From: Clostridiales bacterium
GTDB taxonomy: Bacteria; Bacillota; Clostridia; UBA1381
Length of the DNA: 35,677 nucleotides
Assembly: GCA_029219585.1 (NCBI GenBank)
Contig: JAQXTR010000084.1
Location: 1-35,677, forward strand
Direction of reading: 5' to 3'
Shown here: positions 1 through 35,677 of the stretch, in pieces
Position numbering within the stretch: position 1 is the first letter of the stretch
How the letters are laid out: the number at the start of each line of letters is the position of its first letter
Made by a program: the position numbers and the translations under genes
The notes under the pieces: generated by a model
Told to the model about the DNA's origin: nothing
The model's input: only the letters and a program-made list of their open reading frames with translations
Database searches by the model: none

Positions 1-1
1 T

Positions 2-346
2 TCCGCCGCCACATCTACTGAGGAGATTGGCAACGAAGTGCATTACGGCACGGTTAATATATTGAAGAAAAAAGGTGTGCCCAATCCCGGACATCGTGCC
101 GTTCAGCTCACTAAGGCTGATTATGATAAGTATGATTATTTAATTGGCATGGATTCCTGGAATATCAGAAACATTTTAAGGATTACGGACGGCGATTTTA
201 AAAATAAGGTGCATAAGCTGCTTGATTTTACATCAAGAGGCGGTGATATTTCAGATCCCTGGTATACGGGTGATTTTGACACCACCTATAATGATGTACT
301 TGAGGGCTGTACGGCACTTTTAAAGTATATTGAAGAGGAGGAATAA
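2..346 (+). CDS. Low-molecular-weight protein tyrosine phosphatase, 3' part only
   Basis: The reading frame is open from base 2, so the gene starts before the window. The visible part begins SAATSTEEIGNEVHYGT, which matches the segment just after the catalytic P-loop of low-molecular-weight phosphotyrosine phosphatases. The general-acid loop is present near the C-terminus (SDPWYTGDFDTTY, with the conserved Asp-Pro). The P-loop itself (C-x5-R) lies outside the window. A GTG at 38 is in frame but falls inside the fold, so it is not the start. The family dephosphorylates tyrosine on cytosolic proteins, and some relatives act on arginine phosphate or arsenate. The stop is 5 bases before the next gene, so the two are probably cotranscribed. 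Confidence 0.88.
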   Translation, partial: SAATSTEEIGNEVHYGTVNILKKKGVPNPGHRAVQLTKADYDKYDYLIGMDSWNIRNILRITDGDFKNKVHKLLDFTSRGGDISDPWYTGDFDTTYNDVLEGCTALLKYIEEEE

Positions 347-351
347 TTGTT

Positions 352-699
352 ATGAAATTTATTTGTTATCCCAAATGTACTACATGTAAAAAGGCCCGGA
401 AATGGCTTGATGAAAAGGGTATCAGATACGAAATGCGTGATATTAAAGAGGATAAGCCGTCATATGATGAGCTTGTTGAGTGGTATCATAAGAGCGGCCT
501 GCCGCTGAAGAGATTTTTCAATACAAGCGGTCAGCTGTACCGTTCAATGGGACTGAAGGATAAGCTTGCCGATATGAGTGAGGAGGAACAGCTGCAGCTT
601 TTGGCAAGTGACGGTATGATGGTTAAGCGCCCGATCGGAATTGACGGCGATGTTATTCGCATAGGCTTTAAAGAAGCGGAGTGGGAGAGCTTTATTTAA
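352..699 (+). CDS. ArsC/Spx-family thioredoxin-fold protein
   Basis: This 115-residue protein matches the ArsC/Spx/YffB family in length and pattern. It starts MKFICYPKCTTCKKARKWL, giving a C-T-T-C (CxxC) redox pair at the tip of a thioredoxin-like fold. The C-terminal half has the family's KRPIGIDGDVIRIGFKEAEW region, where the Arg before Pro-Ile is the conserved residue. An intact CxxC fits a thiol reductase or a redox-sensing Spx-like regulator. Classical glutaredoxin-linked arsenate reductases often keep only the first Cys, so arsenate reduction is not established. The RBS GGAGG lies 10 bases before the ATG. It is probably cotranscribed with the upstream phosphatase gene. Confidence 0.85.
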   Translation: MKFICYPKCTTCKKARKWLDEKGIRYEMRDIKEDKPSYDELVEWYHKSGLPLKRFFNTSGQLYRSMGLKDKLADMSEEEQLQLLASDGMMVKRPIGIDGDVIRIGFKEAEWESFI

Positions 700-811
700 A
701 CCTGCGGGAAAATGCAATTGATATGCAAGGGCTTCTCGTATGCCAAATTCCCATGTGTAACCCATCAATTAATTTCATACATAACGGTTAATGGAAAATT
801 CAATATTCTTA

Positions 812-840
812 TTGACTTTTTGCTGAAATTGTTATATTAT
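812..840 (+). promoter_or_regulatory. Sigma-A-type promoter of the hydrogenase gene
   Basis: TTGACT (812-817), a 17-base spacer and TATTAT (835-840). Transcription would start at about 847. That rules out the ATG at 842 and supports the ATG at 887 as the hydrogenase start. Confidence 0.75.
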
Positions 841-886
841 TATGATATACATTAAAATTTATAATTCAACCAATAAGGAGACTGCT

Positions 887-2425
887 ATGAAAAGAGACGA
901 CATAAGATTCGAGCTTAAGCATGAGGTACTCAAGCTTGTTGCTGAACATACTTTTAATGATTCCATGACTATGGATGCGTTTGAACAGATACCTTTTCAG
1001 GTTATTCCGGGGATTACTCCGCGTTTCCGCTGCTGTGTTTATAAGGAACGCGAAATTATCCGCCAGAGAACAAGGCTTGCCCTTGGCATGATCCCTATAC
1101 CTCGCGATAATCATGAGCATATTAACATGAATGAACATATAATACAGGTTATTCCAGCGGCATGTGAGGGTTGTCCTATTAACCGTTTCCAGGTTACGGA
1201 AAACTGCCAGAACTGCATGCAGAAGGCCTGCCAGAAGGCGTGTGCGTTTGGTGCTATCACCATAACGCCCAGGGGTGCCTATATCGACCAGACAAAATGT
1301 AAGGAATGCGGTCGCTGCGCAGATTCATGTCCGTATCATGCGATTGCTGACCTTATGCGTCCGTGCAAAAGAAGCTGTGATGTAGCTGCAATTGAAATTG
1401 GCGGGAACAAGCTTGCGCATATAGACAGCAATAAATGTATTGCCTGCGGTCACTGCGTTCAGGCTTGTCCGTTCGGCGCAATTTCAGATATTTCATACAT
1501 AACAAAGGTTATAGAGGCAATCAAGGATCCGAATGTTGTTACCGTAGCAATTCCGGCGCCTGCTGTTGAGGGGCAGTTCGGGCCGAATGCGACAGTTGGC
1601 AGAGTTAAGACAGCCTTAAAGCAGCTCGGTTTCGATTATGTTTATGAAGTTGCTCTCGGAGGCGATCTAGTTTCAATGCACGAGGCTAAGGAACTTATAG
1701 AGAATAAGGAAAATGGAAGAAAAATGACAACTTCATGTTGTCCGGGCTTTGTAAATCTTATCAGAAAGCATTATCCCCAGCTGATGGAATATGTTTCAAC
1801 AACTGTTTCGCCTATGCAGGCTAATTATAGATATATTCAACAGAAACATCCGGGTGCATTTGTTGTATTCATAGGTCCGTGTATCGCAAAGAAATATGAA
1901 TCGGAAATGATGAAGGCTCCGGATGTAGTAATGACTTTTGAGGAGCTGAATGCGATATTTGATGCAAGACATATTAATCCGGAGGATTGTGATGAGGATA
2001 TTAATCCCGACGCAACCTCATACGGACGCCGTTTCTCAGGTGCAGGCGGTGTTGCGGCATCGGTTGTTAAGGCTGCGGCGGAGTGCGGAGTCAATGACGT
2101 TAAGACAAAGCCGTGCTCGGGTGTTAAGGAATGTAAGGTTGCCCTTGCTATGCTTAAGGCGGGCAAGCTTCCTGAGGATATTATTGAGGGTATGGCATGC
2201 GACGGCGGATGTATTGCCGGTCCGGGCTCGGTGGCGCAGCTGCCGCAGCTTAAGCAGGCGCGTTTGAAAAAGGTCAAGGGCAAGGATAACGATTCAATAG
2301 GTGATATGCTGAAGAATATGGACGCACTTGACGTTGATATGGTTCGTGAGAGCTTTGATATGCCTGAAAGAGATGACTTTATTCTTACAGATCATGTTCA
2401 TGTTCTGTTAAACAATAACAAGTAA
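887..2425 (+). CDS. [FeFe]-hydrogenase, group B-like, with ferredoxin domain
   Basis: The 512-residue protein carries H-cluster motifs: TSCCPGF (about 282-288), GPCIAKKYE (about 330-338) and EGMACDGGCIAGPG (about 434-447). These supply the four cysteines of the H-cluster (near 284, 332, 438 and 442). The N-terminal half has a Cys-rich segment (CEGCP...CQNCMQKACQKAC) and two ferredoxin motifs (CKECGRCADSCP, CIACGHCVQACP). In the second motif Gly replaces the Met of group A enzymes (MPC), which is typical of group B. Group A enzymes evolve or oxidise H2; the role of group B is poorly known. The start at 887 is chosen because it follows AAGGAG and an upstream promoter; the longer frame from 842 begins before the transcript would. 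The gene stands alone, with no maturase or HydB/C partner in the window. Confidence 0.9.
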   Translation: MKRDDIRFELKHEVLKLVAEHTFNDSMTMDAFEQIPFQVIPGITPRFRCCVYKEREIIRQRTRLALGMIPIPRDNHEHINMNEHIIQVIPAACEGCPINRFQVTENCQNCMQKACQKACAFGAITITPRGAYIDQTKCKECGRCADSCPYHAIADLMRPCKRSCDVAAIEIGGNKLAHIDSNKCIACGHCVQACPFGAISDISYITKVIEAIKDPNVVTVAIPAPAVEGQFGPNATVGRVKTALKQLGFDYVYEVALGGDLVSMHEAKELIENKENGRKMTTSCCPGFVNLIRKHYPQLMEYVSTTVSPMQANYRYIQQKHPGAFVVFIGPCIAKKYESEMMKAPDVVMTFEELNAIFDARHINPEDCDEDINPDATSYGRRFSGAGGVAASVVKAAAECGVNDVKTKPCSGVKECKVALAMLKAGKLPEDIIEGMACDGGCIAGPGSVAQLPQLKQARLKKVKGKDNDSIGDMLKNMDALDVDMVRESFDMPERDDFILTDHVHVLLNNNK

Positions 2426-2426
2426 T

Positions 2427-2452
2427 AAAAAAGCGCCTTACGGCGTTTTTTT
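2427..2452. terminator. Bidirectional terminator between hydrogenase and glnQ-like genes
   Basis: AAAAAAG-CGCC, loop TTAC, GGCG-TTTTTTT. The A and T tracts let it work on both strands between two convergent genes. Confidence 0.85.
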
Positions 2453-2453
2453 A

Positions 2454-3197
2454 TTACAGTATTTTTGAGAGGAATCCCTGCAATCTTTCATTTTTCGGAT
2501 GATCAAAAATTTCGTCCGGGGTTCCTTCCTCAAGAATTACCCCGTCAGCCATGAATATTACACGGCTGGCAACCTCTCTTGCAAATCCCATTTCGTGAGT
2601 TACCACAACCATGGTCATGCCGTCCTTTGCAAGACTTTTCATAACGTCAAGAACCTCGCCTACCATTTCAGGATCAAGCGCAGATGTCGGCTCATCAAAG
2701 AGCAGCACATCCGGCTCCATACAAAGTGCGCGTACTATAGCCACTCTTTGCTTTTGTCCGCCCGACAGCTGATCAGGATATGAATCAGCTCTGTCTCCAA
2801 GCCCTACTCTTTCAAGCAGATCTCTTGCCATCTTCTCCGCCTGTGCCTTAGGCATTTTTTTCAGTTTAATAGGCGCTGCCGTCATATTTTTAAGGACCGT
2901 CATGTTCGGGAAAAGATTAAAGTGCTGAAACACCATTCCCATTTTCTGTCTGTGTTTATTGATATTAACATGGGGCGCGGCAATGTCTGTCCCCTCGAAA
3001 GTGATTTGTCCGGATGTGGGGAGCTCCAGAAGATTAAGCGACCGCAGAAATGTTGATTTGCCGCTTCCTGACGGACCTATAACAACAACAACTTCGCCTC
3101 TGTGTATATCCGTATTAATTCCGTCAAGAGCCTTTACAGCTCCGCTGTTATAATGCTTTTTAAGGTTACGAACCGCAATAAGCGCATTATCTTTCAT
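2454..3197 (-). CDS. glnQ: Polar amino acid ABC transporter, ATP-binding protein
   Basis: The 247-residue ATPase has every ABC motif: Walker [10 protein letters not shown] (about 42-50), Q-loop QHFNLFP, signature LSGGQKQR, Walker [15 protein letters not shown] and the switch histidine in VTHEMGF. The pattern and length match the GlnQ/HisP family, which powers uptake of polar amino acids. It overlaps the permease gene by 11 bases, which suggests translational coupling, and it ends at a bidirectional terminator. The symbol denotes the family. The substrate (Gln, Cys/cystine, His, Arg or other) cannot be settled from sequence. Confidence 0.93.
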
Positions 3198-3921
3198 TCT
3201 TCTTCAGCCTCCTCTCAATTCTTCCGACAAGGTATGTGAGCAGCAGAACCATTATAAGATAAATAAGTGCGACAGCTATAAGCGGCATGAACGGAGAGAA
3301 CGTCACACCCCTTATAATATTTCCGCCGCGGGTAAGATCTGTAATACCCACATAACCGGCAACCGAGGTTTCCTTTAACAGTGCTATAAACTCATTAAGC
3401 AGTGTGGGGAGTATACTTTTAATGACCTGAGGCATTACTATAATCATCATTGTCTGAATATAATTAAAGCCCAGCGAACGTCCCGCCTCAAACTGTCCGT
3501 TGTCAATGGACATAATTCCGCCGCGGAAAATTTCCGCAACATATGCACCGGAATTTATTCCGAAGGCAAGCATAGCCACACCCACGCCGTTTGTCGCTGA
3601 TGCAAAGACTATAAAGAACATAATAAGAAGCTGCACTACTACAGGTGTACCGCGGAAAATTGCAAGATAAATCTTACACACCGCATTCAAAAATGACATT
3701 ATCACATATACCACTTTGTTGCTGCGCGCAAGACTTTCCTTGTTTTTGTCGTAGGTTGTCCTTATCGCCGCTACTATCATACCAAGCACAACGCCTATAA
3801 CAGCGGCAACTATCGTAATCAAAATAGTATTAAGTAATCCGCCCGTGATGTTTTTCCACCTGTCGCCGTCTATGAAGTTCAGGATGAACTCTGCCTTAAT
3901 ATCCGCAAACCATTCACTCAT
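3187..3921 (-). CDS. Polar amino acid ABC transporter, permease
   Basis: The 244-residue integral membrane protein has the HisMQ/GlnP organisation. A first membrane segment (about 25-50) is followed by others. The conserved EAA loop reads [21 protein letters not shown], and [19 protein letters not shown] follows. An unusually polar insert near residues 55-70 ([15 protein letters not shown]) lies between the first and second membrane segments. The ATG follows GGTGG with a 6-base spacer. It lies between the binding-protein gene (79 bases upstream, with a hairpin in the gap) and the ATPase gene. It forms the membrane channel of the transporter, probably as a homodimer because only one permease gene is present. 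Confidence 0.92.
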
Positions 3922-3949
3922 TAGTGTCCACCTTTCCGTTTAATACAAA

Positions 3950-3989
3950 AATGAGGGAGGTTTGATTTTAAAATCAGACCACCCTCATT
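3950..3989 (-). terminator. Long hairpin between binding-protein and permease genes
   Basis: Two 20-base arms (3950-3969 and 3970-3989) pair with one mismatch and one G-U pair. On the minus strand the stem is followed by a short U run (3947-3951). It is likely a leaky terminator or an mRNA-protecting hairpin that keeps binding-protein mRNA more abundant than permease mRNA. Confidence 0.75.
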
Positions 3990-4000
3990 GATAATTCTGA

Positions 4001-4762
4001 TTAATCAGCAACAATATACTTGTCAAGGATTGACTGTATTGTTCCGTCCTCCTTGAGCTCTGCTATAGCACCGTTGATCTTTGTAAGAAGCTCATCGTTG
4101 CCCTTTGCGGTACAGAGTGCGTATTCCTCCTCTGTATAAGCCGAATCAAGAATTGTAAGCCCCTCGTTTGCGGCCACATATGACTTAGCCGGCTGGTTAT
4201 CGATGATTACACAGTCGATTTTGCCTGCAGTCAATGCTGCAACGGCGTCTGCGCCCGACTGGAACTCCTGCACTCTGTCGGCTCCGAAATCATCTGTAGC
4301 ATAGATGTCGCCTGTCGTGCTGAGCTGTACACCTACCTTATATGCAGCGCCGTCTGCCATAAGATCGTCAACCGATGTGATTTCTGAGCCTTCAGGAACA
4401 ATAATCGACTGAATACCCGTAGCATATGTATCCGAAAAATCCATGCTCTGCTGTCTTTCAGGTGTTACGGTGATTCCCGCAAGACCTATGTCGTACTTAC
4501 CTGACTGTACGCCTGTAAGAACCGAATCAAACTCCACGTCCTCAATCTTGAGCGTCATTCCGAGCTTGTCCGCAATTGCCTCTGCAATTTCAGCATCTAT
4601 ACCTACAATCTTGTCGCCCTCGTAATACTCATACGGCGGGAACTGAGCGTTTGTCGCCATTGTAAGAACCTTGCTGTCTGATTTAGAACCGCCGCAGCCT
4701 GTGAGCACAGCTGAAAGCGAAAGAAGTGCAGCTGTGGTTAATGCTAAAAATCTCTTATTCAT
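4001..4762 (-). CDS. Amino acid ABC transporter substrate-binding lipoprotein
   Basis: The 253-residue protein opens with a lipoprotein signal (MNKRFLALTTAALLSLSAVL) and lipobox LTGC, with lipidated Cys23. The mature part is a family-3 extracellular solute-binding domain. It includes FPPYEYYEGDKIVGIDAEIAEAI and AGITVTPERQQSMDFSDTY, whose Arg normally holds the substrate carboxylate, and IDNQPAKSYV, whose Asp normally holds the amino group. Both amino-acid anchors are present, so the ligand is very likely an amino acid. The gene is first in its operon, with GGAGG before the ATG and a consensus promoter upstream. Confidence 0.94.
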   Translation of the reverse strand: MNKRFLALTTAALLSLSAVLTGCGGSKSDSKVLTMATNAQFPPYEYYEGDKIVGIDAEIAEAIADKLGMTLKIEDVEFDSVLTGVQSGKYDIGLAGITVTPERQQSMDFSDTYATGIQSIIVPEGSEITSVDDLMADGAAYKVGVQLSTTGDIYATDDFGADRVQEFQSGADAVAALTAGKIDCVIIDNQPAKSYVAANEGLTILDSAYTEEEYALCTAKGNDELLTKINGAIAELKEDGTIQSILDKYIVAD

Positions 4763-4795
4763 AATTAATTTCCTCCATTAAATTTATGATTACCT

Positions 4796-4824
4796 ATTAT
4801 AGCACAATTTGTTGCATAATTCAA
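4796..4824 (-). promoter_or_regulatory. Promoter of the amino acid transporter operon
   Basis: On the minus strand: TTGAAT (4819-4824), 17-base spacer, TATAAT (4796-4801). It lies about 35 bases before the binding-protein ATG and is back-to-back with the promoter at 4899. Confidence 0.8.
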
Positions 4825-4898
4825 TAGTTTTTTGAATAATTATTAATTTTTATTCTGTCTTTTTTGAATAAACTATTTATTATGAAGTTAATCGATTG

Positions 4899-4927
4899 TT
4901 GACAAATTATAATAGATATGGTATTAT
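4899..4927 (+). promoter_or_regulatory. Promoter of the small membrane protein/acyltransferase pair
   Basis: TTGACA (4899-4904), 17-base spacer, TATTAT (4922-4927), a near-consensus sigma-A promoter. An AAAGGAGG ribosome binding site follows. Confidence 0.85.
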
Positions 4928-4954
4928 TACAATAAAGGAGGTATTGAAAATAAA

Positions 4955-5194
4955 ATGCTACATTTCAAAATAATTATGCCGATTTTTATGTTTTTTTCCG
5001 TGTTTACATCTGTCAGTGCGTTTGCTTCAGAGGCGGCACCGGATCAAGGCTTAGAACGCATTCCGTGGGCAGTAAAATGTGCCGGAGCTATGCCGAAGGG
5101 GATGTCTGCAGGACTTGTCATCCTCGTTGTTGTTATTGTTCTTACAGTATGGCACGGAATTAGATTCAAGGGGGGAGAACGCGATGGCAAATAA
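4955..5194 (+). CDS. Small exported or membrane protein of unknown family
   Basis: I do not recognise a family. The 79-residue product has an N-terminal hydrophobic segment that looks like a signal peptide (MLHFKIIMPIFMFFSVFTSVSAFA, possible cleavage after AFA). A polar stretch of about 30 residues follows, then one strong membrane segment (SAGLVILVVVIVLTVWHGI) and a basic tail (RFKGGERDGK). The positive-inside pattern puts the tail in the cytoplasm and the middle outside. A promoter and AAAGGAGG precede it, which supports real expression. Its last 11 bases overlap the acyltransferase gene, so the two are probably translationally coupled and may work together. Confidence 0.72.
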   Translation: MLHFKIIMPIFMFFSVFTSVSAFASEAAPDQGLERIPWAVKCAGAMPKGMSAGLVILVVVIVLTVWHGIRFKGGERDGK

Positions 5195-6455
5195 TTCAAG
5201 AGAAAATCAGATTCCCGGTTATCTTTATGCCTTGGACGGACTTCGCGCTGTATCACTGATATTAATTGTAATGTTTCACACATGGCAGCAAAGCTGGATA
5301 GGCTATCAATGGAAGCCTTCATGGATGAATCATTACCTGTTTAATCTTGATATTCTTCAGCGCTGCGGATATGTGGCAATAGATTCTTTTTTTGTTCTGA
5401 GCGGCTTTTGCCTGTTTTATCCGATTGCAAGGGATATGTTCGGGGAAAGCAAATTCGGAGGCTGGAAGAACTTCTTTATTAAACGCGCAAGACGAATTTA
5501 TCCGTCATATCTGTTTATGCTGCTGATAATGTTATTTATTCCTAAGCTCTCCTATGGCTGTAATATGCGCAGCTTTTCAGATGTTTTAAAGCATTATCTG
5601 ACACACATATTATTTATACATACATGGGATGCTAAAACCCTTGGATCAACAATATCTACTGCATGGACAATGGGGATTGAATGCCAATTTTATGTAGTAT
5701 TCCCGCTACTGTGTATACCGTTTCGCAAAAAGCCCGTTATAACATTTGCGGGTATGGCATTTTTTTCACTCGGACTTCGCCTTGTTTTACTTTCATACGC
5801 AGATATCAGCGCGATGGTTATACAGGCTATAACTCCGGCATATTTTGATGTGTTTGGCTTCGGTATGCTTGCAGCTTACTTTGTTGTGTATTCGAGAAAC
5901 AACGCACGTGCTCTCATGGATAAGCTTAAGCTGTTTATGACGCTTATTTCTGCATTGTGCCTGTTCCTTGCGGTATGCTATATGTACTGGATCAGCCGCG
6001 TGCGCTTCCCGAACGGTTTCAACGGCGATGTATATTTCCGTTTCCTGTACCGCGGATTTTTCGCAGCACTGATTGCCGGATTTATATTTACAGCTTGCTT
6101 CTCCCACAGCATCTGGGAAAAGAAAATTTGGGGAAACAAACTATGGATTTTTCTCTCATCAATATCATATACGGTATATCTCTGGCATCAGAACATATAC
6201 ATATTCCTTAAAAGTACAAACCTTATGGGTGCGGTAACGGAGAGACCTATGGATGACAGACCGGCTATGTGGAGAATGGTCTTTATCTGTATAATATGTT
6301 CTGTGATAATCGGTTGGTTTGTTACAAAATATATTGAAGCTCCAATATCAAAATATGGATATAAAGGCTGCGGTTATAAAATTCTCGAGGCTTTTAAGTT
6401 AAAAAAAATTTCATCCGCATCCCAATCAAGATCTCCCCAAAAAAAGAAGAAATAA
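5184..6455 (+). CDS. Acyltransferase-3 family membrane protein (OafA-like)
   Basis: The 423-residue polytopic protein matches the acyltransferase-3 family. It has LDGLRAVSLILIVMFHTW with the essential His32, DSFFVLSGFCLFYP (about 67-80), RARRIYPSYL, STAWTMGIECQFYVVFPLL and SYTVYLWHQ. These enzymes move acetyl or other acyl groups across the membrane onto surface sugars. There is no fused SGNH domain. The C-terminal tail is short and very basic. The ATG at 5184 follows GGGGGGAG; the open frame extends back to 5079 but only through the preceding gene. It is coupled to that small gene by an 11-base overlap and converges on the glycosyltransferase operon, whose product it might acylate (inference). 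Confidence 0.9.
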   Translation: MANNSRENQIPGYLYALDGLRAVSLILIVMFHTWQQSWIGYQWKPSWMNHYLFNLDILQRCGYVAIDSFFVLSGFCLFYPIARDMFGESKFGGWKNFFIKRARRIYPSYLFMLLIMLFIPKLSYGCNMRSFSDVLKHYLTHILFIHTWDAKTLGSTISTAWTMGIECQFYVVFPLLCIPFRKKPVITFAGMAFFSLGLRLVLLSYADISAMVIQAITPAYFDVFGFGMLAAYFVVYSRNNARALMDKLKLFMTLISALCLFLAVCYMYWISRVRFPNGFNGDVYFRFLYRGFFAALIAGFIFTACFSHSIWEKKIWGNKLWIFLSSISYTVYLWHQNIYIFLKSTNLMGAVTERPMDDRPAMWRMVFICIICSVIIGWFVTKYIEAPISKYGYKGCGYKILEAFKLKKISSASQSRSPQKKKK

Positions 6456-6460
6456 AAGGA

Positions 6461-6496
6461 AGGCTTTGAGGTCACTTAACTCTGACCTCAAAGCCT
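6461..6496. terminator. Bidirectional terminator, 14-bp perfect stem
   Basis: AGGCTTTGAGGTCA (6461-6474), 8-base loop, perfect complement (6483-6496). It separates the convergent acyltransferase gene and glycosyltransferase operon, with U-rich flanks on both strands. Confidence 0.87.
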
Positions 6497-6501
6497 ATTT
6501 A

Positions 6502-8013
6502 TCAGAAATGAAGTATACTCATTGCGCAAAATAGTCCGATTATTGCCGTTCCTGTGTTCAACACATATTTAAAAACAATTTTATTTTTATTACGACTGCA
6601 GAAGTCTATAAAATAACCAATAAATATACATGCCGATAGCTGTCCAAGAAAAATGTATCTGAAATCTGCGGTGCACATATACGGGTATGACACATTAAAT
6701 TGAATATATGAAATTGTAATCAATAGCCATGTACATAACGGTGCATATTTTTGCAATTTTGTCAAGGTGGCATCCTTTGTAATTGAGAAAACAATACTTG
6801 CTGCACCCAATACAATTAACAGCATATGTATATAATCCAAGCCCCAAGAAAGGAATGACGGCAGATTTATATACGAAAATTCTCCATGTACTCCGGTTTT
6901 TATTATCGCCATGGGAATGCTTGCATCTTCATTCTCATTCATATATGGCTGTTTAAACACATCCTTGAGCGGTATATCAAGCCAACGCCGAAAAAAGGAC
7001 TCGTTACCGGTATATATTGTGGTACCCACACCAACGCTTGGTACAAATGTCAGAGGCTGTTCGAATTTAATAAGATTACGAATCGGATACCATAATCCGA
7101 GAGGGAAGCATATAATGCTAAATATAACAAGCTGTTTGAAAAAAGATATAATCTTATTCCTATCCTTAGTCTGTACGGTTTTAATAAGATGATAAATCAT
7201 TACCGGACCTGTTATTATTGCTATTATGCCGCAGTTTATCTTTGTCATCATTCCTAAGCCTATGGTTAAAGCTATGCCTATTATATATTTCAATTCTTCT
7301 TTCTCATGCCAGAGCAGGGTATAATACAAGGCCATAACCATGAACATAAACGCAAGGGCGTCATTATTCATTCTACCTGCAGCAAGGATCTGAACAGGAT
7401 AAAAAGACATTAATGACATTACGACGATCCGTACCGTTGCGCGTGCTTTAATTTTTTTCAAGAGTTCATCAATAAATACTAAAGTCACACAAGATGCTAT
7501 GCATGATACAAGCTGCGACATATACAGCAATTCATCAAGAGTACCTTTGCCTGTAACTGCCATTCCTATTTTCACAAACACAGCCGAAAGTATATAAAAC
7601 AATGGAGGCTGATAAAACTGATAGTTATTGCTTCTTGGTAAATGCCCCTGCAATACATTGTACAAGTACCCAAAATGACCTGTTGAGTTCGGGGTGTTTG
7701 TTCCCATATCATGACCCCTTATAAATGCATCCGTATATACAGTATATCCGGAGCGGTAAACTATACCGGCCATCATAATCAAAAACACAATATATTCAGA
7801 TGTCAGTCTCTTTTCTTTTGCCAAATATACACCGTAGCCCACCATACCCATAAATATTATACGCATAATTACATCTGTATTACCTTCATCATTAAGCTTA
7901 AACAGACGCAGCAAAATCATACTTATAACCGGTATCAGGCAGAATATCAACCGCCCTTTAAGTGAATAGCCTATGGGTTCTGCTACGGACTCTTTAATTC
8001 TTTTTTTCTTCAT
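6502..8013 (-). CDS. GT-C type membrane glycosyltransferase (ArnT/PMT-like)
   Basis: The 503-residue protein has around 10-12 hydrophobic segments. Its first external loop holds Asp in IRGHDMGT, followed by [15 protein letters not shown] and [17 protein letters not shown]. This D...G...Y..PP layout is typical of glycosyltransferase family 39/ArnT-like GT-C enzymes, which transfer sugar from a polyprenyl-phosphate donor outside the membrane. The acceptor is unknown. The ATG at 8013 is preferred because GGAGAAAG sits 6 bases upstream; an in-frame ATG at 8031 has no good RBS. The gene overlaps the upstream oxidoreductase gene by 20 bases and is the last gene of the operon. Confidence 0.82.
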
Positions 8014-9550
8014 GATATTCTTTCTCCGCATTTACGTTCCATATTTTTTCTTTATTGTATTTACCGCTTGTTGATTTTACTATTTGATCAACTGTCTCAA
8101 ATGCAGTAAGCATTGAATGGTCCATATTGTTATATCTGTGCTGTCCGTTTCTTCCCATACAGAACAAATTATTATAAGAGTCAAGGTAAGTCTTTATTTC
8201 ATCCATACAGTCATATGTGTCAAAATATGCCGGATATGCCTTTTTAATTCTTTCTATATGAGTGTCAAGAACATCTTCTCGTTTTATAATGCCGATTTTT
8301 TCAAGCTCCATAGAGGCAAAATTTATAAAGTCCTCATCTTTTAATGTCCACATCTCGTCTCCTTCATTACAGAAATATTCAAGTCCGAGCCATACTGTAT
8401 TTTCAAAATCTTTTACCATGTATGGTGACCAGTTGTTAAAAATCTGCACACGCCCCAGCTTTACAGAGCTGTCTTGAATATATATCCAACAATCAGGCAC
8501 TAATCCATTGAAATTTGGAATATCTGTTTTATTCTCAAGCTGTAGCTTATTTACAAGCAAACCTACTGTAATAAAATCACGATATGGAAGACCGGCAGCG
8601 GCTGCTTCTACAGTATCCGGTGCTTTCGAAGCAATCGCCGGGACAAGCTCTCTGATAGGCATTGTAGAAATAACGATATCGGCATCAATCTGCTTTTCTT
8701 CTCCGTGTTCAATATAAGTAACACCTGTAACCGTGTTTCCGTCAGTATTAAGTCTTACTGCCTTACAACACGGTCGGAAATCCACACCGGCCTGTATAGC
8801 CGTATTAAGTGCCGTTTCCCAAAGCTGACCCGGTCCGAATTTAGGATAATAGAATTCTTCTATGAGTGAAGTTTCAACCTCCTTGTTTCCGCCCGTAAGC
8901 TTTCCGAAAATATCCTTTAACACAGCCTTTACAGATAATCCCTTTACCCGCTGAGATCCCCAGTCCGCCGATATCTGCGATGGATGTCTGCCCCATACCT
9001 TCTCGGTATAGCCTTCAAAAAACATTGAATAAAGCTTTTTTCCGAAACGATTAATATAAAAGTTTTCAAGTGATGTCTCCGGTAATTTATGAACACACGC
9101 TCCGAGATAGGAAAATCCTGCCTGAATGGTTGTCGTAAATCCCATATTCTTAATGGTCTCCATCTTCATCGTAACAGGATAATCAAAGAATTTATTTTTA
9201 TAATAAATTCGCGATACCCTATGACGTTTAAGCATTACCCGGTCGATACTCTCCGGGTCTGCGCCTTCATCTGCATAAACTTTTTCCCGATTCAACAGCT
9301 TGTCATCTATTGATGGAGCACCCTGCGCTTCCATTATCTCATTCCACCAATCAGTTACCCTACTACTTTTTGAAAAGAAGCGATGTCCTCCTATATCCAT
9401 TCTATTACCATTGTATTTAACAGTCTGCGATATTCCTCCTATTCTATCCGACTCTTCCAAAACGGTTACATTATAGCCTTGATGTTTTTTTGAAAATTCA
9501 TAAGCTGCCGTTATTCCTGCCGGACCGGCTCCAATTATTACAATATCCAT
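7994..9550 (-). CDS. FAD/NAD(P)-binding oxidoreductase, UDP-galactopyranose mutase/protoporphyrinogen oxidase-like
   Basis: The 518-residue flavoprotein starts [19 protein letters not shown], an FAD-binding Rossmann motif (GxGxxG at 7-12). It continues with [14 protein letters not shown] and [13 protein letters not shown] second FAD motif is [12 protein letters not shown] near residue 290. The C-terminal part has [24 protein letters not shown], the closing flavin-binding region. The family is annotated as amine oxidase, protoporphyrinogen oxidase or UDP-galactopyranose mutase-like, and its substrate is not known. The neighbours are GtrA (4 bases upstream) and membrane glycosyltransferases, so a sugar or lipid-linked sugar substrate is plausible. 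A haem-pathway role is unlikely because no other haem gene is near. Confidence 0.85.
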
Positions 9551-9554
9551 TTAT

Positions 9555-9992
9555 TTACTCCTTATATAAAATTATTTTTCTTGCTGCAAAGTTCCATACA
9601 AGCACTATTACGGCAGCTATTATTTTTGATATCATAAAATAAAGCCCTATCTTGTCTGTGAATATATACATTAACAGTTCTGTCAATGCTAATCCCATTA
9701 CTCCTATTACACCGTAAACAATAAATTCAAATATTGAATTATGCTTGTTTTCAGTAAATACAAGTTTTTTTGATAATATAAAATTCACTGCTAAACCAAC
9801 CAGAAAAGCCAATGCTGCCGCTATAAGATAGTGTACTGCTTTTTCACAGACCCATAAAGCACCGGCATCGGCTAAAAAAGCCAATCCTCCAACAAAAACA
9901 TATCTAAAAAATTGTATAAATGTGTCCGTTGTTGGTTGGGTGAATAATCCTTTTATATCACACTTCTTTGCATACTCAATCAGTTGCTTCAT
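9555..9992 (-). CDS. GtrA-family membrane protein (lipid-linked sugar flippase type)
   Basis: The 145-residue protein has four membrane segments and the GtrA signatures FFRYVFVGGLAFLADAGALW, LAVNFILSKKLVF and VWNFAARKIILY. GtrA-family proteins are thought to flip polyprenyl-phosphate-linked sugars across the cytoplasmic membrane. It lies in one operon with a GtrB-like GT2 enzyme and GT-C transferases, which matches the donor synthesis, flipping and transfer scheme. The RBS AAGGGGGA lies 8 bases before the ATG. The gene is 17 bases after the large GT-C-like gene and 4 bases before the oxidoreductase gene. Confidence 0.88.
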   Translation of the reverse strand: MKQLIEYAKKCDIKGLFTQPTTDTFIQFFRYVFVGGLAFLADAGALWVCEKAVHYLIAAALAFLVGLAVNFILSKKLVFTENKHNSIFEFIVYGVIGVMGLALTELLMYIFTDKIGLYFMISKIIAAVIVLVWNFAARKIILYKE

Positions 9993-10009
9993 TAATGATT
10001 CCCCCTTCG

Positions 10010-11941
10010 TCAGTTCACCTTATAAAGAGCTTCTGTGCCTACGGAATATACTTTCTCAAGTCTTGCTATTGCATTTTCATTTACTGTATAATCCTTACTG
10101 TTGCGCTCATTTGAGCCGACATACACATAGCTTATGTTATTTTCCTTACAGAATTTTATAAGGTCGTCATACGAGCCACCGTATGCCTGCTTAAGCGCAT
10201 TTGTACGATTATAATATTCATCGCCGAGACCGTGGAAATATACATAAAGAGATGAACCTACATATATATTGCGTCCGGCAAGCGACGGTACCGGGTTCAG
10301 ATGATAGGAGCTTGTTAAGAATACTGCATCCTTCGGCGTATTTTCCTTTATATATTCCGCCATGTCAATTTTATCCTCGGTGAAGGTCTGGTACATATTT
10401 CCGCTATGATATTCTCTGCCAATTGTGAGAGCTCCCGAAAGGGTACCGGCAATTATAACAATAACAGCAAGATATGCACGACCCGGAACACCTTTAAGCT
10501 TGTTCCAGATAAATACAAGCCAGTCACTAACAACCATAAGCAGTATCATATATACCACATAGAACAGCTTATTGTTATCATACTCATTGGGCTGGAACAG
10601 GATAATCTCCGCAATTATAAATATAAATGCACAGCCGCAAAGAAGCTTTTTGTTGTCCTTGCCTGCCTTTAACACAGCCGGTACTGCAAACAATGCCGCT
10701 ATTCCCCAGTTCTTAAGATAGAACCAAAGATACGGGTCATTATGATTTACCCAATTGAACTGATATTTCAGGAACGAATCGTTTCCGCCGGTCTGTCTGA
10801 ATGTCCAGTACAGCAGCTGCGGCGCCGCCATTATTGCAACAATACCTCCGAATATTACCCAGTTAATCAAATAGGTCTTTTTATCCTCCGGCTTCTTTTC
10901 TTCAATTATATACGCAAAGAACATAACTGCACTTATCATACCTAAAGCAAGGAATGAATGAGTGTGAATCATAGGCATACTTCCGGCAAGCAAACCGAGA
11001 ATTATATATCTGGTTCTTGACTTTGTTTTAACCGCATCAATAAGCAGCCACAGGGTTGGCATAAGCATAAACCAGCCTGCCATTGTTGTTCTCTGCGGAA
11101 TAATCATATCGCAGATCGTATTTGACCAACGTATATTATGATCGTTCAGATTTGTCGGAGTTTGGTAATATTCTGTGAATATCTTTGTAAATGCAGTATG
11201 ATCCGCCTTCGCACCCTCCATAAAGTACGCAAAGCCAAAGCCGCCGCAGAAGAAGAAAAATACAACTGCAAGAACCGATGCCGCCTTATTGCCTGTCACC
11301 TTATGCGAGAGGAAATAAAATCCCATAATAAGAAGCATCGAAATTATGTAACTCGGTATCAGAACTGCCCATCTTAATGATGTTCCGAACAGATAGAGAC
11401 TCGACGACAGCATATCCACAAAGAATGGATAATTCATTGTGTAACCGTCAAGAAATACATAATTAGGCGGAAATTTGCCCTGCTCGGCAATACTTGTTAC
11501 AAATCCAAGATGCATCTGCAAATCTCCAAAGGTACACTGTCCACACCCATAGCCGCCGCCCTCATACGGCGCAAGAACATGATTTGTAAGCAGCACTGCA
11601 ACGATAATGGTTATCGGCAGCACAAGGCATAAGAATATTTTATTTCCCATCACTGATTCTTCATTCTTGCGTGTTATCATCAGTGATTTCTTAAAATAAT
11701 CAATTCCGTTTTTCTTTATAATATAACCTACAGGCAATACTGATAACGCTATCAGTATTATATGGCTTAAATATGTAAATCCGCATAGTACTGACGGAAC
11801 CACAATACCCATCATAAGTATCACATTACCGAAAACGCCGCCCATCCAGCTTCGGAAATATATGTCCTTGTTATTAAACACATGGCAGCTGTATACATAG
11901 CCGATAAACAAAAAATATAAGTAAACAATTATTCCTAACAT
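10010..11941 (-). CDS. Large polytopic membrane protein, GT-C glycosyltransferase-like
   Basis: The 643-residue protein has about a dozen hydrophobic segments and a soluble C-terminal tail of roughly 110 residues. After the third to fourth segment comes a large external loop, CTFGDLQMHLGFVTSIAEQG, then FPPNYVFLDGYTMNYPFFVDML. This Asp-rich first loop and the later WFMLMPTLWLL and IHTHSFLALG regions resemble GT-C enzymes. I do not recognise an exact family. The tail (from about DMAEYIKENTPKDAVFLTSS) resembles the soluble ends of other GT-C proteins and includes LAGRNIYVGSSLYV. Its place between PIG-V-like and GtrA genes supports a sugar-transfer role. Confidence 0.75.
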   Translation of the reverse strand: MLGIIVYLYFLFIGYVYSCHVFNNKDIYFRSWMGGVFGNVILMMGIVVPSVLCGFTYLSHIILIALSVLPVGYIIKKNGIDYFKKSLMITRKNEESVMGNKIFLCLVLPITIIVAVLLTNHVLAPYEGGGYGCGQCTFGDLQMHLGFVTSIAEQGKFPPNYVFLDGYTMNYPFFVDMLSSSLYLFGTSLRWAVLIPSYIISMLLIMGFYFLSHKVTGNKAASVLAVVFFFFCGGFGFAYFMEGAKADHTAFTKIFTEYYQTPTNLNDHNIRWSNTICDMIIPQRTTMAGWFMLMPTLWLLIDAVKTKSRTRYIILGLLAGSMPMIHTHSFLALGMISAVMFFAYIIEEKKPEDKKTYLINWVIFGGIVAIMAAPQLLYWTFRQTGGNDSFLKYQFNWVNHNDPYLWFYLKNWGIAALFAVPAVLKAGKDNKKLLCGCAFIFIIAEIILFQPNEYDNNKLFYVVYMILLMVVSDWLVFIWNKLKGVPGRAYLAVIVIIAGTLSGALTIGREYHSGNMYQTFTEDKIDMAEYIKENTPKDAVFLTSSYHLNPVPSLAGRNIYVGSSLYVYFHGLGDEYYNRTNALKQAYGGSYDDLIKFCKENNISYVYVGSNERNSKDYTVNENAIARLEKVYSVGTEALYKVN

Positions 11942-11957
11942 CCTTTTTACTACCTTT

Positions 11958-13265
11958 CTACAATATTTGCTTTTGCATGAAATATGCGGTCAGATATACA
12001 CCCATTGCCACCGCCATTCCTATCGTTATAACCTGCTCCGTCCATTTATGACGCTCAGAAAAATCAGCGAGAATCATGAATGCCGGAATTGCGCAAGTCA
12101 TATATCTTGCTTCGCTGATTGGCCATTTAGCGCCGGCATTTACTATAAAGAATACAATGAGATATGCTATATACATGCTCCTATGCTTACGCAGACCATA
12201 TATCAGAGCCGCCACTACAAATGTAACCGAGCAGACAGCCGGAATCCAGATCGCAAACCTTGTATACTTTGTTTCTTTAATAAAATAGCTGAACATAGTC
12301 GTCAGACTTTTTCCGAAATATGTAAAACCCTGATACCAGTATTTTTCTTCGTACTCGAAGAACTTAAAACAATCTCCCGTAACCTTATAGTTACAAAACA
12401 GATATATCCCCAGTCCTGCCAACATAAGAAATATCCATAAGCCCTTTGAATAAAACAGATTCCATACCGCTTTTATTTTTTTCTCCTTAAGCTTGCCCAA
12501 AATGCCATAATACTCCAGCCATTCAACTGCAGCAGGAAACGCAAGAAGCAAGCCTGCCATTCTTGACAGTGCCGCAAGGGCACCGAAAATGCCTACTTTT
12601 ACCCAATCATGCTTTCTTATGTAGTATAAAGTTGCAGCAGACATAAAGAGCAGCAGACTCTCATTCATCATCGTTCCAAAAAACAACGCATGAGGAAAAG
12701 CGGAAATAAATACTATTGTTCGCTTTGCTGTAGATTTATTATAATCTACAGCCATAAGCCTATATAAATAACAGCATGCACCGGCATACAGAAGCCAGGA
12801 AACCAATATTCCGCTCACTCTGATATTTGTCAAAAATATTGATGCAAGTCTTATCAGCCATGGATATAACGGAAAAAATACGAGTGTCAAATAGTCTCCG
12901 TCAATATTGTAATAAGTATAGCCACCCAGCGCAATACGCTCATAGTTTTTCGCATCCCACTGCATATACGTATTTAAAATGTCTTCAAAGCTCATGGAGC
13001 TATCCTTCATTATATATATTGAGCATATGGAAATCATAAAAATAACCAATCGGAACAGCATGGCAAGTCCGAACAGCTTCAGTAAATCAAATCTGCCAAT
13101 ATCAAATCCTCCCTTAAGGCTTTTATCGGCAGTAATTACCTGATTAAGCCGGCTACCGCCTAAAGAAATTCCGGAATTTGATAATATCCTGAGAATTACA
13201 ACAATAACCGCACCCCATATACATACGCTTGAAATAATAGGTATTAATATCATATTATTTGCCAT
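11958..13265 (-). CDS. PIG-V-like mannosyltransferase family membrane protein
   Basis: The protein of about 435 residues carries the pattern of the PIG-V/GPI mannosyltransferase II family. It has MQWDAKNYERIALGGYTY (the catalytic-type Asp in the first external loop), TLVFFPLYPWLIR, FPHALFFGTMMNESLLLF, LAALSRMAGLLLAFPA and YEEKYWYQGFTYFGKSL. In eukaryotes the family adds mannose to GPI precursors; bacterial members are presumed polyprenyl-phosphate-sugar-dependent transferases. The start is uncertain. AAAGGAG is only 3 bases before the ATG at 13265, another ATG lies at 13253, and an in-frame TTG at 13280 lacks an RBS. It is 33 bases downstream of the GT2 gene. Confidence 0.83.
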   Translation of the reverse strand: MANNMILIPIISSVCIWGAVIVVILRILSNSGISLGGSRLNQVITADKSLKGGFDIGRFDLLKLFGLAMLFRLVIFMISICSIYIMKDSSMSFEDILNTYMQWDAKNYERIALGGYTYYNIDGDYLTLVFFPLYPWLIRLASIFLTNIRVSGILVSWLLYAGACCYLYRLMAVDYNKSTAKRTIVFISAFPHALFFGTMMNESLLLFMSAATLYYIRKHDWVKVGIFGALAALSRMAGLLLAFPAAVEWLEYYGILGKLKEKKIKAVWNLFYSKGLWIFLMLAGLGIYLFCNYKVTGDCFKFFEYEEKYWYQGFTYFGKSLTTMFSYFIKETKYTRFAIWIPAVCSVTFVVAALIYGLRKHRSMYIAYLIVFFIVNAGAKWPISEARYMTCAIPAFMILADFSERHKWTEQVITIGMAVAMGVYLTAYFMQKQIL

Positions 13266-13298
13266 GAACTCCTTTCTCAAAAGCTGATTTTAGCCGAA

Positions 13299-14264
13299 CT
13301 ATCTTTCACCTATAATCTTCTCAACGATATACCGCGGTCTGCGCTTGACTTCCTTATACATTTTTCCGATATACTCTCCGATAAGTCCGGTGCCCAGCAG
13401 CTGAAAGCCGCCGATAAACCAGATTGAGCACATAAGCGATGCCCAGCCCGCATTTGTGTTGCCGAGTATTTTTTCAATAATGGCATATATCAGCATTGCA
13501 AGAGCGACCACGCATGCTACGGCACCTACTGATGATATAAGACGTATCGGATTAATACTGAACGAGGTTATGCCGTCAAATGCAAACGCAAGCATTTTTT
13601 TCAGCGGATACTTGGATTCTCCGGCAAAACGTTCATTTCTTTCATAATATACACAGTCTGATTTATATCCGATAAGCGGAACCATTCCGCGCAGGAACAG
13701 GTTTCTTTCCTCAAATTCTGCAAGCCCTTCCAATGCCTTCTTGCTCATTAGTCTGTAATCGGCATGGTTGTACACTATATTAACACCCATTGCCTTCATA
13801 AGCTTATAGAAGCCCAGCGCAGTTGTACGCTTGAAGAAGGTATCCGTTTCCCTTTTATTGCGTACACCGTAAACAATTTCGCAGTCCTCATCCCGGAATT
13901 TCCTTATCATATCCGGAATTACATGAATATCATCCTGCAGATCTGCGTCAATTGAAATGGCGCAGTCACACTCGTCCTTAACCGTCATAAGCCCTCCGTA
14001 GAGAACATTCTGATGTCCGACGTTATGCGCCATCTTTATTCCAAGCACTTCAATATGCTTTTTCTGCAGCTCAGATATTATCTCCCATGTTCTGTCACGG
14101 CTTCCGTCATCTGCAAACACAATTCTGCTGTCATCGGAAATAAGCTTGTCTGCCTTCATTTCATCGAAAACTCCAAGCAGCTGACGGCAGGTTTCATGCA
14201 AAACCTCCTCCTCATTGTAGCATGGCAATACTATATATGCCTTTACCCTTTTACTCATTTTCAT
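13299..14264 (-). CDS. GT2 polyprenyl-phosphate glycosyltransferase (GtrB/DPM1-like)
   Basis: The 321-residue protein has a cytosolic GT-A domain followed by two membrane segments (about 235-265 and 270-300). Motifs are VLPCYNEEE (12-20), ADDGSRDRT (51-59), the metal-binding IDADLQDD (105-112) and NERFAGESKYPLKKM. This matches enzymes that load glucose, mannose or another sugar from a nucleotide onto undecaprenyl phosphate. It is the likely donor-maker for the three GT-C-like proteins downstream. The ATG at 14264 overlaps the hslO stop as ATGA. The ATG at 14258 has better spacing from GGGAG and is an equal candidate. Confidence 0.92.
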   Translation of the reverse strand: MKMSKRVKAYIVLPCYNEEEVLHETCRQLLGVFDEMKADKLISDDSRIVFADDGSRDRTWEIISELQKKHIEVLGIKMAHNVGHQNVLYGGLMTVKDECDCAISIDADLQDDIHVIPDMIRKFRDEDCEIVYGVRNKRETDTFFKRTTALGFYKLMKAMGVNIVYNHADYRLMSKKALEGLAEFEERNLFLRGMVPLIGYKSDCVYYERNERFAGESKYPLKKMLAFAFDGITSFSINPIRLISSVGAVACVVALAMLIYAIIEKILGNTNAGWASLMCSIWFIGGFQLLGTGLIGEYIGKMYKEVKRRPRYIVEKIIGER

Positions 14265-15145
14265 TCTCCCTTCGCCTGAGCCAGAATCTCTTCAAGCTCA
14301 TTCTTGTTAAATTTATATTTTTTATCACAGAACTGACAGCACATTTCTGCCTCTCCCTGTTCCTCTATAAGCTCCCGAATATCCTTTTTTCCAATCGAGA
14401 TTAAAGCACGCTCCATTCGGTCGCGCGAACACTTGCATTCATATTTAGGCACTTCGGCGCGGTTATCAAGAAGCATATCAAAGCCGTCTGTAACAGCAAA
14501 AGCAATATCCTGAGCGCTCATGCCGTTTTCTATCATATCGGTTATCGGCATTGCGTTTTCCACAATTTCAGTCAGTCTGTCTGCGGTTGCCTCCGTTGCC
14601 TCCGGCATAAGCTGTATCATATATCCTCCGGCGGCTTTAACCGAAAGATCGGTATCCACAAGAACACCGAGAGCCATCGCAGTAGGTACTTGCTCGCTTA
14701 CAGCAAAATAATATGTCAGATCCTCCGCAATCTCGCCGCTCACAAGAGGGGTTTGTCCTATATACGGCTCCTTAAGCCCCAGGTCACGGATTACGCTCAG
14801 AAATCCGTTTCCTACCGCACCGCCTACATCAAGCTTACCTTTTGAATTTTTTGGCAAATCCGCAAGAGGATTTGTCACATATCCGCGCACGTGTGATTTA
14901 CTGTCCGTTACCGCCACAAGCAGTCCCAACGGACCGCTGCCCTTTATCTGCAGGGTAGTTGAATCATCATCGCTTTTCAGCTGCGCACCCATAATTGCAG
15001 CTCCTGTCAGCAGTCTTCCCAATGCCGCAGATGCTGTGGCAGATGTATTATGTATTCTATGAGCTTCATTTACAAGTTCTGTAGTTATTGCTGCGAAAAC
15101 ACGTATTGTTCCGTCTATACTGTTTCCGCGAATTAAAGTGTCCAT
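14261..15145 (-). CDS. hslO: Redox-regulated chaperone Hsp33
   Basis: The 294-residue protein is Hsp33, a holdase that becomes active when oxidised. The N-terminal domain begins MDTLIRGNSIDGTIRVFAA. The zinc switch is complete: CxC (Cys237, Cys239) and CxxC (Cys270, Cys273). An extra Cys269 lies next to the CxxC. The ATG at 15145 follows GGAGG with a 7-base spacer; an open extension to 15187 is ignored because it has no RBS and begins upstream of the mapped -10. The gene heads the glycosyltransferase operon and overlaps the next gene by 4 bases, so heat or oxidative control of hslO could extend to the glycan genes. Confidence 0.95.
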   Translation of the reverse strand: MDTLIRGNSIDGTIRVFAAITTELVNEAHRIHNTSATASAALGRLLTGAAIMGAQLKSDDDSTTLQIKGSGPLGLLVAVTDSKSHVRGYVTNPLADLPKNSKGKLDVGGAVGNGFLSVIRDLGLKEPYIGQTPLVSGEIAEDLTYYFAVSEQVPTAMALGVLVDTDLSVKAAGGYMIQLMPEATEATADRLTEIVENAMPITDMIENGMSAQDIAFAVTDGFDMLLDNRAEVPKYECKCSRDRMERALISIGKKDIRELIEEQGEAEMCCQFCDKKYKFNKNELEEILAQAKGE

Positions 15146-15175
15146 ATTATTCCTCCGGAAAAATCCTTTTTCTAT

Positions 15176-15204
15176 AGTATAACACATAAATCAATGATTG
15201 TCCA
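15176..15204 (-). promoter_or_regulatory. Promoter of the hslO-glycosyltransferase operon
   Basis: On the minus strand: TGGACA (15199-15204), 17-base spacer, TATACT (15176-15181). It is the only clear promoter found upstream of the seven-gene operon. Confidence 0.68.
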
Positions 15205-15287
15205 TAAATTTTAATCAAAAAATCACGGCAAATTCGTGTATAAGTAAAATACGGACAAACTCTTGTGCAGTGATATGAACAGTATGG

Positions 15288-15316
15288 TTGAAAAAGAGAT
15301 GATAATATGATATAAT
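15288..15316 (+). promoter_or_regulatory. Promoter of the cysteine hydrolase gene
   Basis: TTGAAA (15288-15293), 17-base spacer, TATAAT (15311-15316). The start codon is about 55 bases downstream, so a short leader of about 45-50 bases is expected. Confidence 0.82.
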
Positions 15317-15371
15317 TACAAATGTAAGGCGGATTAATCAGAAGAATGCCGTTTGCGAAGGGAGCAGTAAA

Positions 15372-15896
15372 ATGATGAGAATATTAATAGTTGTGGATAT
15401 GCAGAAGGATTTTATAAACGGTTCGCTTGGCTCTAGGGATGCGGAGGCGATTGTTGAAGCTGCCGTAAATAAAATCAATGGGTTTAACGGAGATATAATT
15501 GTAACACTGGATACACATTTTGAAAACTATATGGAAACAAGCGAAGGAAAAAATCTGCCCATTCCGCATTGTATAAAGGATACGGACGGATGGCAGCTTG
15601 ACAGTCGGATACGTGCGGCTCTTGATAAGAAAGCTTATAGCGCGGTTGAAAAGATAACATTCGGATCGGTTGAGCTTCCGAAAATAATAGAGGAAAATTA
15701 CGACATAAATAATATTGAAATTGAGCTGATAGGTCTGTGCACGGATATATGTGTGGTGTCAAACGCTCTGCTGCTAAAGGCGCACTTCCCTGAAATACCG
15801 ATTTTCGTCGATTCCTCATGCTGCGCCGGTGTAACTCCTAAAAGCCATAATGCGGCACTTGAAACCATGCGGTCATGTCAGATTAATGTCATTTAA
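15372..15896 (+). CDS. Isochorismatase/nicotinamidase-family cysteine hydrolase
   Basis: The 174-residue protein has the catalytic triad of the family: Asp9 in VVDMQKDF, Lys94 in EKITFG and Cys127 in LCTDICVVSNA. Nicotinamidase-type metal ligands also appear present: Asp47 and His49 (TLDTHF) and His66 (PIPHC). Nicotinamidase turns nicotinamide into nicotinate in NAD salvage. The length and metal site fit this, but other small amidases share the fold. AAGGGAG lies 7 bases before the ATG at 15372; a second ATG at 15375 is possible. It is monocistronic, with its own promoter and a strong terminator. Confidence 0.86.
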   Translation: MMRILIVVDMQKDFINGSLGSRDAEAIVEAAVNKINGFNGDIIVTLDTHFENYMETSEGKNLPIPHCIKDTDGWQLDSRIRAALDKKAYSAVEKITFGSVELPKIIEENYDINNIEIELIGLCTDICVVSNALLLKAHFPEIPIFVDSSCCAGVTPKSHNAALETMRSCQINVI

Positions 15897-15933
15897 CTCC
15901 GGACTTTTTACTTAATCTATGGTCATAAAGAAC

Positions 15934-15964
15934 ATGGCTGCGGCAAAACGTATGCCGCAGCCAT
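15934..15964. terminator. Bidirectional terminator, 12-bp perfect stem
   Basis: ATGGCTGCGGCA (15934-15945), 7-base loop, perfect complement (15953-15964), followed by TTTATTTT on the plus strand. It serves the cysteine hydrolase gene and probably argS from the other side. Confidence 0.88.
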
Positions 15965-15969
15965 TTATT

Positions 15970-17670
15970 TTACATACTTTCAACAACCTCAATGCCCAGG
16001 AGTGCAAGAGCGGATTTTATAACCGTACAGGTTGCGTCTACTATCGCAAGACGCGCCTTTTTTGTTTCCTCGTCAACATCACTGCGCATAATCGGGTTTG
16101 TGTTGTAGAACTTGTTAAACATTTTAACAAGATTTGTAACATAGCGGTTTATATAGAATGGCTCGTTCTTTGCGGCCGCATCCTTTACCGCGTCACCAAA
16201 ATCGTTCAGCTGCTTAACAAGCATATATGCGTCATCTGAAACAGACTTTGAAAGATCCGCATTGCTGAAATCTATTCCGGCGGCCTTTCTGAGAATACTT
16301 CTGCCGCGGGCATAGCCGTACATACAGTACGGAGCCGACTCGCCGTCAAAATCAAGCATTGTATCCCATGAAAATACGATGTCCTTCTCTCGTGAGTTTT
16401 TAAGGAAGGTGTAAAGGATTGCACCGATACCTATCTTCTTTGAAACGTCATCTATATCGTTAACGGCTGAACCGTTGTTTATTATAATCTCTCGCGTCTT
16501 TTCGATTGATTCGTTCAGAACGTCCTCAAGGAATACAACGTCTCCGTGGCGGGTTGACATTGCCTTGCCCGGAAGCTTGACAAGCCCGAAGCCCACATGA
16601 ACGCAGTCCTTGCTCCATTCCCAGCCTGCGCGCTTCATTGTTTCAAAAATCTGTCGGAAGTGAAGCGACTGCGGAAGTCCTACAACGTAGATGTTCTTGT
16701 CGAAGTTATAGGTTCTGTGGCGGTAGAGCGCAGCAGCTATATCGCGGGTTGCGTAAATTGTAGCGCCGTCAGATTTGAGAATAATACACGGTGGCATATT
16801 CATATCCGATAAGTCAACCACCTGAGCTCCGTCGCTCTCAACGAGAAGCCCCTTGTCGCGGAGTATCTGAACAACCTCGTCCATTTTGTCCGAATAGAAC
16901 GCTTCTCCGTTATATGAATCAAATTCAACACCGAGCATATCATATACGCGCTTAAACTCTACAAGGCTCTGATCCTTGAAGTATTTCCAAAGTGCCGTGG
17001 TTTCATCGTCGCCGTCCTCAAGCTTCTTGAAATATTCTCTTGCCTCGTCCTCAAGCTCCGGATGCTTTTCAGCCTCCTCATGGAATTTAACGTATATTTT
17101 AAGCAGCTCTTTAATCGGATTCTTCTCAATCAATGCCGGATCGCCCCAACGCTTATATGCGCTTATGAGCTTGCCGAACTGTGTGCCCCAATCTCCGAGG
17201 TGGTTAAGCGATTGAACGTTATAACCCAGGAATTTATATATTCTTGCAAGAGAATTACCGACTGCAGTTGAGAAAAGGTGTCCTATATGGAACGGTTTTG
17301 CGATGTTCGGTGAGGAGTACTCAACGAGAATCGTTTTGCCTGCGCCCATGTCCGATCTGCCCCAGTTGTCTCCGGCATCTCTTGCCGCATTTACCGTATC
17401 GGTTATGAAAGCTGCACGGTTATAAAAGAAATTCAGGTAGCCGCCCACGGCGTCTATATGGTCAATCAGCTCGTCTGATGAAAGCTGGGCCGCCAGCTCC
17501 TGAGCGATAAGCGGCGGAGCCTTGCGCAGAACCTTGGCAAGCGGAAAGCACGGGAATGCCAGATCGCCCAGCTTTTCATCCGGCGGAGTTTCAACTGCTT
17601 TTTCAATAGCCGACTGTTCAAGTCCTGTCAGCTCTGCAAGCTTTTTTACTATATGTTCTTTAAAATCCAT
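15970..17670 (-). CDS. argS: Arginyl-tRNA synthetase
   Basis: The 566-residue class I synthetase attaches arginine to tRNA-Arg. It has the HIGH motif as HIGH (128-131, in PNIAKPFHIGHLF), a KMSKS-like loop as KAMSTRHGDVV, the N-terminal Add1 domain and the C-terminal DALR anticodon-binding domain (SAPYCMYGYARGRSILRKA onward). Length is usual for bacterial ArgRS. A weak AAGGG lies about 13 bases before the ATG. It is 20 bases downstream of glyA and probably translated from the fprA-glyA-argS transcript. Confidence 0.97.
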   Translation of the reverse strand: MDFKEHIVKKLAELTGLEQSAIEKAVETPPDEKLGDLAFPCFPLAKVLRKAPPLIAQELAAQLSSDELIDHIDAVGGYLNFFYNRAAFITDTVNAARDAGDNWGRSDMGAGKTILVEYSSPNIAKPFHIGHLFSTAVGNSLARIYKFLGYNVQSLNHLGDWGTQFGKLISAYKRWGDPALIEKNPIKELLKIYVKFHEEAEKHPELEDEAREYFKKLEDGDDETTALWKYFKDQSLVEFKRVYDMLGVEFDSYNGEAFYSDKMDEVVQILRDKGLLVESDGAQVVDLSDMNMPPCIILKSDGATIYATRDIAAALYRHRTYNFDKNIYVVGLPQSLHFRQIFETMKRAGWEWSKDCVHVGFGLVKLPGKAMSTRHGDVVFLEDVLNESIEKTREIIINNGSAVNDIDDVSKKIGIGAILYTFLKNSREKDIVFSWDTMLDFDGESAPYCMYGYARGRSILRKAAGIDFSNADLSKSVSDDAYMLVKQLNDFGDAVKDAAAKNEPFYINRYVTNLVKMFNKFYNTNPIMRSDVDEETKKARLAIVDATCTVIKSALALLGIEVVESM

Positions 17671-17690
17671 TATTTATTATATCCCTTCAA

Positions 17691-18932
17691 TCAAGCGTAA
17701 AGCGGGTGTTTTTCGCAGAGTGCGGCAACTCTTGTCTTAACCTCTTCCTTGTTGCCCTCAAAGTCCTTGATAGTCATAGAAATGAGCTTGCCGACTTCAA
17801 CCATGTCCTCCTCAACGAAGCCGCGTGAGGTTGTGGCGGGTGTGCCTATTCTCAGACCGCTTGTGACAAACGGGCTCTTTGTATCAAACGGAATAGCATT
17901 CTTGTTGCAGGTAATGCCTACCTCGTCAAGCATCTTTTCCGCCTCCTTGCCCGTAACGTCCTTATCTGTGAGGTCAACGAGCATAAGATGGTTGTCCGTA
18001 CCGCCCGAAACGAGCTTGAAGCCCTCTTCAACAAGCTGTGCTGCGAGAGCCTTTGCGTTCTTTGCAATCTGCTGCTGATATTCCTTAAATTCCGGCTTAA
18101 GAGCCTCTCCGAAGCATACTGCCTTTGCGGCGATTGTGTGCATGAGAGGACCGCCCTGGATGCCGGGGAATACAGCCTTATTGAACTTCTTTGAAAGCTC
18201 CTCATCGTTGGTGAGGATAAGGCCGCCTCTGGGACCTCTTAAGGTTTTATGTGTTGTTGTTGTAACAACGTCAGCGTAGGGCATCGGTGACGGGTGAACG
18301 CCTGCGGCAACAAGACCGGCGATATGCGCCATATCTACCATGAAGTATGCGCCTACTTCCTTTGCAATTGCGGCAAATTTCTCAAAGTCAATTACTCTCG
18401 GATAAGCTGACGCACCGGCAAGAATAAGCTTAGGCTTGCATTCAAGAGCAAGTCTTCTTACCTCGTCATAGTCAATAGTGTTTGTGTCCTTTGTAACGCC
18501 GTAGGGAACAATATTGAAATACTTTCCGGACATATTAACCGGCGAGCCGTGGCTGAGATGACCGCCCTGGTCAAGGCTCATTGAAAGAACAGTATCACCG
18601 GGTGTAAGAAGCGCGAAGAATACCGCCATGTTTGCCTGAGCGCCCGAATGCGGCTGAACGTTGGCATAGCCTGCATCAAACAGTTCCTTTGCGCGGTCTC
18701 TTGCAATATTTTCAACAACGTCCACATATTCGCAGCCGCCGTAGTATCTCTTTCCCGGGAGACCTTCGGCATATTTGTTTGTAAGCGGAGTTCCGTTCGC
18801 CTCCATAACCGTTTCGGACACAAAGTTTTCCGAAGCGATGAGCTCAATCTTATTTTTCTGACGGTTAGCCTCGTCCATGACTGCGGCGTAAACCTCAGGG
18901 TCATTCTGTTTCAATAATGTAAATTCTCTCAT
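17691..18932 (-). CDS. glyA: Serine hydroxymethyltransferase
   Basis: The 413-residue PLP enzyme converts serine and tetrahydrofolate to glycine and methylene-tetrahydrofolate. The PLP lysine is Lys229 in [14 protein letters not shown]; other signatures are [14 protein letters not shown] and [11 protein letters not shown]. The ATG at 18932 is chosen because GAAAGGA precedes it; the frame stays open to 18965 but that extension lacks an RBS and would leave only 2 bases to the fprA stop. It sits between fprA (35 bases) and argS (20 bases). Confidence 0.97.
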
Positions 18933-18967
18933 AATATAGTTTCCTTTCGTTAATTCGTTTATCATTT

Positions 18968-20137
18968 TCAGTTTGCCAGAAGCTCGTCGGCAAGGGCTTC
19001 AAGCTTAGGGATATCAGCGTCCTTCATGACGGATTTTATTGTAACGATGTTTTCACAGATAGTAATATCCTTCATCGTCTCAAGCATTCCCTTCATTGTT
19101 CTTGCCGCAGTGGGACCCCATGTACCGTTCTCAATAAGAGCTGCCTTTCTGTTTCTCCAGCCTTTCATTATGAGATGCTGCATAAAATCATGCATGGGAG
19201 CGAATACTCCGCCGTCATATGATGCTGCGGCAAAGACTATTTTGCCGTATTTAAACGCGTCCTCGATACATTCGGCAATATCATCACGGCATATATCTGC
19301 AACAGCCACCTTCTCGGCTCCCTTAGCTCTTAATATTTCAGCAAATTTTTCAGCTGCTTTTGCCGTGTTGCCGTGTATGGAGGCATGAGCAACGAAAACA
19401 CCTTCTGCTTCAGGCTCGTACCTTGACCATGTATCGTAGAGTCCGATGTAATAGCCGAGATTTTCGTTAAGTACCGGTCCGTGAAGCGGACAGATAATGT
19501 TTATATCAAGAGCGGATGCCTTTTTAAGTACACTTTGTACCTGAGCGCCGTATTTTCCGACGATATTGAAGTAATAGCGTCTTGCCTCGCATGCCCAGTC
19601 ATCCTCCTGGTTTTCTATCGTACCGAAGGTACCGAAACCGTCGGCGGCAAAGAGGATCTTTTCCGAAGGCTCATAGGACATCATAACCTCCGGCCAGTGA
19701 ACCATAGGAGCGAATATAAATTTCAGTGTGTGCGAACCGAGAGAAAGCTCATCGCCGTCTTTAACGACAACCTTTCTGTCTGTAAGATCAATGTCAAAAA
19801 ACTGGTTTATGAATGTAAAGGTTTTTGCATTGCCCACAACCTTTATGGAAGGATATCTTTCTACCACGTTTGCAATATTTGCCGCATGGTCAGGCTCCAT
19901 ATGTGAAACGACAAGGTAATCAGGTGTTCTGCCGTCAAGCGCCTCATCAAGCTTTGCAAGCCATTCGCTTGTTCTGCGCTTATCAGCGGTATCCATAACA
20001 GCAATCTTTTCATCCATGATGAGGTATGAGTTATATGTCATACCGTTTGGAACAACATACTGACTTTCAAATAACCCAATATCAGCATCTTCAACACCAA
20101 TATATCTTATAGTGTCTGTGACAAATGTATTTTTCAT
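18968..20137 (-). CDS. fprA: Flavodiiron protein (FprA-type O2/NO reductase)
   Basis: The 389-residue protein has a metallo-beta-lactamase-like diiron domain and a C-terminal flavodoxin domain. All diiron ligands are visible: His79-Met-Glu81-Pro-Asp83-His84, His147, Asp166 and His219 (CPLHGP). The FMN loop is [15 protein letters not shown]. Such proteins reduce oxygen to water, or NO to N2O, to protect anaerobes, taking electrons from rubredoxin or F420-like donors. No rubredoxin domain is fused and none is encoded nearby. GGAGG precedes the ATG. It heads an apparent operon with glyA and argS. Confidence 0.95.
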
Positions 20138-20170
20138 GTTTCTTTTCCTCCAAGATAAGTCTGCAATCTT

Positions 20171-20199
20171 ATTATAACACTGTTAAATAATTTCGTCAA
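20171..20199 (-). promoter_or_regulatory. Promoter of the fprA-glyA-argS operon
   Basis: On the minus strand: TTGACG (20194-20199), 17-base spacer, TATAAT (20171-20176), about 33 bases before the fprA ATG. Confidence 0.83.
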
Positions 20200-20260
20200 G
20201 GGCTTAAATCATATTGTTCAGAAAAACAGCAAAAAACAATAATTGTTATGATATTTGTTA

Positions 20261-20289
20261 TTGACAGCAAAAAAGCGATGTGATAAACT
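20261..20289 (+). promoter_or_regulatory. Promoter of nth
   Basis: TTGACA (20261-20266), 17-base spacer, TAAACT (20284-20289). GAGGTGAT follows before the ATG at 20310. The leader is very short (about 15 bases). Confidence 0.72.
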
Positions 20290-20309
20290 AGAGACGAGGT
20301 GATGAAGCA

Positions 20310-20954
20310 ATGACGAAAAAGGAAAGAGCGGCACTCATTATGGAAAAGCTTGAGGAAGTTTATCCCGATGTCGAGTGCTCATTGAATTACAGTACACCGC
20401 ATGAGATGTTGATTGCAACGCAGCTTTCGGCACAGTGTACGGATGCACGGGTAAACATAGTTACGCAAAGATTGTTTGAAAGATATAAAACAGTTGATGA
20501 TTTTGCGGAGGCGGATTATGATGAGCTGTGCGAATATATACGTTCCGCAGGCTTTTACCGCAATAAAGCGAAGAATATAATCGAATGCTGCAAAAGGATA
20601 AGAGATGTGTATAACGGAGAGGTGCCCGGGACAATGGAGGATTTGCTTACGCTTGCCGGAACGGGGCGTAAAACGGCAAATCTTGTTTTGGGCGATATTT
20701 TCGGTAAGCCTGCCATTGTTGTAGACACACACTGCATAAGGCTTACAAATCGAATGGGACTTACAACCAATGACGATCCGGTAAAAATCGAAGCAGATCT
20801 TAAAAAAATAATTCCTCCCGAGTCCGGCTGTTATTTCTGCCATCAGCTTGTAGCCCACGGCAGAGCGGTATGTACTGCAAGAAAGGCAAACTGTACAGAA
20901 TGTAATCTGAATGAGGTGTGCAAAAAGGTCGGACTGGACAAGAAAAAGAGGTAA
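20310..20954 (+). CDS. nth: Endonuclease III, DNA glycosylase/AP lyase
   Basis: The 214-residue enzyme removes oxidised pyrimidines from DNA. The helix-hairpin-helix is LLTLAGTGRKTANLVLGD with the catalytic Lys121; the catalytic Asp139 is in VVDTHCIRL. The C-terminal [4Fe-4S] motif is exact: Cys188-x6-Cys195-x2-Cys198-x5-Cys204. The usual PGVGRKTA reads AGTGRKTA here, a mild change in the hairpin loop. It is monocistronic, with its own promoter and a terminator. It is divergent from fprA, so two oxidative-damage defence genes share one intergenic region. Confidence 0.96.
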   Translation: MTKKERAALIMEKLEEVYPDVECSLNYSTPHEMLIATQLSAQCTDARVNIVTQRLFERYKTVDDFAEADYDELCEYIRSAGFYRNKAKNIIECCKRIRDVYNGEVPGTMEDLLTLAGTGRKTANLVLGDIFGKPAIVVDTHCIRLTNRMGLTTNDDPVKIEADLKKIIPPESGCYFCHQLVAHGRAVCTARKANCTECNLNEVCKKVGLDKKKR

Positions 20955-20980
20955 CCGCAGACATATGCGCATAAAAATAG

Positions 20981-21003
20981 AACGGAGTCTCCATGACTCC
21001 GTT
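20981..21003. terminator. Bidirectional terminator between nth and metG
   Basis: AACGGAGTC, loop TCCAT, GACTCCGTT: a 9-bp perfect stem. U-rich sequence follows on both strands (TTTATTTTTT on plus, CTATTTTTAT on minus). Confidence 0.85.
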
Positions 21004-21065
21004 TCACTTTATTTTTTAAATATATTTTTCATGGTTTCATTCAATATATAATAATATGTTTTACA

Positions 21066-22997
21066 TTAAACTATTTCAGCACCCGATTGAATATCGTTGA
21101 GCGTTGTAAGAACGGTAAGCTTGCCGTCATGCTCCGCGGAAAGAATCATACCGCAGGAGTCAAGCCCCATCATTTTTCGCGGAGCGAGATTAGCAATAAA
21201 TATTACATTTTTGCCTATAAGCTCCTCGGGGTCGTGATATGCCTTTATGCCGGAAAGAATCTGGCGCTTGTCGTTTCCTACCTGCAAGGTAAATCTTAAA
21301 AGCTTCTTTGACTTCTTAACAGGCTCACATTCGAGAACCTTTCCGACTCTTATGTCAAGCTTTTCCCAGTCCTCAAACGGAATATCTTCCTTATAAGGTG
21401 CGATTTCTATCTTTGGTTCAGTGTTTTCTTCCATTTCCTTTGCCAGCTCCTCTAATTTCTTTTCCATATCTATTCTTGCAAACAATACTGCGCCTTCGCC
21501 TACCTTTGTGCCGGGTTTTGTTATGCCGAAGGTCTTTGTACTGTCATATGAGAGATCTGATGCGCCGATCTGCTCCGCAATCTTCTGCGCGGTTTCGGGC
21601 ATATATGACGACAGGAGCGCCGCAATTATTCTGATGGTTTCAATGAGGTTATAAAGCACGGTGCCGAGTCGCGGCTTTGTTTCATCACTCTTTGCAAGTA
21701 TCCACGGAGTTGTTTCATCAATATATTTGTTTGCGCGGTTGACAACCTTCCAGATTTCATCAAGACTGTCCGCAACACGGAAGGTCGACATTTTTGTTTC
21801 AACCGCTTCAATTGCTCCTACAGCTGTCCTGATGAGGTCATCGTCACACTCGCCCGGTGTGTTGTTTTCCTCAATGACTCCGCCGAAATATTTGTTTACC
21901 ATTGCAACCGTCCTTGTGACAAGATTGCCGAGTGTATTGGCAAGGTCACTGTTATAGCGGCTTATGAATACCTCGTATGTGATTGTACCGTCCTGAGCAA
22001 ACGGCATTTCGTGGAGCATATAGTATCTTACCGCGTCAACGCCGAAATGGCGGACCATATCCTGAGCATATATAACATTGCCGCGCGACTTGCTCATCTT
22101 TTCCTCTCCGAACAGCATCCACGGGTGACCGAACACCTGCTTCGGCAGCGGTTCTCCCAGAGCCATAAGCATAATAGGCCAGTAGATTGTGTGGAAGCGC
22201 AGAATATCCTTGCCGATGATATGAACATTTGCCGGCCAGTATTTCTTATACAGCTCACCCGGGCTATCTACGTCATATCCGAGAGCGGTTATATAGTTTG
22301 AGAGCGCGTCAATCCATACATAGATAACGTGACCCGGATCGAACTCTACCGGAATACCCCACGTAAAGCTTGTGCGCGAAACGCACAGATCCTGAAGACC
22401 GGGCTTTATGAAGTTATTAAGCATTTCATTTTTTCTTGATTCCGGCTGAATGAAGTTCGGGTTCTGCTCAATATAATCCTCAAGCTGCTTCTGGTATTTT
22501 GACATTTTGAAGAAGTATGCCTCCTCCTTTGTCTTTTGCACCGGTCTGCCGCAGTCGGGACAGTTGCAGCCGTCTTTGAGCTGTGTTTTCGTCCAGAAGG
22601 ATTCACAGGGGGTACAGTACCAGCCCTCATATTCACTCTTGTAAATATCACCCTGATCGTATAGCTTTTTGAAAATTTTCTGAACCGCCTTTACATGGTA
22701 ATCGTCCGTGGTTCTGATAAAGCCGTCATAGCTGACGTTGAGCATATCGGCAATATCGCGGATTTCGCCCGCAATTTTATCAACATGCTGCTGCGGCGTT
22801 ATGCCCTCAGCCTCTGAAATCTCCTGTATTTTCTGACCGTGTTCATCCGTGCCGGTAAGAAAATAAACATCTTTTCCGACAAAACGGTTGTGACGTGCTA
22901 TTGCATCTGATAAAACAATCTCATAGGTATTCCCGATATGAGGTGTTTTTGAAGTATATGCAATGGCAGTTGTAAGGTAAAATTTTTCTTTTTCCAT
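21066..22997 (-). CDS. metG: Methionyl-tRNA synthetase
   Basis: The 643-residue class I synthetase has HIGN (20-23), KMSKS (300-304) and a zinc knuckle: Cys128-x2-Cys131 and Cys146-x2-Cys149, with another Cys144. The C-terminal 110 residues form an EMAP/Trbp111-like tRNA-binding domain (FEDWEKLDIRVGKVLECEPV, IANLAPRKMMGLDSCGMIL). The ATG at 22997 follows GAAGGAG with a 6-base spacer; the open extension to 23015 has no such RBS. It is last in a five-gene operon, 42 bases after the AI-2E-family gene. Confidence 0.97.
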   Translation of the reverse strand: MEKEKFYLTTAIAYTSKTPHIGNTYEIVLSDAIARHNRFVGKDVYFLTGTDEHGQKIQEISEAEGITPQQHVDKIAGEIRDIADMLNVSYDGFIRTTDDYHVKAVQKIFKKLYDQGDIYKSEYEGWYCTPCESFWTKTQLKDGCNCPDCGRPVQKTKEEAYFFKMSKYQKQLEDYIEQNPNFIQPESRKNEMLNNFIKPGLQDLCVSRTSFTWGIPVEFDPGHVIYVWIDALSNYITALGYDVDSPGELYKKYWPANVHIIGKDILRFHTIYWPIMLMALGEPLPKQVFGHPWMLFGEEKMSKSRGNVIYAQDMVRHFGVDAVRYYMLHEMPFAQDGTITYEVFISRYNSDLANTLGNLVTRTVAMVNKYFGGVIEENNTPGECDDDLIRTAVGAIEAVETKMSTFRVADSLDEIWKVVNRANKYIDETTPWILAKSDETKPRLGTVLYNLIETIRIIAALLSSYMPETAQKIAEQIGASDLSYDSTKTFGITKPGTKVGEGAVLFARIDMEKKLEELAKEMEENTEPKIEIAPYKEDIPFEDWEKLDIRVGKVLECEPVKKSKKLLRFTLQVGNDKRQILSGIKAYHDPEELIGKNVIFIANLAPRKMMGLDSCGMILSAEHDGKLTVLTTLNDIQSGAEIV

Positions 22998-23039
22998 TGT
23001 GTTCTCCTTCTTCACAGCGGCATCTGCCGTTGTGGGTAT

Positions 23040-24206
23040 TTATTTTGTTATAGTATCAAGATAGCATATAAACATCTTTATCTCATTTAGTATGAAATTA
23101 AAGAACTGTTTGAGAATTTTTATGATTCTGTCAAATAATCCGACCTTGTAGAAGCTGACGATTATCATAAGCAGTATAGGGCCTATAATCATTCCTATAA
23201 TGCCCCACCAGCGGTAACCGGTATACATTGAAACCAGAGTTATAAGAGGATTCATTCCCATTCTGTCACTGACAAGCTTAGGCTCAAGGATTCTGCGCAG
23301 AAGTATTACGGCAAGCCATACACACAGATAACCGATACCCAGTCTTATATTACCATATATAAAGTATATAACTGACAGCGGAAGAAGCGTAATGCCGCTT
23401 CCGAATACAGGAAGTGCGTCCAGTATAGCCGTAGCCGCCGCAACAACAAGCGCGAACGGAGCCTGAAGCAGCGTTAAAACAATGGCAATCAGCATAAAGA
23501 TGATAAACATCAGAATGAACTGTGCCTTAACATAGCCGCCGAGATAGGTTTTGCACTCAATTCGGAATTCGACAAGTCTCTGAATAATATTAGGTCCGAG
23601 AGCTTTTTTTATAAAGCTATCAAGTGCCTCCTGCTGCGAAACCATGAAGAACAGGGACAAAACAAATATTATAGCCCATATTATGCCTCCGGGCAGGGAT
23701 TTTGCAAAATCCTGAGCATTGTTAATGACCTCAATATTGGACATGAATTTCTGAAACTGCATCGTGAAGTTGTCGGAAAGACTGTCTATCGTGCTGCGGA
23801 CCGAATCCGGCATATCAAAATACAGTCTGTTCCATTTCATGTTGAAGCGTTCCCAGTTTCTCTGCAGTGTGTCAAAAATCACCGGCCACTGAGCATACAG
23901 ATTTTTCAGCTCTTCAAAAAGCTTACGGCCTATGCCGCCTATTATTGCAGTCAGCAGCGAAAGCGTTACCGTGATTACCAGAATAACGGATGCAAACCGC
24001 GGAAGCCTGAGCTTTTTATGCAGTCTGTCCGCGAGAGGATTTATCATTCTTGATATAATAAATCCGAATATGAACGGCGACAGCAGACTGAACACATACA
24101 AGAATGCTCTCAGTACGGGTCTTCCTGCAAAGAAGATAAGCACACATAAGCCGACGATAGTTCCCAGAACAATGGTCAGTTTTTTTAAGTTTTCGGTAAT
24201 TTTCAT
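23040..24206 (-). CDS. AI-2E/YtvI-family membrane protein
   Basis: The 388-residue protein has about eight membrane segments and a long soluble part between segments two and three (about 85-155). The C-terminal core includes ILDALPVFGSGITLLPLSVIYFIYG, RRILEPKLVSDRMGMNPLITLVSMYTGYRWWGIIG and GPILLMI, all typical of the AI-2E transporter family. Members include autoinducer-2 exporters, Na+/H+ antiporters and the sporulation protein YtvI, so the substrate is unknown. The ATG at 24206 follows GAGGTGA; the GTG at 24215 lies inside that RBS. It is 24 bases after the phosphoglycerate mutase-like gene. Confidence 0.86.
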   Translation of the reverse strand: MKITENLKKLTIVLGTIVGLCVLIFFAGRPVLRAFLYVFSLLSPFIFGFIISRMINPLADRLHKKLRLPRFASVILVITVTLSLLTAIIGGIGRKLFEELKNLYAQWPVIFDTLQRNWERFNMKWNRLYFDMPDSVRSTIDSLSDNFTMQFQKFMSNIEVINNAQDFAKSLPGGIIWAIIFVLSLFFMVSQQEALDSFIKKALGPNIIQRLVEFRIECKTYLGGYVKAQFILMFIIFMLIAIVLTLLQAPFALVVAAATAILDALPVFGSGITLLPLSVIYFIYGNIRLGIGYLCVWLAVILLRRILEPKLVSDRMGMNPLITLVSMYTGYRWWGIIGMIIGPILLMIIVSFYKVGLFDRIIKILKQFFNFILNEIKMFICYLDTITK

Positions 24207-24230
24207 ATGAATCACCTCTTGGAGCGGATA

Positions 24231-25454
24231 TTATTCGGCATTGCCCTTTTCGAGGAACTTATCCATAAGAGTATATCCCTTTTCAACGTAAATACCCGTC
24301 TGCTTGCCGTTATTCTCCGTGTATGACATACCCGAGCCGCCCTCTGTATTCCTCGAATCATAGATTACATACGGAACAGGATCGCTTACATGAGTTTTAA
24401 GGCTTATCGGTGTCGGATGGTCAGGCATAATGAGCATTCTGTAGTCTATGCCTCGCTTCTCAAGCTCCTCCTTAAGGAACTTAACAACTATGTTATCTAT
24501 GGTTTCAACGGCAAGCTTTTTCTTTTCCGGCTTGCCCTGGTGTCCCATTTCATCCGGCGCCTCCATGTGGATATACACAAAATCGCTGCCGTTGATAATT
24601 GCGTCAAGAGCGGCATGAGCCTTGCCCTCCCAGTTTGTTTCACAATTGCCTGTGGCTCCCGGAACGTCGATGGATTCCATACCGGCGCACTTTGCGATGC
24701 CCTTTATGAGGTCAACGGCTGAGATGACAGAGCCTTTAAGACCGTATTTCTCATAGAAGTTGCCTACGGACGGTTTTGTACCTTCGCCCCATACCCAGAT
24801 TGATGTTGCCGGATTAAGCCCGTTTTCTATTCTTGCCTTGTTTACGGGATGTTCCTTTAATATCTTTTCCGATGCCTTCATCATTTCAAGCAGTTTTTCG
24901 GCACCGTCGCCCTTGGGAAGATACTCACCCACACATTTATCCGAAATGTCGTGCGGGGGAGTAAGAGAAACATTTGTAGAGCCTCCGTTCCACACGCATA
25001 AGTGGCGGTAGCTGATGCCCGGATAGAACTTAATCGTATCCGTGTCAAGCTCTTTGGCGATTGCCTGCATAAGCTGTGTGCTTTCCTCGGTTGTAATCTC
25101 ACCTGAGGAATAGTCAAGCATTGTCTTATCCTCATAGTTTTCCTCATCCGAGAGAGTAACCAGGTTTGTTCTGAAGGTTACGTCATCGTCCTTCATCTCA
25201 ACGCCTATTGACGCTGCTTCAAGCGGCGAACGGCCTGTGTAGCACTTTTTAGTGTCATATCCCATAACAGAGAGGTTTGCAACGTCAGAGCCGGGCTTCA
25301 TTCCGTCCTGAACGGTTCTGCACATTCCAAGCTCGCCGTGGCGGGACATATAGTCAATGGTCGGCTTATCCGCGACCTCAAGAATGGTTTTTCCGTCAAA
25401 ATAATCAACCGGATAATCTGCCATTCCGTCTCCTAAAATAACAATATACTTCAT
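24231..25454 (-). CDS. Archaeal-type cofactor-independent phosphoglycerate mutase, or proposed homoserine kinase
   Basis: The 407-residue protein belongs to the alkaline-phosphatase superfamily. It starts MKYIVILGDGMADYPVD with the first metal Asp. PGSDVANLSVMGYD (54-67) carries the phospho-accepting Ser56. Other metal ligands are in IHMEAPDEMGHQG and LIMPDHPTPIS. The sequence fits the ApgM-like bacterial subfamily whose members have also been proposed to be homoserine kinases, since they often sit near threonine genes. No threonine or glycolysis gene is nearby here, so context does not decide. AAAGGAAG precedes the ATG. Confidence 0.88.
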   Translation of the reverse strand: MKYIVILGDGMADYPVDYFDGKTILEVADKPTIDYMSRHGELGMCRTVQDGMKPGSDVANLSVMGYDTKKCYTGRSPLEAASIGVEMKDDDVTFRTNLVTLSDEENYEDKTMLDYSSGEITTEESTQLMQAIAKELDTDTIKFYPGISYRHLCVWNGGSTNVSLTPPHDISDKCVGEYLPKGDGAEKLLEMMKASEKILKEHPVNKARIENGLNPATSIWVWGEGTKPSVGNFYEKYGLKGSVISAVDLIKGIAKCAGMESIDVPGATGNCETNWEGKAHAALDAIINGSDFVYIHMEAPDEMGHQGKPEKKKLAVETIDNIVVKFLKEELEKRGIDYRMLIMPDHPTPISLKTHVSDPVPYVIYDSRNTEGGSGMSYTENNGKQTGIYVEKGYTLMDKFLEKGNAE

Positions 25455-25479
25455 CTTTTTTCTTCCTTTCTTAGATATA

Positions 25480-25977
25480 TCACCAATGGAACTTGGTCAA
25501 TTGTCCCAGGTTTTTTAAGTTTTCAAATCCCATCTGGCGCATTGCCTCGTAAACCACGACAGCAACTGCGTTGGAGAGATTAAGACTTCTCGCGTCGGGT
25601 ATCATGGGGATTCGTATACAGCGCTCTTGGTGGGCGTATAAAAGCTCCTCGGGCAGCCCTGCATCCTCTCTGCCGAACAGAAGATAATCATTATCCTTGA
25701 ATTCCGCGTCAACGTATGTATGCTGTGCTTTTGTAGTGGCATAATGGTATCTTACATCGTCAGAAGCGGTCTTTTCAAAAAAATCCTCCAGATTATTATA
25801 GAACCGTACATTGAGCAGATCCCAGTAGTCCAATCCCGCGCGCTTCATTTTTTTATCGTCAATTTCAAAAGCCATAGGCTTTATTATATGCAGACCGCAG
25901 CCGGTAGCGGCACAGGTACGCGCAATGTTGCCTGTATTCTGCGGTATTCTCGGTTCGACAAGAACCACATTAAACAT
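25480..25977 (-). CDS. trmL: tRNA (cytidine/uridine-34 2'-O)-methyltransferase TrmL
   Basis: The 165-residue SPOUT methyltransferase has the trefoil-knot motifs FNVVLVEPRIPQNTGNIART, LLFGREDAGLPEEL and IPMIPDARSLNLSNAVAVV. TrmL methylates the ribose of the wobble base of some leucine tRNAs. Length is typical. It lies 25 bases upstream of the mutase gene and 17 bases downstream of the DUF362 gene, with GAAGGTGA before the ATG. Confidence 0.94.
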   Translation of the reverse strand: MFNVVLVEPRIPQNTGNIARTCAATGCGLHIIKPMAFEIDDKKMKRAGLDYWDLLNVRFYNNLEDFFEKTASDDVRYHYATTKAQHTYVDAEFKDNDYLLFGREDAGLPEELLYAHQERCIRIPMIPDARSLNLSNAVAVVVYEAMRQMGFENLKNLGQLTKFHW

Positions 25978-25994
25978 CTGTATTCACCTTCAAA

Positions 25995-27146
25995 TTATTT
26001 AAGAAATTTTATCATAAATTTATTCAGCAGCGGACGCTTTATGGCAACCGCGCTTTTCGGACAAAGCTCCTGACAACAGAAGCAGCGTATACACTTGGTT
26101 TTGTCAATAACCGGTCTGCCCGAATCCATGCTTATGGCATGGGGAGGACAGCAGCGGGCGCATTCACCGCAGCGTATACAGTTGTCATATTTTATCTCAG
26201 GCTTTGACGCAAGCTTGTTCACAAGCATAGCGTTCAGTGCGGGAGGCAGATTGATAAGCTTTAAGAGATTAAAATGGCTCTGCGGCTTAATAAAATCGGT
26301 TATTCTGATCGATTCAATGCTTTCTCCCCTTATATCAAGCTCATCAGCGGCTGTCGGGGCATGTCCGCGTTCGGCGGCAATTCTCACCGTGTCAACCTCC
26401 TCAGGCTTGTAATCTATAACGGAGCTTGCCGCAAGATCAAGGGCATACGGATTCGCGCTTGCCAATATAAGACCGATAAAGCGATCCTTGCCGGAGGTGG
26501 GACCGTCTCCCTCCATGCCAATAACTGCGTCCATAATACTGAGCGTTGGCTTAACGCATTCGCAAAGGTCAACTAGCATTGAGCAGAAGGCCTGTCTGTC
26601 ATCAAGACGGAAGTGCATTTCAGCCTTATACGTTCCTGGAATTGTACCGAAAAGGTTCTTTACCGCACCCGTATAGCTTGTCATTGCGTGTGTTTTCAGC
26701 TTTGGAAGCGAGATAATGACATCCGCTTCAAGTATAGGGTTTATTATGGGCATTTTCTTTATAGTATGTCCGGCAGGATGCTCAACCTCGGTAAAGCCCG
26801 TATCATAATTGAGCGAGGCATTTGTGCCCTCAATAGCCTTTGTAACCCCGCAGGAGTGATAAACCGCATTAAGCATTGTTCTGTTATAAGGACCGCCGGG
26901 GCTTTCGGCAATAGTAACTATACCGCCCGCAGCCTCAACTGCGCATATCACCGCATGAAGAAAATCGGGATTGGTAGTAACCGAGCTGTCGGGACGTTTT
27001 TTAGAAACAAGATTAGGCTTGATAACAACCTTATCGCCCTTATGAACAAATTTCTCCATACCACCGATGAGATTCAGAGCTGCATCAATTCCCTCGCGGC
27101 ATTCATTATAGCTGCCGCATCTGACTATTGAAACTGTTTTATCCAT
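25995..27146 (-). CDS. DUF362 protein with C-terminal two-cluster ferredoxin domain
   Basis: The 383-residue protein has an N-terminal DUF362 domain with VVIKPNLVSKKRPDSSVTTN, ITIAESPGGP-like text, ADVIISLPKLKTHAMTSYTGAVKN and MDAVIGMEGDGPTSG. Two [4Fe-4S] motifs follow near the C-terminus: CIRCGECARCCP and CIRCFCCQELCP, each with the C-x2-C-x2-C-x3-C-P spacing and an extra Cys. The family is widespread in anaerobes and its function is unknown; the ferredoxin suggests electron transfer. No signal peptide is seen, so it is probably cytosolic. GAGGT precedes the ATG and a consensus promoter lies upstream, so it heads the five-gene operon. Confidence 0.9.
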   Translation of the reverse strand: MDKTVSIVRCGSYNECREGIDAALNLIGGMEKFVHKGDKVVIKPNLVSKKRPDSSVTTNPDFLHAVICAVEAAGGIVTIAESPGGPYNRTMLNAVYHSCGVTKAIEGTNASLNYDTGFTEVEHPAGHTIKKMPIINPILEADVIISLPKLKTHAMTSYTGAVKNLFGTIPGTYKAEMHFRLDDRQAFCSMLVDLCECVKPTLSIMDAVIGMEGDGPTSGKDRFIGLILASANPYALDLAASSVIDYKPEEVDTVRIAAERGHAPTAADELDIRGESIESIRITDFIKPQSHFNLLKLINLPPALNAMLVNKLASKPEIKYDNCIRCGECARCCPPHAISMDSGRPVIDKTKCIRCFCCQELCPKSAVAIKRPLLNKFMIKFLK

Positions 27147-27194
27147 GTCGACCTCATTTCAACCGAAAAATACCTAATACACCTATTCTATCAT

Positions 27195-27223
27195 ATTATA
27201 GCATATATCAAAGCTGTTTTCAA
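27195..27223 (-). promoter_or_regulatory. Promoter of the DUF362-trmL-apgM-like-AI-2E-metG operon
   Basis: On the minus strand: TTGAAA (27218-27223), 17-base spacer, TATAAT (27195-27200), about 50 bases before the DUF362 ATG. Confidence 0.8.
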
Positions 27224-27246
27224 CCGTAAAATTGACAAAAATTTCG

Positions 27247-27295
27247 ACAAAAAGAAAAAAACGGACCATATCAAAACATACTGCATGATATGGTC
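27247..27295 (-). terminator. Terminator of the small lipoprotein gene
   Basis: On the minus strand a 10-bp perfect stem (GACCATATCA with its complement, 27264-27273 and 27286-27295), a 12-base loop, then CG and a U-rich tract (27250-27262). Confidence 0.87.
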
Positions 27296-27306
27296 TTAGT
27301 GATTAT

Positions 27307-27900
27307 TTATCTGTTGCTTATAAAGGTATCAACAATTGTATGAATCTTTATAATATTTTCTTCGTCAGCGCCGTTATTAATTGTGGCATTTACAATATAC
27401 GCTGTTCCGTCATCGGAGAAATAGGTGCTTACTATACCCTTGAGCATTTCGTTGTCCATAGCGTTATAGGTATATTTATAACCCTCATAGGCATCGTCCT
27501 TATTGATATTGTAATAAGCTGTTATATCAATTGAATTATCACTTTCAAGCATCTTCATAAGCTCTGCGGTTGAAGTGATTCTCTGAGCGGAATCAGATTT
27601 GGAAATATTAATCAGATCCGGATTCTCGTAGCTGCCGGCAACGGTAACCGTAACGCTGTCGGGGTTAGTGTCATCAATCGTGCTGCCGTCGGGGAGCTGT
27701 ATGGAAAAGCTGCCGTCGGGGCTTGTATATTCGGTATACCCTTCAAGGGGTGCATATGAATTAAATACCGTGATTACAGGATCAACATGTACCGGTTCTG
27801 CAGTTGCCGAATCAGTATTGTCCAAGGCGGTTGTGCATCCGCTGATTGCGGTTATAATCAACGAAGCAGCTGCGAGCGAACAGATTGTACTTTTTTTCAT
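27307..27900 (-). CDS. Small lipoprotein with PsbP/PsaE-like domain pattern, unknown function
   Basis: The 197-residue product has a lipoprotein signal (MKKSTICSLAAASLIITAIS) and lipobox ISGC, with Cys22. A Thr/Asp/Glu-rich linker follows. The rest contains YTSPDGSFSIQLPDGSTI, then a repeated beta-like pattern ending GIVSTYFSDDGTAYIVNATI and a helical tail IIKIHTIVDTFI. This resembles Firmicutes lipoproteins with a PsbP-like fold, but I cannot name the family. It should be anchored on the outer face of the membrane. It has its own promoter and terminator, so it is monocistronic. GGAGG lies 8 bases before the ATG. Confidence 0.83.
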   Translation of the reverse strand: MKKSTICSLAAASLIITAISGCTTALDNTDSATAEPVHVDPVITVFNSYAPLEGYTEYTSPDGSFSIQLPDGSTIDDTNPDSVTVTVAGSYENPDLINISKSDSAQRITSTAELMKMLESDNSIDITAYYNINKDDAYEGYKYTYNAMDNEMLKGIVSTYFSDDGTAYIVNATINNGADEENIIKIHTIVDTFISNR

Positions 27901-27934
27901 GAAAAAACCTCCTGTTTACTTAAATATTGAGTAT

Positions 27935-27963
27935 ATGATATAACAAATGACGGGATTTGTCAA
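27935..27963 (-). promoter_or_regulatory. Promoter of the small lipoprotein gene
   Basis: On the minus strand: TTGACA (27958-27963), 17-base spacer, TATCAT (27935-27940). It begins 5 bases after the DUF4363 stop codon. Confidence 0.8.
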
Positions 27964-27968
27964 GTATT

Positions 27969-28349
27969 TTACAGAATATTCTCTATTTTAATACGAGAGT
28001 TTTTCGGCAGATGTCCGAACAGAAAGTCGAGAGATTGTGATTTTGCAAGAGCATCGTATTTTAAGCGGCCCGCAGAGTATGCTTTCAGCTCCGCAAGATT
28101 CATCTCTATATTGTCAATTTCTGCATGGTTGCCGATTGCGGCAAAAAACGGTTCGTATTGCTCTATATAGTCATACAGTACGGCTATTGATTCATCTGCT
28201 GCTGTATAATCATCGTTTTCCAGAGCAGCTGTAATTTTTTTATTAACCTCGACAAGATTATCCGATACCTTTTCTAGGTGAGCAAGTGAAAAACAGCTGC
28301 CGGCTATAATAATAAGTTCAAGAGAAAGCGCTGTTAAAAAGCTTTTCAT
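27969..28349 (-). CDS. DUF4363-family protein
   Basis: The 126-residue protein has one N-terminal hydrophobic segment (MKSFLTALSLELIIIAGSCFSL), then a helical extracytoplasmic domain (HLEKVSDNLVEVNKKITAALENDDYTAADESIAVLYDYIEQYEPFFAAIG). This layout and the partner gene fit DUF4363. The function is unknown. It is encoded 7 bases after the DUF421 gene, with GGAGGTG before the ATG. The two families frequently occur as a pair in Clostridia, so the products probably act together at the membrane. Confidence 0.82.
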   Translation of the reverse strand: MKSFLTALSLELIIIAGSCFSLAHLEKVSDNLVEVNKKITAALENDDYTAADESIAVLYDYIEQYEPFFAAIGNHAEIDNIEMNLAELKAYSAGRLKYDALAKSQSLDFLFGHLPKNSRIKIENIL

Positions 28350-28356
28350 AGAAATT

Positions 28357-29061
28357 TCACCTCCGGTGTTTACCTATGCGGCGCTCACTTTTTAATTGCA
28401 AAAAAAGTTCTCCCTCCGCGTCAATGGAGGCTATGAAAACCTCGCTTATATTATTCGCACCGCGCTTTTTTAATTCATCGAAAAGCTCGGATTCCGTTTT
28501 TCCGCTGCGTTTAAGCTCATATTCGTTCAGACGTCCGTCGGCAATAACGGTACAGGGAAGCCCGTCATGGCGTACCTCCGTCAGCTGCATATCTTCAACG
28601 GTAACCGGTCTGGCGTTATCACGCGGAATAACAGACAGCTTTCCGCTTGTCTCGATAACCGCAACCGCAACGTCTGATATATCATGACAGCCGTTAAGAC
28701 GCAGCTCCTCCAAAAGATCATCAAGATTAAAGCGCAGTCTTTCAAGCTCCTGTTCATTTATTTTTCCGTCATAAATTACAACAGACGGCTGACCGATAAT
28801 AAATTTCCTGACAAGCTTGCTCTTAAGGCTTATATATGAGGTGATAACCTCTGCCATAATAAGAGTAAGCACGGGGAGGATACCGGACAAAAGCGGAATA
28901 TCAACCGATTCCATAGGCACGGTGGCAAGATCGGAAATCATAATTGCCACTACAAGCTCAGAGGGCTGAAGCTCGCCTATCTGGCGCTTGCCCATAATGC
29001 GAAGTGCCGCAATTACAACGGCATATAAGATCAATGTACGTATAACAACAATTATCATCAT
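28357..29061 (-). CDS. DUF421 (YetF/YcaP-family) membrane protein
   Basis: The protein of about 234 residues has three N-terminal membrane segments with the DUF421 signatures LRIMGKRQIGELQPSELVVAIMISDLATVPME. A cytosolic YetF-type domain follows (RKFIIGQPSVVIYDGKINEQELERLRFNLDDLLEELR). The second half repeats the same fold (GLPCTVIADGRLNEYELKRSGKTESELFDELKKRG). The function of the family is unclear; some members bear on spore or membrane stress traits. The start is uncertain: GTG 29067, TTG 29064, ATG 29061 and ATG 29058 are in frame and none has a strong RBS. I chose the first ATG. Confidence 0.88.
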   Translation of the reverse strand: MMIIVVIRTLILYAVVIAALRIMGKRQIGELQPSELVVAIMISDLATVPMESVDIPLLSGILPVLTLIMAEVITSYISLKSKLVRKFIIGQPSVVIYDGKINEQELERLRFNLDDLLEELRLNGCHDISDVAVAVIETSGKLSVIPRDNARPVTVEDMQLTEVRHDGLPCTVIADGRLNEYELKRSGKTESELFDELKKRGANNISEVFIASIDAEGELFLQLKSERRIGKHRR

Positions 29062-29206
29062 CAACACCCGTTATAGTTTTTTGCATAAATGAAAATTATT
29101 ATACATTTTGCTGTCTGCGTTTAAGGGGGATTAACATAACGGATAAATATATGATGGCAAAGCTCTCAGCTTTGGCACAGCCCTTCCGGAAATCGGTGAA
29201 TATAAA

Positions 29207-29234
29207 TAAAACAGGCGCAATGGCCTGTTTTATC
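29207..29234 (-). terminator. Terminator of the transaldolase-like gene
   Basis: ATAAAACAGGC (29207-29217), 6-base loop, perfect complement (29224-29234): an 11-bp stem. On the minus strand it ends in a U-rich tract (TTTTATTTATAT). Confidence 0.82.
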
Positions 29235-29253
29235 CTTAATATTTATAATAAAA

Positions 29254-29904
29254 TCAATCCTTAGGAACTGTAGCCCAGTCAGCGTCAAACTGCGCGATAC
29301 CCTTGTCGGTAAGCGGGTGGTTGAGCATCTGCATAATCACCTTGTAAGGTACTGTTGCGATGTCGCAGCCCAGTCTTGCAGCCTCTATTACATGAATCGG
29401 ATTTCTTACCGATGCGGCGATGATTTCTGTTTCAATTTCGGGATCTGCGTCGAACACATCGACAATTTCCTCAATGAGAGTCATACCGTTTGTGCCGATG
29501 TCGTCAAGTCTGCCGAGGAACGGGCTGACATAGGTAGCTCCCGCCTTTGCTGCGAGAAGAGCCTGTGCAGCAGAGAAGATAAGAGTTACATTTGTTTTGA
29601 TTCCAAGCTCGGTCATCTTCTTGCAAGCCATAAGACCTTCCTTGTTGAACGGAATCTTTATTATAATGTTCGGATGAATAGCCGCAAGCGGTTTAGCCTG
29701 TTCAACCATTCCGTCCGGATCCTTTGCTGTAACCTCAGCACTGATAGGACCGTCAACGATTGTAGTGATTTCCTTAACCACATCCTCAAATTTTCTGCCT
29801 GACTTTGCAATAAGTGACGGGTTTGTGGTAACACCGCAGATAACACCCATATCATTTACTTCTCTTATCTCGTCGACAATAGCTGTATCAAGAAATAACT
29901 TCAT
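29254..29904 (-). CDS. Transaldolase-like protein (fructose-6-phosphate aldolase/TalC type)
   Basis: The 216-residue protein is the short transaldolase form. It starts [13 protein letters not shown], followed by [13 protein letters not shown], the Schiff-base lysine Lys83 in [22 protein letters not shown] and [13 protein letters not shown]. The length fits the TalC/FSA/MipB group, which has either transaldolase or fructose-6-phosphate aldolase activity. One active-site residue separates the two and I cannot settle it by eye. It is monocistronic, with a near-perfect promoter, AGGAGG before the ATG and a terminator. Confidence 0.93.
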
Positions 29905-29960
29905 TTTTTGTTTCCTCCTGTGAATGTTGTATAAGTGTAATTATTAACACTTTTTCACTA

Positions 29961-29989
29961 TTATAATATTTTTCTTTAATGAAGTCAAT
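29961..29989 (-). promoter_or_regulatory. Promoter of the transaldolase-like gene
   Basis: On the minus strand: TTGACT (29984-29989), 17-base spacer, TATAAT (29961-29966). The leader is about 50 bases long. Confidence 0.85.
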
Positions 29990-30026
29990 AGAATTTAACA
30001 AAAATCGTAAAAATCGCGTAATAATC

Positions 30027-30055
30027 TTGCAAAAGATAAGGAAAAGTAGTATAAT
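30027..30055 (+). promoter_or_regulatory. Promoter of the TSCPD gene
   Basis: TTGCAA (30027-30032), 17-base spacer, TATAAT (30050-30055). AGGAGGAG follows before the ATG at 30096. Confidence 0.8.
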
Positions 30056-30095
30056 AGGAACAGCGGAAGCGACTAATACTTAGGAGGAGTAGGAT

Positions 30096-30350
30096 ATGAA
30101 GTATTCATTTACACCGCATGGTGTTTGTTCGGCAAAGATCGACTTTGAAATTGAGGACAATATTATAAGGAATGTCAGATTTACAAGAGGCTGCAACGGG
30201 AACACGCAGGGAGTGGGCGCTCTTTGCGAGGGTATGCAGGCGGACGAGGTTATAAGACGATTAAAGGGGCTGGATTGCAACGGCCGCGGAACATCGTGTC
30301 CGGATCAGCTTGCGCAGGCGATAGAGCTTGCTCTGAGCGATAATAATTGA
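30096..30350 (+). CDS. Stand-alone TSCPD-domain protein
   Basis: The 84-residue protein is almost entirely a TSCPD domain: MKYSFTPHGVCSAKIDFEI, FTRGCNGNTQGVGALCEGM and GRGTSCPDQLAQAIELAL. Five cysteines (11, 33, 44, 61 and 68) suggest metal binding or redox chemistry. The same domain is found at the C-terminus of some B12-dependent ribonucleotide reductases, but the short free-standing form has no established function. It has its own promoter and is followed by a hairpin and the GerMN gene. Confidence 0.9.
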   Translation: MKYSFTPHGVCSAKIDFEIEDNIIRNVRFTRGCNGNTQGVGALCEGMQADEVIRRLKGLDCNGRGTSCPDQLAQAIELALSDNN

Positions 30351-30365
30351 GTAATAAATTGTCTG

Positions 30366-30395
30366 ATCCCTTCATATATTTTTATATGGAGGGAT
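30366..30395 (+). promoter_or_regulatory. Hairpin that buries the ribosome binding site of the GerMN gene
   Basis: ATCCCTTCATATA (30366-30378), loop TTTT, TATATGGAGGGAT (30383-30395): 13 pairs, one of them G-U. The right arm contains GGAGGG (30388-30393), the Shine-Dalgarno site of the gene at 30400. No U run follows, so it is more likely a translational block than a terminator. Confidence 0.7.
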
Positions 30396-30399
30396 TATT

Positions 30400-30894
30400 G
30401 TGAAAAAGATAGTTTTTGCTTTAATAATGATAACCGGTATAACCTGCTTTGTGATAGCCTGTTCCAGACGGGAAGAGGTTCCTACGGTGGAAACGAAGGT
30501 ATATTTTGTTGATTCGGAAATGAACCGATTGCTGCCGTACAGCGAGAATATAATAGACGCTGACGCAGAGCATCAGGTGAGCGCGGTTGTGGACAAGCTT
30601 ATTGCAGGACATGATGATAATGATAAAATAAGAAGACTGCTGCCCGATAAAAGAAGCTGTATCTCTACAAGCGTGATTGACAATATAGCATATGTCGATC
30701 TCAGCTCCGAGATTGCCCGTGAGCTTCCGTGCAGCCGTGATATAGAAAAGCTTGTGATCTATCAGATAGTTGACTCGGTTGCAGGAGTGAAGGGTATACG
30801 ATTTGTAAAATTCACTGTTGACGGAGAGGTAAAGCAGGATTTTATGGGATTTTATGATATGAGAAATACATATAAGTATGTGTATCCCGAATAA
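30400..30894 (+). CDS. GerMN-domain lipoprotein
   Basis: The 164-residue product has a lipoprotein signal (MKKIVFALIMITGITCFVIA) with lipobox VIAC (Cys21). The remainder is one GerMN domain: VETKVYFVDSEMNRLLPY, AVVDKLIAGHDDNDKIRRLLPD, DNIAYVDLSSEIARELP and VIYQIVDSVAGVKGIRFVKFTVDG. GerMN domains occur in spore germination protein GerM and in lipoproteins such as LpqB. GerM itself has two copies, so this single-domain form is not GerM. The start is GTG at 30400, whose GGAGGG site is inside a hairpin. It is 15 bases upstream of the inositol phosphatase gene. Confidence 0.88.
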   Translation: MKKIVFALIMITGITCFVIACSRREEVPTVETKVYFVDSEMNRLLPYSENIIDADAEHQVSAVVDKLIAGHDDNDKIRRLLPDKRSCISTSVIDNIAYVDLSSEIARELPCSRDIEKLVIYQIVDSVAGVKGIRFVKFTVDGEVKQDFMGFYDMRNTYKYVYPE

Positions 30895-30909
30895 GGAGAT
30901 GTCAAACAA

Positions 30910-31710
30910 ATGGAAAAGCTGTTGGAATTGATAAAAGAAACAAAAAAAATTGCATTGGATCGTGGCTCGGCACACAATGTCACGGTTAAAGGGACTGCGG
31001 ATTTCGTTACCAAGGTAGATATGGGTGTTCAGGAATTTCTGCGCCCGGCATTGGCAGAGCTTTATCCGGAGGTTCAGTTCATGAGCGAGGAGAAGGATAA
31101 CTCTGATATTGATTTTAACGGAAGGGTATGGGTGCTTGACCCTATAGACGGAACAACAAATCTTATTCACGATTATAAGATGAGTGCGGTATCGCTGGGC
31201 ATGGTGGATAACGGTGTTCCGGTTATGGGTGTTGTGTACAATCCGTTTTCGGACGAGCTGTTTTATGCCGAAAGGGGAAAAGGTGCATTTCTTAACGGTG
31301 AGCCGATTAAGGTTACCGATGCGGGGACGCTTGCACAATCACTTATAAGCGTCGGAACGTCACCGTACCGCAAGGAGCTTGCCGATAAAAATTTCGATAT
31401 TATAAAAAGACTGTTTATTGCGTCTGAGGATATACGCCGCTGCGGCAGCGCCGCGCTTGATCTTTGCTATACTGCCTGCGGCAGAATAGACGGTTTTTTT
31501 GAAAGGAATCTCAAGCCGTGGGATTACAGTGCCGGGATTGCAATTCTGCGTGAGGCGGGTGGCATGGTAACCGATATGGAAGGCAATGAACCCGATTATC
31601 AGGCTCCGTCCGATATTGTCGCATCAAACGGGAAAATACATGATGAAATGATGAGAATATTGAACGGGGTTGTAAAAAAAGTCCCCACAAAACGAAAGGA
31701 TCTCAGTTAA
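30910..31710 (+). CDS. Inositol-1-monophosphatase family phosphatase (SuhB-like)
   Basis: The 266-residue Mg-dependent sugar phosphatase has the family metal motifs: SEEK (Glu60-Glu61), LDPIDGTTN (Asp77, Asp80) and KPWDYSAG (Asp205). An N-terminal KGTADFVTKVDMGVQ region also fits. Members hydrolyse inositol phosphate, fructose-1,6-bisphosphate, NADP or PAP, so the substrate is open. AAGGAGATG precedes the ATG. The stop codon lies in the loop of the transcription terminator. Confidence 0.93.
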   Translation: MEKLLELIKETKKIALDRGSAHNVTVKGTADFVTKVDMGVQEFLRPALAELYPEVQFMSEEKDNSDIDFNGRVWVLDPIDGTTNLIHDYKMSAVSLGMVDNGVPVMGVVYNPFSDELFYAERGKGAFLNGEPIKVTDAGTLAQSLISVGTSPYRKELADKNFDIIKRLFIASEDIRRCGSAALDLCYTACGRIDGFFERNLKPWDYSAGIAILREAGGMVTDMEGNEPDYQAPSDIVASNGKIHDEMMRILNGVVKKVPTKRKDLS

Positions 31711-31721
31711 TGAGGTCCTTT
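31695..31721 (+). terminator. Terminator overlapping the inositol phosphatase stop codon
   Basis: AAAGGATCTCA (31695-31705), loop GTTAA, TGAGGTCCTTT (31711-31721), with one G-U pair and a following U. The TAA stop (31708-31710) is in the loop. Confidence 0.78.
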
Positions 31722-31807
31722 TCATATTTCAGGAATAATTCTGCATTTTCTTGCAAAATACATCATTTTGTGTCAAATTTCTGATCTACGAAAAGGCTGA
31801 ACCCGGA

Positions 31808-31883
<76 letters not shown>

Positions 31884-31897
31884 GGAATGCAGTTTTT

Positions 31898-31930
31898 AAA
31901 AAAGCCGCAGATAAAAAACACATCTGCGAC
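31898..31930 (-). terminator. Terminator between the two tRNA-Ala genes
   Basis: On the minus strand: a 9-bp stem with one G-U pair (31922-31930 with 31904-31912), a 9-base loop, then TTTTTT (31898-31903). It could end the tRNA-Ala(CGC) transcript before the downstream tRNA. Confidence 0.8.
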
Positions 31931-31932
31931 TT

Positions 31933-32008
31933 TGGTGGAGATGAGGGGGATCGAACCCCTGACCTCGTACATGCGAAGCACGCGCTCTCCCAGCTGAGCT
32001 ACACCCCC
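31933..32008 (-). tRNA. tRNA-Ala (anticodon CGC)
   Basis: On the minus strand: acceptor and D arm nearly identical to the neighbouring tRNA, anticodon stem CGTGC/GTACG (one G-U) with loop TTCGCAT, T arm AGGGG-TTCGATC-CCCCT and encoded CCA. Total 76 bases. The CGC anticodon reads GCG alanine codons. The promoter at 32043 lies directly upstream. Confidence 0.97.
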
Positions 32009-32042
32009 ATATGATAATACTATCGCTTACCGCCATAAAACA

Positions 32043-32071
32043 ATTATAACACAAACCAATGTTATTTTCAA
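32043..32071 (-). promoter_or_regulatory. Promoter of the tRNA-Ala genes
   Basis: On the minus strand: TTGAAA (32066-32071), 17-base spacer, TATAAT (32043-32048), 34 bases before the 5' end of tRNA-Ala(CGC). Confidence 0.83.
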
Positions 32072-32160
32072 GCCTTTTAAAAAATTTTTTCAAATTTTTC
32101 CGCGGTCTTAATTACCGGACGAAACGTCATATGGCAGAATTTAACGCTGAATTTATTTTT

Positions 32161-32208
32161 GCGGTTAAGACAAAATAATATGAAACCGCAAATATGATGT
32201 TTTGTCTT
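32161..32208. repeat. Interlocking inverted repeats upstream of rodA
   Basis: GCGGTT (32161-32166) is complementary to AACCGC (32184-32189), and AAGACAAAA (32167-32175) to TTTTGTCTT (32200-32208). The pairs interlock in A-B-A'-B' order. The last arm overlaps the -35 of the rodA promoter. Possibly an operator; not proven. Confidence 0.5.
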
Positions 32209-32235
32209 GCAAGAGCTGTTTTTTTATGCTATAAT
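32207..32235 (+). promoter_or_regulatory. Promoter of rodA
   Basis: TTGCAA (32207-32212), 17-base spacer, TATAAT (32230-32235), with the start codon about 35 bases downstream of the -10. Confidence 0.82.
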
Positions 32236-32270
32236 AGCATTGTAATAATTGATGAAGAGGGGAGATCCTG

Positions 32271-33407
32271 TTGAAAAAGAAAAAATCAAATTTTACGTCA
32301 AGGGCTATTGTTAATAAGGAGTTTGACTGGCTCTTGGTTTTGTTCGTTATAGCAGCGGCGGCCATAGGCATAGTAATAATATATTCGGCAACGAGGAGTT
32401 ATGGTACAAACTCAAATGTTATTGTGCAGTCTGCCGCAGGATGTATAGGTATCGTGGCGATGCTGCTGCTGTGCTTTTTCGATTATGAGCAATTCGGAAA
32501 TGTTATAAAATATATATACCTGTTTGCTGTATTCATACTGATTGTCGTACTGTTTTTCGGTACTGCCGGCGACTGGGGCGCGCGGAGCTGGATACGCTTC
32601 GGCTCAATCGGTCTTCAGCCCGCGGAGCTTGCGAAGCTGTGCTTTGTTATAACCTTTTCATGGCATCTTTCAAAGGTTGGGGACCGCGTGAATAAGCCCG
32701 CAATTCTGCTTGGACTGCTGATACACATTGCGGTTCTGGTAGGACTTATCCTGCTTGAGCCGGATATGGGAAGCGCTATGGTATTTGTTTTCATGTTTGC
32801 GTGTATGCTGTTCATTGCCAAGCTTTCCTATAAATATATTCTTGCCGTAATAGGTCTCGGAGTGGCATCTATGCCGCTTATATATAAATATGTTCTCAGC
32901 GAATATCAGCAGCAGAGAATAAATGTGTTTATAAACCCCGATATTGACCCTCTCGGACGAGGCTACAATGTAATTCAGTCAAAGATTGCCGTAGGGTCCG
33001 GTCAGATGTGGGGAAAGGGCTTTCTGCAGGGAACTCAGAACCAGATGGGGTATCTGCCCACAAAAAGCACGGACTTTATTTTCAGCGTATTCTCGGAGGA
33101 ATTCGGATTTGTCGGCGCTGTTATAATTGTATGCCTGCTTTTTCTGATAGTTTTCAGATGCTTCAAAGCAGCAAAAAAGGCTGATAACACCTTCGGAAGA
33201 TATATATGCACAGGCATAGGTGCAATGTTTCTGTTCCACGTATTCGAGAACGTCGGGATGTGTATCGGACTTATGCCCGTAACCGGAATACCGCTTCCGT
33301 TTATAAGCTACGGAGGAACCTCTTTAGTTACAAATATGGCGGCAATAGGTCTTGTTCTTAGTGTCACATACCATAATAAACCGCGTACACGCGTGGATGT
33401 TTATTAA
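32271..33407 (+). CDS. rodA: Rod-shape peptidoglycan polymerase RodA (SEDS family)
   Basis: The 378-residue SEDS protein has about ten membrane segments and the RodA signatures: GSIGLQPAELAKL, LLEPDMGSAMVF, NPDIDPLGRGYNVIQSKIAVG, GKGFLQGTQNQMGYLPTKSTDFIFSVFSEEFGFVG and GIPLPFISYGGTS. Together with a class B PBP it polymerises lipid II to elongate the lateral wall. SpoVE and FtsW relatives share the fold, but the GTQ/TDFIFSV text favours RodA. The start is TTG at 32271, after GAGGGGAG. It is monocistronic, with no mreB or pbp gene adjacent. Confidence 0.9.
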   Translation: MKKKKSNFTSRAIVNKEFDWLLVLFVIAAAAIGIVIIYSATRSYGTNSNVIVQSAAGCIGIVAMLLLCFFDYEQFGNVIKYIYLFAVFILIVVLFFGTAGDWGARSWIRFGSIGLQPAELAKLCFVITFSWHLSKVGDRVNKPAILLGLLIHIAVLVGLILLEPDMGSAMVFVFMFACMLFIAKLSYKYILAVIGLGVASMPLIYKYVLSEYQQQRINVFINPDIDPLGRGYNVIQSKIAVGSGQMWGKGFLQGTQNQMGYLPTKSTDFIFSVFSEEFGFVGAVIIVCLLFLIVFRCFKAAKKADNTFGRYICTGIGAMFLFHVFENVGMCIGLMPVTGIPLPFISYGGTSLVTNMAAIGLVLSVTYHNKPRTRVDVY

Positions 33408-33457
33408 CCTTAAGGACACTTATTGCCGATAGTAAAAAGACAGCGGTTACTGCTGAT

Positions 33458-33497
33458 AAAAAATGGCTTAAACTACGAGGTTTAAAGCCATTTTTTT
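33458..33497. terminator. Bidirectional terminator between rodA and tgt
   Basis: AAAAAATGGCTTAAAC (33458-33473), short loop, GTTTAAAGCCATTTTTT (33480-33496), with one bulged base. A and T tracts flank both sides, and the tgt stop follows at 33499. Confidence 0.86.
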
Positions 33498-33498
33498 G

Positions 33499-34632
<1,134 letters not shown>

Positions 34633-34640
34633 TTACCTCT

Positions 34641-35666
34641 TTAACAAATAAACATAGCATCGCCGAAGCTGAAGAATCTGTATCTTTCCTTAACCGCCTC
34701 CGCATACGCATTAAGGACGTTTTCACGTCCGGCGAGCGCTGAAACAAGCATAATGAGCGTTGATTCGGGAAGGTGGAAGTTTGTTATCAGTGCGTCAATT
34801 ACATGAAATTCCTTGCCGGGATAGATGAAGATGTCCGTCCAGCCTGTTGAGGCCTTGAGCGGCAGTCCGTTCATGCCTGCGGTTTCAAGGGTTCTTGTAG
34901 CGGTTGTGCCAACTGACACAACGCGTCCGCCCTCCGCCTTTGTTCTGTTTATGAGATCGGCAGTTTCCTGCGGAAGGATATAAAATTCAGAATGCATTTT
35001 GTGTTCGTTTATATCATCCGCCTTAACCGGTCTGAAGGTGCCCAGACCGACGTGGAGCGTAACATAACCGATATTTACACCTCTTGCCTTTACCTTTTCA
35101 AGCAGATCGGGCGTGAAGTGGAGTCCGGCAGTCGGTGCGGCGGCAGAGCCGTTATGCTTTGCGTAAACCGTCTGGTAACGATCCTTGTCCTCTAATTTCT
35201 TCGTGATATACGGCGGAAGCGGCATTTCGCCGAGCTTATCGAGAACGTTTTCAAAAACCCCCTCATACTCGAATTTAACAAGCCTGTTTCCGTCGTTTAT
35301 AATATCAAGTATCTCCGCCTTAAGCTCACCGTTTCCGAACACGAATCTTGCGCCGGGCTTTGCGCGTCTGCCGGGCTTTAATATGACCTCCCATGTGTCA
35401 AGAGAGTGTTTATTCAGCAGAAGAAATTCAATCGCGCCGCCTGTATCCTCCTTGACACCGTAAAGCCGCGCGGGTATGACCCGGGTATCATTAAGGATAA
35501 GAGTATCGCCCGGATTAAGCATATCCGCAATGTCATAAAAATGTCTGTGTTCAATCTTGCCCGTGACCTTATCAAGTATCATGAGCCGTGAGTGATCGCG
35601 TTTTTCAAGCGGCTCCTGGGCGATAAGCTCCTGAGGCAGTTCATAATAGAAATCCGATGTTTTCAT
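34641..35666 (-). CDS. queA: S-adenosylmethionine:tRNA ribosyltransferase-isomerase
   Basis: The 341-residue QueA moves the ribosyl group of SAM onto preQ1 in tRNA to give epoxyqueuosine. It is complete in the window. Motifs are [89 protein letters not shown] and [11 protein letters not shown] short AGGA lies 7 bases before the ATG. It is cotranscribed with tgt, the enzyme acting one step earlier in queuosine synthesis. The promoter would be beyond the window. Confidence 0.97.
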
Positions 35667-35677
35667 TAATAATTCCT

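Follow-up and report, generated by a model that had tools for sequence, protein, structure and literature searches.

Whether stand-alone acyltransferase-3 (AT3) proteins need a partner of unknown identity is a question that has been asked in the literature on this family (PMC9833829, PMC9558356). The question is raised in a concrete form by a locus in a gut Clostridia bacterium, at which an AT3 gene is directly preceded by, and overlaps with, a small gene for a putative membrane protein. The locus lies in a stretch of 35,677 nucleotides, which is referred to here as the window. The first-pass annotation had suggested that the small protein could serve as a helper of the AT3, and a search for small AT3 partners found none in the papers searched. 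We consider it probable that the products of the two genes together make up a two-subunit AT3 enzyme of the TmAT superfamily, in which the small protein would be a dedicated structural subunit and not an acyl carrier. AT3 enzymes are of a known kind; what appears to be new is an AT3 encoded by two genes, with a one-helix protein supplied separately.

The AT3 protein itself gives a clear match to PF01757 (93.7 bits, cut-off 31; E 1.5e-26) and it is to this family, not to the HGSNAT family, that Pfam assigns it. Both of the motifs by which membership of the AT3 family is tested, DxxRx10H in TMH1 and RxxR in TMH3, are present. Residues D18, R21, H32 and R101 are invariant across the 13 AT3s of the clade to which the window protein belongs, and R104 is present in the window AT3. 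The ORF list contains no SGNH domain fused to the AT3 or beside it at the locus. That an SGNH partner is missing here had been pointed out in the first-pass annotation. The absence at the locus stands and is not in itself remarkable, since AT3 proteins for the most part stand alone (PMC9833829, PMC9558356) and the genome holds 13 matches to the SGNH/GDSL family (PF13472), all outside the window contig. These matches could represent unlinked AT3 partners.

The small protein is predicted to start with the signal peptide MLHFKIIMPIFMFFSVFTSVSAFA, after which the sequence continues with SEA. The architecture originally attributed to its 79 residues (a signal-like start, an external middle, one helix and a basic tail) was borne out by the ORFs and by hydropathy, as was the 11-base overlap with the AT3 gene (Table 1). 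In an alignment of 13 homologues a similar signal peptide is seen in 12, with a weaker cleavage site in that of genome G448, and the external segment measures between 21 and 28 residues in all of them. This segment carries a nearly invariant Arg and, just N-terminal of the helix, a nearly invariant Pro. No column of the alignment holds a conserved Ser, Thr, Cys, Tyr, His or Lys, and the window protein contains no Tyr in its external segment. A lipoprotein identity was considered and rejected because the predicted cleavage site has no Cys. There is no Pfam family for the small protein, and its NCBIfam matches are at chance level only.

Table 1. Features of the gene pair and its surroundings, in coordinates of the window
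Feature	Position	Strand	Basis and remarks
Sigma-70-type promoter, TTGACA-17-TATTAT, TG before the -10	4899..4927	+	Near-consensus, 11/12 matches; consensus match only
Shine-Dalgarno AAAGGAGG of small gene	4934..4941	+	Sequence read directly; spacing 13 nt
Small membrane protein gene	4955..5194	+	ORF, ATG start, 79 aa; homologues beside the same AT3 in 12 other genomes
Signal peptide, 24 aa, predicted cleavage AFA/SEA	4955..5026	+	Basic start, hydrophobic core, A-x-A site
External segment, 26 aa	5027..5104	+	Alignment; short helix predicted within it
Transmembrane helix, 19 residues, N-out/C-in	5105..5161	+	Hydropathy 2.39
Basic cytoplasmic tail, 10 residues, net charge +2	5162..5191	+	Sequence
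Shine-Dalgarno of AT3 gene, within small gene	5171..5177	+	Sequence read directly
Overlap of small gene with AT3 gene, 11 bases	5184..5194	+	ORF coordinates
Acyltransferase-3 (AT3), 423 aa, D18xxR21x10H32 and R101xxR104	5184..6455	+	PF01757, motifs, predicted TmAT fold
Hairpin after AT3 gene, terminator-like on the - strand	6461..6496	.	14 pairs
Convergent surface-glycan cassette: PMT_2, FAD oxidoreductase, GtrA, membrane protein, PMT_2, GT2-like	6502..14264	-	Pfam; GT2-like by sequence

Evidence that the small frame is translated into a conserved product came from the relatives of the AT3. Each of the 13 clade members found, the window included, has a signal-peptide-plus-helix ORF immediately in front of its AT3 gene, and these members come from two bacterial families. 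Besides the window the clade comprises three f1 genomes (G001, G029, G025), L010 and eight f19 genomes (G162, G250, G109, G290, G437, G436, G439, G448). In most members the two genes overlap by 8-11 bases; the overlap is 4 bases in G025 and is replaced by a 2-base gap in G001. The small proteins are 19-33% identical to that of the window and the AT3s 44-62%. The pattern of substitution in the small gene is that of coding sequence, with dN/dS of 0.18-0.28 in five of six comparisons; the sixth gave 0.85, from only 11 changes. The AT3 gene gave 0.04-0.15. Both the conservation of the frame and its substitution pattern thus agree with the earlier proposal, and on this sequence evidence the small frame is a genuine gene.

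The two genes are also strictly associated. A profile built from the 13 small proteins was run against 391 genomes of the class, and full-length matches of at least 75 bits were found in exactly eight of them, the same eight that have an AT3 of the clade; the next best match was partial and scored 23 bits. Among these 391 genomes the small protein was never found without the AT3. The divergence of the small proteins parallels that of the AT3s (Mantel r 0.91, p 0.0001), as is expected for any pair of genes inherited together. The neighbours of the pair vary by genome and include, as recognised by sequence, an M18 aminopeptidase, a polysaccharide deacetylase, a DnaI-like protein and an ABC transporter, which argues that the small gene and the AT3 gene have been kept together as a unit. 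No further clade members were present in a phylum-wide sample of 398 genomes, and among the matches listed from plasmid and phage collections there were only distant AT3s of less than 30% identity. A scan of genome contigs gave only three loci, because few patterns were used. The family is known from 13 genomes in two families only, and many AT3s do without the small protein.

AT3s outside the clade, which score about 160-213 bits against the clade profile, are of two kinds. In front of nine of them (f17, f68, f55, f83) no such ORF was seen within the readable stretch; one of the nine starts near a contig end. Four f17 AT3s (L027, L028, L030, L032) are situated directly downstream of an argS-like gene, with no small gene. 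The other kind is represented by two f16 AT3s (G072, G108; L033:1303-2730, L036:1297-2727), which lack a signal peptide and carry an N-out helix fused to their N-terminus. The same topology would be needed if the small protein were joined to an AT3. Homology between the fused helices and the small protein is not supported, as a profile of the mature small proteins did not place these helices above background (best ranks 238 and 435 of 1684), and the likeness is best regarded as an analogy. In f19 genomes (L117-L120) the vicinity of the pair appears to hold a gene for a second AT3-like protein (RQSNFELLRIISML...), some 3-6 kb after the AT3.

Because the small gene always travels with the AT3 gene and overlaps it, the two products are probably parts of one two-part enzyme. 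The main rival to a structural subunit is a protein that acts purely as a chaperone, or as an insertion or stability factor, for the AT3 and has no part in the finished enzyme. The small gene is encoded first and is probably translationally coupled to the AT3 gene, as would suit such a factor, and the combination of low identity (19-33%) with conserved anatomy would suit it as well. The conserved positions and the near-constant length of the external segment suggest instead a specific surface contact, a property that would also fit a chaperone. We consider this explanation unlikely, and a structural subunit remains our preferred reading.

The surroundings of the pair bear on the acceptor and on a further alternative. 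The AT3 gene converges with a surface-glycan cassette, and relatives of parts of this cassette are found near the pair in G109, G162, G250, G290 and G439; further genes that look by sequence like those of membrane glycosyltransferases lie beside it in G001, G437 and G436. A set of genes like this is usual for the addition of sugars outside the membrane. It is thus likely that the acceptor is a surface glycan, and on this gene context the acyl group would probably be placed on one of its sugars. Elsewhere in the window, positions 842-2425 (+) appear to encode a protein with ferredoxin-like clusters and an iron-hydrogenase-like C-terminal part. The presence of glycan genes near the pair in several genomes could also mean that the small protein works independently of the AT3, for instance by binding a glycosyltransferase or a protein of the cell wall, and that the two genes are simply transcribed together. 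That it never occurred without this AT3 among the 391 genomes, while other neighbours vary, makes this a decidedly improbable account.

A near-consensus promoter upstream and a hairpin downstream suggest that the gene pair can form its own transcription unit, sites of these types being no more numerous in the region than in shuffled sequence and so supporting only. The overlap with the AT3 start and the Shine-Dalgarno sequence inside the small gene could be taken to indicate that the small ORF is a leader, which couples or regulates translation of the AT3 and whose product is irrelevant. The low dN/dS argues against such a role, as does the fact that signal peptide, external segment and helix are conserved in both families, and we regard it as very unlikely.

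A known membrane microprotein of surface acylation is DltX, in which the acyl group is held by the Tyr of an FxYxxF motif in the extracellular C-terminal part (PMC12148441). AT3-SGNH enzymes transfer the acyl group to the SGNH domain by way of an acyl-Tyr, and in D-alanylation it is passed on via the Tyr of DltX (PMC12148441). Like the small protein, DltX is small, has one helix and is encoded with a membrane acyltransferase that serves surface polymers. In contrast, its partner is an MBOAT and its C-terminus, with the acyl-Tyr motif, faces outward, whereas the C-terminus of the small protein is predicted to lie inside, and no extracellular C-terminal FxYxxF is found in the 13-member alignment. 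A DltX-like shuttling of acyl groups, either to the acceptor itself or to an unlinked SGNH enzyme, has a precedent in DltX (PMC12148441) and potential recipients in the 13 SGNH matches, but it is the least likely of the explanations considered given the opposite orientation, the lack of a conserved nucleophile and the absence of Tyr from the external segment of the window protein. A role as acyl carrier was accordingly rejected. The helper role first proposed thus survives as that of a dedicated partner, for which strict co-occurrence, gene overlap and purifying selection all speak; the parallel first drawn with small proteins of other surface acylation systems stops short of a mechanism like that of DltX.

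A PDB sequence search found no relative. For both joint folds the AT3 was modelled as one chain with the mature small protein, the chain being obtained by translating the window DNA with a single four-letter step (GGCA=G); the step is a modelling device and makes no claim of a frame shift in the cell. A first AlphaFold model, from a 7-row alignment, was poor (pLDDT 54) and showed no overlay on the first transmembrane helix (TM1) of HGSNAT. A second, from 22 rows of which the extra ones were AT3s from viral contigs, reached a pLDDT of 75 and a pTM of 0.78, the latter being a one-chain value and not an inter-chain score. TmAT enzymes made up all of its best fold matches (HGSNAT, with Z 16.2 across 327 residues, and GWT1, with Z 10.7), with the next unrelated fold at Z 5.2, and the predicted structure thus recovers the ten-helix TmAT fold. 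The window AT3 would share this core, together with DxxRx10H and RxxR, with PF01757 enzymes of the TmAT superfamily such as OafB, OatA and Oac; it differs from them in having no SGNH domain and in the separate one-helix protein encoded alongside. An extra helix and an external part are likewise added to the AT3 core in the AT3-SGNH fusions OafB and OatA, but there the helix is number 11, C-terminal, and comes with an enzyme domain, whereas the small helix would be N-terminal in position and has no domain.

Human HGSNAT likewise has a signal peptide, an external part and an N-out helix ahead of its core (PMC11357348). In alignments of the second model with five HGSNAT entries, the first aligned residue is 20-24 in the model and 189-196 in the HGSNAT chain, the latter being the start of TM1 (PMC11357348) given a 28-residue offset in numbering between entries. 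The predicted topology of the small protein, an N-out helix before a ten-helix core, agrees with that of HGSNAT TM1, and the co-folding suggests that the small helix may sit where TM1 sits. This overlay is weak evidence, since the small part has a low pLDDT of about 27-52, the one-chain tether of the helix to the AT3 N-terminus favours the TM1 site, and the overlay is absent from the first model. HGSNAT differs from the pair in that a single gene encodes it, its product being cleaved afterwards, and in that TM1 is preceded by a luminal domain of about 110 residues. A domain of this type is absent from the two-gene pair, in which the external segment has 26 residues.

In the two-subunit enzyme that we favour, the AT3 would bind acyl-CoA from the cytoplasm and present the acyl group outside. 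The small protein would be exported by way of its signal peptide, cleaved, and retained as a one-helix subunit with its N-terminus outside and its C-terminus inside. Its helix would pack on the AT3 core, probably at the site occupied by the extra first helix of HGSNAT, and so complete the helix bundle without carrying an acyl group. The short external segment may lie near the outer mouth of the enzyme and either stabilise it or shape the access of the acceptor.

A more tentative proposal is that some AT3s are obligate two-subunit enzymes, the first helix of which is provided by a separate microprotein equivalent to a split-off HGSNAT TM1 and luminal part, with the external segment helping to form the acceptor site, a site that stand-alone AT3s were thought to lack. 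For the question of whether stand-alone AT3s need a partner, the small protein provides a concrete candidate that is strictly co-inherited and of simple anatomy, and the pair, being compact and consisting of two genes only, lends itself to transfer into a laboratory host and to testing there.
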